DNA of 57,497 bases from Chloroflexota bacterium (GTDB taxonomy: Bacteria; Chloroflexota; Limnocylindria; Limnocylindrales; CSP1-4), in NCBI GenBank assembly GCA_003171255.1, contig PMYK01000049.1:1-57497 (forward strand), written 5' to 3'. The translations under genes and the position numbers were made by a program. The notes beneath the pieces are model-generated. The model did no database searches. It was not told where the DNA came from and saw nothing but the letters and a program-made list of their open reading frames with translations. Positions 1 through 57,497 of the stretch are shown here, piece by piece; positions within the stretch are counted from its first letter, which is position 1, and each line of letters begins with the position of its first letter.

Positions 1-2207
1 ACGTTCGTCGGCAAGAACGTATTGGAATTGACGCCGGCGTTAAAGGTGACGGCCACGCTGCTGACGGAATGACTGACCGGACCGGAGGGCGCGATAGAAA
101 CAGCCTGGAATGGGGGCAGGTTGGTCGAGGTGAAGATGGTGCCCGCGCGGCCAGTTCGGTTGGTGATGCTGCCATCGCCCCCCAAACCGCCCGAAACCGT
201 TGGAGAAGTCGGCAGGTCCACCAGGATGCCGCCGTAGGTCGCGATGCGGCCACCCCCGCCGCCACCGCCCTGATAGGCCGCGCCTCCGTTCGCCGAGATC
301 AGTCCCGAGCCGGACAGGATGCCGGCAATCAGAAAAATGCTGCCTCCAGAACCGCCTCCGCCATAAGAATTCGGCGAAGCAGCCGCGCCGTTGGCAGAAA
401 CGGAGCCATTGACCTGAAGGACCCTGCCGGCGCTCAATCGAATGAACCCCCCTCCCGCCCCTCCACTCGAGACATAACCCGCGCCGCCTCCGCTGCCAAA
501 ATCGAGCGGCTGGCTGGCCGACCCGTAGGTTCCGCCGCCCAGTCCCCCGTTCCGCCCGGCGCCGCCCGAAGCGCCATAGCCGCCCCCGCCGCCCCCGCCG
601 CTCGCGGCTGGTACGCCGTCGAGGCCGTGGGCCACGATGTTGCGGACGATCGCCAGTCGTGGAACCGTCAGGAAGCCGACTGGATTGTTGGTTACTGAGG
701 GTACGAGCTCGATGCTCTTCACATTACCGGCGCCGATGTGCTCGGCCATCGCTACCAGCGCTGGGGCGTCCTCGATCGGCATGTCGGTCCAGAAGGCACC
801 GCCGAGGGCGCTGATGAGAGAAGGCACCTTCGGCAACAGCGAGCACGGCTGAAGCTGAGCGCGAAGCGCGAGGAGCACCGACTGCTGGCGTGACATTCGA
901 CCGTAGTCCGAGTCCTGATGCCGGCTGCGAGCGTAGGCCAGAGCGGTGAGCCCGTCCATGTGCTGTTGACCGGCCTTGATGTCGATTGTGATGTCCCTGC
1001 CATCCTGGGGTCGCGAGTATTGAGTGTCCTTGATCTCGGTGGGAACGTTGATGTTGAGGCCACCGAGGGCTTCGATGAGATTCACGAAGCCCATCAGATT
1101 GATGACCACCGCGCCGTCGACATGGAGTCCGAGGTACTGGCCGATGGCGCCCTCGAGCGCCTTGAAGCCGCGCACGAAGTCGCTGCCAGTGTACGGGTAT
1201 GCCGAAGGTCGGTCGACTGCATCGCGCCACAGGGCGTTGAGGAGGTTCGGGTACGGGAAGCAGTGGCACGGAAACGCGTTCGCCGATTCGGGCGGCAGCG
1301 GTACGTTCTCCAGGTTGCGGGGAATGCCGTACATGACTGAGCGGCCCGAGGCGATATCGACCTCGAGCAGGATCATCGTGTCGGTCCGGAGGCTCCAGCG
1401 CCCGACTCCCTCATCGACTCCCACGAGCAGGACGTTGAGCTTCCCGTCTGCCGCCCACTCCGTCGGCGGGGTGTTTGGGCCGCTCACGTTCTCGACGGCG
1501 AAGATGGGGATGCCGTCGCCGGTCGTCGGCCCGGGAGTCGGCAGCAGTATCCGCGAGCCGGCCGGGCTGGGGCTCGGTGAGCCGAGGACGCCAGGCGAGC
1601 CACTCGAGCCCGGCGAGACGGACGCGGTCGCGAACGGCGAAACGTCGGGAGCATCCGTCGCGCCCGGCTGATCGATCAGCGGGGCGGCAGTCTCGCCGGA
1701 AGCAAGGTTGCCGTTGCCCCCGAACCACCCGGGAGCATCGGGATTGAACACCGAGGTGAGGGTGTCGCGGTAGGCGACGTCGACCGCGCCGAAGGCAAGG
1801 TGCGTGCCTATCGCGGCCACCATTACCGCCCCGAGGACGAGTGCCGTCACCGGCAGCCTGACCACGGTCGCCGGCTTCTTCGTCTGTACCTTCGCCGCGA
1901 TGGGGATCCCGCCCGGCCCCGCTTTCGCGACCACGTAGGCATCGGCGATGGCCCACAGCCGGTAGAGCAGGATCACAATGTCGACGAGCAGAAACGACGT
2001 CAGGGCATTCTCGGAGAAGAGCCAATCGAAGATCTGGTGTCTGGCAAAGACGAAGACGCCGACCACTCCGATCGCCACGACAAGCGCGGGAACGGCCACC
2101 ACCAGGCCGCGCCGGGGTTTGCCTGCTGCCATCTGACCCAGGCCCGGAAAGAGAAACGACAGGAATGCGGCCGCGGCTGGGGTCTGCAACAGGGACCGAT
2201 TGAGCAT
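1..2207 (-). CDS. LCP (LytR-CpsA-Psr) family protein with C-terminal glycine-rich and Ig-like surface region (3' end truncated by window edge)
   Basis: Manual translation of the minus strand from ATG at 2207 gives MLNRSLLQTPAAAAFLSFLFPGLGQ..., then LCP motifs (LNVLLVGVDEGVGRWSLRTDTMILLEVD, YARSRHQDSDYGRMSRQQSVLLALRAQL). It continues without a stop into GVPAASGGGGGGGYGASGGAGRNGGLGGG...SANGGAAYQGGGGGGGRIATYGG...GPVSHSVSSVAVTFNAGVNSNTFLPTN. Not in the ORF track because it runs off the edge. Confidence 0.85.
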   Translation of the reverse strand, partial: MLNRSLLQTPAAAAFLSFLFPGLGQMAAGKPRRGLVVAVPALVVAIGVVGVFVFARHQIFDWLFSENALTSFLLVDIVILLYRLWAIADAYVVAKAGPGGIPIAAKVQTKKPATVVRLPVTALVLGAVMVAAIGTHLAFGAVDVAYRDTLTSVFNPDAPGWFGGNGNLASGETAAPLIDQPGATDAPDVSPFATASVSPGSSGSPGVLGSPSPSPAGSRILLPTPGPTTGDGIPIFAVENVSGPNTPPTEWAADGKLNVLLVGVDEGVGRWSLRTDTMILLEVDIASGRSVMYGIPRNLENVPLPPESANAFPCHCFPYPNLLNALWRDAVDRPSAYPYTGSDFVRGFKALEGAIGQYLGLHVDGAVVINLMGFVNLIEALGGLNINVPTEIKDTQYSRPQDGRDITIDIKAGQQHMDGLTALAYARSRHQDSDYGRMSRQQSVLLALRAQLQPCSLLPKVPSLISALGGAFWTDMPIEDAPALVAMAEHIGAGNVKSIELVPSVTNNPVGFLTVPRLAIVRNIVAHGLDGVPAASGGGGGGGYGASGGAGRNGGLGGGTYGSASQPLDFGSGGGAGYVSSGGAGGGFIRLSAGRVLQVNGSVSANGAAASPNSYGGGGSGGSIFLIAGILSGSGLISANGGAAYQGGGGGGGRIATYGGILVDLPTSPTVSGGLGGDGSITNRTGRAGTIFTSTNLPPFQAVSIAPSGPVSHSVSSVAVTFNAGVNSNTFLPTN

Positions 2208-2361
2208 CCGTTCAATCCTCGCGTCGGGCGCCCGAACGGGCTCTCGGGGCCCAGCCGCCGACCGGCCGGGCCCAGGTACTATGCACGAATTCGGCGACCA
2301 AGGCCAAGTCGGGCGACTTCGGGGGCGATGCGGACGCCATCCCGATTGGCCCAGAAGGCGC

Positions 2362-2958
2362 TCAGAACCAGACCACTCCCCCTGCTGTGGCCATGCCGAC
2401 AAGGAGCGCCGCGAGGAGCCAAACCCCGACCACGACCGAGGCGATTGCGTGCCGGTAGCGCGCCGGCAGAACCCTCCGCGCCGTGGCGCCGGGCAGACGG
2501 CCGGCCGAGGCGCGGGCGGCCACTAGTGGCCCGATGGCATCGCCTCCGCGACTAACGGCGACGAGGGCAGCGTTGAACCCGAGGCGCAGATCTCGTTCGA
2601 TCCTGGATGCGCTCTTGCCAAACCCTGAGGCGGCATCGACGGTAGCCGGCCCCCCGCCCTTGGCTCGCCAACCGGCCGTGCTGACGAGGTCAAGCTCCAC
2701 CAACACCTCCTGGGCGGGCCAGCGGCGACGGCTGCGCACGACCACGAGGGCCTGTATCAACGGCCACGGCAGAAGGGCGACCAGGGCCAGCTGGAGAACC
2801 GTAAGGCCGAGCCCGAACCCTGCCAGGAAGGCCAGGCACTGGGCGGCGACGACGACCAGCCAGATGCGGCTCGAACCGAAAGCGACCCGGTACAAGGCCT
2901 CGTTGGCGTCGGGCCTGGCCGAGTCCTCGCCAATGGCATAGGCCCCGGATCCGGTCAT
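2362..2958 (-). CDS. hypothetical membrane protein (two hydrophobic regions), coupled to dnaE
   Basis: In-frame start MTGSGAYAIGEDSARPD at 2958 inside ORF 2362..3609; ATGA overlap with the dnaE stop at 2955. Hydrophobic segments IWLVVVAAQCLAFLAGFGLGLTVLQLALVALL and AIASVVVGVWLLAALLVGMATAGG. Confidence 0.7.
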   Translation of the reverse strand: MTGSGAYAIGEDSARPDANEALYRVAFGSSRIWLVVVAAQCLAFLAGFGLGLTVLQLALVALLPWPLIQALVVVRSRRRWPAQEVLVELDLVSTAGWRAKGGGPATVDAASGFGKSASRIERDLRLGFNAALVAVSRGGDAIGPLVAARASAGRLPGATARRVLPARYRHAIASVVVGVWLLAALLVGMATAGGVVWF

Positions 2959-5900
2959 TGCCGACCCGGCGTCGAGAGATCCAGGCGAACCAGGCCCTCG
3001 CCCAGGTGGCGCTGGACCTCGGCCAGGAGCTCGGTGTCGTAGGCGACGCCGCCGCGCACCTCCATCGGCAGCGTGGCACCACCGGTGTGGGGCAGATGGA
3101 ACACCACTCGTGTGGCCCCGGGCCGATCCTTGAGCATCGCCCGCAATGCCTCCATTGCCTGCACGATCCTGGCCGTGTCGGCGCCTCGCGTGAAACGCAC
3201 GTTCAGGATGCTCGACGCGAGCGCTTCGGTGGGCGTCGTTGGCGCGCCGGAGGCACGGGCCGCAACGGCCCGCGCTTCGTCGGGGAGCGGCGGTTCCTCG
3301 CGCTCGGGCGCAAGCGCCGCCATGTCGTCGGGGCCGGGCATGGCGGAGAGCGGCTCCAACGGCGGCATCGAGGCGAGCTCGACCGCCGCGAATCCGGGAG
3401 TGGCGGCGACAACGGTCGTCACTCCCCCGCCACGAAGCGGCGAAACGCGAACCCGCGGGGCGGGCGGTGACGACGCAACGGGCGCTTCGCGGAGCGGGTC
3501 CGCCTGGACGGGAGCAACGGGCGGGGGCCGGGTGGTCGACACGGCCGAGGCCGCGGCCGCTGGCGGCGAGCCCGGCTTGCCATAGCCGTTGCCGGCTCCA
3601 CTCCCCCATCGCCGACCGCCTCTACCACGCTCACCGGCGGCGAACTCCTCGGCAATCGTCGCGGGTCCGCGAGTCACGGCGTCTTCCCAGACCCAGACCG
3701 CGTCGGCCAGCAGCGATGCCTCATCGCCCCGGTGGTCGACCCGCCCGGCCACCAGCAGGATCGTGCCCTCGGCGAACGTTCCGCCGTTCGTCACGTACAT
3801 GCGAGGGAAGACGACCACTTCCAGCGTGCCCTGGAGATCCTCGAACGTGGCGACGGCCATAGTCTCCTTGTTGCGGGTGACGACCGTTCGGACGCCCGTC
3901 ACGATGCCGCCCATCACCACGCGCTGGCCGTCGAGCGACTCGTCCTTGAGATCGCCCGAGTAGGCCGTGACGTACTGCGCGATCTGCTCGGAGATTGCGC
4001 CGAGTGGATGCTCGGACAGGTACAGCCCGAGCAGCTCCTTCTCCCAGCCCAGCCGCTCGCGCGGCAGTGCCTCGGGAACCGCCGGCAGCGGCCGCTCCAG
4101 CGCCTCCGGCGAGGATCCCAGGTCGAACAACGATGTCTGCCCGCTCGTTCGGTCGCGCTGGGCGGCCTGGCCGGTGGCCGTCGCATCGTCGAGCGCCGCG
4201 AGCAGCTGCGCCGCGTGCCCAAACCGGCTCATCGCCCCAACCTTCACGAGCGACTCGAGAACGCGCTTGTTGGCGAGTCGTAGATCCACCCGGCAGCAGA
4301 AGTCGGCCAGTGAGCGAAATCCGCCGTCGGCCTCCCGCGCGGTGATGATCGATTCGATGGCGCCTTCGCCGACGTTCTTGACCGCCAGGAGCCCGAACCG
4401 GATCGCGTCGTCCTCGACAGTGAACTCGACGAACGAGCGGTGGACGTCCGGAGGCCGGACCTCGATCCCAAGGCGCCGGCATTCGGCGACCGCGGCAGCG
4501 ACCTTCTCCTCGTTGTCCCGGAAGGCCGTCAGCACCGACGTCATGTAGTCGACCGTGTAGTTCGCCTTCAGGTAGGCCGTCTGGTAGGCGATAAGGCCGT
4601 AGCAGGTGGCGTGGGCCTTGTTGAAGCCGTACCGCTCGAACGGCTGGAAGGCGGCGAAGACGGCATCGATGACCTGCGGCTTGACGCCCCGCTCGGCCGC
4701 CTGGCGGACGAACTTCTCGCGCATCTGGCGCATAAGCGCGGCCTTCTTCTTGCGGATGGCGTAGCCGAGCATGTCGGCCTCGGGCCCGGTAAAGCCGGCG
4801 AGGGCGGTAGAAGCCGACATGATGTCTTCCTGGTAAACGAAGACACCGTAGGTTCGGTTGAGGTAAGGCTCGAGGAGCGGGTGAAGGTAGGTGACCTTCT
4901 CCTCGCCGTGTTTGCGCCTGATGTACGAGGGGATGTTGTCCATCGGGCCGGGCCGATAGAGGGCCACCATCGCCGCCAGATCGAAGACGCTCGACGGCTG
5001 GAGCTCGCGGATGTAGCGCCGCATCCCGGCCGACTCGAGCTGGAAGACGCCGGTCGTCTCGCCCGAAGCCAGCAGGTCGAACGTCTTCTTGTCGTCCAGC
5101 GGGATCCGGTCGAGGTCGATCTCCTCGCCGCGGTGGGCCCGAATGAGATCTACCGCAACCCGCAGGATGGTCAGGTTCGAGAGGCCCAGGAAGTCGAACT
5201 TGAGCAGTCCCAGCGTGTCGACGGCATGCATCTCGTACTGGGTCATGACCGCGTCGGAGTTAGTGGCTCGCTGCAGCGGCATCAGCTCGGTCAGCGGCTC
5301 GCGGCTGATGACGACGCCGGCGGCGTGCGTGGAGGCGTTGCGAGCCACGCCCTCGAGCTGCTTGGCGAACTCGATGACGCGGTGGACGGCCGGCTCGTTC
5401 TGATACATCTCCTTGAGCGGCGGGCTCGTCTCGATCGCCTCGACGAGGGTGATGCCGAGCTGGTTCGGGACGGCCTTGGAAATCCGGTCGCCCTCGCCGT
5501 AGGTCATGCCGACGACGCGGGCCACGTCGCGAATGGCGGCCCGGGCGAGCATCGTGCCGAAGGTGATGATCTGGGCGACGTGGTCGGCGCCGTACTTGCG
5601 GCTGACGTAGTTGATGACTTCCTCGCGCCGGCCGTCCTCGAAGTCGACGTCGATATCGGGCATCGTCACGCGGTCCGGATTGAGGAACCGCTCGAACGGC
5701 AGCTGGTAGTGGATCGGGTCGACCGGCGTGATACCGAGGGTGTAGGTGACGATTGATCCAGGCGCCGAGCCGCGGACGGTGATGGCGATGCGCTGGTCGC
5801 GGGCGAACTTGGTGAAATCCGCGACGATCAGGAAGTAGCCGGCGTAGCCCATCCTGCAGATGACGTCGAGCTCGTAGTCGAGGCGGGTCTGGAGTTCCGG

Positions 5901-6854
5901 AGTGACCTCGCCGTAGCGACGGGCCAGGCCGACCTGGCACTCCTTGCGCAGCCAGCTCTCGATGGTCTCGCCCTCGGGTACCGGGAAGCTCGGGATCCGG
6001 AGCTGTCCGAACGGCAGCTTCATCTCGACCATTTCTGCGATGGTGCGTGTCTGTCGGATGGCGTCGAGATTGTCGGGGAAGAGCGCCGCCATCTCGGCCG
6101 CCGACTTCAGGTAGAACTCGTTCGACTCGAAGCGCATCCGCCCCGGCGTGTCGAGGCTGCTGCCCGTTCCGACGCACAGCAGGACGTCGTGGGCTTCGTG
6201 CTGCTCGCGGCGGACGTAGTGCAGGTCGTTGGTGACGACGTGCTGCAGGCCGACTTCCGGTCCGAGTCGCAGGAGCTGTTCGTTGAGGCGGCGCTGGAGT
6301 GGGATGCCGTGGTCCTGCAGCTCCAGAAAGAAGCGATCCTTGCCGAAGATGTCGCCGTACTCGCCGGCGAGCTTGCGGGCCAGCTCCCAGTCGTCGACTT
6401 CCAGCGCCTTGGGGATCTCACCGCCCAGGCAGGCGCTCAGGCCGATCAGGCCTTTCGAGTGCTTGGCGAGGTGCTCGCGGTCGATGCGAGGCTTGTAGTA
6501 GTAGCCGTCCAGGTGGGCGTCGGTGATCAGGCGGCAGAGGTTCTGGTAGCCCTGCCAATTCTCGGCCAGCAGGACGAGATGGAAGGGCTGGCTGTCGGCC
6601 TTGCCTTCCTTGTCGCGCATGCTTCGGCGGGCGACGTAGGTCTCGACCCCGACGATGGGCTTCATGCCCTTGGCCGCTACCGCCTGGACGAACGCTACCG
6701 CTCCGTACAGGGCACCGTGGTCGGTGATCGCCATTGCATCGAAGCCGAGCTGGGAGCCCTGTTCGGCAAGCTCGTTGATGCGTCCGAGCCCGTCCAGCAG
6801 GCTGAACTCGGAGTGGAGGTGCAGGTGGACGAAGTCATTCGGAGCGACGGTCAC
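2955..6854 (-). CDS. dnaE: DNA polymerase III subunit alpha
   Basis: 1299 aa; PHP domain HLHLHSEFSLLDGLGRI/AITDHGALYG, PDIDVDFEDGRREEVINYV, GYFLIVADF, HAAGVVIS, FNKAHATCYGLIAYQTAYLKANY. Confidence 0.97.
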   Translation of the reverse strand: MTVAPNDFVHLHLHSEFSLLDGLGRINELAEQGSQLGFDAMAITDHGALYGAVAFVQAVAAKGMKPIVGVETYVARRSMRDKEGKADSQPFHLVLLAENWQGYQNLCRLITDAHLDGYYYKPRIDREHLAKHSKGLIGLSACLGGEIPKALEVDDWELARKLAGEYGDIFGKDRFFLELQDHGIPLQRRLNEQLLRLGPEVGLQHVVTNDLHYVRREQHEAHDVLLCVGTGSSLDTPGRMRFESNEFYLKSAAEMAALFPDNLDAIRQTRTIAEMVEMKLPFGQLRIPSFPVPEGETIESWLRKECQVGLARRYGEVTPELQTRLDYELDVICRMGYAGYFLIVADFTKFARDQRIAITVRGSAPGSIVTYTLGITPVDPIHYQLPFERFLNPDRVTMPDIDVDFEDGRREEVINYVSRKYGADHVAQIITFGTMLARAAIRDVARVVGMTYGEGDRISKAVPNQLGITLVEAIETSPPLKEMYQNEPAVHRVIEFAKQLEGVARNASTHAAGVVISREPLTELMPLQRATNSDAVMTQYEMHAVDTLGLLKFDFLGLSNLTILRVAVDLIRAHRGEEIDLDRIPLDDKKTFDLLASGETTGVFQLESAGMRRYIRELQPSSVFDLAAMVALYRPGPMDNIPSYIRRKHGEEKVTYLHPLLEPYLNRTYGVFVYQEDIMSASTALAGFTGPEADMLGYAIRKKKAALMRQMREKFVRQAAERGVKPQVIDAVFAAFQPFERYGFNKAHATCYGLIAYQTAYLKANYTVDYMTSVLTAFRDNEEKVAAAVAECRRLGIEVRPPDVHRSFVEFTVEDDAIRFGLLAVKNVGEGAIESIITAREADGGFRSLADFCCRVDLRLANKRVLESLVKVGAMSRFGHAAQLLAALDDATATGQAAQRDRTSGQTSLFDLGSSPEALERPLPAVPEALPRERLGWEKELLGLYLSEHPLGAISEQIAQYVTAYSGDLKDESLDGQRVVMGGIVTGVRTVVTRNKETMAVATFEDLQGTLEVVVFPRMYVTNGGTFAEGTILLVAGRVDHRGDEASLLADAVWVWEDAVTRGPATIAEEFAAGERGRGGRRWGSGAGNGYGKPGSPPAAAASAVSTTRPPPVAPVQADPLREAPVASSPPAPRVRVSPLRGGGVTTVVAATPGFAAVELASMPPLEPLSAMPGPDDMAALAPEREEPPLPDEARAVAARASGAPTTPTEALASSILNVRFTRGADTARIVQAMEALRAMLKDRPGATRVVFHLPHTGGATLPMEVRGGVAYDTELLAEVQRHLGEGLVRLDLSTPGRQ

Positions 6855-7035
6855 GGGGGCTAAGGGTACCGCGTCGGGGGGCGTCGGGGAGCGACCGACG
6901 CTGATCTGGTGCGCGCGGCAAAGCGCACCTGGCTGCCGGCCTCCGCGAGGAGGGCTCGGACGCCGTCAGCCAGGCCGGGACCGAGCCTGGGGCCATGAAT
7001 CTGGAGCCATTTCTCCAACTGCTCACCCGCTTCAG

Positions 7036-7124
7036 TGGCACGGCGACCGGTGGCACGGCGCCCGGTGGCACGGCGCCCGGTGGCACGGCGACCGGTAGCA
7101 CGGCGACCGGTAGCACGGCGCCCC
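7036..7124. repeat. 15-bp minisatellite, about 6 copies (tggcacggcg[a/c]ccgg)
   Basis: Read directly: units at 7036, 7051, 7066, 7081, 7096 and a partial unit at 7111, with A/C and G/A variants; lies between dnaE and the S51-like gene. Confidence 0.95.
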
Positions 7125-7167
7125 CGTCGGACCGGGCGGTGTGCTCTCCCTCGCCGGCGCCCCTCCC

Positions 7168-8463
7168 TCAGCCGACCGGCGCCGCCGGCCGAAGCTCCCA
7201 GGTCGTGCCGGCCGGGGTGTCGTGGAGCTCGATGCCGGCGGCCAGGAGACGATCGCGGATTGCGTCCGCGGCGGCCCAGTCGCGAGCCTCGCGGGCGCGG
7301 ACCCGCTCGGCCAGCAGTGCATCAACGAATGGGCCGATCAGCTCGGCCGGATCGCGCGAGCCCTCGACCGCCAGCTCGCCCAGGCAGACGACGGCGGCCC
7401 TCAAAGCGGACCGGGCCGAAGCCAACGCATCGGACTGATCGGTGTCGTGCGACCAGGCCTGGATTGTCTCCTCGAGGGCGAGGATGGCCCGGACCGCGGC
7501 CGGGACGTCGCACTCCTCGAGCGAGACGCTGAACGTGGCTTCCAGGCGAGCCACCTCATCCCGCAGCGGGGCCTGTGTGGGGGCGGTGGCTATGACCGGC
7601 ACGCCGACCGTGCCATCGGCCGCATCGGCCGCACCGGCCGCACCGGATGCCGAGACATGCCCACGGCGATGCGCGGCCGCCAGTTCGGCGATCGGCAGCT
7701 GGGACCCCGCCGGGTAGACCGTGCTCCGTCCGTCCTTGCGCACCGTGACCACCCCCAAACCAAGCACGCTCGCCGACCCTGCTTCGAGATCAAGCACGAG
7801 CGCCGTGTGGCCGTCGACGCCGAGAATAAAGATGTCCGGTGGCAGTTCCGCCTCCAGCACCTCGAGGCGGCGCTCGCCGAGATAGCAGAAGCGCGTGTCG
7901 TGGGTGCCACCCTCGGCATTGTCGTAGTGGGGCACGACCGCGACCGGCAGGCCGAGCGGCGTGAGCAGATCCAGCCCGTCGAGCCAGCGCGGCGCCTCGC
8001 CGACTTTGTAGATCTCGTAGACGGGGATCGTGTACCGGCCAAGAGTCAGCGCAGCCGCGCTCGCCATCGTCACTGCCCCGCCCTGCGCCAGCTTTCGGGC
8101 AAGCAGGCTCGGGATCTCCGACCCGGCCCATTGCCGCAGCGCGTAGGAAGGACTGCCCGGTCCGGTGAACACGAGTCGAGCGTCGCGGATCCGGACCAGC
8201 GCCGTCTCGCGGCTGAGCGGATCGGCATCGGCCGACCGAAACGAGGCGACGGAAAACGGCGCGCCGACTGTCGTTCGGAAGTAGTCGACCGTCCGGGCGG
8301 TTATGTCGTCGGCGTTCTCCTGGAAGCCGTAGGGCGTGTCGAGTACGACCGCCGGAACCGGCCGCTCTCCCAACCGATCGAGGATTGCGCGGTGGACACG
8401 GGCCATGGTGGGCGTGGTCTCGCCCGAGCCCATGATCGTGAGGATCCGCGGCAGCGCCGTCAT
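7168..8463 (-). CDS. peptidase S51/cyanophycinase-like domain fused to cysteinyl-tRNA synthetase C-terminal (DALR + CysS_C-like) region
   Basis: N-term [22 protein letters not shown]...[12 protein letters not shown]...[16 protein letters not shown]-term 130 aa ...[46 protein letters not shown], the classic CysRS C-terminus pattern. Start taken as MTALPRI. Confidence 0.75.
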
Positions 8464-8494
8464 CGCCCCTGGCCTCCCCACGCGCCAACGAGTC

Positions 8495-9433
8495 TCACGA
8501 AACCAGCGGCCCGGTGAAGAGTCCATCGCGGTCGGCCGCGATGATCGCCTCCGTCAGCTCGTCCGGATGCTGCGCGTGGATGTCGTGATCGCCCTTGAAC
8601 CAGTTGACTCGGACGGCGACACCAGACGATCCGGCCGCCGCCATCGCCGCCTCCGATCCGGCACGCTTCGCCTTCGTCCAATCGCTCTCGCCCCCATCGA
8701 CCGGCACGATCAGGGCCGGCACTCGCAGAGACCGCCACAGATCGGCCGTCCGCTGGCCCCACATCGCCTCGAGGATCGCCTTGTGATGATCGCGCGACAG
8801 CCAGGGCGCGATGGTTCGATCCGGCCGGATCTCGAAGTTGGCGAGCGAGCCTTCGATGCCCTCGGCGGTCCAGTCCGCATGAGCCGAGCGGAAGTAGCCC
8901 TCAACCGAGTCGAGCGGCATGCCCACGAGCTGCGGCGGGGCGAGCCGCTCCCAGCAGATCTCCCAGGTCGGAAAGGCGTCGCGCAGGTCCGTCAACCCGC
9001 CATCGACCAGGACGATCCCGCGCGTCAGGTCCGGGTGACGAACCGCATAGTCCAGGACCACGCTTGCGCCCCAGGACTGTCCGACCAGGATCGGTCGCTC
9101 GAAGCCCGGCCCCAATGAGCCGATGAGCGCCCGCAGGTCCTCGGCGATCGTGGCGAAGTCGTAGCCGCTGTCGGGCTTGTCGGAGTGGCCGTGGCCGCGC
9201 AGGTCGACCGCAGTGGAGCGGCGCCCCGCTTCGGCCAGATGCCTCGCGACCCCGTCCCACAGCCGCGCGTTCGAGGCCAGGCCATGGACGAGCACAAAGG
9301 GCGCTCCGGACGCGAGGGCGGCCTCGATCGGCGGGTTCCAGCGTAGGACGCGCAGCTCGATCCCACCGTCCACCTCAAGCCGCTCGTCGACGGGTTCTAG
9401 CCTGCTGCTCACGTCTGCCTCCTCTTGGGCCAT
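8495..9433 (-). CDS. alpha/beta hydrolase
   Basis: [14 protein letters not shown]...[42 protein letters not shown]...[17 protein letters not shown]...[13 protein letters not shown]; nucleophile elbow GQSWG. Confidence 0.9.
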
Positions 9434-9559
9434 CCTAGTCCAGGAGGCAAGTCTGGCTCCTCCGCCTCGGCCCGACAGAGCGCGCCATCCTGGTCCCGAC
9501 GAGCGGGCCACTTCTCGCGCCACCGAGCCGGTGGTCGAGACCCCTACAATTCGGCAACG

Positions 9560-10693
9560 ATGAACCGCTCGAAGACTCCCACCGCGGCAGCTGCCGGCCT
9601 GCTGTCTGCCGCAGCTCTGCTCGTGGCGGGGTGCGGCCTGTTCTCGAACCCGACCGGCCAGACCCCGACTCCCAGCAGCGACTCGCCGTCCGCCGGCACG
9701 AACATCTCGACCGAGACCGCGACGCCGGGCCCGACCAGGCAGCTCGTAAAGTCGATCACGTTGGTTGCCTCCATCGGCGAGCCGAAGAACTGGACGCCGG
9801 CCGGCCTCACCTGGAATGGCATCGAATCCGCTGCTGCCCGGATCGGAGCGACCACTACGCTCGTGCAGCCGGTATCCAATGCCGAGCTCGCGGACGACAT
9901 CGACCAGGCTGCCGCATCCGAAGCCGGCATCGTCGTGACCGTTGGGCCGGCCTCCGATGCGGCCGTCCGAGCGGCGGCGACAGCCCATCCGTTGACACAA
10001 TTCTTCGAAATGGACGTGGTCGTTTCCAACGGCGCTCCCGCGAATGTTCATGGCCTCGTCTTCGACGAGGCGGAGGCGGGCTACCTGGCGGGCTACGTGG
10101 CGGCGTCCTTCTCGAGTTCGGGCAGCATCGGCATGGTCGGGGACGTCCAGAACGAGGTCCAGACGACCAATTACGCGGCCGGCTTCGGGAGCGGAGCGGC
10201 GCAGGAAAAGCCTGGGTTCACGGTTGCCTTCGCCTACGCTGGCACGTCCGATTCGCCCGAGAAGGGCCGGGCCGCGGCGACTGGCCTGGTCAAGGCCGGC
10301 AGCGACGTCATCGTCGCCCTGCCGAGCCTCTCGGGGATCGGCGCGTTCCGCGAAGCCTGCACCGCCAAGGCCCGACTGGTGGCCGTCGACACAGACGCAT
10401 GGCAGACGGTACCGGACGTCCAGACGTGCCTGATCGTCAGCGTCATGAAGCGCTATGACGTGGCGGTCTCGGTCGCGGTCGCCGCGGCCACGGCCGGACG
10501 GGCAGTCTCCCGCGAGTCGGTGAATGACGTTACGAACGGCGGCATTGCCCTGAGCGACTTCCACACCAATCTTCCCGCCGGCTTCGGGGCGAGACTCGAC
10601 GCGGTAGTCGCGACGCTCAAGGCCGGCCCGCCGCGGACGGCCTCGGCACCTCCGACACCCGGGTCTTCCGCCGGGGAGAGCGCGGCCCCTTAG
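9560..10693 (+). CDS. BMP (PnrA/Med)-family substrate-binding lipoprotein
   Basis: Lipobox LLVAGC; ITLVASIGEPKNWTPAGLTWNGIESAAARIG...GLVFDEAEAGYLAGYVAASFSSSGSIGMVGD pattern. Confidence 0.85.
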   Translation: MNRSKTPTAAAAGLLSAAALLVAGCGLFSNPTGQTPTPSSDSPSAGTNISTETATPGPTRQLVKSITLVASIGEPKNWTPAGLTWNGIESAAARIGATTTLVQPVSNAELADDIDQAAASEAGIVVTVGPASDAAVRAAATAHPLTQFFEMDVVVSNGAPANVHGLVFDEAEAGYLAGYVAASFSSSGSIGMVGDVQNEVQTTNYAAGFGSGAAQEKPGFTVAFAYAGTSDSPEKGRAAATGLVKAGSDVIVALPSLSGIGAFREACTAKARLVAVDTDAWQTVPDVQTCLIVSVMKRYDVAVSVAVAAATAGRAVSRESVNDVTNGGIALSDFHTNLPAGFGARLDAVVATLKAGPPRTASAPPTPGSSAGESAAP

Positions 10694-10725
10694 CGACAAC
10701 GAACCCGCGGAACGAGGACCACGAG

Positions 10726-11181
10726 ATGAGCAACGCCGATTCACCCGGCCAGCCGGTCCAGCTTCTCGACGACTCGGGCATCGTCGAGCTGCTGCGGACC
10801 GCGCGGCGGATCGCCGTGGTCGGTGCCTCGTCCAATCCTGCCCGACCTTTGCACGGCGTCTTTCGGACCCTGGTCGACGCGGGCTACCAGTGCGTGCCGG
10901 TGAACCCGAACGAGACCGCGGTCGAGGGCGTGCCCGCCGTGGCCACGCTGGCCGAGGCCGAGGCCGCGCTCGGCGGACGCATCGACATCGTCGACGTCTT
11001 CCGGCGCCCCGAGCTGACCGACGAGATCGCCCGCGAGGCGGTCGCGGTCGGCGCCCGGGCGCTCTGGCTCCAGCTTGGCGTGGTCAACTGGGAGACGGCC
11101 CGAATCGCCGCCGAAGGCGGCCTAGCGGTCGTCATGGACCGCTGCACGGCCATCGAGATCCGCAGGATCGCACGCAGCTGA
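10726..11181 (+). CDS. CoA-binding protein (YccU-like)
   Basis: RRIAVVGASSNPARPLHGVFRTLVDAGYQCVPVNPNETAVEGVPAVATLAEA...IDIVDVFRRPE...ALWLQLGVVN...VVMDRCTAIEI. Confidence 0.92.
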   Translation: MSNADSPGQPVQLLDDSGIVELLRTARRIAVVGASSNPARPLHGVFRTLVDAGYQCVPVNPNETAVEGVPAVATLAEAEAALGGRIDIVDVFRRPELTDEIAREAVAVGARALWLQLGVVNWETARIAAEGGLAVVMDRCTAIEIRRIARS

Positions 11182-11227
11182 CCTCCGCTCCCCGTGCCAG
11201 CCGCCCGACGGCACGCGAGGCCGAGAT

Positions 11228-11509
11228 CTAGTGGACGGCGAAGCCCACGAAGACCAGGACGAAGCCTGCGACGAGGACCAAGCCGCCGATCTGGGCTCGG
11301 CGGAGGAGCTCCTTGGCCATGATCGAGGCGGCGCTGGGGCCGTCGTCGCGAAGCCGCGTGCCACGCCAGCCTTCGTAGCGGGCGATGTTCGCTTCCTGGG
11401 CCTTGAGGCCCTCATAGCGGCTCCAAGGACCCTTTGCCCTGAGATAGCCAACCGCAATGAGCACGACTCCGAGAACCCAGCAAATAAGGTTGATCGGACC
11501 CATCGACAC
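11228..11509 (-). CDS. small hypothetical membrane protein (93 aa)
   Basis: MSMGPINLICWVLGVVLIAVGYLRAKGPW...IGGLVLVAGFVLVFVGFAVH; two TM segments. Confidence 0.65.
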   Translation of the reverse strand: MSMGPINLICWVLGVVLIAVGYLRAKGPWSRYEGLKAQEANIARYEGWRGTRLRDDGPSAASIMAKELLRRAQIGGLVLVAGFVLVFVGFAVH

Positions 11510-11547
11510 TCCTTCGGACGGCTATTCGATCCTTGTCCTGCGACCTA

Positions 11548-13026
11548 TTAGACCTTGTCCAAACGCTCGCGCAACGCGGTCTGGACCATGGCCGCATTGG
11601 CCTGGCCGCGCGTGGCCTTCATGACCTGGCCGACGAGGAAGCCGATCGCCGCAAGGGTGCCGGCCCGGTAATCTGCGACGGCCGCGGGGTTGGCTGCCAG
11701 CACCGTGTCGATGGCCGCACCAAGCGCCCCGGCATCCGAGATCTGGCGGAAGCCGCGCGACTCGACGATGGCGGCGACCTTGGCCCCCGACGCGAAGTGC
11801 TCGGCGAAGATCTCTTTGGCGTTGGTGCCGGAGATCGCACCGGCGGCGACGAGCTTGACCAGGGCGGCCAGCTCGGCCGGATCCGTGGAACCGCCGCTAC
11901 CCTCGCCCTTGGCGAGGCGCATGTACTCGCCCGTGACCCAGTTGGCGAGCAGCTTCGCGGGCACGCCAGCTCCCGCCGCCAGCGCGCCTTCGAACAGAGC
12001 CGTGGCCGCGGCGTCGTTGACCAGCACCCCGGCGTCGTATGCGGAGAGACCGTATGCCTCGCGGTAGCGCGTCCGCCGTGTTGCCGGCAGCTCGGGCAGC
12101 CGGGCCTTGATCTCGGCCAGCCATTCGGGCGTTGTCAGCAGCGGCGGCAGATCGGGCTCCGGGAAGTAGCGGTAGTCGTTCTCCTCTTCCTTGGGCCGCA
12201 TGTGGTACGTGGACTGGCTGCCCTCGTCCCAGCCGCGAGTCTCCATGTGGATCGACTCGCCGGCATCGATCGCCACGGCCTGGCGCTCGATCTCGAAGGC
12301 GATGGCCCGCTCCACGGCCCGCATCGAGTTCATGTTCTTGACCTCGACCCGCGTCCCGAACGCCTCCCGGCCGATCGGCCTGATCGAGACGTTGGCCTCG
12401 ACCCGCATCTGGCCGTTCTCCATCTCCGCGTCCGAGGCGCCAATCGTCCGCATCAGCAAACGAAGCTCCTCGGCATAGCGGCGAGCCTGTTCCGCCGTCC
12501 GGATGTTGGGCTCCGTCACGATCTCCATGAGCGGCATGCCCGACCGGTTGAAGTCGATGAGACTCACGCGTCGACCGTCGAGGTCCTGGTGGATCAGCCG
12601 GCCGGTGTCCTCCTCGAGGTGCGCCCGGTTGACTCGGACGGTGAACGGCCCGTCGCTCGTGTCGAAGGTCAGCCGGCCGTTGGCTGCCAGCGGCAGCTGG
12701 TACTGGCTGATCTGGTAACCCTTCGGCAGGTCCGGGTAGAAGTAGTTCTTTCGATCCCAGCGCGTGGTCGAGGCGACGGTCGCTTCGATGGCGAAGCCGG
12801 TCGCGATGACGAACTCCACGGCCGCCTTGTTGATGGTCGGCAAGACGCCGGGCAGCCCGAGACAGACCGGACAGCAGTGGCTGTTCGGGGCCGCTCCATC
12901 TATGTCGGTGGAGCAGCCGCAGAACATCTTGCTGACGGTCTTGAGCTGGCAATGGATCTCGATGCCGATTACGGCTTCGTACTTCTCCAGCGCCCCGCTC
13001 TTGCCGGCGGCTTGGGCAACGGTCAC
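11548..13026 (-). CDS. gatB: Asp-tRNA(Asn)/Glu-tRNA(Gln) amidotransferase subunit B
   Basis: YEAVIGIEIHCQLKTVSKMFCGCSTDIDGAAPNSHCCPVCLGLPGVLPTIN...; C-terminal GatB/YqeY-like region. Confidence 0.97.
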   Translation of the reverse strand: MTVAQAAGKSGALEKYEAVIGIEIHCQLKTVSKMFCGCSTDIDGAAPNSHCCPVCLGLPGVLPTINKAAVEFVIATGFAIEATVASTTRWDRKNYFYPDLPKGYQISQYQLPLAANGRLTFDTSDGPFTVRVNRAHLEEDTGRLIHQDLDGRRVSLIDFNRSGMPLMEIVTEPNIRTAEQARRYAEELRLLMRTIGASDAEMENGQMRVEANVSIRPIGREAFGTRVEVKNMNSMRAVERAIAFEIERQAVAIDAGESIHMETRGWDEGSQSTYHMRPKEEENDYRYFPEPDLPPLLTTPEWLAEIKARLPELPATRRTRYREAYGLSAYDAGVLVNDAAATALFEGALAAGAGVPAKLLANWVTGEYMRLAKGEGSGGSTDPAELAALVKLVAAGAISGTNAKEIFAEHFASGAKVAAIVESRGFRQISDAGALGAAIDTVLAANPAAVADYRAGTLAAIGFLVGQVMKATRGQANAAMVQTALRERLDKV

Positions 13027-14285
13027 GCTTCGCCCCTCCGCCGCTTCACGAAGCGCTCGATGCGGACGAGGGCCTCGCGGATCTCGGCCTCGCTGGTGGC
13101 ATAGCAGCAGCGGACGTGGCCCTCGCCGGCCTCGCCGAACGCGGTTCCCGGCACCACGGCGACCGACTCCTCCTGGAGCAGGGCCTCGGCGAACTGATCG
13201 CTGGTCAAGCCGGTCGAAGTGATCTGCGGGAAGGCGTAGAAGGCGCCCTTCGGCTCGAACGTCCGCAGGCCGATGGCGTTGAAGCCGTCAACGATGATGC
13301 GTCGCCGCTGGTCGTATTCCGCCGTCATCCGCAGGACGTCGGGCTCGCCGGTCTTGAGCGCCTCGAGGGCGGCATCCTGGGCCACCGTCGGGGCGCACAT
13401 GATCACGTACTGGTGGACCTTGAGGATCCCTTCGAGGATCTCCGACGGGGCGCAGACGTAGCCGACGCGCCAGCCGGTCATGGCGTAGGCCTTTGAGAAG
13501 CCGCCCATCAGGACGGTGCGGCGGCGCATACCGGGCAGCGAGCTCATGGTCCGCATCTGGTAGCCGCCGTAGACGAGCCGGTCGTAGATCTCGTCGCTGT
13601 ACACGAGCAGGTCGTGGCGGACGGCTATGCGGGCGATCTCGTCCTGGGCCTCGGGCGGCAGGACCGCGCCGGTGGGGTTGCACGGGTAGTTGATGAGCAT
13701 GGCCTTGGTCCGCGGCGTGATGGCCGCCTCGACCTTGGCGGGATCGAGCGCGAAGTCCTCGTCGATCGTGGTCGGGACGCCCACCGGGACGCCGCCGGCG
13801 AAGATCACCGCCGGCCGATACGACACGTACGAGGGCTCGTGCAGGATCACTTCGTCGCCCGGATCGATGGTCGCCCGGATGGCCACGTCGAGGGCCTCCG
13901 AGGCGCCGATCGTGATCAGGATCTCTTCGGTGGGGTCGTAGCGAACGCCGTACATGCGCTCGATGTGGTGGGCCAGGGCGCGGCGCAGCTCGAGCGTGCC
14001 GTAGTTGGAGGCATAGTGGGTGCGCCGCGAGGCCAGGCTGTGCCGGCCGGCTTCGATGACCTGCTGTGGCGTATCGAAGTCGGGCTCGCCGACACCCAGG
14101 CTGATGACGTCGGTCATCGTGGCCAGGATGTCGAAGAAGCGGCGGATGCCGGAGCGCGGAACCTCGTCGACGCGGCGCGACAGGACACGCGTGGAGAGCG
14201 GCGGTCGCTCTGGCTCGGATTCGGAGTTGAGGATCGAGGGGTCCGTGGTCAGACGATTGCTGCCGGGGCGGGTCGGTGTGGTCAT
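13023..14285 (-). CDS. pyridoxal-phosphate aminotransferase, class I/II
   Basis: VISLGVGEPDFDTPQQVIEAGR...NYPCNPTGAVL...GGFSKAYAMTGWRVGYVCAP (PLP lysine motif). Confidence 0.92.
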   Translation of the reverse strand: MTTPTRPGSNRLTTDPSILNSESEPERPPLSTRVLSRRVDEVPRSGIRRFFDILATMTDVISLGVGEPDFDTPQQVIEAGRHSLASRRTHYASNYGTLELRRALAHHIERMYGVRYDPTEEILITIGASEALDVAIRATIDPGDEVILHEPSYVSYRPAVIFAGGVPVGVPTTIDEDFALDPAKVEAAITPRTKAMLINYPCNPTGAVLPPEAQDEIARIAVRHDLLVYSDEIYDRLVYGGYQMRTMSSLPGMRRRTVLMGGFSKAYAMTGWRVGYVCAPSEILEGILKVHQYVIMCAPTVAQDAALEALKTGEPDVLRMTAEYDQRRRIIVDGFNAIGLRTFEPKGAFYAFPQITSTGLTSDQFAEALLQEESVAVVPGTAFGEAGEGHVRCCYATSEAEIREALVRIERFVKRRRGEA

Positions 14286-14295
14286 CGGTGCGTCC

Positions 14296-15906
14296 TCAGG
14301 CTTTGCCGGAGCCCGTGGCGGAGGCGCCTGCGTTGAGGCGCTCCTTCCGCTCGATCGGGCTGGGCGTGGTGGGATCGTCGGTCAGCTGCAGTTCGGCGGG
14401 CTCGAGGTCCCGCCAGGGTGCTCTGGCCGTTATCCCTTCGTACGCGCGGGCCAGACGAAGCATCGAGAGTTCGCTCCACGGCGCTCCAATGATCTGGAGA
14501 CCAACCGGGAGCCCGTCCGAGAGACCGGCCGGGATCGAAACCCCGGGCAGGCCGGCCATGTTGACCGGCAGGGTGCAGGCGTCCGAGAGGTACATCGCCA
14601 CCGGGTCGGCCATCTTGGCGCCCATGGGAAAGGCGACGGTCGGGCTGGTCGGCGCGCAGATGGCGTCGAAGCCGGCCGCCCAGACGGCGTCGAAGTCGGC
14701 CTTGATGAGGGTTCGAACCTTCTGGGCCTTGAGGTAGTAGGCGTCGTAGTAGCCGGCCGACAGGGCGTAGGTGCCGAGCATGATCCGGCGCTTGACCTCG
14801 GGCCCGAAGCCGGCGCCTCTGGTGCGCAGGTAGTCGGCGATGTACTCGCCGGAGGTGCGGTCGCTGAGACCGTATTTGACGCCGTCGAAGCGGGCCAGGT
14901 TCGAGCTGCACTCGGCCGGGGCGATGATGTAGTACGTGGCAAGGCCGTATTCGGTGTGCGGCAGCGAGACTTCCTCGACCTTCGCGCCGGCCTGTTCCAT
15001 CGCGGCGACGGCCTCGCGGACGCGGGCGGCGACGCCGGGCTCCATGCCCTCGACGAAGTATTCGCGCGGCAGGGCGATGCGGCGGCCGCGGAGATAGCCT
15101 GCGGCTTCGTCGTCACTCGTGGGGAGCTTCAGCAACTCGTCCGGGACCTCGACCGGAGCCGAGGTGGCGTCGCGCGCATCGCGACCCGAGATGGCATGTA
15201 GCAGGATCGCCGCGTCTCGCGCGTCGCGGGCGAACGGCCCGATCTGGTCGAGCGAGCTGGCGAAGGCCACGATGCCGTAGCGGCTGACCCGGCCATAGGT
15301 GGGCTTCAGCCCGACGATCCCGCACAACGAGGCCGGCTGGCGGATGCTGCCGCCCGTGTCCGTGCCGATCGAGACGGGAACGTGGTACGCGGCAACGGCC
15401 GCCGCCGAGCCGCCGGAGCTTCCGCCCGGCACCCGCGTCAGGTCCCACGGGTTGGCCGTGGGACCGTAGGCCGAGTGCTCGCAGGAAGACCCCATGGCGA
15501 ACTCGTCCATGTTGGTCTTGCCCAGGATCACGGCGCCAGCCTGGCGCAGCCGCGCGGTCACGGTCGAATCGAACGGCGCGATGTAGCCCTGCAGGATCTT
15601 CGAGCCGGCGGTGGCCTGTCCGCCCTTGACCGAGACCAGATCCTTGAGCCCGATCGGGACGCCGCACAGCGGGTGGAGCGCGTTGAGCGCGGCGGCGCCC
15701 TCGTGGCGCGCTTCGGCGATGCGTTCGTCGGCTGCGGTAGCCTGGGCCAGGGCGTCGGCTCGGTAGATCGCGAGCCAGGCGTTGAGGGCGCGGTTCTGGC
15801 GCTCCGCGACGGCCAGGTGAGCCTCGGTCAGGGCCTGGGACGAGACCTCACCACTCCGCAGCAAGGCGGTCATCTCGTGCGCGCTCAGGCGAGTCAGGTC
15901 ATTCAC
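14296..15906 (-). CDS. gatA: Asp-tRNA(Asn)/Glu-tRNA(Gln) amidotransferase subunit A
   Basis: [22 protein letters not shown]...[45 protein letters not shown] (amidase signature). Confidence 0.97.
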
Positions 15907-15909
15907 TGG

Positions 15910-16218
15910 CTACGCGCCCCCCTCGCCGCCGCCAAGGATCGCCGGCACGACTAAGTGGCCGCCACTCCGCTCGGGGGCGTTGGCCAGGGCCTCGTCCGCC
16001 GTGAGCGAAGGCTGGACCACGTCCTCGCGCAGGATGTTCGCCAGCTCGATGGTCTGGGCCGTCGGCGGAATGTGCTCCGTGTCGAGCGTCGTGAGGATCG
16101 TGTACTGGTCGAGGATGTGGTTGAGCTGCCCCTCGAGGCGCGCCAGCTCCTCCTCGGTCAAGCCGAGGCGGGCGAGATGGGCTACGTGCTCGACATCGGC
16201 ACGGGACAGGTTGGCCAT
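15910..16218 (-). CDS. gatC: Asp-tRNA(Asn)/Glu-tRNA(Gln) amidotransferase subunit C
   Basis: MANLSRADVEHVAHLARLGLTEEELARLEGQLNHILDQYTILTTLDTEHIPPTAQ. Confidence 0.95.
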   Translation of the reverse strand: MANLSRADVEHVAHLARLGLTEEELARLEGQLNHILDQYTILTTLDTEHIPPTAQTIELANILREDVVQPSLTADEALANAPERSGGHLVVPAILGGGEGGA

Positions 16219-16483
16219 GGGCGGGATGATACCGGACGGAACCTAACCTGAGCGAACCATGGCCCACCGGGCGTGTCGCCGCCCCGATTCGATCGGGCGC
16301 GTCATCCGCCGACGCACCCTCATCGTCTTGCCCGAGGCCGTCGGGCGACCCGGAGATACCGAACAAACCACGTCCCGACCAGTATGCACGTAGAGTTGGC
16401 CGAGCCGCCGCGATCAAGGAAGGGAAGCCCAGCGGCGCTGATCTGGAGCCTCATCGGCTTCGCCTTCGGGTGAGGGATGGACC

Positions 16484-17353
16484 GTGGCAATATCGAGGTT
16501 TGAGGGATTCGAGCTCCGCGATTGGACCGCGGCCGACGTCGACGCCGCGGTGGCGCTTGGCCTGGCCCAGGGCTGGCGCGATCGGCGGCGGTTCTATGAG
16601 TTCGTCCTGAGGACCTCCACATGCCAGCCGCTGACCGGCGTCGTGGACGGGCGGCTCGTCGCCACGGGGCTCGCCACGGTCAACGGGCCGGTTGGCTGGC
16701 TCGGGGCGATCGTCGTCGACCCGGAGTATCGGCGGCGCGGGTTTGGTCGGGCGATGACGGAGGAGCTATGCCGCCGGCTGCGGGCCGCCGGCTGCGTGAC
16801 GCTATCGCTCGAGTCCACCGACGCCGGGCGACCGATGTACGAGGGCATGGGCTTCCGACTCATGACCCACTACCACCAGCTCCAGGCCGACCACCTGGCC
16901 GAACGTCCCGTCGAGCCCTCGGGCACCCGCGCTCGAAGACTCGAATCGGCAGACCTGCCGGCCGTGCTCGAGCTCGACCGGCTGGCAACGGCGGAGGACC
17001 GATCGGTTCCGCTCCGTGTGCTGGCCGAAGGCGAGGGCTGGGTCCTCGAGGACGCGCCGGGCGGGCGCGGCGCGCCGCTGCGCGGGTTCCTGCTCCCAGC
17101 CGAGCGGGCCTACGGCGCGATCGTCGCCCCGCGCTTCGAAGACGGACTCTACCTCCTAGACCTGCACCGTCACGTTGTCCCCGCCGAGGCTCATGTCCGG
17201 GCCGGCATCCCCGACGAGCATGGCGCCGCGTGGCGCGAGCTCCAGGCTCGCGGCTGGCAGGAAACGTGGCAGGCGCCACGAATGCTCCGCGGGCCGGAGG
17301 TCGCCTGGCGGGCAGAGTGGATCTGGGGCCAGATCAACTCGGCGATGGGCTGA
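16484..17353 (+). CDS. GNAT-family N-acetyltransferase with extra C-terminal domain
   Basis: GWLGAIVVDPEYRRRGFGRAMTEELCRRLRAAGCVTLSLESTDAGRPMYEGMGF. Confidence 0.88.
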   Translation: MAISRFEGFELRDWTAADVDAAVALGLAQGWRDRRRFYEFVLRTSTCQPLTGVVDGRLVATGLATVNGPVGWLGAIVVDPEYRRRGFGRAMTEELCRRLRAAGCVTLSLESTDAGRPMYEGMGFRLMTHYHQLQADHLAERPVEPSGTRARRLESADLPAVLELDRLATAEDRSVPLRVLAEGEGWVLEDAPGGRGAPLRGFLLPAERAYGAIVAPRFEDGLYLLDLHRHVVPAEAHVRAGIPDEHGAAWRELQARGWQETWQAPRMLRGPEVAWRAEWIWGQINSAMG

Positions 17354-17606
17354 GGCGGCCCGGGGCGGCCACTCCGGCTTGTTTCCGTCAGATACGCGCA
17401 CCGAGGGTGCGAGACGCAGCGGACGGGTCGTGAGGCTGCCCGGTGCAGCGTCACACGGCCCGGCCGAGCGTGGGAGCGAGAGCGCAGGGCCACGGACACG
17501 GGCGCATTTGCGGATGGCACCACTGCCACGCGTAAGTGACTGATTCCCCACGGATGCTTCGGCCATAGATGCTTCGGCCACGGCCGCGAAACCCGTCCCT
17601 GGTCAA

Positions 17607-19859
<2,253 letters not shown>

Positions 19860-19987
19860 TCACCGGGGATGATGCTATTGCCTGCCGACGACCGAAACCA
19901 GCAGCATCGTCACGCCTCCGCCGCCCGACGAGCTGCCCCTAATCTCTTCACCGCCCGCGGTACCCTCAGACTGCGCGGGGGTCGGAC

Positions 19988-20968
19988 CTACCCGCGGCCG
20001 TCGTCACTGGCCCGGCGATGCTGGTACGCCGGCGTCTGCTTCACGTATTCCAAGACCTCGCTGAAGCAAGCGACCGCCAGACCGACCACCGAATCGCCCG
20101 CGCCGTAGTAGAGCAGTAGCCGATCGGCCGCCTCGTCGAGAACCCAACCGTTTGGGAAGATGACCTTGTCGACGTCGCCGACGGACTCGTAGTTGGTTAC
20201 GGGCGCCATCACCCACTCATCGGATCGATGCAGCACAACTTCGGGGTGCTCGAGGTCCAACAGGGCGAGGCCGACGCGATAGATCGGCCCCGACGCCGTC
20301 GAGTGAGCACCGTGATACATCATCAGCCAGCCCTCGGAGGTGGCCAGCGGCGGCGGCCCGAGCCCGATCTTGACGGCGTCCCACCACGCCCCATCGCGCG
20401 CCTCGAGCAGAACGGCGTGGTCGCCCCAGTGGCGCAGGTCTGGCGAGTAGGAGATCCAGATATTGGCCGGGCCGTAGATCGGTGACGGGCGGTGGATCAT
20501 GATCCAGCGGCCGTCGAACCGGCACGGGAACAGGGCCGCATCCTTGTCGTCGGGCGGCATCACCGGCCCCAACCTCCGGACCTCCCTGAAGTCCGTGGTC
20601 ATCGCCAGCGACACCAGTGGACCGCGGTTGCTGTAGGCCGTATAGGTGATTGCCCATTCCTCTCGCTCAGGCAAGTAGACGAGGCGCGGATCCTCGCAGC
20701 CCCATACCTCCTCGGGATGGGCAGGATCGGGCGCAAGGAGAGGCTTCTCGTCCAGCCGCCAGTCCCCTACCCCGTCCGTGCTGCGAGCCACGAGCAGGCT
20801 GGAGATACCGCGCAGGTCTTCGACCCTCGCCAGCAAGACGGTCTCGTCACCGACACGAGCGGCGCCCGGGTTGAAGACCGTGTTGGCCGGATACGGAAGC
20901 TGGTTTGCCGTCAGGATCGGGTTGGATGGATGTCTGATGAAGAGTTGTCTGCCGCTCGGGGCGCTCAC
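19988..20968 (-). CDS. GH130-family glycoside phosphorylase/hydrolase
   Basis: NTVFNPGAARVGDETVLLARVEDLRGISSLLVARSTDG...WGCEDPRLVYL...YHGAHSTASGPIYRVGLALLDLEHPE...VIFPNGWVLDE...LLLYYGAGDSVVGLA. Confidence 0.88.
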   Translation of the reverse strand: MSAPSGRQLFIRHPSNPILTANQLPYPANTVFNPGAARVGDETVLLARVEDLRGISSLLVARSTDGVGDWRLDEKPLLAPDPAHPEEVWGCEDPRLVYLPEREEWAITYTAYSNRGPLVSLAMTTDFREVRRLGPVMPPDDKDAALFPCRFDGRWIMIHRPSPIYGPANIWISYSPDLRHWGDHAVLLEARDGAWWDAVKIGLGPPPLATSEGWLMMYHGAHSTASGPIYRVGLALLDLEHPEVVLHRSDEWVMAPVTNYESVGDVDKVIFPNGWVLDEAADRLLLYYGAGDSVVGLAVACFSEVLEYVKQTPAYQHRRASDDGRG

Positions 20969-22218
20969 TGGCGCGCGGCCGAGTCGGGACCGAGCTCGGC
21001 CAACGCGGGCAGCACGAACCCGCCCTTAGTCGAGCGGCGAAGCTCCCGCATCCGCTCGAGAGCGGTCAGCCACATGAGAGTCGACTCGGCGCCCTGGTTC
21101 TCGTTTGGCCCCGTCGGCGTGAGGCCGTCGTAGCAGGCTCCGCGGGCGGGGTCTGCCAGGGTCACCCCCAGATCGTTGTCTCCGAGGAACCAGCCGTAGG
21201 CGGTCTCCGCGGCGTCCAGATAGCGCGCCCGACCCGTGGCTCGGTACGCAGCCGCGGCTGCGGACAACATCGTGGCCGCTTCAATCGGCTGCTGATCGAA
21301 TCGGCTTCGTTCCGCCGTCCGAGGCCACCAGTGGCTCGTGCCGACGGGAGAGAACTGGCCCGACTCGCCAGCCTGGACATCGATGAGCCAATCGAGCACG
21401 GAACAACCTCGGGCTAGGAGTGCCGGCCGGCCGAGACGTAGTCCGGCGGCGATGAGAGCCTGTGGCACCAGGGCGTTCTCATAGGTGAGAACCGACTCGG
21501 GCCAGGGCCATTCCACCGGCCCGGTAGGGCCGGCCTTGCTGCGGCCCAGAACGGAGAGACCGGCATGCCGGCTCCGCTCAGGCCGGTGAGTCCTGGGCCG
21601 GGACTCTATTTCAGGGAGCCCGAATACCTTCGCCAGACGAGCCGCGAGCAGCTCGAAGGCGGGCTCGGCAGCAGAGGAGAATCCCGCGTCGATGGCCAGA
21701 TCGCACGCGAGAAGCGCGGCTGAGATGGCGCGCAAGGCGCCCAATGAATCGGCAGCTGGCAACGCCCGAGCGAAAAGCTGCCGCGCCCGCTCGGCCACGT
21801 CAGTGTCGGGCATTTCCGACACCACCGCCGCCAGCCCAGCCAGAGCTCGGGCCTGACAGTCCTCCGACGCCCCGGCCTCGAGCCAGCGGCCATCCGCTGT
21901 GCGGAAGTTCAGAAAACGCCCCGAGGTGCCGTCAAATGCGTCGCTTACGAACTGGATTGAGCGCCGGATGCTGACGTCCACGGCGGCCAAACCCACTTCG
22001 CGGGACTGCAGTAGATCCACGACGATGTAACGAGCCACGTCATCCGTGCAGTAGCCGAACCGGGGCTCCGGCTCAACTCCTCGAGCGTGCTGCCACAGAC
22101 CAACGTCGTCGCTCATTGCGCTCAGGTGCAGCCTGCTGACGGGATACAACGGCCGCGCCGGGGCGGGACGGTCGGGTCCGACGGGACGGTCGGGCCCGAC
22201 GCCACTAGGCTCTAACAT
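20965..22218 (-). CDS. six-hairpin (alpha/alpha-toroid) glycan-active protein associated with GH130/GT4
   Basis: GLWQHARGVEPEPRFGYCTDDVARYIVVDLL...CQARALAGLAAVV...YENALVPQALIAAGLRLGR; overlaps the neighbouring genes; start at 22218 or 22227. Confidence 0.65.
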   Translation of the reverse strand: MLEPSGVGPDRPVGPDRPAPARPLYPVSRLHLSAMSDDVGLWQHARGVEPEPRFGYCTDDVARYIVVDLLQSREVGLAAVDVSIRRSIQFVSDAFDGTSGRFLNFRTADGRWLEAGASEDCQARALAGLAAVVSEMPDTDVAERARQLFARALPAADSLGALRAISAALLACDLAIDAGFSSAAEPAFELLAARLAKVFGLPEIESRPRTHRPERSRHAGLSVLGRSKAGPTGPVEWPWPESVLTYENALVPQALIAAGLRLGRPALLARGCSVLDWLIDVQAGESGQFSPVGTSHWWPRTAERSRFDQQPIEAATMLSAAAAAYRATGRARYLDAAETAYGWFLGDNDLGVTLADPARGACYDGLTPTGPNENQGAESTLMWLTALERMRELRRSTKGGFVLPALAELGPDSAARQ

Positions 22219-23383
22219 GACCCGCAATCAGTACCTCTCGGCCACTGCGCGGTCGAGCCTCGGCTGTACCGACGCGCTCGAAGATCCCCCGATACCTGGC
22301 CCCGACTTCCGGCCAGATCATCGTCCGGCTGAACTCGTAAGCCCTTTGCCCAAGCCGGCGCCGCAGTTCGTGATCGCGGATCAGCTCGATCAGCGAGTCA
22401 CCCAGGGCCCCAGGCAAGCTCGATTCCACCAACCTGCCGCGGCCGCCCTCGAGCATCTCCACCGCATAAGCGTAACGCGTGGAGACGATTGCCTTACCGG
22501 CGCTCATGGCGTACGCCAGGGTGCCCGATACGATCTGATCTGGATTGGGGTATGGAGTGACGAAGATGTCGGCCGCGGTCAGCCAGGTTGCCAGCTCCGA
22601 TCGAGTCACAAAGCGATCGACGAACAGGACCCGGTTTGCCACACCGAGGGCCTCGGCGAGACGTGTCAGTTTGCTTCGATAGACCTCGCCCTCGCGCCGC
22701 AACAGCTCCGGGTGCGTGGCTCCAAGGATCACGTAGTAGGCGGTCGGGCAGGCCCCGATGACCGCCGGCATCGCCTCGATGACCGACTCGTAGCCCTTGC
22801 CCGGCCCGATTAGCCCGAAGCTCAGGATCATCGGGGCCACCTCCATGCCGAGCTTCGGCTTGACCCTATCCGGCGCGAGCAGGGGCAGGTGAGGGACACC
22901 GTGGGGGACGACATCGATAACGTCCGGGTGGACTCCGTACACCCGTTGTAGCAGCGCCGCAGCTGACTGCGACATCACAACGGTCGCCGAGCTGGCATCG
23001 ATCAAGCGCGTCAGCACGCGGCGCTGTCCCTGCGATGGGTCCCGCGGGACCGTGTGCAGAGTGGCGACGACCGGTTTGGACAAAGCGCCAACGAACTCCA
23101 GAACGTACTCGCCATCGTCCCCGCCCCAGATCCCATATTCGTGCTGGATAGAAACGACTCTGGCGTTCGATCGATTCAGCGTCATGGCGACGCGAAGATA
23201 GTCCGCTCGGACGTCGCGCCTTATCCGGTGCTCTACCTCGACCGGATACAGAACCGGGCCGTCGGGCGGATGCAGAACAGCTATCTCATGGTCGCCTGTG
23301 ACACCCGCCAGGTCGCGGGTGAAGGTGGCAATTCCGCAGCGGCGTGGAGGATACGTTGCTACGAAGACGTTGCCGGAACTCAT
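22205..23383 (-). CDS. glycosyltransferase family 4 protein
   Basis: Start MSSGNVFVATYPPRRCGIATFTRDL; ILSFGLIGPGKGYESVIEAMP...VLFVDRFVTRSELATWLTAADIFVTPYPNPDQIVSGTLAYAMSAGKAIVSTRYAYAVEML. Confidence 0.9.
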   Translation of the reverse strand: MSSGNVFVATYPPRRCGIATFTRDLAGVTGDHEIAVLHPPDGPVLYPVEVEHRIRRDVRADYLRVAMTLNRSNARVVSIQHEYGIWGGDDGEYVLEFVGALSKPVVATLHTVPRDPSQGQRRVLTRLIDASSATVVMSQSAAALLQRVYGVHPDVIDVVPHGVPHLPLLAPDRVKPKLGMEVAPMILSFGLIGPGKGYESVIEAMPAVIGACPTAYYVILGATHPELLRREGEVYRSKLTRLAEALGVANRVLFVDRFVTRSELATWLTAADIFVTPYPNPDQIVSGTLAYAMSAGKAIVSTRYAYAVEMLEGGRGRLVESSLPGALGDSLIELIRDHELRRRLGQRAYEFSRTMIWPEVGARYRGIFERVGTAEARPRSGREVLIAGHVRA

Positions 23384-23578
23384 AGCACCTCGCCGGGCCG
23401 CAGCCACGTGAGCCACTCCATCGCGACCTTGTCCGCTCTCCCAACCTTGGGCGCAGCCGAAACTAAGGCCCTTTGAGTCTATTCTGGATCCGGCACCGGT
23501 CGCGAGGATGAAAACCCTTCGGCCCGCCTGACGCAAAGGCGTGGGCGAGCGTGGGTCTGAGCCGGCAGGTGGAGGAGA

Positions 23579-26461
23579 TCACCCGAGCAGCTCCAGGTTC
23601 GCAATGCTTGCGAGGAGCGTCTTGACGCCGCCGCCGTTCGAGAACGCGACCGTGACCTCCTCGTCGGCGCGAGTGAGCTTCGAGGTGACGACGATGCCGT
23701 CGCCCAGCCGCGCGTGACGGACGCGATCGCCGTCGCGGAACTGCCGCTCCCCGGGGATGCGGGGACGCGCCGCAGGAGCCGGACGGGGCGGCGGCGGAGA
23801 CTCCGAGGCCGCTCGTCCCGGACCGAGGCTCGGCGGCGTGTTCAAGCTGCCGGACCGCGCCCCCGACTCGTAGGCCTCGCGCCTGGCGCCCAGGTCGCGC
23901 GTGGGCTTGAAGGCCTCGCCTGCCCTGGGGCCTCCCACCGGTCCGACACCGGCTCGGTACGCACCGCCGCCGGACCGGATCGGCGTCCCGAAGCGGCTGT
24001 TCAGCCGTCGCCCGAAGACCAGGTCCGGATCGACGTTGCCGATGTCGTCGTCGAAGTCGTCCCCACGTTCCAGGCGAGGCCCGGTCATGAGGGCCGCGGG
24101 TATCTCGAACAGGAAGCGGCTCGGAACGGACAGACCGCCACTGCCCCAGGTCACGCGCCGCGCCGCGTGTGACAGGAATAGACGCCGCTTGGCCCGGGTA
24201 ATCCCGACGTATGCGAGGCGGCGCTCTTCCTCGAGCTGCTTCTCGTCATCCAGCGATCGGCTGTGCGGGAAGACGCCCTCCTCGAGACCGGCGATGAAGA
24301 CCACCGGGAATTCGAGCCCCTTGGCGGCGTGAAGCGTGATGAGCGTGACGGCATCCGCGCCGGGCTCGAACGAATCCTGGTCGGCCACGAGCGCCGTCTC
24401 TTCTAGGAATCGATCGAGAGCGTCGTCTGGGGTGAGGTCGTCGTAGCGGGTGGTGACCGACCGGAGCTCGAGCAGGTTGGCCCAGCGCTCCTCACCCTCT
24501 TCAGAGCCATCCGCGAGCATGGCCCTGTAGCCCGACTCCTCGAGAACTGAGTCGAGCATCTCCGGCAGCGGCAGTACCCCGATCCGGGTCCGCAGCCGCA
24601 GTATCAGCGTCGCGAAGCCGCCCAGGGCGCCCCGCGCCCGCGAACCCAGCGCTTCCACCCGTCCCTCGGAGGCGTCGACGATGGCGCTCCAGTAGGTCGG
24701 GCCATCGGGGGTCTCGGCGCCGGTTGGGCTGTCGGTTGGGCCGTCGGTTGGGCCGTCGGCTGGGCCGTCGACCGCGCCCCCGGCAGCTGGGACGTCCGAC
24801 TGAATGGCGCGCCCGCCGACGGCGGCCACGCGCAACTCCTCGAGGCTCTTCTCGCCGATTCCTCGGGCCGGGACATTGAGGATCCGCTCGAAGCTGACCT
24901 GATCCGTGTCGCTTCGGAGCACGCGAAGGTAGGCCAGGGCGTCCTTGACTTCGCGGCGCTGGTAGAACCGCGTCCCGCCCACGAGCTGGTAGCGGATGCC
25001 GTAGCGCAGGAACGCCTCCTCGATGGCCCGGCTCTGGGCGTTCGTCCTGTACATGACGGCGACGTCGCCGCGCTCCCAGCGCTCGGCTTCCTCATCGGCC
25101 CTGCGCGTCAAGGCCGAGCTCCGGCCGCCCGTCAGCTCCTCGATCTGACGCGCGATCCATTCGGCCTCCTCCTCCTCGTTGTAGGCCTCGAAGCGCGTGA
25201 TCTGACGCCCACCGGCGTTGTCGGTCCAGAGCTTCTTGTCCTTACGAGAGGAGTTGTGGGTTACGACGGCATGGGCGGCATCTAGTATCAGCTGCGTCGA
25301 GCGGTAGTTCTGCTCGAGCTTGACCACCGTCGCGTCGGGGTAGTCGCCCTCGAAGTCGAGGATGTTGCGGATGTCGGCGCCGCGCCAGGAGTAGATCGAC
25401 TGGTCGTCGTCGCCGACGACGCACAGGTTGTGGTGGCTCGCGGCCAGAGCCTTGACCCACAGGTATTGCGGTCTATTCGTGTCCTGGTATTCGTCGATGT
25501 GGAGGTACCGCCAGCGACTCTGGTATCGCTCCAGAACCGAGGGCGCGTCGTGGAAAAGCCGAACCGCCTCCAGCAGCAGGTCGTCGAAGTCGAGGGCCGC
25601 CGCGGTCTTCAGGCGCGCCTGGTAGCGCCGGTAGAGGCGGGCGATCTCCCTCTCCCGATGCGTGTGGGCGTTTGCGGCGATGAAGTCCGCGTCGAGCATC
25701 TCGTTCTTGGCCCGTGAGATGGAGCCCAGGATCGCGCTCGGCTTGTACTCGCCGGTGACCGGCAGGTCTTCCTCGCGCAGGATCTGCTTCATCAGCGATT
25801 GCTGGTCGTCCGTGTCGTAGACGATGAAATGGCGGTCGATACCAATCTCGGCTCCATCCCGGCGCAGGACGCGGGCGCACAGGGCGTGGAAGGTGCCCAT
25901 CGCGACCTCGCGGCCGGCTTCCTCGCCCACCAGCCCGATGATGCGGGCGCGCAGCTCCGCCGCCGCCTTGTTGGTGAATGTGACGGCCAGGATCTGCCAC
26001 GGCCGAACGCCCCTGACACCCACGAGATACGCAACCCGATGGGCCAGGACGCGCGTCTTGCCGCTGCCTGCTCCGGCCAGGATCAGTACCGGGCCGTCCG
26101 TGGTCTGGACGGCGCGCTGCTGCTCGGGATTGAGGCGGGCCAGGATTCGTCCGGCCAGGGCTTCGGTGGCGGCCTGCCGTTCGGCCAGGGCCACCGGCTC
26201 GGGCTCGAACGGCGACGGCTCGCGCGGTTCGAGGCGTGGGCCGTCGAATGATTCGGGCGGGGCCTCTTCCGGAGGAGGCGGTTCCTCGCTCGAGAAGGGT
26301 AGTCGGCCCAAACCGTCGGCCGGCTCATCGGCCGGAGGCCTGCCGCCCATCACCGGCTCATCGACGGGCACGTTCCAGCCCCCGCCGAGCGGCTCCGAGG
26401 CCGCCCGATCGGCGTCTGGCTGGGTGCGGGCCTGCCGCCCGTGGCGCTGAGTCGGACTCAC
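23579..26461 (-). CDS. pcrA: UvrD/PcrA-type superfamily 1 ATP-dependent DNA helicase
   Basis: LNPEQQRAVQTTDGPVLILAGAGSGKTRVLAHR; DEYQDTNRPQY; VVGDDDQSIYSWRGAD; TLHAAKGLEFPVVFIAGLEEGVFPHSRS; YVGITRAKRRLFL. Confidence 0.95.
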   Translation of the reverse strand: MSPTQRHGRQARTQPDADRAASEPLGGGWNVPVDEPVMGGRPPADEPADGLGRLPFSSEEPPPPEEAPPESFDGPRLEPREPSPFEPEPVALAERQAATEALAGRILARLNPEQQRAVQTTDGPVLILAGAGSGKTRVLAHRVAYLVGVRGVRPWQILAVTFTNKAAAELRARIIGLVGEEAGREVAMGTFHALCARVLRRDGAEIGIDRHFIVYDTDDQQSLMKQILREEDLPVTGEYKPSAILGSISRAKNEMLDADFIAANAHTHREREIARLYRRYQARLKTAAALDFDDLLLEAVRLFHDAPSVLERYQSRWRYLHIDEYQDTNRPQYLWVKALAASHHNLCVVGDDDQSIYSWRGADIRNILDFEGDYPDATVVKLEQNYRSTQLILDAAHAVVTHNSSRKDKKLWTDNAGGRQITRFEAYNEEEEAEWIARQIEELTGGRSSALTRRADEEAERWERGDVAVMYRTNAQSRAIEEAFLRYGIRYQLVGGTRFYQRREVKDALAYLRVLRSDTDQVSFERILNVPARGIGEKSLEELRVAAVGGRAIQSDVPAAGGAVDGPADGPTDGPTDSPTGAETPDGPTYWSAIVDASEGRVEALGSRARGALGGFATLILRLRTRIGVLPLPEMLDSVLEESGYRAMLADGSEEGEERWANLLELRSVTTRYDDLTPDDALDRFLEETALVADQDSFEPGADAVTLITLHAAKGLEFPVVFIAGLEEGVFPHSRSLDDEKQLEEERRLAYVGITRAKRRLFLSHAARRVTWGSGGLSVPSRFLFEIPAALMTGPRLERGDDFDDDIGNVDPDLVFGRRLNSRFGTPIRSGGGAYRAGVGPVGGPRAGEAFKPTRDLGARREAYESGARSGSLNTPPSLGPGRAASESPPPPRPAPAARPRIPGERQFRDGDRVRHARLGDGIVVTSKLTRADEEVTVAFSNGGGVKTLLASIANLELLG
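24721..24768. repeat. 4x 12-bp in-frame tandem repeat (cggttgggccgt) inside the helicase gene
   Basis: Read directly; encodes the (D)GPT/GPA-type stretch DGPADGPTDGPTDSPT. Confidence 0.9.
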
Positions 26462-26515
26462 CCGCGAATTGTACGGGCGCCGAATTCGCCCTGGCTTGTG
26501 AGGCTCCGGCCGATC

Positions 26516-27580
26516 CTACTGGGTCAGTACGGGCGGAGCCACGGACTGGATCTCGCTGACCGGAGGCGGAGTAAGCAGCGAGACGCCGTTCCAATTGGAC
26601 AGAACGAGGCGGACGGAGGCGGCTCCGGCCTCGGGGCTGCTCGTCGAGACCTCGAGCCGCTCCAGCTGGAGACCGTTCGTGGTGATCCACAGGTCAAGCT
26701 TGCCGGTTCCGGGGAGAGCCTGGATCACGGTCGCGCTGTGCGAGGAGTTGAGCGCGCTGCGGCTGAAGTCGACGCGGATGTGGTAGCTGGAGCCGCCCGG
26801 CTCGGACTCGGTCCCGACGAGGACGGGGCTCACGCCGGGGTCCGTTGCTACGCCTAGGATTTGTTGAAGGATGAACGACGGTCCGCTCGCGTCCAATGGA
26901 CTGAGGGTCAGCTGGGCGACATTCTCGGTGAGGAACTGCGTCTCGCCGTACTGTCGAAGGTAGGCGTACTGGTCCACGATCATCAACTCGCCCGACAGCC
27001 CGGGCACTCCCGGCAGACCGCCGACGACGTGGGCCGTCTTGTTCCCGAAGTCGATGTCGCCGTCCACCTGGGCGCCTTTCAGGCTGACCGGAATGGCCGT
27101 GTAGATGGGCGACGGCGTGGGGCTGGGCGACTCGGAAGCGATGGGCGACGGAGAAGGTGAAGGCGTATCAGTGGGCGGCGGCGTGGGCGCAGGTGTGACA
27201 CAGGGAGTTGCCGCGGCACTCGCCGCGGCAGATGCGCTCGCCTTGGCCGATGCGCTCGCGACGGGAGACTCACTCGCCGCGGCGGAGGCGCTAGCGGCCG
27301 CCGATGCGCTCGGCGCTGGCGAGGCGCATGCGTTCGGGTTCGCCGACTCGCTCGGGGCCGGCGTGTCCGTCGGGGCGATCGTTGGCGTCGCCTGGGGCTC
27401 CTCAATGCCCATGAGGAATTGGCCGCCCGCCTCGAGGTGGAAATGGACGGACTGAAGGCTCTTCAGGTTCGTCTGCGCGTTGGCCAGTATCTTGCCGGCA
27501 TCGGTCAGCGGGGCTGACGAGCAACCGGCCATTAGCGCCACCACGGCCAACATGCCGGCGGCGGTGCTTGCGAGCGACAT
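26516..27580 (-). CDS. LppX/LprAFG-like lipoprotein with Ala/Ser/Pro/Thr-rich insert
   Basis: Lipobox VALMAGCSS; ILANAQTNLKSLQSVHFHLEAGG...VDGDIDFGNKTAHVVGGLPG...GELMIVDQYAYLRQ; insert of about 80 aa ASASAAASESPVASASAKASASAAAS... Confidence 0.75.
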   Translation of the reverse strand: MSLASTAAGMLAVVALMAGCSSAPLTDAGKILANAQTNLKSLQSVHFHLEAGGQFLMGIEEPQATPTIAPTDTPAPSESANPNACASPAPSASAAASASAAASESPVASASAKASASAAASAAATPCVTPAPTPPPTDTPSPSPSPIASESPSPTPSPIYTAIPVSLKGAQVDGDIDFGNKTAHVVGGLPGVPGLSGELMIVDQYAYLRQYGETQFLTENVAQLTLSPLDASGPSFILQQILGVATDPGVSPVLVGTESEPGGSSYHIRVDFSRSALNSSHSATVIQALPGTGKLDLWITTNGLQLERLEVSTSSPEAGAASVRLVLSNWNGVSLLTPPPVSEIQSVAPPVLTQ

Positions 27581-27904
27581 ACGACGAGACACCTGAATCC
27601 TCCACACGAGATACCGGCACAAGACTGTATAGCCTCACAGTCGCCGGCGCAGGGCACTGCCGTGGCATGGCAACCTTGCGCAGTTTAGCGGCACTGGGCC
27701 GGCAGCGACCTGAAAGTGCCGCGAACGAGCCCTGATGATGGCCGTCGCCTCGTGGAGCGACATCGGCGCGCGCAGTTTCGAGGCTCCACCGGCGAGTTTC
27801 AGCCCGGCCTGAACCTGGCTTGCCGGCGGCGCTGCCTGGTGGCCCTCGAGGGCCGTGTCAAATGGCCTCGGCGAGAATCCGTCTCGCCTAACGGCAGACA
27901 GAAC

Positions 27905-27933
27905 GGAACCCCGGGCGCATTGCCCGGGGTTCC
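27905..27933 (-). terminator. hairpin terminator, 12-bp perfect stem
   Basis: ggaaccccgggc-gcatt-gcccggggttcc just downstream of the minus-strand LppX-like gene ending at 27969; no long U tract. Confidence 0.75.
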
Positions 27934-27968
27934 GAATCGCGGTTGCGAAAGAGCGTCGCTGCGCGAAC

Positions 27969-28907
27969 TTACGGGGTGGCCTGAATGTCACTCGCGGCCG
28001 GCGCGGCAATTGTGACCGGCTGGTCATAGGCGGAGACGGTCAGCATGAAGTCGAGGTTGCCGAGCGTCGAAGACGCACCCTTGATCTCGAGCTGAGCAAT
28101 CTGGTTGGTGTCCTTGTAGACCCATAGATCGACCGACGCCGAGTCGAGCTTCATGCCCGGAGCGGCGCTGGCTTCAGCGGCGATCGCGGTGTTGATCTTG
28201 TCGAGCGGAACGGAGATGTTAATGTGGTTGGCGTCTTGGCCGCCGATCTTGTCGACGCCGACTAGAGTCGCCGTCACTCCCGCTGCATCGAGTTGCTGGC
28301 GGATCTGGGCGATCTCGTCAGTAATGCCGGCCATGGCCGACGCTCCCGCGGTCGGAAGTGCGCTCGGGATGGCTATCGGCGACAGGCTCGCCAGGCTGCC
28401 AAGGTCCGTCTTGGTGTACTTGGTGCCAAGGAGACTGACCTTGTAGTAGAAGGCGTTGTCTACCAGGATCAGGTCACCCGTCACGGCCGCGCCAATGACA
28501 GCCGCCGGAACGTTGAAGGTGAGGTGCGCGGCCTGGCCGGCCACGTCGACATCACCCTCGAGGGTTGTGCCGTCGAGCTTGAGGTCGCCGGTGAGAGGGA
28601 CCGCGCCTCCGGTGGCGCCTTGGGCGCTGGAGAGAGCGGCAGCCTTGATCGTGCCGCTGACGGTGAGCTTGATGTGGAACGACTTGACGGCCGATCCACC
28701 ATTGATGATCTGAGTGATGATCGAGCTGGGGTCATTCGCGTTGGCACTGGGCGAAACCGGCGCCGCGCTGGCGGCCCCGGGGCCCGTGACTCCTGTGGCA
28801 CCCGAAGCACCCGGTGCGGTGGTGGCGCCGCTGCTCCCGCAGGCGCTGGCAACAACGAGAACGAACCCGGCAAACATGGCCAGGACAGGCCTGGGTAGAC
28901 GGATCAA
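27969..28907 (-). CDS. LppX/LprAFG-like lipoprotein
   Basis: Probable TTG start preceded by AGGAGG; LVVASACGSSG lipobox; ITQIINGGSAVKSFHIKLTVSGTIK...LDGTTLEGDVDVAGQAAHLTFNVPAAVIG...LILVDNAFYYK. Confidence 0.78.
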   Translation of the reverse strand: MIRLPRPVLAMFAGFVLVVASACGSSGATTAPGASGATGVTGPGAASAAPVSPSANANDPSSIITQIINGGSAVKSFHIKLTVSGTIKAAALSSAQGATGGAVPLTGDLKLDGTTLEGDVDVAGQAAHLTFNVPAAVIGAAVTGDLILVDNAFYYKVSLLGTKYTKTDLGSLASLSPIAIPSALPTAGASAMAGITDEIAQIRQQLDAAGVTATLVGVDKIGGQDANHINISVPLDKINTAIAAEASAAPGMKLDSASVDLWVYKDTNQIAQLEIKGASSTLGNLDFMLTVSAYDQPVTIAAPAASDIQATP

Positions 28908-29019
28908 GGTGCGAACCTCCTCTTTACGGCTTTTGTCCAGTACCAAGATTCTCCGCTGCACACGTGGGTGTCAAATCTTCGCCGGACAAACGTCTCATTG
29001 TCCCACTGTGTAGCAACAG

Positions 29020-29050
29020 CGAGGCCCCGGGCGAAGTCGCCGGGGCCTCG
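29020..29050 (-). terminator. hairpin terminator downstream of groEL
   Basis: cgaggccccgg-gcgaagtcg-ccggggcctcg, 11-bp perfect stem, 62 nt past the groEL stop. Confidence 0.75.
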
Positions 29051-29111
29051 GGTTGGGTCTCTCCTGGTCGGCCGAGCATCGCTGCGCCGGCCGCCGCCTC
29101 GCTTTGGCGGT

Positions 29112-31158
<2,047 letters not shown>

Positions 31159-31334
31159 ACGCCTGCCGTCACGACTCCTGGATATGGTCCGTTCGGCGCC
31201 GGCTGGACCGGCACGAACGCTCTTGCCCGAAATCTCCGACCGGCTCAGGCAGCGGACCCGCGGGCCTGTCGCGGTGTGTCTTGGCGGGTCCCGAAGGACT
31301 GCTCCGCCCCGCCGCGGCTACGCTTTCCGTCTAA

Positions 31335-31361
31335 TTAGCACTCTACCATCGAGAGTGCTAA
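31335..31361. promoter_or_regulatory. CIRCE operator (HrcA binding site)
   Basis: ttagcactc-N9-gagtgctaa, perfect match to the CIRCE inverted-repeat consensus, upstream of groES-groEL. Confidence 0.97.
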
Positions 31362-31697
31362 CAGCCTAACGAGGCCGGTTGTGGCTGTCAAGCGTGGGGT
31401 CTCCAGGCGGCAGTGGTGTCGACCGCGCGGTCGCCGACGCGGCGGCCTTCTCGGCCTCGGCCTCGACATCGACATCGATCGGCACGGTGTGCGTTTCGAA
31501 CTGCATGTCGGACGTGTCCTACCGTTGCTGTCCCAGCCAAACGTCGTTTCTGTCCGTACGCGGCTGCAATTCTGACCCGGAAGGGCGGATCCCGATGGCC
31601 GGCCTGACGCACGAGAACGGCAGCCGAGGCCGCGACGGGGGCAAGTAGCGATACTTAGCCGCGAACCACGCGGCCGGCAGCCCCAACGAGGGATCCA

Positions 31698-32468
31698 ATG
31701 AGCGAAGAACAACTGCCAGACTACGTCCTGCTCAATCGCGCCTACTGGGACCGTTGGGCGCCCGAATGGGCCGCGTCGGGCGAGCGTAACTGGGCCCAGG
31801 ATGAGCCGGATTGGGGTGTTTGGAGCATTCCCGAGAGCGAGCTCCGGTTGCTCGACGACGTGGCCGGGCTCGACGTCATCGAGTTGGGTTGCGGCACGGG
31901 CTACGTGTCGAGCTGGCTGGCCCGGCTGGGCGCTCGACCGGTGGGCATCGACAACTCGCCCAAGCAGCTCGAAACCGCGCGCCGCCTCCAGGCCGAGAAC
32001 GGGATCGAGTTTCCGCTCCTGCTCGGCAACGCCGAGACGGTCCCCTACCCCGACGCCTCGTTCGACATGGCCATCTCCGAATACGGCGCCGCGGTCTGGG
32101 CCGACCCATATCGCTGGATCCCCGAGGCGGCTCGGCTGCTTCGACCCGGCGGTCGCCTGACGTTCATGGGCAACGCGTTCCTCTACATCATGTGCTGCCC
32201 GGATGAGGACGATGTGCCGCCGACCGATCGCCTCCTGGCCGACCAGTTCGGCGCCTGTCGGTGGCAGTGGCCGGGCAATGACTCGGTGGAGTTCCACCTG
32301 CCCCACGGCGAGATGATCCGGCTGCTGCGGTCGAGCGGCTTCGAAATCGAGGACCTGATCGAGGTCCAGGCGCCCGAGGGAGCTACCTGCAGATTCCCCG
32401 GTATCGACCCCGCCTGGGCCCGTCGCTGGCCGAGCGAGGAAGTCTGGAAGGCTCGCAAGAAGGGCTGA
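31698..32468 (+). CDS. class I SAM-dependent methyltransferase
   Basis: LDVIELGCGTGYVSSWLARLGARPVGIDNSPKQLETARRLQ...DASFDMAISEYGAAVWADP...LLRPGGRLTFMGN. Confidence 0.93.
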   Translation: MSEEQLPDYVLLNRAYWDRWAPEWAASGERNWAQDEPDWGVWSIPESELRLLDDVAGLDVIELGCGTGYVSSWLARLGARPVGIDNSPKQLETARRLQAENGIEFPLLLGNAETVPYPDASFDMAISEYGAAVWADPYRWIPEAARLLRPGGRLTFMGNAFLYIMCCPDEDDVPPTDRLLADQFGACRWQWPGNDSVEFHLPHGEMIRLLRSSGFEIEDLIEVQAPEGATCRFPGIDPAWARRWPSEEVWKARKKG

Positions 32469-32516
32469 TCGGCCCAAGAGGCCGAAGCCGTCGCCTTCGA
32501 CGGCGCCCGCCGGCGG

Positions 32517-32669
32517 TTAGCGCGAGCCGATCGCGTCGACGACGACCTGCAGCTTGCCGCTCAGGAAGAGCACGATCACGACGACGATGATTGCGACCAT
32601 CGCCAGGACCAACGCGTACTCGGCGAGGGCCTGACCGGCCCGACCTCGGCGCTCATCGAGCGTGTGCAT
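32517..32669 (-). CDS. Flp-family type IVb pilin-like small protein (50 aa)
   Basis: Manual translation: MHTLDERRGRAGQALAEYALVLAMVAIIVVVVIVLFLSGKLQVVVDAIGSR*; GQ(A)LAEYALVL prepilin-type motif followed by a hydrophobic helix. Below the ORF-track length cutoff. Confidence 0.75.
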   Translation of the reverse strand: MHTLDERRGRAGQALAEYALVLAMVAIIVVVIVLFLSGKLQVVVDAIGSR

Positions 32670-32735
32670 CGGGTTCCTCCGAACCATCGTGACGCGACCC
32701 GGATGGATGTAGGCCCAAGAGTACCCGGATGGCGG

Positions 32736-34160
32736 TCAACCGAGGGCCCGCTCGATCTGCTCGAGATGCTCCTTGCGATGGATCGACCGGTCCAGGAGGG
32801 CGGGCCGGTCCGCGAGCACGTCCAGAACGGGCGCCTCGGCCGGTAGCCCCGCGATGAGCGCATCGATTGCCTCAGCGGCCGCAAGCGTCTCGGCCACCAG
32901 CCCATCGGACTGGCTCGCGAGACTGCCCCAGCTCGCCGGCAGGGCGGCGTTGAGCAGGTCGGCCAGATCGTGCGGGAGGACGTCCGGCTGCGTGGCGGCG
33001 CCCGCCAAGATCGCCGCCCGCCAGCGCGCCTCGAGGAATCGATCCCAGAAGGCCATGTGGCCGAGGACCTGGCCGACAGTCCAGCCACCATCCTCCGTCG
33101 GACGGGCGAGGTCGGACGCGGACAGGCCGGCGATGGCGTCGCTGAGTTGGGCCCGACTGGTTTCGTTGCGATCCAGGTAGGACCGGTCGATCGGCGGCCG
33201 CGGAGCGCGGACGGACGACAGGGCCACGTCCATCTGTTCGAGATGGGCCAGACGATGGATCGAGCGGTCCATGGTCCGCGGCCAATCGCGAACCAGAGTG
33301 TCCCCAACGCCCGGAGCCACTTCCTCGATCAGGGCATCGAGCGATTCGGCTGCGGCCAGCGCCTCAGCGCCGATCGCCAGACCGATGTGGCCTGACCACG
33401 CGCCGATCAGGTCGGCCAGGGGCTGGTTTATCGCCTCGTCCATGAAGGCGGGGAGACTCACTGGCTCGATCGGCTCGCCCACGCGCGCTGTTTCGCGCGC
33501 CAGTTGCCAGCGAGCCTCCATCGATCGATCCCAGAACGCCATGTGGGCCAGCACCTGGGCGACCGTCCATCCCCCTTCCTCGGTGGGGAGGGCCAGCTCG
33601 GGCTCGCGCAGGCGCTCGACGAAGGTCGCCAGGCGCCGGCGGCTGGCCGCGTTGCGCGCAACGAACTCACGGTCAATTGGCCCCGGGACGGGGGTCGGCG
33701 CGGCGCCGGCGGCTCCCGCCAGAACCCGCTCGATGTGGTCCATGTGCTCGCCGCGGTGCCGATGCCGGTGCAGCAGGAACGCGATAGACGTGCCCTCCAG
33801 CGCATCGACGGTGGCATCGGGCGCGGCGGCGATCAGCGCATCCACCCTGCGGGCTGCCTCGATGGCGAGGGCCGAGGTGCCCTCCGCGCCGATGCCCGCC
33901 CAGTAGGGATGCAGAGCCTCATTGGCCAGATGCTCGGCGGCAAGGACCGACTCATTCGAAGCCGACCAGCGTCCGGTCAGCATCTCGGTCCAGCGCTCGG
34001 CCTGCCAGCGATCCCAGAAGCCTATGTGGGCCACTGCCGACGCAACCGTCCAACCCTCGCCGAGATCCGCCTCGAACTGGGTCGGAGTGAGCGCCGCTAC
34101 CAGATGCGCAAGCCGCTCCCGCGACTCGTCGTTGGCGCGCTGGAAGCTTCGGTCCGTCAT
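32736..34160 (-). CDS. triple DinB-like (metal-dependent four-helix bundle) domain protein
   Basis: Three internal repeats: DRSFQRANDESRERL...GWTVASAVAHIGFWDRW...HRGEHMDHIERVL; DREFVARNAASRRRL...GWTVAQVLAHMAFWDRS...HRLAHLEQMDVAL; DRSYLDRNETSRAQL...GWTVGQVLGHMAFWDRF...HRKEHLEQIERAL. Confidence 0.82.
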   Translation of the reverse strand: MTDRSFQRANDESRERLAHLVAALTPTQFEADLGEGWTVASAVAHIGFWDRWQAERWTEMLTGRWSASNESVLAAEHLANEALHPYWAGIGAEGTSALAIEAARRVDALIAAAPDATVDALEGTSIAFLLHRHRHRGEHMDHIERVLAGAAGAAPTPVPGPIDREFVARNAASRRRLATFVERLREPELALPTEEGGWTVAQVLAHMAFWDRSMEARWQLARETARVGEPIEPVSLPAFMDEAINQPLADLIGAWSGHIGLAIGAEALAAAESLDALIEEVAPGVGDTLVRDWPRTMDRSIHRLAHLEQMDVALSSVRAPRPPIDRSYLDRNETSRAQLSDAIAGLSASDLARPTEDGGWTVGQVLGHMAFWDRFLEARWRAAILAGAATQPDVLPHDLADLLNAALPASWGSLASQSDGLVAETLAAAEAIDALIAGLPAEAPVLDVLADRPALLDRSIHRKEHLEQIERALG

Positions 34161-34216
34161 GGCGGTCTCCTCGGTGGCGGGCGTCCGGCCGGGCCGCGGG
34201 CGGCGGCCAACGGTCG

Positions 34217-35101
34217 TCAACCCATCGAATGCCGCCGGAACGTGGCGTCGTAGGCCTGTACCAGGCCGTCCCCAATGCTATCCGGCGTTTCGCCGCGGCG
34301 CTCCGCGAGCCACTCCCCGGTGATGCGGACCCACATCGGCGAATTGCGCCGGCCGGAGAACCCGGGCGTGGGGGCGGCGGGCGCGCTCTCGCCGGCGGCC
34401 GGCTTGTTGCGCGGCACTCCCGGCGGGGCCAGATACGGCGCGTCGGTCTCGATCAGCAGCCGCCCTCGGGGCACGAGCCGCGCCACCTCGGCCGACGCTT
34501 CTTCGCCACGGCGGAACACAAGGCCGCTGAACGAGATGGCGAGACCCAGCTCGAAGGCGGTCTCGGCGTAGTCCACCGGGCCCGAGAACGAGTGCAGGAT
34601 GGCCGGCGGGCTATCTCCGAACGCGTCGCGGGCCGCCACTCCCCCGCAGCCGGCGGCGCGGAGCTCGGTGATCAGCGCGTCCTGGGCATCGCGGCCGCCG
34701 GCCGCGGAACGGCAATGCAGGATGGCCGGCTTGCCGGTGTCGAGGGCGAGGCGCAGGTGGCGTCGGAGGTTGGCGAGCTGCGCCTCCGGCGGAGAGTGCA
34801 TCCGGTCGTAGTCGAGGCCGGTCTCGCCGATCGCCACAACGCGCGCGTCCGCAGCGAGCCGCAAGACGGCCGCCCAATCGTCATCGGTGGCCGTGGCCGC
34901 GTCGTGGGGGTGGATGCCGACCGCGGCGTCGATCCAGTCCGTATCGGTCGCAAGATGGAGCGCCGCAGCCGACGAACCGGCGTCCCACCCCGGCACGAGC
35001 AGCCGCTCGACGCCGGCTTCACGGGCCGCCTCGACTACCTCCGCCAGATCGAGGCCGAATGCGTCGGCTTGGAGGTGGCTGTGGCTGTCGACCAGTCTCA
35101 T
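34217..35101 (-). CDS. tatD: TatD-family metal-dependent DNase
   Basis: MRLVDSHSHLQADAF...VGIHPHDA...AIGETGLDYDR...FSGPVDYAE...LLIETDAPYLAPPG. Confidence 0.95.
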   Translation of the reverse strand: MRLVDSHSHLQADAFGLDLAEVVEAAREAGVERLLVPGWDAGSSAAALHLATDTDWIDAAVGIHPHDAATATDDDWAAVLRLAADARVVAIGETGLDYDRMHSPPEAQLANLRRHLRLALDTGKPAILHCRSAAGGRDAQDALITELRAAGCGGVAARDAFGDSPPAILHSFSGPVDYAETAFELGLAISFSGLVFRRGEEASAEVARLVPRGRLLIETDAPYLAPPGVPRNKPAAGESAPAAPTPGFSGRRNSPMWVRITGEWLAERRGETPDSIGDGLVQAYDATFRRHSMG

Positions 35102-35118
35102 CGGCGGCGGCGCCGATC

Positions 35119-36759
35119 TCAGCCCGCGGCCGGGGTCGCGGCTTCGGTCTCGAGACGCGGGAAGAGCGGCTCGGCCGTCATCAGCCGGCCGGCCTGGCCG
35201 GCGTGGCCGCCCCAGCGCAGCTCGTCGAGCAGCGCCGGACCGCCGTTGCCGTCGGGACCATAGGGATACTCATATCCGAGCTGGGCAAGGGCACGCGGAG
35301 CCGCCGTTGGCATGAACGGTGCCGCCGCCAGTGCGATCAGCCGGCACGCCTCGACCAGGTCTCCCAGGACGGCCCGCAGCCTGACGCCGGCCGCTTCGTC
35401 GCCCGCCTTCATCGCCTTCGCCAGCGTCCACGGCTGCTCCGCCTCGACGAGGCGATTGGCCGCCCCCACGACATCCCACAGCGCGCGCAGAGCGTCGTGG
35501 AGCAGGCAGCCCTCGAGTCGGTCGCCGTAGACCGCGAGCGTGTCGGCCCAGACGCCGGCCAGCCCGGCTTCGGGTCCAACCGCGGGCCGTTCGCCATCGA
35601 AGTACCGGTTCGCCATCGAGATCGTCCGGTTCAGCAGGTTGCCGAAGTCGTTCGCGAGGTCGGCGTTGTAGCGGCGCACGAACGAGTCCCAGGAGACGTC
35701 CGTGTCCTTGTCGAAGGCCACCTCGCGCAGCGTCACGTAACGTGCGCCATCCGCCCCGAGCGTCTTCACGACGTCGATCGGATCGAGGAAGTTGCCGAGG
35801 CTCTTGCTCATCCGCTCGCCTTGGGCGAGCAGGAAGCCGTGTATCCAGACGTGGCGCGGCGCCTCGAGGCCGGCGCTCCAGAGCATCGCCGGCCAGTAGA
35901 TCGTGTGGAACCTGGCGATGTCCTTGCCGATCACGTGCAGGTCGGCCGGCCACCAGTGCGCAAAGGCGGCCGGGTCGTCGGGGAACCCGGCGCCGGTGAC
36001 GTAGTTGATCAAGGCGTCGTACCAGACGTAGATCTTGCCCGCGGCCGGATCCCAGGAGCCGTCGGGCCGCTGCGACGACGATCCGTCGGGCATTATCGGG
36101 AACGGGATGCCCCAATCAGCTCCGGCTCGGCTGATCGAGAAGTCCTCGAGACCGCCACGGATGAAGCCGAGCATCTCGTTGCGGCGGTAGTCCGGCCGGG
36201 CGAAGTCCGGATGGTCCTCGAAATGACGCTCCAGGCGCTCCTGATAGGCCGACAGCCGGAAGAACCAGTTGTGCTCGCTGAGCCATTGCAGCGGCACCGT
36301 CGGGTGGTTCGGGCACTGGCTGCCGTTCGGCGTTTCGACCACGTCCGACGCAGTCTTGAAGCCCTCGGCCGGGCAGTACCAGCCCTCATATGTTCCGAGG
36401 TAGATGTCGCCGTTGGCGTAGGCGCGACGCACCATCTCCTGCGCCGTTCGGACGTGATCGGGGTCGGTCGTGCGGATGAACCGATCCGGACTTATCAGCA
36501 GGGCGTCTTCGGCGGCTCGGAAGAGCGCCACGTTCTCGTTGGCGAACTCCATCGGCGCCTTTCCGAGCTCTGCCGCACGCTGGGCGATGTTGACCGAATG
36601 CTCGTCGGTGCCGGTGAGGAAGCGCGTATCGTCGCCCTTCATGCGATGCCAGCGCGCGATGACATCCGCCCCGATCACTTCGAACAGGGTGTGCAGGCCG
36701 GGCCTGTTGTTCGCGTAGGCGATGGCGGTCGTGATGTAGTAGCGATCGGCGAGGCTCAT
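35119..36759 (-). CDS. metG: methionyl-tRNA synthetase
   Basis: Start MSLADRYYITTAIAYANNRPGLHTLFEVIGADVIARWHRMKG...FLTGTDEHSVNIAQRA; HGFLLAQGERMSKSLGNFLDP (KMSKS). Confidence 0.96.
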   Translation of the reverse strand: MSLADRYYITTAIAYANNRPGLHTLFEVIGADVIARWHRMKGDDTRFLTGTDEHSVNIAQRAAELGKAPMEFANENVALFRAAEDALLISPDRFIRTTDPDHVRTAQEMVRRAYANGDIYLGTYEGWYCPAEGFKTASDVVETPNGSQCPNHPTVPLQWLSEHNWFFRLSAYQERLERHFEDHPDFARPDYRRNEMLGFIRGGLEDFSISRAGADWGIPFPIMPDGSSSQRPDGSWDPAAGKIYVWYDALINYVTGAGFPDDPAAFAHWWPADLHVIGKDIARFHTIYWPAMLWSAGLEAPRHVWIHGFLLAQGERMSKSLGNFLDPIDVVKTLGADGARYVTLREVAFDKDTDVSWDSFVRRYNADLANDFGNLLNRTISMANRYFDGERPAVGPEAGLAGVWADTLAVYGDRLEGCLLHDALRALWDVVGAANRLVEAEQPWTLAKAMKAGDEAAGVRLRAVLGDLVEACRLIALAAAPFMPTAAPRALAQLGYEYPYGPDGNGGPALLDELRWGGHAGQAGRLMTAEPLFPRLETEAATPAAG

Positions 36760-36837
36760 GGCGCCCGATGGTATCAGGCCCCACGAACCGCGTTCGCCGC
36801 TCGGGCGCGGGCGAGGTCGGCGGTTCCGGTCAACGAC

Positions 36838-37233
36838 GTGTGGCGGCTGCTGGACCTGCCGAAGCGCCGGCCCGAGCAGGACGACGAGATGCTGCACGCC
36901 GCCCGCGCCTCTCGATACCACTTGGGCAACGCCGGCGAGCCGGTCGCCCTGGCCCGCGGCGAGTGTCTCTGTTCGCGCGTCTATGCCGTCCTCGGGCGAC
37001 CCGAACCGGCGATCTGGCACGCGCGCCGCTGCCTGGAGCTGCTGACCGAGTTCGGCGGTGGCGAGGATTGGGACGAGGCCGCCGCCTGCGAGGCGCTGGC
37101 CCGGGCCTACTCGGTGGCCGGCGACAAGCGCGAGAAGAACGTCTGGTTGGATCGGGCGCGCACCGCTTTGAAGTCGATCGCCAAGCCCGACGACCGCCAG
37201 CCGATCGAGGAAGACCTCAAGACGATCAGGTAG
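36838..37233 (+). CDS. TPR-like hypothetical protein
   Basis: VWRLLDLPKRRPEQDDEMLHAARASRYHLGNAGEPVALARGECLCSRVYAVLGRPEPAIWHARRCLELLTEFGGGEDWDEAAACEALARAYSVAGDK; GTG start assumed. Confidence 0.6.
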   Translation: MWRLLDLPKRRPEQDDEMLHAARASRYHLGNAGEPVALARGECLCSRVYAVLGRPEPAIWHARRCLELLTEFGGGEDWDEAAACEALARAYSVAGDKREKNVWLDRARTALKSIAKPDDRQPIEEDLKTIR

Positions 37234-37331
37234 TCGGCGGAGCTGCTGCCGGGGCGCCCCCTTGCCGCGCCGCGAGGCCCACTTGGACAAATGCCAATGG
37301 GGGTAGCGCGGGTCCGGATAGTCGCCGCGAA

Positions 37332-37374
37332 CGGGGCCTTGAAGCCTCGCTAATCGGCCTCAAACCAGGCCCCG
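37332..37374. terminator. possible bidirectional hairpin between convergent genes
   Basis: cggggcct...aggccccg perfect 8-bp outer stem, inner ttga(a)gcc/ggc(c)tcaa pairing. Confidence 0.5.
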
Positions 37375-37489
37375 CAGGCAGATTCGGGCCCTGAGGCCGG
37401 CCTTTCGACGTAGGACCGACCGCTCGTTCTTGTCTCGCACTACCCGGGTTGGAATCTGTCCAGTTCGTGGCCCGTGGACCGTGGCTCGA

Positions 37490-38011
37490 TCAGCCGGGCT
37501 GGGAGCCTGCGCCACCGCCTGGGACCGCCGAGGACGCGGTCGTGGGAGGCCGCCCAAACGTCGACCGCCGGTAGACCATCACCGCCGCCGACGCGACACC
37601 AAACGCGACCGCGGCCTCGAGCGCCGCGAGCGAGAGAACCTGCCCGGCAAACAATCCGGCCGCGCCCGAAATCTGTACGGCGGCGACCGACAGGGCGGCC
37701 GGCAGCGGCAGCCACGATGCCCCGACCATGCGGATCTGCCCGCCGGCCTCGACCTCGGACAGCTTGGCCCGATTGGCGGCGTAGGCGCCCGCTGCGGCGC
37801 CGGCCACGAACAGCACCAGCGACACGACTTGCTTGAGCGACATCCCCGTGACAGTCAAGTACAGCCACAGCGACAGGATCGGCCCGCCCGCGATGATGGC
37901 CATGACGACCACCGAGTAGCGCTGCTCGCGCCGCAGCCGGTAGGCGTCCCAAGACCCGGCGAGCACAGCAAGGGCCGCGCTGATGAGGGCGATCGCCTGG
38001 TAGATGTTCAC
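37490..38011 (-). CDS. multi-TM hypothetical membrane protein
   Basis: GTG start: VNIYQAIALISAALAVLAGSWDAYRLRREQRYSVVVMAIIAGGPILSLWLYLTVTGMSLKQVVSLVLFVAGAAAGAYAANRAKL...; GTGA overlap with the upstream gene stop at 38008. Confidence 0.7.
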   Translation of the reverse strand: MNIYQAIALISAALAVLAGSWDAYRLRREQRYSVVVMAIIAGGPILSLWLYLTVTGMSLKQVVSLVLFVAGAAAGAYAANRAKLSEVEAGGQIRMVGASWLPLPAALSVAAVQISGAAGLFAGQVLSLAALEAAVAFGVASAAVMVYRRSTFGRPPTTASSAVPGGGAGSQPG

Positions 38012-39624
38012 TTCGACTTCCCCTGCAGCGCGCGCCGCTGGACTTCGGCGGCCAGATCGCGACGTGCGGCCACCGCGACATCGGCCTGGACGCGAAGCCT
38101 GTGGATCTCGACCCCGACCGAGCCGGCCAGGGCGTCGTAGAAGCCCCGCCAGCGTTCGAGGCCCGCCAGAGCCTCCATCACCGCGAGTCGGCCATCCGCC
38201 ACCTTGTGGCTCGCGGCCCACTGGGCCAGTGTCGTCGCGGTCGGTGCTTGACTGTCATCCGGGAGTAGCGCGGGCGTCCTGCCGGACGTTCGCCTCGGGT
38301 GCACGACGCTGGCGGAGCGGCTCTGCTCGAAGCTCTGCCGCAGGGCCGCGGCCATCTTCGACGAGTCGCCGGCGAAGTACCAACCTCGACCGTAGGAGAT
38401 CGTATCGGCGAGGTACTCGGGCAGCCCGACCGACCCGGCAGCGTCGAGTCGACCGAGCAGGTCGCCGATCGCGTCGATCTGGTGGGCCAGGTTGCTGCGT
38501 CGATCGTAGAGGTCGTCGAGCTCCTGCTGGGCCCGCGCCAGGGCATCGAACGCGGCGTCGGCCTTGCCCGCCCAGAGGACCCGCGCCGCCTTGAGCTGCG
38601 GCGCCGACAACGCCGTCGGATCCTTCGGCGGTGGGGCGGAGGCCGCGGGATCGGCCGCGGCCGGATCCAGGTCGCCCAGGTCGTGGTCGGCGTGGCTGAC
38701 GTTCTCGTCGATCACGCCCTGCATGTAGCCGAGCCGCCCGAAGTTGCGCCGCATCTGCTCGAAGATCTCCTGCGGCGACTTCACGTCCGAAGCCGCCGCG
38801 GCCCCGCCGGTGGCCAGCGTGACGAGCCCAATCCCAGGAGCGAGGAAGCTGGCGAGCGCGGCGATGCCCGCTGCGTCGCCGAAGAGTTGGGCCACGTCGC
38901 CCGAGCTGTAGCCCGTCAGGTCGGCTTGGGCCGTCACCCGCTTCATCGAACGGAAGATGCTGAGGCCGCCCTGGATCAGCTCCGGCCTGGGCACAGGCAG
39001 ATTGATGCCGCTGAAGGCGGGCACGATGCCAAGGGCAGTAGCGTTGGCCGTGACACCTGTCGCGACCCCGCCTCCGGCGGAGTGGAACGGCGTCAGCAGG
39101 CCGTGCCCGCCGGCAGTGGCATGCCCGGCCCCTGCCGCGCCTGCGCCGCCCGCGACGCCACCGGAACCTCCGGCGCCACCGGCAGCACCTGCGCCGCCCG
39201 CGGCCCCGCCAGCGAGACCCGCAAGGCCGCCGGCCGAGGAGGCCACGACGGCGCCCCCGATCGACATCAGCAGGACGCCCGTCGCGGCCACGCCGCCGAG
39301 ATCGGCATCGCGTGGGTCAGGGGCGACCTGGTTCTCTTCGCCGAACAAGGCGGCAAGCTGGCCAACCGGCCCGAAGCAGTCGACCGGATCGTCATCGTCG
39401 TCGTCGCAATAGGGGTTGTCGGTGAGCGGAACGGTCTGCGACCCCTGGACAGATGGGCCGCCATCGCTCGTGGCCCGAGCCACGAACTGCGATCCGAGAA
39501 TCAGCAGCAGGCCCGTGGCCAGAAATGCCGCGGCAACGCCATAGCGAAGCAGCGCCGCGAACCGCAAGGGTCTCGCCACGAACCCTACCTCCCTGCGCAC
39601 CGCCCGACGGAGACGGCGTTCCAT
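38008..39624 (-). CDS. membrane-anchored hypothetical protein with Gly/Ala-rich segment, acidic CDDDDDDPVDC motif and helical C-terminus
   Basis: MERRLRRAVRREVGFVARPLRFAALLRYGVAAAFLATGLLLILGSQFVARA...NPYCDDDDDDPVDCFGPVGQLAALFGEENQV...AGGAGAAGGAGGSGG...; no family recognised. Confidence 0.65.
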   Translation of the reverse strand: MERRLRRAVRREVGFVARPLRFAALLRYGVAAAFLATGLLLILGSQFVARATSDGGPSVQGSQTVPLTDNPYCDDDDDDPVDCFGPVGQLAALFGEENQVAPDPRDADLGGVAATGVLLMSIGGAVVASSAGGLAGLAGGAAGGAGAAGGAGGSGGVAGGAGAAGAGHATAGGHGLLTPFHSAGGGVATGVTANATALGIVPAFSGINLPVPRPELIQGGLSIFRSMKRVTAQADLTGYSSGDVAQLFGDAAGIAALASFLAPGIGLVTLATGGAAAASDVKSPQEIFEQMRRNFGRLGYMQGVIDENVSHADHDLGDLDPAAADPAASAPPPKDPTALSAPQLKAARVLWAGKADAAFDALARAQQELDDLYDRRSNLAHQIDAIGDLLGRLDAAGSVGLPEYLADTISYGRGWYFAGDSSKMAAALRQSFEQSRSASVVHPRRTSGRTPALLPDDSQAPTATTLAQWAASHKVADGRLAVMEALAGLERWRGFYDALAGSVGVEIHRLRVQADVAVAARRDLAAEVQRRALQGKSK

Positions 39625-39708
39625 CAGTTTAGGCAGCGGGTTAGGTAGCGGGCAAACGCCGCGGCCATTCCCGAGGCCGGACCCGGCTCAGCGACAGCGG
39701 CGCCCGCC

Positions 39709-41997
39709 TCAGTGGCGGAAGTGCCGGACCCCGGTGATTAGCATCGAGGCGCCAGCCTTCTCGGTAGCTTCGATCGCCTCCGCGTCGCGCATCGAGCCGC
39801 CGGGCTGGGCGAAGACGGTGACGCCGGCGTCGAGGCAGACCTGGACGGCATCGGGGAACGGGTAGAAAGCGTCGGAGCCGCAGGCGGCGCCGCGCAGGGC
39901 TTCTGCGCCGTGGAAGGCGATGGCCTTGGCGACGGCCTGGCGGGCGGCGTCGACGCGGCTCGTCTGACCCGAGCCGAGGCCGATCTCCATGCCGTCCTTG
40001 ACCAGCACGATCGCGTTGGACACGACGCCGCGGCATAGCCGCCAGGCCAGGTCCAGATCGCGCATCTCCGCCTCTGACGGGGCGCGGCTCGTGGCCAGCT
40101 TCCAGGTCGCCGGGTCGTCCGGAACGACGTCCGGGGCCGTGACCAGCACGCCGCCACCGGCCACTCTGATGGAACCGAGAGGATCGGGCGCCGGCGCCGC
40201 TTTCACGCCACCCAGGATCGGATCCTCGAGCAGGCGCAGGTTTGTCTTGCGGGCCAGGATCGCCAGCGCCTCTGGGGAGTAGGACGGGGCCACGATCACT
40301 TCCAGGAAGATCGAGGCAAGGCCCTCGGCGGTGGCTGCGTCCACCTCGCGGGTCAGAGCCACGACACCACCGTATGCGGAGACGGGATCGCCGGCCAGGG
40401 CCGCCTGCCACGCCTCCAGGAGGGTGGCCCGCTCGGCCGCTCCACACGGGTTGGTGTGCTTGACCACGACGCAGGCGGGCCCTCGGAGCGCCCGGCCGAT
40501 GGCGTCGGCGCCGGAGGCGTCCAGCACGTTGTTGTACGAGAGAGCCTTGCCCTGCAGGATCGCGCCACCCAGCGCGAACGGACCGGCCCACTTGCTGGTG
40601 CCCGGGCGGCGGTAGCGGGCGGCCTGCTGATGCGGGTTCTCGCCGTAGCGCAGGGTCTCGACCTTCTCCAGGCCCAAGACCAGCGTCGGCGGATACGGGT
40701 CGGCGGAACCGGGCAAGCCCGGCTCGTCCGGCAGATCCACCCCGGCCGCGGCCATCCGGGCCGGAAGCTCGGCGGCAATGCGGGCGTCATAGGCGCCGGT
40801 GTGGCGGAATGCCTCCACGGCCAGGGCCGAACGCAGCCCCTCCCCCACTCGACCATTCTTCTCCAGCTCGTCGAGGACCGCGGCATAGCGGGCGGGCGAG
40901 GTCACGATCGCCACCGAGGCATGGTTCTTGGCCGCCGCGCGGACCATCGACGGCCCGCCGATGTCGATCTCCTCGACCAGCGCGTCGAACGAGATGCCGG
41001 GCTTCTCGGCCGCAGCCGCGAACGGATAGAGGTTGGAGACGACGAGATCGAACGGCTCGATGGCCGCCGCGGCCAGCTGCTCGCGATGCGACGCCAGCCG
41101 CCGATCGGCCAGGATGCCGCCGTGGATGCGAGGGTGGAGCGTCTTGACCCGACCGTCGAGCATCTCCGGAAAGCCCGTGACGGCGGCGAGGTCGGTGACC
41201 GGCAGGCCGGCACCGCGCAACGCCCGGGCAGTACCACCGGTTGAAACCAGCTCGAAGCCGAGTCGCACCAGCCCGGCCCCGAACTCGGTCAGGCCGGTCT
41301 TGTCGTGGACCGACAGCAGCGCCCGCTTCGGCACGGGCATCTTCTCGGCCGCCCGGGCGGCATCGATTCGAACGGTTCGGCCGTTCGGTTCGACCGTCAG
41401 CGCGCCGGCCAGCGCCAGGCCGACGGCGCGCGGCAGGAGTCGGTGTTCGGCCGCGTGGATCCGCTCGGCCAGCGTCTCCTCGGTGTCGCCCGGCAGGATC
41501 GCAACCGAGTCCTGGCAGATGATCGGGCCGGCATCGAGCGAGTCGTCGACGAAGTGGACGGTCACGCCCGTGACCTTGACCCCGGCCTCCAACGCGTCCT
41601 TGATAGAGTGTCCGCCGGGGAAGGCCGGCAGCAGGGCGGGGTGGAGGTTGATGATCGGGCACTTCAGTCCGCCCAGAGCCTTGGGCCCGAGCACTCGCAT
41701 GTAGCCGGCCAGGACGATCAGCTCCGGCCCGACGGCCGCGAGCGACTCGGCCAGGACCTCGTTCGCGGTCGCCCGCTCGGCCGCCTCGCTGAGCTTCGGC
41801 ATCGGCACGAGCAGCGTCTCGATCCCCTGCTCTACCGCCCAATCCAGCGCCGCGCATTCACGGTCGGCGAAGACCAGGGCTATCTCGGCGTCGAGCGCGC
41901 CACGCTCGGCAGCTGCATGCAAGGCCCGCAAATTGCTGCCGGTTCCCGAGACGCCAACTGCGATCCTGTGCGCCACGCCGCTCCTCCTCCATGCCAC
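39709..41997 (-). CDS. purNH: fused phosphoribosylglycinamide formyltransferase (PurN) - AICAR transformylase/IMP cyclohydrolase (PurH)
   Basis: PurN: IAVGVSGTGSNLRALHAA, LAGYMRVL, INLHPALLPAFPGGHSIKDALEAGVKVTGVTVHFVDDSLDAGPII. PurH from about 41340: RALLSVHDKTGLTEFGAGL, GFPEMLDGRVKTLHPRIHGGILADR, VVVKHTNPCGAA, GSDAFYPFPDAV. One uninterrupted frame. Confidence 0.95.
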   Translation of the reverse strand: MAWRRSGVAHRIAVGVSGTGSNLRALHAAAERGALDAEIALVFADRECAALDWAVEQGIETLLVPMPKLSEAAERATANEVLAESLAAVGPELIVLAGYMRVLGPKALGGLKCPIINLHPALLPAFPGGHSIKDALEAGVKVTGVTVHFVDDSLDAGPIICQDSVAILPGDTEETLAERIHAAEHRLLPRAVGLALAGALTVEPNGRTVRIDAARAAEKMPVPKRALLSVHDKTGLTEFGAGLVRLGFELVSTGGTARALRGAGLPVTDLAAVTGFPEMLDGRVKTLHPRIHGGILADRRLASHREQLAAAAIEPFDLVVSNLYPFAAAAEKPGISFDALVEEIDIGGPSMVRAAAKNHASVAIVTSPARYAAVLDELEKNGRVGEGLRSALAVEAFRHTGAYDARIAAELPARMAAAGVDLPDEPGLPGSADPYPPTLVLGLEKVETLRYGENPHQQAARYRRPGTSKWAGPFALGGAILQGKALSYNNVLDASGADAIGRALRGPACVVVKHTNPCGAAERATLLEAWQAALAGDPVSAYGGVVALTREVDAATAEGLASIFLEVIVAPSYSPEALAILARKTNLRLLEDPILGGVKAAPAPDPLGSIRVAGGGVLVTAPDVVPDDPATWKLATSRAPSEAEMRDLDLAWRLCRGVVSNAIVLVKDGMEIGLGSGQTSRVDAARQAVAKAIAFHGAEALRGAACGSDAFYPFPDAVQVCLDAGVTVFAQPGGSMRDAEAIEATEKAGASMLITGVRHFRH

Positions 41998-42033
41998 CGA
42001 TCAGGCGCCACCCGCGCCATACCGCCAGAACCG

Positions 42034-43209
42034 TTACGACTCCGAATACCGCGCCCCCGGCGCTTCGATCGCCACCACCTCGCCCACCTGCCAGCCCGCG
42101 ACGCCGTCCTCCGCCAGACTCGCGATGGCCGCGTCGACGGCCCCGGCCGGAACGGCACAGACCATCCCGAGGCCGCCGTTAAAGGTCGAGCGCAGCTCCT
42201 CCTCCGATAGCCCGCCCAGCGCTCCGACGAGCCGCATGACCGACGGCATCGGCCAAGTGCCGGGGTGGAGCCGCGCGCCAAGGCCATCGGACAGGATCCT
42301 TGGCACGTTGCCGGGCAGCCCGCCGCCGGTGATGTGGGCCACGCCGTTGAGTGCGGCGCCGGACTCGTCCAATCGCCGGCGTAGCCTCAGGATCGACTGC
42401 GAGTAGATCCTCGTCGGGGCAAGCAGCACTTCGCCCAGGCTCAGCGACTGTGTCTCGGGTTCGGGCGTAGTGGCCGGACCGAGGATCCGGCCGACGAGTT
42501 CCGCATAGCCCTCGTCGAGCGGGACTTCCGTCTCGGCCAGGATCCGCCGCACCAGCGAGAAGCCATTCGAATGCAGACCCGACGAGGCGATCCCGATCAG
42601 CGCGTCGCCGGCTCGAGCGGCAGTGCCATCGAGCAGTCGATCGCGCTCCACGACGCCGACGCAGAAGCCGGCCATGTCGAATTCGTCGGCCTCCATGAGG
42701 CCCGGGTGCTCGGCCGTCTCGCCGCCGATCAACGAGCAGCCGGCGAGGGCGCAGCCGTCAGCGACCGAGCCAACCAACGCCGCCACTCGCTCCGGGAAGA
42801 CCCGCCCGACGGCAATGTAGTCGAGGAAGAAGAGCGGCTCGGCGCCGGCGCAGACCAGATCGTCGGCGCACATCGCCACTAGGTCGTGGCCGACCGTGTC
42901 GTACCGGCCCATGGCCATCGCTATCGCAATCTTCGTGCCCACGCCGTCGGTGGAGCTGACCAGAACGGGCTCGCGCATGCCACCCGGCAATGCCATCGCA
43001 GAAGCGAATCCGCCCAGGCCGCCGATCACCTCGGGCCGCCGCGTCGCCGCCACCGAGGCTCGCATCAGCTCAACGGCGCGCTCGCCGGCATCGATGTCAA
43101 CGCCGGCGTTCCGGTAGGCGTCCCAGGCGCCGCCCTGCTTGGCGCCGCTGCTCGTGCCGGGCACGGCGCCCGGACTCGCCCCGGGCCCGGCGGCGCCGCG
43201 GTCACTCAT
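42034..43209 (-). CDS. purM: phosphoribosylformylglycinamidine cyclo-ligase
   Basis: AWDAYRNAGVDIDAGERAVELM...PVLVSSTDGVGTKIAIAMAMGRYDTVGHDLVAMCADDLVCAGAEPLFFLDYIAVG...GLHSNGFSLVR...HITGGGLPGNVPRIL. Confidence 0.96.
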   Translation of the reverse strand: MSDRGAAGPGASPGAVPGTSSGAKQGGAWDAYRNAGVDIDAGERAVELMRASVAATRRPEVIGGLGGFASAMALPGGMREPVLVSSTDGVGTKIAIAMAMGRYDTVGHDLVAMCADDLVCAGAEPLFFLDYIAVGRVFPERVAALVGSVADGCALAGCSLIGGETAEHPGLMEADEFDMAGFCVGVVERDRLLDGTAARAGDALIGIASSGLHSNGFSLVRRILAETEVPLDEGYAELVGRILGPATTPEPETQSLSLGEVLLAPTRIYSQSILRLRRRLDESGAALNGVAHITGGGLPGNVPRILSDGLGARLHPGTWPMPSVMRLVGALGGLSEEELRSTFNGGLGMVCAVPAGAVDAAIASLAEDGVAGWQVGEVVAIEAPGARYSES

Positions 43210-44677
43210 GCGGCATCGTCTTCGCGATGGCCTCTGCCTCGCCCAGGGATACCGGCTCGCCCTGTGCGTCCTCCAGGACGAACTTGTGACGGGCCGTGTC
43301 GTACGGAACCGGCACCGGGTAGCGCCCGTCGAAGCAGGCGAAGCAGAACCTTTCGTACGGCAGATCGAGTGCCTGCAGAACCCCACCAATCGAGAGGAAG
43401 CTGAGTGAATCGGCGCCGACGAACTCGCGAATCTCCTCGACTGAGTGCGTCGACGCGATCAGCTCGGTCTCGATCTGCGTGTCGATGCCGTAGAAGCAAG
43501 GGTGGTGGATGGGCGGCGAACTGATGCGGAGGTGGATCTCGGTCGCGCCGGCCTTGCGCAGCAGCGCAACTATCTGGCGGGTGGTGGTGCCGCGCACGAT
43601 CGAGTCGTCCACGACGATCAGCCGCTTGCCGGCAACGACCTCGCGCAGCGGGCTCAGCTTGACCGTGACGCCGCGCTGGCGCATGCCCTGGTTCGGCTGG
43701 ATGAACGTCCGGCCGGAGTAGCGGTTGCGGACCATCCCCTCTCGATAAGGCAGGCCCGAGCCTTCCGCGTAACCGGCCGCGGCCGGTGCGCCCGTGTCCG
43801 GCACCGGCATCACGATGTCGGCCTCGACTGCGGCCTCCGCGGCCAGGGCCACGCCCATACGGCGCCGCGACTCGTAGAGGTTGCGGCCGAGCATGTACGA
43901 ATCCGGCCGGCCGAAGTAGATGAGCTCGAAGACGCACAGCTGCTCGTGGCCTTCGGCAAAGTGGATTGAGACCGGGTCTTTGCCCTCTTCGAGGATGACG
44001 ATCTCGCCGGCCTCGACGTCTCGAACGACCACGCCGCCGGCGACCTCGATCGCGGCCGACTCCGAGCTGAGCAGCCAGCCACCCGACCGCTTGCCCTCGG
44101 GGTCGTCCGCCGCGGGCTCGAGCCGGCCCAGAACGAGCGGCCGGAAACCATAGGGATCGCGGACGCCGATGACCCGCTTCTCGTCGAGGATGGCGAGCGA
44201 ATAGGCGCCCTGGACGAGCGGCAAGACCCGCTTCAAGGCCTCGATGGTGTCGGCCGACGGGTCGTCCGCGATCAGAGCCGTGAGGAGTTCCGTGTCTGTA
44301 GTGGCAGCCAGGCGCGACTTGCCGCCCTCGAGGTGCGATAGAAGCTCACGGGTGTTGACGAGATTGCCGTTGTGGCCGATTGCGATCGACTTGCCGCGGC
44401 CCATCCGGAAAGTCGGCTGGGCGTTCTCCCAGATCGTCGACCCGGTCGTCGAATAGCGGCAGTGGGCGATGGCCAGCGATCCGCGCAGGCTCGGCAGGCG
44501 GCGCTCGTCGAGGACCTGGGCGATCAGGCCCAGGTCCTTGTAGAGCATCAGCTGCTCGCCGTCGCTTACGGCCAGACCGGCCGACTCCTGACCGCGGTGC
44601 TGGAGGGAGAAGACGCCGAGCGCGGCTATCCCTGCGGCATCCCTGCCCGGGGTCACCGCGCCGAAGATGCCGCACAT
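43202..44677 (-). CDS. purF: amidophosphoribosyltransferase
   Basis: MCGIFGAVTPG...LGVFSLQHRGQESAGLAVSDG...IAIGHNGNLVN...RLIVVDDSIVRGTTTRQIVALLRKAGA (PRPP loop). Confidence 0.97.
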   Translation of the reverse strand: MCGIFGAVTPGRDAAGIAALGVFSLQHRGQESAGLAVSDGEQLMLYKDLGLIAQVLDERRLPSLRGSLAIAHCRYSTTGSTIWENAQPTFRMGRGKSIAIGHNGNLVNTRELLSHLEGGKSRLAATTDTELLTALIADDPSADTIEALKRVLPLVQGAYSLAILDEKRVIGVRDPYGFRPLVLGRLEPAADDPEGKRSGGWLLSSESAAIEVAGGVVVRDVEAGEIVILEEGKDPVSIHFAEGHEQLCVFELIYFGRPDSYMLGRNLYESRRRMGVALAAEAAVEADIVMPVPDTGAPAAAGYAEGSGLPYREGMVRNRYSGRTFIQPNQGMRQRGVTVKLSPLREVVAGKRLIVVDDSIVRGTTTRQIVALLRKAGATEIHLRISSPPIHHPCFYGIDTQIETELIASTHSVEEIREFVGADSLSFLSIGGVLQALDLPYERFCFACFDGRYPVPVPYDTARHKFVLEDAQGEPVSLGEAEAIAKTMPHE

Positions 44678-44679
44678 GG

Positions 44680-47088
44680 CTAGTTCGCCTCGCCTTCGAC
44701 GGCCGTCCGGGCCGCCTCCAATCCGTGGCCGGGCGAGCCCTCCACGCCCAGGGCGCGGGCAAGGCCGTGGTCCCAGGTGTGGCGGAGGTCGGTGATCGAG
44801 ACGTCCAGGGCGTCGGCCACGCCAGAGCCTCGCGCCTCGGCCGCGCCAGTGGCGCCGTGGCCGGTCAGCTCGATGCGCAGCCGCAACCCACCGACAGTGC
44901 CGAGGATATCGGCCGGGAGCCCGAACTGGCGGGCCAGCAGCTCGATCGCCGCAGCATGGCGAGGACGACAGGACAGGACAAGTCGAGAGGGACTCTCGCC
45001 GAACAGCTCTATCGCAGGCGAGCCTGAGACACCGAGCCGTAGCTTCGCGCCGAGGCCGCTCCACATGCAGCATTCGGCGATCGCCACGGCCAGGCCGCCG
45101 CCCGAGACGTCCTGGGCCGACGCGACCAGAGCCCGGCCGATTGCCTCGCGGATGAAGGACTGCAGCGCCGCCTCGCGGTCGAGGTCGATGCCGGGAGGCG
45201 CGTCCTCCGAGGAAAGCCCGGCCAGCGCCGCGTATTCGGAGCCGGCCATTCCCGGCGTGCTCTGCCCGACCAGGATGACGCTGTCGCCCTCGGTGGTGAA
45301 GGGCGGTCGAACGAGCAGCGAGATGTCCTCGAGGAGTCCGACAACGCCGATGACCGGCGTCGGCGAGATTGCCCCGCCCGGGTACTCGTTATAGAGCGAC
45401 ACGTTGCCGCCCGTGACGGGCACGCCGAGGGCGCGGCACGCCTCGCCCATGCCTCGCACCGCTTCCTGGAGCTGCCAGAACGCTTCGGGCCGCTCGGGGT
45501 TGCCGTAGTTGAGGCAGTTGGTTATGCCGAGCGAGCGGGCGCCGGTGATGCTGACGTTCCGAGTGGCCTCCGCCACGGCCAGCTGCGCGCCCAGGTGCGG
45601 GTCGATGGCGCTGACGGTCTGGTTCCCGTCGGTGGTCGCAACGAGCGCCTTCTTGGTGCCCTTGACCCGCAGCACCGCCGCGCCGTGGCCCGGCCACTCG
45701 ACTGTGTTGCTCTGGACCGAGGAGTCGTACTGCTGGTAGACCCAGTGGCGGCTCGACAGGTTCGGGCTGCCGAGGAGCGCGGCCAGGACTGCGGCCGGAT
45801 CCATGCCCCGCTCCGGCAGGCCGTCCTTGGCGGTCAGCGGGATGCCCGGGGCGGGGGCCTGGCGGCGCCGTGTCGGCGGCGTTGCCAATCGGTAGTGGAC
45901 GATGGCGTCGCTCGTGAGCGCCTTCGCAGGAATGCGGGCGATCTCCTTTGCGCCGGGGTTGGGCCGGCCATCGGGGCCGATGCCACCCTCGATGATGGCA
46001 ATGTCGCCGTCCGTGGTGACTCGGCCTACGAGGGCGATCGGGATGCCCCAGCGCTCGCAAACCTCGCGCACGGCGGCGAAGTTCTCAGGCACGCACGTCG
46101 CCAGCATCCGCTCCTGCGACTCGGAGATCATCACCTCCCAGGGCGCCATCCCGGGCTCGCGCCGCGGGATCACGTCGAGGTCTAGCAGGATTCCCGTGCC
46201 CGCCTTGTCGGCCGACTCGGAAGTGGCGCATGTGATGCCCGCGGCACCGAGATCCTGAATGCCGACCACGAGACGGCGGTCGATCAGCTCCAGGCTGGCC
46301 TCGATCAGCAGCTTCTCGGCGAACGGGTCGCCCACCTGCACGGTCGGGCGCTTGTTTGGGTCGTCGTGCTGGAACGTCGCCGAGGCAAGGACGCTGGCCC
46401 CGCCGATGCCGTCGCGGCCCGTGGTGGAGCCGAACAGCACCACGTAGTTGCCCGGCCCGGGCGCCTCGGCCAGGATCAGCATCCGCTCTTCCAGCAGACC
46501 GATGGCCATGACGTTGACCAGCGGGTTGCCCTGGTACGAGGGGTCGAAGACCAGCTCGCCGCCGACCGTCGGGACGCCGACGCAGTTGCCGTAGCCGCCT
46601 ACGCCCCGAACCACGCCATCGACGAGGTGGCGGGTGCGCGGATCCTTTGGGTCGCCGAAGCGGAGGGCGTCGAGAACGGCGATCGGGCGGGCGCCCATGG
46701 TGAAGATGTCGCGCAGGATTCCGCCGACGCCCGTCGCGGCGCCCTGGTACGGCTCCACGGCTGAAGGGTGGTTGTGGCTTTCGATCTTGAACGCGACGGC
46801 CAGCCCATCGCCAATGCGGACCACACCGGCGTTGTCGCCGACGCCCGCCATCATCCCGTTGCCGCGGGTCGGCAGGGTCTTGAGGAGCGGCTTGGAGCTC
46901 TTGTATGAGCAGTGCTCGCTCCACATCACGCTGAACATGGCCAGCTCGGTGTGGTTGGGGTCGCGGCCGAGCTTCTGGCGGATGACTTCCAGCTCGCCGT
47001 CGGTCACGCCCAGCTGGCGGTGGAGCGGCTCGGGCTCCGGCTGGACCGGCGGAACGGACGCCGCAGGGGTCGTCGTCATGTCGCTCAC
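44680..47088 (-). CDS. purL: phosphoribosylformylglycinamidine synthase subunit PurL
   Basis: [23 protein letters not shown]...[41 protein letters not shown]; 802 aa small-type PurL. Confidence 0.97.
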
Positions 47089-47834
47089 GGCCGGGCCTCC
47101 GCCTTTGCCTTGGGTGCGGGACGTTGCGCCGCGTCCCAGGCGGCAGCGCTCTCGACCAATGAACGGATCAGCTGCATTCCATCGTCGCGGCCCAGTATCG
47201 CCTCGGACATTCGCTCCGGATGCGGCATCAGGCCGGCCACGTTGCCGGCCGCGTTGCAGACGCCGGCGATTGCGCGCAGCGAGCCGTTGGGGTTCGCCGG
47301 CTCGTCGGGATCGAGCGCCGGCGCGCCGTCCTCACGAACGTATCGGAAGAGAACCTGGCCGTTTGCCTCGAGCTCGTCGAGCGTCGCCTCGTCGGCGTAG
47401 TAGCAGCCCTCGCCGTGAGCCACCGGCACGCGCAGCGGCGCGCCCGTCGCGGCGCGGGTGAACGGCGAGTCGAGCCGTTCGGGCTTGATGTTGACCAGGC
47501 GGCCGGCGAAACGGAGCGAGCGATTGCGCAGCAGCGCGCCCGGAACCAGCCGCGCCTCGGCCAGGACCTGGAAGCCGTTGCAGATGCCCAGAACGTAGCC
47601 GCCCTCGGCGGCGAAGGCTGACACGCCGCGCATCACGGGGCTGAAGCGGGCGATCACGCCGGCTCGAAGGTAGTCGCCGTAGGAGAAGCCGCCCGGCAGG
47701 ATGACGGCCGAGACACCCGACAGGTCGGGCGACTCGTGCCAGAGCCGAACGGGCTCCACACCGGCCACGGCAAGGGCGTTGAGCGAGTCGACGTCCGAGT
47801 TCGAGTCCGGGAAGATGACGACCCCGATCCTCAC
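47085..47834 (-). CDS. purQ: phosphoribosylformylglycinamidine synthase subunit PurQ
   Basis: [16 protein letters not shown]...[25 protein letters not shown]...[24 protein letters not shown]...GLMPHPERM. Confidence 0.97.
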
Positions 47835-48106
47835 GGTTGCTTCACCGATGACGTCGCCTCAAGCACCTCCACGGCGTAGGCCTCGATGAGCGGATTGCTG
47901 AGCAGCTCACCGGCCAGGCCTTCCACGACGCCCCGGGCCTCGGCCTCGGAGGCGGCCGTGACGGTCAGCTCGACCCGGCGGCCGACGCGCACGCGCGAAA
48001 CGTTGGTGACGTTGAGGTGGGGCAGGCTCAGCTCCACGGCCCGACCCTGCGGGTCGAGGATGCCGGGCTTGGGCAGAACGTTGACGGCGTACCGAAACTC
48101 GCTCAT
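47831..48106 (-). CDS. purS: phosphoribosylformylglycinamidine synthase subunit PurS
   Basis: FRYAVNVLPKPGILDPQGRAVELSLPHLNVTNVSRVRVGRRVELTV...LLSNPLIEAYAVEV. Confidence 0.95.
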   Translation of the reverse strand: MSEFRYAVNVLPKPGILDPQGRAVELSLPHLNVTNVSRVRVGRRVELTVTAASEAEARGVVEGLAGELLSNPLIEAYAVEVLEATSSVKQP

Positions 48107-49062
48107 CAGGCGACCACGTCCTCCTTCAGGTAGCGTTCGAAGCTGGCCCCGGTTATCCGCTGGAACGCTTCCACGTAGCGCCCGCGAGTCCCGGCCACGA
48201 TTTCAGCCGGCAGCTCCGGACCCGGGTATGTCTTGCCCCACGGCTGTGCTTCCAGCCAGTCGCGGACGGGTTGTTTGTCGAAGCTGGCCTGGGCCCGCCC
48301 GGGCTCATAGGCCGAGGCGTCCCAGAACCGGCTGGAATCGGGCGTGAGGACCTCATCGATGAGCATCAGCTCACCGGTGTCGAGGGCCGTCCCAAGCTCG
48401 AACTTGGTGTCGGCAAGGAGGATGCCTGCCTTCTCGGTGATCTCCGCGCCGCGGAGGTACAGGCGCAGGGCGACGTCGCGCACCTGCTCCGCGAGCTCCG
48501 CGCCGACGAGCCCGACCATTGAGTCGAAGCCGATGTTCTCGTCGTGACCGACCTCGGCCTTGGTCGACGGCGTGAAGATGGGCTGCCGGAGCCGATCGGA
48601 TTCGCGCAGGCCTTCGGGCAGCTCGATGCCGCAGATCGCGCCGGTCTTCTGGTAGTCCTTCCAGCCCGAGCCCGCGACATAGCCGCGGACTATGACCTCG
48701 ACCGGCAGAACCTTCGCCCGGCGGCAGAGCATCATCCGGCCCCGCAGGTCGCGCAGGCCCGCCTCGTCGGTGAAGCCCGCCGGCAGATCGGCCGGGCTCG
48801 TGCCCAGGAGGTGGTTCGGAACGATCTCGCTCGTCAACCCGAACCAGAACCTCGACAGCCCGGTCAGGACGCGGCCCTTGTCGGGGATCGGCGTGGGCAG
48901 AACCACGTCAAAGGCGGACAGCCGATCGCTGGCCACGAGCAGCAGCCGATCGCCGACCTCGAACAGGTCGCGCACCTTGCCCGAGCGCAGGAAGCCGTCG
49001 GCGGCATGAAGGGTCGTGCCGGCCGCGCGCGGATCGCCTGGATTCGCGATCTCAGCGGGCAT
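48106..49062 (-). CDS. purC: phosphoribosylaminoimidazole-succinocarboxamide synthase
   Basis: GKVRDLFEVGDRLLLVASDRLSAFDVVLPTPIPDKGRVLTGLSRFWF...VEVIVRGYVAGSGWKDYQKTG...LIDEVLTPDSSRFW. Confidence 0.96.
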   Translation of the reverse strand: MPAEIANPGDPRAAGTTLHAADGFLRSGKVRDLFEVGDRLLLVASDRLSAFDVVLPTPIPDKGRVLTGLSRFWFGLTSEIVPNHLLGTSPADLPAGFTDEAGLRDLRGRMMLCRRAKVLPVEVIVRGYVAGSGWKDYQKTGAICGIELPEGLRESDRLRQPIFTPSTKAEVGHDENIGFDSMVGLVGAELAEQVRDVALRLYLRGAEITEKAGILLADTKFELGTALDTGELMLIDEVLTPDSSRFWDASAYEPGRAQASFDKQPVRDWLEAQPWGKTYPGPELPAEIVAGTRGRYVEAFQRITGASFERYLKEDVVA

Positions 49063-50383
49063 TGGCGGCCTCCTTTCGAGCCGGGACTAGCTCATCGAGA
49101 CGGGCGATGGCGGTGGCCACGTTCCGGAGGAAGTGGCTCTCATCGAAGCAGGAGGCAAGGGCCTCGTCGGACAGACGGGCCGCGACATCGGGGTCGGCGG
49201 CCAGCAGCTCGCGCAGCTGGCGGCGCTCGTCGGCCGCCCGCAACGCATTGCGCTGCACGACAGCGTACGCCTCCTCGCGCGACAGGCCCGCTTCCTCGAC
49301 CAGGGCCAGCAGAACGCGGCTGCTGCAGTGGAGGCCCAAGCCGCGCTCGATGTTCTCGCGCATCCGCTCCGGCCGCACGACCAGCTTCTCCACCAGGCCG
49401 CGTGTCTTGACCAGCATGTAGTCGAGCAGGATCGTGGCGTCGGGGAGGATGACTCGTTCGGCGGAGGAGTGGCTGATGTCGCGCTCGTGCCAGAGCGGCT
49501 GATTCTCCATTGCCGCGGCGGCATAGCCACGCAGTAGCCGGGCCAGGCCGGCGATCCGCTCGGAGAGGATCGGGTTGCGCTTGTGGGGCATGGCCGAGCT
49601 GCCCTTCTGACCGGCCCGGAACGGCTCCATCAGCTCGCCTATCTCGGTGTGCTGGAGGTTGCGGACTTCAGTCGCGATGCGCTCCAACGATCCGCCGGTG
49701 ATGGCGATCGCGGCGATGAGCGCGGCGTGGCGGTCGCGCTGGACGATCTGCGTTGAGATCGGGTCGCGATGCAATCCCAGTTCGGCCAGGACCTCCTCCT
49801 CGAGGTCGGGATCGAGGTGGCTGTAGGTGCCGACCGGGCCGGAAATCTTGCCGGTCGCCGCGTCGTCGACGGCCGCGGCCAGGCGCGTTCGGTCACGGGC
49901 GATCTCGAAGGCCCAGCCGGCGATCTTCATGCCCATCGTCGTGGGTTCGGCATGGACAGAATGGGTTCGCCCCATCATCACGGTGCCGGCCTCGGTCCGC
50001 GCTCGCGCGACCAGGGTTTCGACGAGGGCGTCCATGTCCTCGATCAACCGTGTCCCGGCGGCCTGGAGCTGCAGTCCGAGCGCGGTGTCGACGACGTCGC
50101 TGCTGGTCAGGCCGAGGTGGAGGTAGCGCCCCTCTTCGCCAACCGTCTCGGCGACCTGGCTGACAAAGGCGATGACGTCGTGGTCGGTCGTCCTCTCGAT
50201 CTCTGAGATGCGATCGACATCGACTCTGGCGCGCGCCTCGATCGCCCGAACGGCCTCGGCCGGCACCATGCCGCGGCTGACCTCAGCCCGGGCCACGGCG
50301 ATCTCGACCCGGAGCATGCCCTCGAAATGGGCCTGTTCGGTCCAGATGGCGCCCATCTCGGGCAGGGTGTATCGCGGAATCAC
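49052..50383 (-). CDS. purB: adenylosuccinate lyase
   Basis: GTG start VIPRYTLPEMGAIWTEQAHFEGML...LTSSDVVDTALGLQL...MGRTHSVHAEPTTMG...GQKGSSAMPHKRNPILSERIAGLAR. Confidence 0.96.
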   Translation of the reverse strand: MIPRYTLPEMGAIWTEQAHFEGMLRVEIAVARAEVSRGMVPAEAVRAIEARARVDVDRISEIERTTDHDVIAFVSQVAETVGEEGRYLHLGLTSSDVVDTALGLQLQAAGTRLIEDMDALVETLVARARTEAGTVMMGRTHSVHAEPTTMGMKIAGWAFEIARDRTRLAAAVDDAATGKISGPVGTYSHLDPDLEEEVLAELGLHRDPISTQIVQRDRHAALIAAIAITGGSLERIATEVRNLQHTEIGELMEPFRAGQKGSSAMPHKRNPILSERIAGLARLLRGYAAAAMENQPLWHERDISHSSAERVILPDATILLDYMLVKTRGLVEKLVVRPERMRENIERGLGLHCSSRVLLALVEEAGLSREEAYAVVQRNALRAADERRQLRELLAADPDVAARLSDEALASCFDESHFLRNVATAIARLDELVPARKEAANAR

Positions 50384-51804
50384 GAGGCGCCGCCCTTCGT
50401 CCAGGCCGACTCCGATACGGGGTCGGGCGAGGCGTCCGACCGACCGCCGGCCTGCGGGAGCACCGCAGCGATGTCGTGGCGGCGCTGCATCCCCCGCCAG
50501 GCAATCGCGTCGGCGGCGCATTCGGCGTTCGCACGCGCTGCGTCGATCGAACTGCCCAGGCCGACGACGGACAGAACGCGGCCGCCGGCGGTGCGGAACT
50601 GGCCGTCCGGCCCGCGGACCGTGCCAGCATGAAAGACCGTGGCGCCGGATGCGGCGGCCTCCGCGAGCCCCGAGATGACGTCGCCCTTGCGCGGCGTCTC
50701 CGGGTAATCGGCCGCGGCCAGGACCACGGCAACCGCCGCGTCGCCGGTCGTCGGCAGCATCCGTCCGTTCAGCTGCAGCGCGGCGGCGGCCCCGGCCAGG
50801 TCGCCCTGAGCGGCACCGTAGAGCAGCGGCCCGAGCGGCACGGCCAGGCGTGGCAGGAGGGCCTGAGTCTCGGGATCGCCGAATCGCGCGTTGCATTCCA
50901 GGAGAACCGGCCCCTCCGGCGTGAGCATCAGCCCGGCGTAGAGCGCGCCACGGAACGGCGTGCCGCGGCTGGCAAGCTCGGCCAGGATCGGGACGTGGAT
51001 CACGTCGACGAGCGTGGCGCAGAGGCTCTCGGGCAGGTCGGGCACGGGGCTGTAGGCGCCCATGCCGCCCGTGTTCGGGCCGTCGTCATTATCCCGAAGC
51101 CTCTTGTGATCTCGGGCAGGTGGCAGGGCGATCGCGCCGTGGTCGTCGCACAGGGCAATCAGGCTTGCCTCGACGCCCATCAGGCGTTCTTCGACCACCA
51201 CGAACGGTCCGGCCGCCCCGGCCCCGCCCGCCAGGACCCTCAGGGCGCTCTCGGCGGTGGCGTAGTCGTCGCAGACGGTGACGCCCTTGCCGGCCATCAG
51301 ACCGTCGGCTTTGACGACCACACCGCACGACCCCGGAGCATCGGCCAGTTCACGGGCAAGGCTCAGGGCGGGGTCCAGCGCCGAGAATGCCTCGCCACGA
51401 GCGATCCTGACACCGGCCGATTCGGCGACGTCGCGGCAGAAGGCCTTGCTCGACTCGATCCGAGCCGCAGCCTTGGTCGGCCCGAATGCCGGCACGCCGG
51501 CGTCCATGAGCGCATCGACAACGCCGGCGGCGAGCACCGACTCCGGACCAACCACGACCAGATCGACGTTCTCCCGAGTGGCGAGCTCGACGACCGCGGC
51601 CGCGTCCAGGGCCGAGACGTTCGGGAAGCAGCAGGCCTTCGGCTCGTCGCCGATGGCGTCGCTGCCGGGGGCCACGAAGACGGTCTCGACTGCGGCCTCG
51701 CGGGCCAGACTCCAGACCAGGGCGTGCTCGCGGGCGCCGCCGCCCAGCACCAGAATGCGGGCCGGGCCGCTTGGCTCAGGGCTCGACGCGGCGCCGGGGT
51801 TCAT
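50380..51804 (-). CDS. purD: phosphoribosylamine-glycine ligase
   Basis: ILVLGGGAREHALVWSLAREAAVETVFVAPGSDA...VVVKADGLMAGKGVTVCDDYATAESAL...DHKRLRDNDDGPNTGGMGAYSPVPDL...LLECNARFGDPETQALLPRL. Confidence 0.96.
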   Translation of the reverse strand: MNPGAASSPEPSGPARILVLGGGAREHALVWSLAREAAVETVFVAPGSDAIGDEPKACCFPNVSALDAAAVVELATRENVDLVVVGPESVLAAGVVDALMDAGVPAFGPTKAAARIESSKAFCRDVAESAGVRIARGEAFSALDPALSLARELADAPGSCGVVVKADGLMAGKGVTVCDDYATAESALRVLAGGAGAAGPFVVVEERLMGVEASLIALCDDHGAIALPPARDHKRLRDNDDGPNTGGMGAYSPVPDLPESLCATLVDVIHVPILAELASRGTPFRGALYAGLMLTPEGPVLLECNARFGDPETQALLPRLAVPLGPLLYGAAQGDLAGAAAALQLNGRMLPTTGDAAVAVVLAAADYPETPRKGDVISGLAEAAASGATVFHAGTVRGPDGQFRTAGGRVLSVVGLGSSIDAARANAECAADAIAWRGMQRRHDIAAVLPQAGGRSDASPDPVSESAWTKGGAS

Positions 51805-53132
51805 CAGTCGACTGCCGGCGACGGCGCCGGCGAAACCGGCCGGGGCCGCTGCGGCCGCGCCATGCGCTCGATCGTCTGGTGCCGTTCCGGCCCCACCGAC
51901 ACGAAGCAGATCGGGGCGCCGGACAGCCGCTCCACCGCATCCACGTAGAGGCGGGCGTTCTCGGGCAGCTCGCTCATCGAGCGGCAGTCGTGGATCGGCT
52001 CGGCCCAGCCGGGGAAGCGCTCGTAGATCGGCGTCGCCCGAGCCAGGACGTCGGCGTCCGACGGCCACCAGTCGACGCGTTTGCCGTCGACCTCGTAGGC
52101 CATGCAGATCAAGACCTCGTCCAGACCCGACAGGATGTCGATCTTGTTGAGCATGATCGAGCTGACGCTGTTGACGGCGGCGGCATAGCGCAGCGGCACG
52201 GCATCGAACCAGCCGACCCGGCGGCGCCGCCCGGTCGTTGTCCCGAACTCGCGGCCGCGATCGATGATCCCCTCGCCGATCTCCTCGGTCAGCTCGGTCG
52301 GGAACGGCCCGGCGCCGACGCGCGTGGCGTAGGCCTTCATGACCCCTATCACCTCGTCGACCTGGAGCGGCCCGATGCCGCCGCCCGTGCAGGCGCCGCC
52401 GGCGATCGGGTTCGATGAGGTCACGAACGGATAGCTGCCGTGGTCCAGGTCCAGCAGCGCCCCCTGCGCGCCCTCGAACAGGATGTGCTCGCCCCGGGCG
52501 AGGGCCTCCTGAACGAGCTTCGTGGTGTCGGCCAGATGCGGCTTGAGGCGGCGACCCCACTCGGTGGCCAGCGCGACCAGCTCGTCGAGGTCGAAGCCGT
52601 CGACGCGATGCTGGCGCTGGAGCGTGGCGTTCTTCTCGGGCAGGATGCGGGCGAGCTTGCTGCGCAGCGCCGGGCCGTCGAGCAGATCCTCCATCCGGAT
52701 GCCGATGCGCCAGGCCCGGTCGGCGTAGGCGGGGCCGATGCCGCGCCGCGTGGTCCCCACCGCGGCCTTGGCCAGCCTCGCCTCCATCGCGCCGTCGAGG
52801 GCGATGTGGTACGGCATGATCACGTGAGCGTGCTTGCTGACGCGAACCCGATCCACTTCGATGCCACGGCTGGCGAGCATGTCCAGCTCGGCGATCAGCG
52901 TCGCCGGGTTGACCACGACGCCGTTGCCGATGATCGGCGCGATGTGCGGATACAGCACTCCCGAGGGCACGAGGTGGAGCTTGAAGACCTCTTCGCCGAG
53001 CATGATCGTGTGGCCGGCGTTGTCACCACCCTGGTAGCGGATGACGGCCGTGACGTTCTCGGCCAGCGCGTCGGTGGTCTTGCCTTTGCCTTCGTCGCCC
53101 CACTGCAGGCCGACGATCACGGTGGCGGGCAT
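51804..53132 (-). CDS. purA: adenylosuccinate synthetase
   Basis: VIVGLQWGDEGKGKTTDALAENVTAVIRYQGGDNAGHTI...GTTRRGIGPAYADR...FEGAQGALLDLDHGSYPFVTSSNPIAGGACTGGGIGP. Confidence 0.97.
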   Translation of the reverse strand: MPATVIVGLQWGDEGKGKTTDALAENVTAVIRYQGGDNAGHTIMLGEEVFKLHLVPSGVLYPHIAPIIGNGVVVNPATLIAELDMLASRGIEVDRVRVSKHAHVIMPYHIALDGAMEARLAKAAVGTTRRGIGPAYADRAWRIGIRMEDLLDGPALRSKLARILPEKNATLQRQHRVDGFDLDELVALATEWGRRLKPHLADTTKLVQEALARGEHILFEGAQGALLDLDHGSYPFVTSSNPIAGGACTGGGIGPLQVDEVIGVMKAYATRVGAGPFPTELTEEIGEGIIDRGREFGTTTGRRRRVGWFDAVPLRYAAAVNSVSSIMLNKIDILSGLDEVLICMAYEVDGKRVDWWPSDADVLARATPIYERFPGWAEPIHDCRSMSELPENARLYVDAVERLSGAPICFVSVGPERHQTIERMARPQRPRPVSPAPSPAVD

Positions 53133-53380
53133 CTACTACTCCCCTTGGTGCTCGCCCCGGCGGTCGTCCTCGACGGAACCCCGGGAAACTAAAAAGCCCT
53201 CGGCCGGCTGGCCGGGGACCTGGGTAGACTGCCCCTCCGTCGGAGCCGCGACTCCTGATGGAGCGAAGGTGGTGGTCCGTCTCACGGGGCGAACTGCACG
53301 CCTTCCTGGGGCAACGTGGCCTCCTTGGCGATGTTGTCTCTGGAACCCGAGGGCGGGGCCCCGGGCAGGCGGAAGTATAG
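53133..53380 (-). promoter_or_regulatory. candidate purA-operon leader/attenuator (TATACT -10-like box, hairpins, intrinsic terminator)
   Basis: Minus strand: TATACT at 53379-53374; imperfect hairpin CAACATCGCC-AAGGA-GGCCACGTTG; terminator at 53217-53191; CGACGGA (53242-53236) complementary to TCCGTCG (53177-53171) across the terminator. Confidence 0.5.
53191..53217 (-). terminator. intrinsic terminator inside the purA leader
   Basis: Minus strand CCCCGGCC-AGCC-GGCCGAGGG-CTTTTTAG: GC stem with one bulge followed by five T residues, about 60 nt before the purA ATG. Confidence 0.7.
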
Positions 53381-53493
53381 CAGGCGCGAAGGCCGCCCAG
53401 CCGCCTCGGACCGAGCCATTGCCCACGAGGCAGCCTGATCCGCAGTGCCGGCTCAAACGCACTACAGGCAGTCGACCACGAGGGCGGCCGACA

Positions 53494-55119
53494 ATGAACG
53501 ACTGGTCGCCGAGTCCAGAGACTCAGGAAGGGAAACGATTGAGCTCGAAGGCGGTTGCTCGGCTGGCAGTGTTGACGTCGGTGGTCGCGCTCTCGATCGG
53601 CGCTTGCGGCACGGTCTCGCCGACAGCCACCCCGTCGGTCGCGCCGACAGTTTCGTCGGCCTCTCCCGCGGCGGCTCCGACCGCGACCCCGACGGCGGGC
53701 CCCTGTGTCGCCCCGACCTTCGGACCGAACGACACGCCGCGCGGCAAGTCCGGTCAGATCATCAATATCGGCGGCCCGCCCCACACCATCGTCCGCTGGT
53801 ACGTCGGCCTCGGTCCGGGCGAAGACCCGGCACAAATCGCGCTGCAGCAGACCGTCGTCAACGACTTCAACGTTCTGCAGGACAAGCGAACCGACGGCGT
53901 CGAACCGATCCTTCTTTCGCTCGAGATCGTCCAGAACGATCAAGCCGTCGACATCCTCAAGGCCGAGATCGCGTCGTGCAATGCGCCTGACTTGATTGGC
54001 CCCGTGGACATCAAGGGTCGGGCCAGCCTTCCCGGCGAATTCCTGGACATGACCCAGCTGATCGCGAGGGCCGGTTATGACATGACGCGGTACCCGCCCG
54101 CCCTCGTCAACACCATGAAGGACGGCCTGACTGGCGCCCTGCTCGGTCTTCCATACGCCGTGTACCCGTCCTACATCTTCTACAACCGTGACATCTTCGA
54201 CGCGGCCGGCTTGAAGTACCCCCCGCAGAAGGTCGGCGACGACTACGAGATGCCCGGCGGCGCCAGGGTCCCTTGGAACTGGGGCACCGTCCGCAACATC
54301 GCGATGAAGCTATCGCTCGACACGCACGGCCGGAACGCCACCCAGGCCGGCTTCGATCCGACTAGTCAGACGCAGTTCGGCTTCGAGTTCCAGTGGACCG
54401 AAGGCCGCCGCCTCGCCTCGGCCTTCGGCAGCGGTTCGTTCGTTGCTGCGGACAAGAAGACCGCTCAGTTCCCGGATGACTGGAAGACCGCTTGGACCTG
54501 GTACTACAACGGCATCTGGCGCGATCACTTCATCGCCAACGACGCCCAGCGCAACTCGGACCTCCTCGCAAAGGGCAACGTGCTCTCCTCCGGCCATGCT
54601 GCGATGGGCCACATGTTTCAGTGGTACATCTGCTGCATGTCGGCCGGCGGCATGGCGCCGGGCGCATTCAAGCGATGGGACATAGCCGTCATGCCCGCCA
54701 ATGGCGCGGGCATAGTCACCGCCCCGACCGACGTCGACACCTTCGTCATCGACAGGAACACGCTGGCCGCCCCGCAGGCGTTCGAGGCAATGGCCTACCT
54801 CATGAGCCGCATGGATCTCCTGGCCATATACGGTGGAACCCCGGCGACCGGCGACCGACTCCGGTTCTACCGCGACAACGTGGATCCGCCGCTCGCCAAA
54901 GAGTTCCCCGGCAACGTGGTCGACTGGCAGGTCGCGCTCGACATGGAAGGCTACGCGGAGAGCCCGAACAACCAGGCCTCGCTGCCGAACGACGCAAAGG
55001 CCACGGCCGACGCCGACAAGATCTTCTCGACGCTCGCCAAGACTCCAGGACTGGACGTGGACCAGATCTTCACTGACGTGACGACGGCTCTGCAGGCCGA
55101 CTTCGACGCGGCCACCTGA
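53494..55119 (+). CDS. extracellular solute-binding lipoprotein (ABC sugar-type)
   Basis: LTSVVALSIGACGTVSPTATPSVAP lipobox plus linker; GLPYAVYPSYIFYNRDIFDAAGLKYPPQ...WTWYYNGIWRDHF...KRWDIAVMPA...DVDTFVIDRNTLAAPQAFEAMAYLM. Confidence 0.85.
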   Translation: MNDWSPSPETQEGKRLSSKAVARLAVLTSVVALSIGACGTVSPTATPSVAPTVSSASPAAAPTATPTAGPCVAPTFGPNDTPRGKSGQIINIGGPPHTIVRWYVGLGPGEDPAQIALQQTVVNDFNVLQDKRTDGVEPILLSLEIVQNDQAVDILKAEIASCNAPDLIGPVDIKGRASLPGEFLDMTQLIARAGYDMTRYPPALVNTMKDGLTGALLGLPYAVYPSYIFYNRDIFDAAGLKYPPQKVGDDYEMPGGARVPWNWGTVRNIAMKLSLDTHGRNATQAGFDPTSQTQFGFEFQWTEGRRLASAFGSGSFVAADKKTAQFPDDWKTAWTWYYNGIWRDHFIANDAQRNSDLLAKGNVLSSGHAAMGHMFQWYICCMSAGGMAPGAFKRWDIAVMPANGAGIVTAPTDVDTFVIDRNTLAAPQAFEAMAYLMSRMDLLAIYGGTPATGDRLRFYRDNVDPPLAKEFPGNVVDWQVALDMEGYAESPNNQASLPNDAKATADADKIFSTLAKTPGLDVDQIFTDVTTALQADFDAAT

Positions 55120-55129
55120 CCGAGGCGCC

Positions 55130-55918
55130 CTACTCCTCGGCCGACGCCGCGACCACGGCGGCCGGCATCGCCGCAAGCGCCGCTTGCACGGCCTCGGGGC
55201 CGCGAGCCCGCCACTCCGTCCCGATCGCCGCCGTAGCCGTCGCCCCAACCCGACATGCTCCGGCCGCTAGCATCGCCAGCAGCGCGTCCAGCGTGCGGAC
55301 GCCGCCGGCCGCCTTGACGCCGACGGCGTTGCCGACGATCCGTCGCATCAGGGTGATCTCGCCAACCTCGGCGCCGCGCGGCGAGTAGCCGGTCCCGTTC
55401 TTGACGAAGGAGGCGCGCGACTCGACCGCCACGCGGCAACCAGCCTCGACCTGCTCGGGCGTCAGATACGCCGTCTCCAGGATCACCTTGACCGGCGTCG
55501 GGACAACGGCATAGATGAGGCTGGCCAGCTCGTCGCGGACGTACCCAAGGTCCCCGGATCTCAGGGCGCCGATGTTGACCACGACGTCGAGCTCCACCGC
55601 GCCTTGATCGACCGCAACGAGCGCCTCGCGCTCCTTGATCTGCGACACGTGGGCGCCGTGCGGGAAGCCCACGACAGTCGTAGGCCCAACAACGCTCCGG
55701 CGCAGCCGGTTGACGACGAGCTGCAGATCGGCGGGCCGGCAGCAGACGGTTGCCGTCTCCCATTCGATCGCCAGGTCGCAGCCGGCCTCGATGTCGGCTC
55801 GAGTCAGCTCCGGCCTCAGCAGCGAGTGGTCGATGCAGGCCATGAGGGCCTTCTCGTCGAGCGAGGCCAGATCCAGCGGCGCGCGATTCGCGAGCCGCGC
55901 CTTGAGAGGCTGTCTCAA
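55130..55918 (-). CDS. deoC: deoxyribose-phosphate aldolase
   Basis: IDHSLLRPELTRADIEAGCDLAIEWETATVCCRP...VVGFPHGAHVSQIKEREA...ELDVVVNIGALRSGD...VKVILETAYLTPEQ...FVKNGTGYSPRGAEVGEITLMRRIVG...VKAAGGVRTLDALLAMLAAGACRVGAT. Confidence 0.95.
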   Translation of the reverse strand: MRQPLKARLANRAPLDLASLDEKALMACIDHSLLRPELTRADIEAGCDLAIEWETATVCCRPADLQLVVNRLRRSVVGPTTVVGFPHGAHVSQIKEREALVAVDQGAVELDVVVNIGALRSGDLGYVRDELASLIYAVVPTPVKVILETAYLTPEQVEAGCRVAVESRASFVKNGTGYSPRGAEVGEITLMRRIVGNAVGVKAAGGVRTLDALLAMLAAGACRVGATATAAIGTEWRARGPEAVQAALAAMPAAVVAASAEE

Positions 55919-55927
55919 TGGTTTCTC

Positions 55928-57052
55928 CTATGAACCAGATGCGACGACAGCCAGAACGTGGCTGCCGCCGGCGTCGATCGCGATCACGTGCGACAACCCT
56001 GATGGCACGGTCGCCTGACCCGATTCGTTGCCGCCCCAGGCCGCGACGGTCCCGTTCGAGGTGATCGCGACGCTGACGTTGCCGCCGGCCGCGACGACGG
56101 TCGCCTTCAGGTCGGCGGGTGTGGTGATCTGGCCGACGTCGCCGGCGCCCCAGCCCACGACCGTTCCGTCGGACTTGACGGCCAGGCTGTGGTAGTAGCC
56201 GGCGGAGATGGCTGTGACTCCGCTGAGGCCGGCCGGGACCCTGGTCACGCCGGTGCCGGCGTCGGTCGGGTTCTTGTCGCCCCAGGCCACCACGGTTCCA
56301 TCCTTCAGCAGAGCCAGGCTGAAGTCATAGCCGGCCGAAACATGGGCGACGTTCTTGAGTCCGGCCGGAACGTCCGTCTGACCGTTGTCGTCGGCGCCCC
56401 AGGCGACGACGGTTCCGTCGGACACGAGCGCAAGCGCGTGAACGCCCGCAGCCGATATCTCGACGACGTTCTTGAGGCTCGAAGGCGGGGTCGTCTGGCC
56501 ATAGGTGTTGTCTCCCCAGCCGATCACCGTCCCGTCCGCCTTGAGGGCGATGGCGAAGGTGCTGCCCGCCGAGATCGCTTTGACTTTCGTAGCGCCGGCG
56601 GGGACCTGCGTCTCGCCGATATCGTTCGCGCCCCAGGCCACGATCGTCCCGTCCGACTTGAGGGCGAGGCTGAACTCGTCGCCCGCGGCCACTGCCACGA
56701 CGCCGGACAAACCAGCGGGTACGGTCGCCTGGCCCGAGCCGTTTTCGCCCCAGGCAACGACCGTGCCGCTCTGACCGGCTCGTATCGTCGCCGGGGCGCC
56801 GGCCGTCGCCGTGGCGGTCGCACCCGCGGGAGCGGACGCGGCGCCGGATGCCGGGACCGTGGCCGCAGCGGACGCGCCGGCCGTGCAAGCGCAGGATGGG
56901 ATCGAGGTGAAGCTCGGTGCCTGGGCCGCCGACGCCCCCGCCGATTGCGTCGAGGTGGCGGTCGAGCCGCCGCAGGCGGCCGCAACCGCGAGCATTATCG
57001 CGATCCCGAGGAGGCGACCGATCCGAGATATCGCTTGACGCCTCGCAGCCAT
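55928..57052 (-). CDS. RCC1-repeat (beta-propeller) lipoprotein
   Basis: Lipobox LAVAAACGGS; repeated DGT(I/V)VAWGxNxxGQxxVPAGLxxVxAIxAGxxFSLALKS units. Confidence 0.88.
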   Translation of the reverse strand: MAARRQAISRIGRLLGIAIMLAVAAACGGSTATSTQSAGASAAQAPSFTSIPSCACTAGASAAATVPASGAASAPAGATATATAGAPATIRAGQSGTVVAWGENGSGQATVPAGLSGVVAVAAGDEFSLALKSDGTIVAWGANDIGETQVPAGATKVKAISAGSTFAIALKADGTVIGWGDNTYGQTTPPSSLKNVVEISAAGVHALALVSDGTVVAWGADDNGQTDVPAGLKNVAHVSAGYDFSLALLKDGTVVAWGDKNPTDAGTGVTRVPAGLSGVTAISAGYYHSLAVKSDGTVVGWGAGDVGQITTPADLKATVVAAGGNVSVAITSNGTVAAWGGNESGQATVPSGLSHVIAIDAGGSHVLAVVASGS

Positions 57053-57312
57053 TTCGACTCCTCCCTGCAAGCGTGTCCCGCGTCGTGTTCCGCGGACGCG
57101 TAGTTGCGGTCGGGCCAGCATACCGCTGTCACCCTCACCTGGCGCTTTCGCGGGCGCCGGCTGAGTGGCAGGCGTCGCCGCGCGCTCGTCCTGGCCCGGC
57201 TCGCCGATAAGCGGCAGATGAGCCGCAGCCAAGCGGCACCCGATAGGGTTCTTTCACCCGCCGCCATGCAGGGCGCCGTGATAGAGCGGCGCCGGAAGAG
57301 GAGATTGGGACC

Positions 57313-57497
57313 GTGAACAAGGTCCTTCTGACCGGCCGTCTGACTCGCGATCCGGAGCTGCGATCGCTGGCCAGCGGATCGAGTGTCGCCACCTTCGCGG
57401 TGGCCACCAACGAGTTCCGCGGCAATGGCAAGGAGCACGCCGAATACCACAACGTCGTCGTCTGGGATCGTCTGGCCCAGGTGTGCGGCCAGTACCT
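57313..57497 (+). CDS. ssb: single-stranded DNA-binding protein (partial, 3' truncated by window)
   Basis: GTG start at 57313: [61 protein letters not shown]...; not in the ORF track. Confidence 0.92.

Follow-up and report, generated by a model that had tools for sequence, protein, structure and literature searches.

The stretch of DNA analysed here, called the window (57,497 nucleotides), carries on its minus strand a gene (7168-8463) for a 431-amino-acid protein, in which the translation and 74 aligned homologues delimited a peptidase S51-like domain, a linker, and a CysS_C tail, the anticodon-binding domain of cysteinyl-tRNA synthetase (CysRS). This locus raised the question of why a hydrolase-like domain should be joined to the part of a synthetase that reads an anticodon. 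No description of an S51 plus CysS_C architecture was found in the literature searched, which mostly excludes subscription journals.

Gene structure and distribution of the fusion

The ORF was intact, with an ATG at 8463 and a stop codon at 7168-7170, and a purine-rich stretch (GGGGAGGCCAGGGG; 8466-8479, minus strand) just 5' of the ATG was read as a likely ribosome-binding site. The gene was also intact in approximately 19 of 20 congeners, mostly with 76-86% identity. Relatives and GTDB species genomes were searched, which yielded the 74 homologues; these came from Chloroflexota, Actinomycetota (Acidimicrobiia, Kineosporia, Dactylosporangium, and Nonomuraea), Thermodesulfobacteriota, Bacillota (Syntrophomonadaceae), and MAGs labelled Myxococcota. 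Because the fusion was retained in 74 homologues from these five phyla, it is no assembly accident. In even draws of genomes, the S51 part was encoded in 54 of 201 from Chloroflexota and in 14 of 199 from Actinomycetota, the phylum to which Nonomuraea belongs. A tandem repeat of a 15-base unit (GTGGCACGGCGACCG, 5.7 copies; window 7035-7120) lay between dnaE and the end of the fusion gene; the long plus-strand ORFs that it crosses are probably spurious.

The preliminary description had asked whether the fusion occurs in other taxa and whether those genomes also have a full cysS. A full, separate cysS was present in nearly all fusion genomes tested, and therefore the tail does not represent what remains of a CysRS that was lost; the two exceptions, G299 and G305, showed incomplete hits in MAGs and may be assembly gaps. 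The idea that the fusion supplies an anticodon domain to a tail-deficient CysRS was also rejected, as the full-length cysS proteins of the f14 genomes do carry the tail, which the CysS_C Pfam model had missed.

The S51-like domain and its active site

The N-terminal domain (amino acids 5-258; 7690-8451, minus strand) was identified by Pfam (PF03575), profile comparison, structural modeling, and conservation. The Pfam Peptidase_S51 model matched residues 9-188 of the window protein weakly (E = 2e-4 to 8e-4; 21.3 and 19.6 bits), just under the curated cut-off of 23.9, and matched 15 of 45 members taken singly at E ≤ 0.01. The profile built from the 45 homologues matched the S51 peptidase 6nqc with E = 5e-14. 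The AlphaFold model of the 431-residue protein had a mean pLDDT of 87, and its top Foldseek matches were 6nqc (E = 6e-13), PepE, Xenopus dipeptidase E, and cyanophycinase; for 6nqc, PepE, and cyanophycinase the target TM values were 0.66-0.81. As modelled, the head thus has the S51 (class I GATase-like) fold. It did not qualify as a cyanophycinase proper, scoring 14.7 bits against the TIGR02069 equivalog cut-off of 126.6.

Across the 74 homologues the invariant positions of the head were GSGE (12-15), N50, GPGSP (101-105), S135, A137, Y149-E150, Y152-K153, H179, N182, DT (189-190), C193, R199, and D217, which include the motif strings YEIYK, PH179xxN, G-x-D217, and NxEGG..DT..C. The catalytic triads of characterized relatives are Ser120-His157-Glu192 in PepE and Ser133-His168-Asp196 in MccG (PMC9239234). 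In the alignment with E. coli PepE, Ser120 corresponded to Ser135 (codon 8059-8061, minus strand), the presumed nucleophile, and His157 to His179 (codon 7927-7929, minus strand). In the AlphaFold model Ser135 lies between a strand (129-134) and a helix (135-138), as expected of a nucleophile elbow. The place of the triad acid, Glu192 in PepE, is taken by codon 218 (7810-7812, minus strand), which encodes Gly in the window protein. Glu occupied this position in 51 of the 74 homologues, and the 23 rows with Gly or Ser all belonged to the window's own clade. Ser135, His179, Asp217, and Glu150 were invariant in that clade as well, and the Gly adjacent to the nucleophile in the usual S51 motif was Ala137 throughout.

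Glu150 was at one point taken as the triad acid by analogy with Asp135 of PepE; this assignment was dropped, since the acid of PepE is Glu192 (PMC9239234), and Glu150 stays an invariant candidate acid. Where position 218 is Gly or Ser, the invariant Asp217 or Glu150 might stand in for the acid. The family is thus very likely one of serine hydrolases; activity of the window's own protein, with Gly at 218, is less certain. The domain therefore resembles the MEROPS S51 family (PepE, CphB, and the actinobacterial 6nqc) in fold, in the nucleophile Ser and the His, and, in most members, in the acid position, but differs in having ASAAA for GxSAG, invariant motifs of its own, the CysS_C tail, and, in the window's clade, the loss of the Glu192 equivalent. 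The resemblance to cyanophycinase and dipeptidase E and the retained nucleophile Ser, both noted in the preliminary description, were thus borne out by the structural and profile matches and by Ser135 in 74 of 74 homologues. Of the catalytic Ser, His, and Glu, whose lack of conservation in homologues that description would have taken as a sign of a degraded gene, Ser and His were conserved throughout and Glu was replaced by Gly or Ser in the window's own clade, with no signs of gene decay.

The CysS_C tail and its putative tRNA-Cys contacts

The tail (amino acids 376-425; 7189-7338, minus strand) was recognised by Pfam (PF23493) and by comparison with CysRS structures. The CysS_C model matched residues 380-422 with E = 1.2e-7 (32.2 bits, above the cut-off of 23) and, when members were searched individually, matched 44 of 45. 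The best solved relative in phmmer was E. coli CysRS (1li5, E = 2.7e-10), the 45-member profile matched four CysRS structures (E = 1e-12 to 5e-11), and in Foldseek the CysRS-tRNA-Cys complex 1u0b (E = 2.8e-4) came next after the S51 structures. The NCBIfam cysS model matched at profile positions 346-464 only (E = 1.3e-8), and the class I catalytic core with HIGH and KMSKS was absent from the window protein.

In the E. coli CysRS-tRNA-Cys complex, G34 is contacted by Arg423, Arg427, Trp432, and Asp436 (PMC12684709). The alignment placed R387, R391, W396, and D400 of the window protein (codons within 7264-7305, minus strand) at these positions. R387, R391, and D400 were invariant in 73 of 73 tails, W396 was always aromatic (W in 46, F in 24, and Y in 3), and R403 and D415 were also invariant. 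The equivalents of 423, 427, 436, and 451 were as strict in the S51 tails as in CysRS, and most other tail positions varied; at the equivalent of Arg427, all S51 tails had R, compared with R in 81% and K in 18% of CysRS. The equivalent of Trp458 (GTxW motif) was lost in many short-linker members. This pattern of conservation fits retained anticodon reading, although the same residues could be structural, and on balance we lean slightly towards a tail that binds tRNA-Cys. Overall, the fusion shares with CysRS the C-terminal anticodon-binding domain with equivalents of R423, R427, W432, D436, and D451, but is without the catalytic Rossmann core and HIGH/KMSKS, and full cysS is a separate gene.

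The segment between the two halves (amino acids 259-375; 7339-7689, minus strand) was a variable linker with predicted helices that was not recognisably CysRS. In the AlphaFold model residues 273-295 had low confidence and were followed by helices at 300-367, a long helical stretch that was absent from the short-linker members. A profile-profile comparison of residues 297-376 with the CysRS stem gave a probability of 2%, no better than the reversed sequence, so that a DALR or CysRS stem is not supported. Accordingly, the earlier reading of an S51-like domain joined to a CysRS C-terminal domain and devoid of the CysRS catalytic core agreed with the Pfam, profile, and Foldseek results for both parts, and the C-terminus was CysRS-like by fold as well as by profile; of the last 130 residues, which had been read as DALR plus C-terminal sequence, only about 50 (376-425) were securely CysRS-derived, and the DALR part was not upheld.

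Tail-less relatives

Six Chloroflexota proteins (L130-L135) had the same S51 motifs and ended after the hydrolase domain. They were not frameshifted forms of tailed proteins: in a six-frame scan of their surroundings the best score was 10 bits, in one reverse frame, compared with 55-62 bits in controls. In the tree of the S51 part, long- and short-linker members were largely separate and the tail-less members sat with the short-linker clade; the tree is unrooted, and gain and loss of the tail are not distinguished by it. Because tailed and tail-less members shared their active-site motifs, the tail is most likely a targeting or sensing device.

Genomic context

An alpha/beta hydrolase gene (8495-9433, minus strand; Pfam Abhydrolase, start codon approximate), with a Ser nucleophile in GQSWG, ended 31 nt before the start of the fusion gene. 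In 35 distinct loci of Limnocylindria, Acidimicrobiia, and Actinomycetes, a gene of this kind immediately preceded the fusion on the same strand, with stop and start mostly overlapping. L136, L146, and the tail-less L133 had a close relative of it as a neighbour, in other orientations. Both hydrolases probably serve a common process, irrespective of the tail. Beyond this gene no neighbour was conserved across phyla, the others differing from phylum to phylum, and PADLOC gave no match to a defence system for either the fusion or its partner.

In a Thermodesulfobacteriota MAG, a YqeY gene (GatB/YqeY-type domain; L057:5103-5573, plus strand) was directly upstream of the fusion; it was absent from the other annotated neighbourhoods. 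In two genomes without the alpha/beta hydrolase, genes for an M17 leucyl aminopeptidase and an M28 peptidase adjoined the fusion (L043:504-2201, plus strand, and L072:7048-8448, minus strand), a possible hint at peptide metabolism.

Possible function of the fusion

We tentatively propose that the protein is an S51-type serine hydrolase directed to tRNA-Cys by its CysRS-derived tail. The tail would recognise the anticodon GCA, chiefly through G34. The S51 domain would act in trans to CysRS, removing or cleaving a moiety that aminoacyl-tRNA-Cys carries or a compound that resembles it chemically, with the alpha/beta hydrolase as operon partner. The proposal starts from the architecture, the conserved fusion, the G34-contact residues, the Ser and His, and the operon layout, all of which were observed. 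Its chemistry has a precedent in MccG, an S51 enzyme whose substrate is an aminoacyl-nucleotide (PMC9239234). The nature of the substrate, aminoacyl-tRNA-Cys or its chemical kin, is a speculative part of it. Likewise speculative is a specific version, in which an S51 enzyme finds tRNA-Cys by an anticodon reader and hydrolyses an aminoacyl or modified cysteinyl group in trans, as cysteine trans-editing or tRNA surveillance by an unrelated hydrolase fold. CysRS is not known to us to need editing.

This reading was preferred by a narrow margin to its two closest rivals because the G34 contacts were strict and because AlaXp follows the same plan with other parts. AlaXp proteins consist of an editing domain with or without C-Ala, which is homologous to the C-terminus of AlaRS and brings the hydrolase to its tRNA (PMC3158927). 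The fusion would be built like these trans-editing enzymes, in which a free-standing hydrolase carries a tRNA-binding domain that shares homology with the C-terminal part of its cognate synthetase and that some members lack, but its hydrolase is S51-like and not homologous to the AlaRS editing domain, and its tail would read the anticodon, whereas AlaXp reads the tRNA elbow. The fusion is thus neither CysRS, cyanophycinase, nor AlaXp. Counting against a tRNA-Cys-directed hydrolase were the tail-less members, the short linkers, the loss of Trp458, and Gly or Ser at 218 in the window's own clade. In particular, it is doubtful that a single subunit could span from the anticodon to the CCA end, because the short linkers are without the helical stretch and many members are without the Trp458 equivalent; the anticodon-contact residues could instead be kept for the fold. 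The distance between anticodon and CCA, the short-linker members, and Gly218 call for caution.

A second reading, only slightly less likely in our estimate, takes the S51 half for an ordinary hydrolase of small molecules or peptides (an exopeptidase, an amidase, or a destroyer of aminoacyl-nucleotide inhibitors) and the tail for a sensor or anchor, such that binding of tRNA-Cys, charged or not, would control the activity or the location of the enzyme. Gcn2, with its synthetase-like domain, offers a loose parallel. We know of no S51 enzyme regulated by tRNA. The identical motifs of the tail-less members agree with such a role, the large number of invariant polar residues points to a specific small substrate, and the alpha/beta hydrolase accompanies tailed and tail-less forms alike, a pairing that is itself uninformative on tRNA. 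Known S51 enzymes act on Asp-X dipeptides and cyanophycin, and MccG acts on an isoaspartyl-nucleotide inhibitor of AspRS (PMC9239234). MccG, the microcin C immunity peptidase of S51 clade V, has in common with the fusion the S51 fold and Ser-His core, and its substrate is an aminoacyl-nucleotide mimicking a synthetase intermediate (PMC9239234); no synthetase-derived tail has been reported for MccG, however, its target is an AspRS inhibitor, and no microcin cluster was seen here.

A third reading, about as likely as the second, is that the tail no longer binds RNA and serves as a helical-hairpin module for dimerisation or contact with a partner protein, in which the two Arg and two Asp residues would form salt bridges of the fold. 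CysS_C is only about 50 residues long, the Trp458 equivalent is lost both in many short-linker members and in versions found N-terminally on GT2 glycosyltransferases of the same bacteria, and the conservation of the same residues in the latter may indicate a general module. Against this, the retained residues are those that touch G34, R391 is stricter than its counterpart in CysRS, and two full CysRS-GT2 fusions put the GT2 association itself in a CysRS context.

That the protein of the window's own clade is a non-catalytic or altered S51 relative, such as a binding protein, seems improbable. The restriction of Gly or Ser at 218 to that clade, with Glu in the other 51 rows, and Ala137 in place of the elbow Gly in all members speak for it; the four residues Ser135, His179, Asp217, and Glu150, invariant there too, and the intact gene in approximately 19 of 20 congeners speak against it, as does the heterogeneity of S51 triads reported by Yadav 2019, as cited in PMC9239234. 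Finally, misassembly, chance joining of two genes, or a pseudogene, for which only the unusual architecture and Gly218 could be cited, was rejected, as the same architecture with open frames and conserved residues was present in dozens of independent genomes of five phyla.

If the tail of the proposed tRNA-Cys-directed hydrolase does bind tRNA-Cys, an enzyme of the PepE/cyanophycinase fold would be aimed at one tRNA by its anticodon. To our knowledge, no S51 enzyme with such targeting is known. A cysteine quality-control or sensing step might then exist in at least five phyla. Since the G34 contacts and the nucleophile are defined to the residue, a single purified protein would suffice for a direct test.

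Reuse of CysS_C and other CysRS parts

Even without RNA binding, the CysRS anticodon domain would still be a portable module that at least two unrelated enzymes have taken up. GT2 glycosyltransferases of Limnocylindria and of other Chloroflexota, this genome included, also carried a fused CysS_C, with the G34-contact residues retained. In Limnocylindria a cysS paralogue stood next to a CysS_C-GT2 gene (in the window's own genome, L003:1429-2568 on G000:C32), and in two genomes a complete CysRS was fused in one frame to a GT2 domain after CysS_C (L167:1125-3545 and L164:1449-3668, both minus strand; 807 and 740 amino acids). Further GT2-associated CysRS-type loci were L109-L112, L114-L120, L162, L163, and L165. 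The CysS_C-GT2 and CysRS-GT2 fusions indicated that CysRS parts have been reused repeatedly in Chloroflexota. We found no paper on a CysRS-type/GT2 fusion, which could belong to a cysteine-plus-sugar pathway or represent a tRNA-linked glycosyltransferase.

MshC, the CysRS paralogue of mycothiol synthesis, is likewise a case of CysRS parts recruited outside translation, but it keeps the catalytic core and is without CysS_C, the reverse of the S51 fusion. Several Chloroflexota also encoded short CysRS paralogues of approximately 400-440 amino acids without CysS_C (L158:1477-2754, minus strand; L161:187-1404, plus strand; L159; and L160). These passed the cysS cut-off but not that of MshC, and by their scores would be either MshC-like proteins or truncated CysRS.
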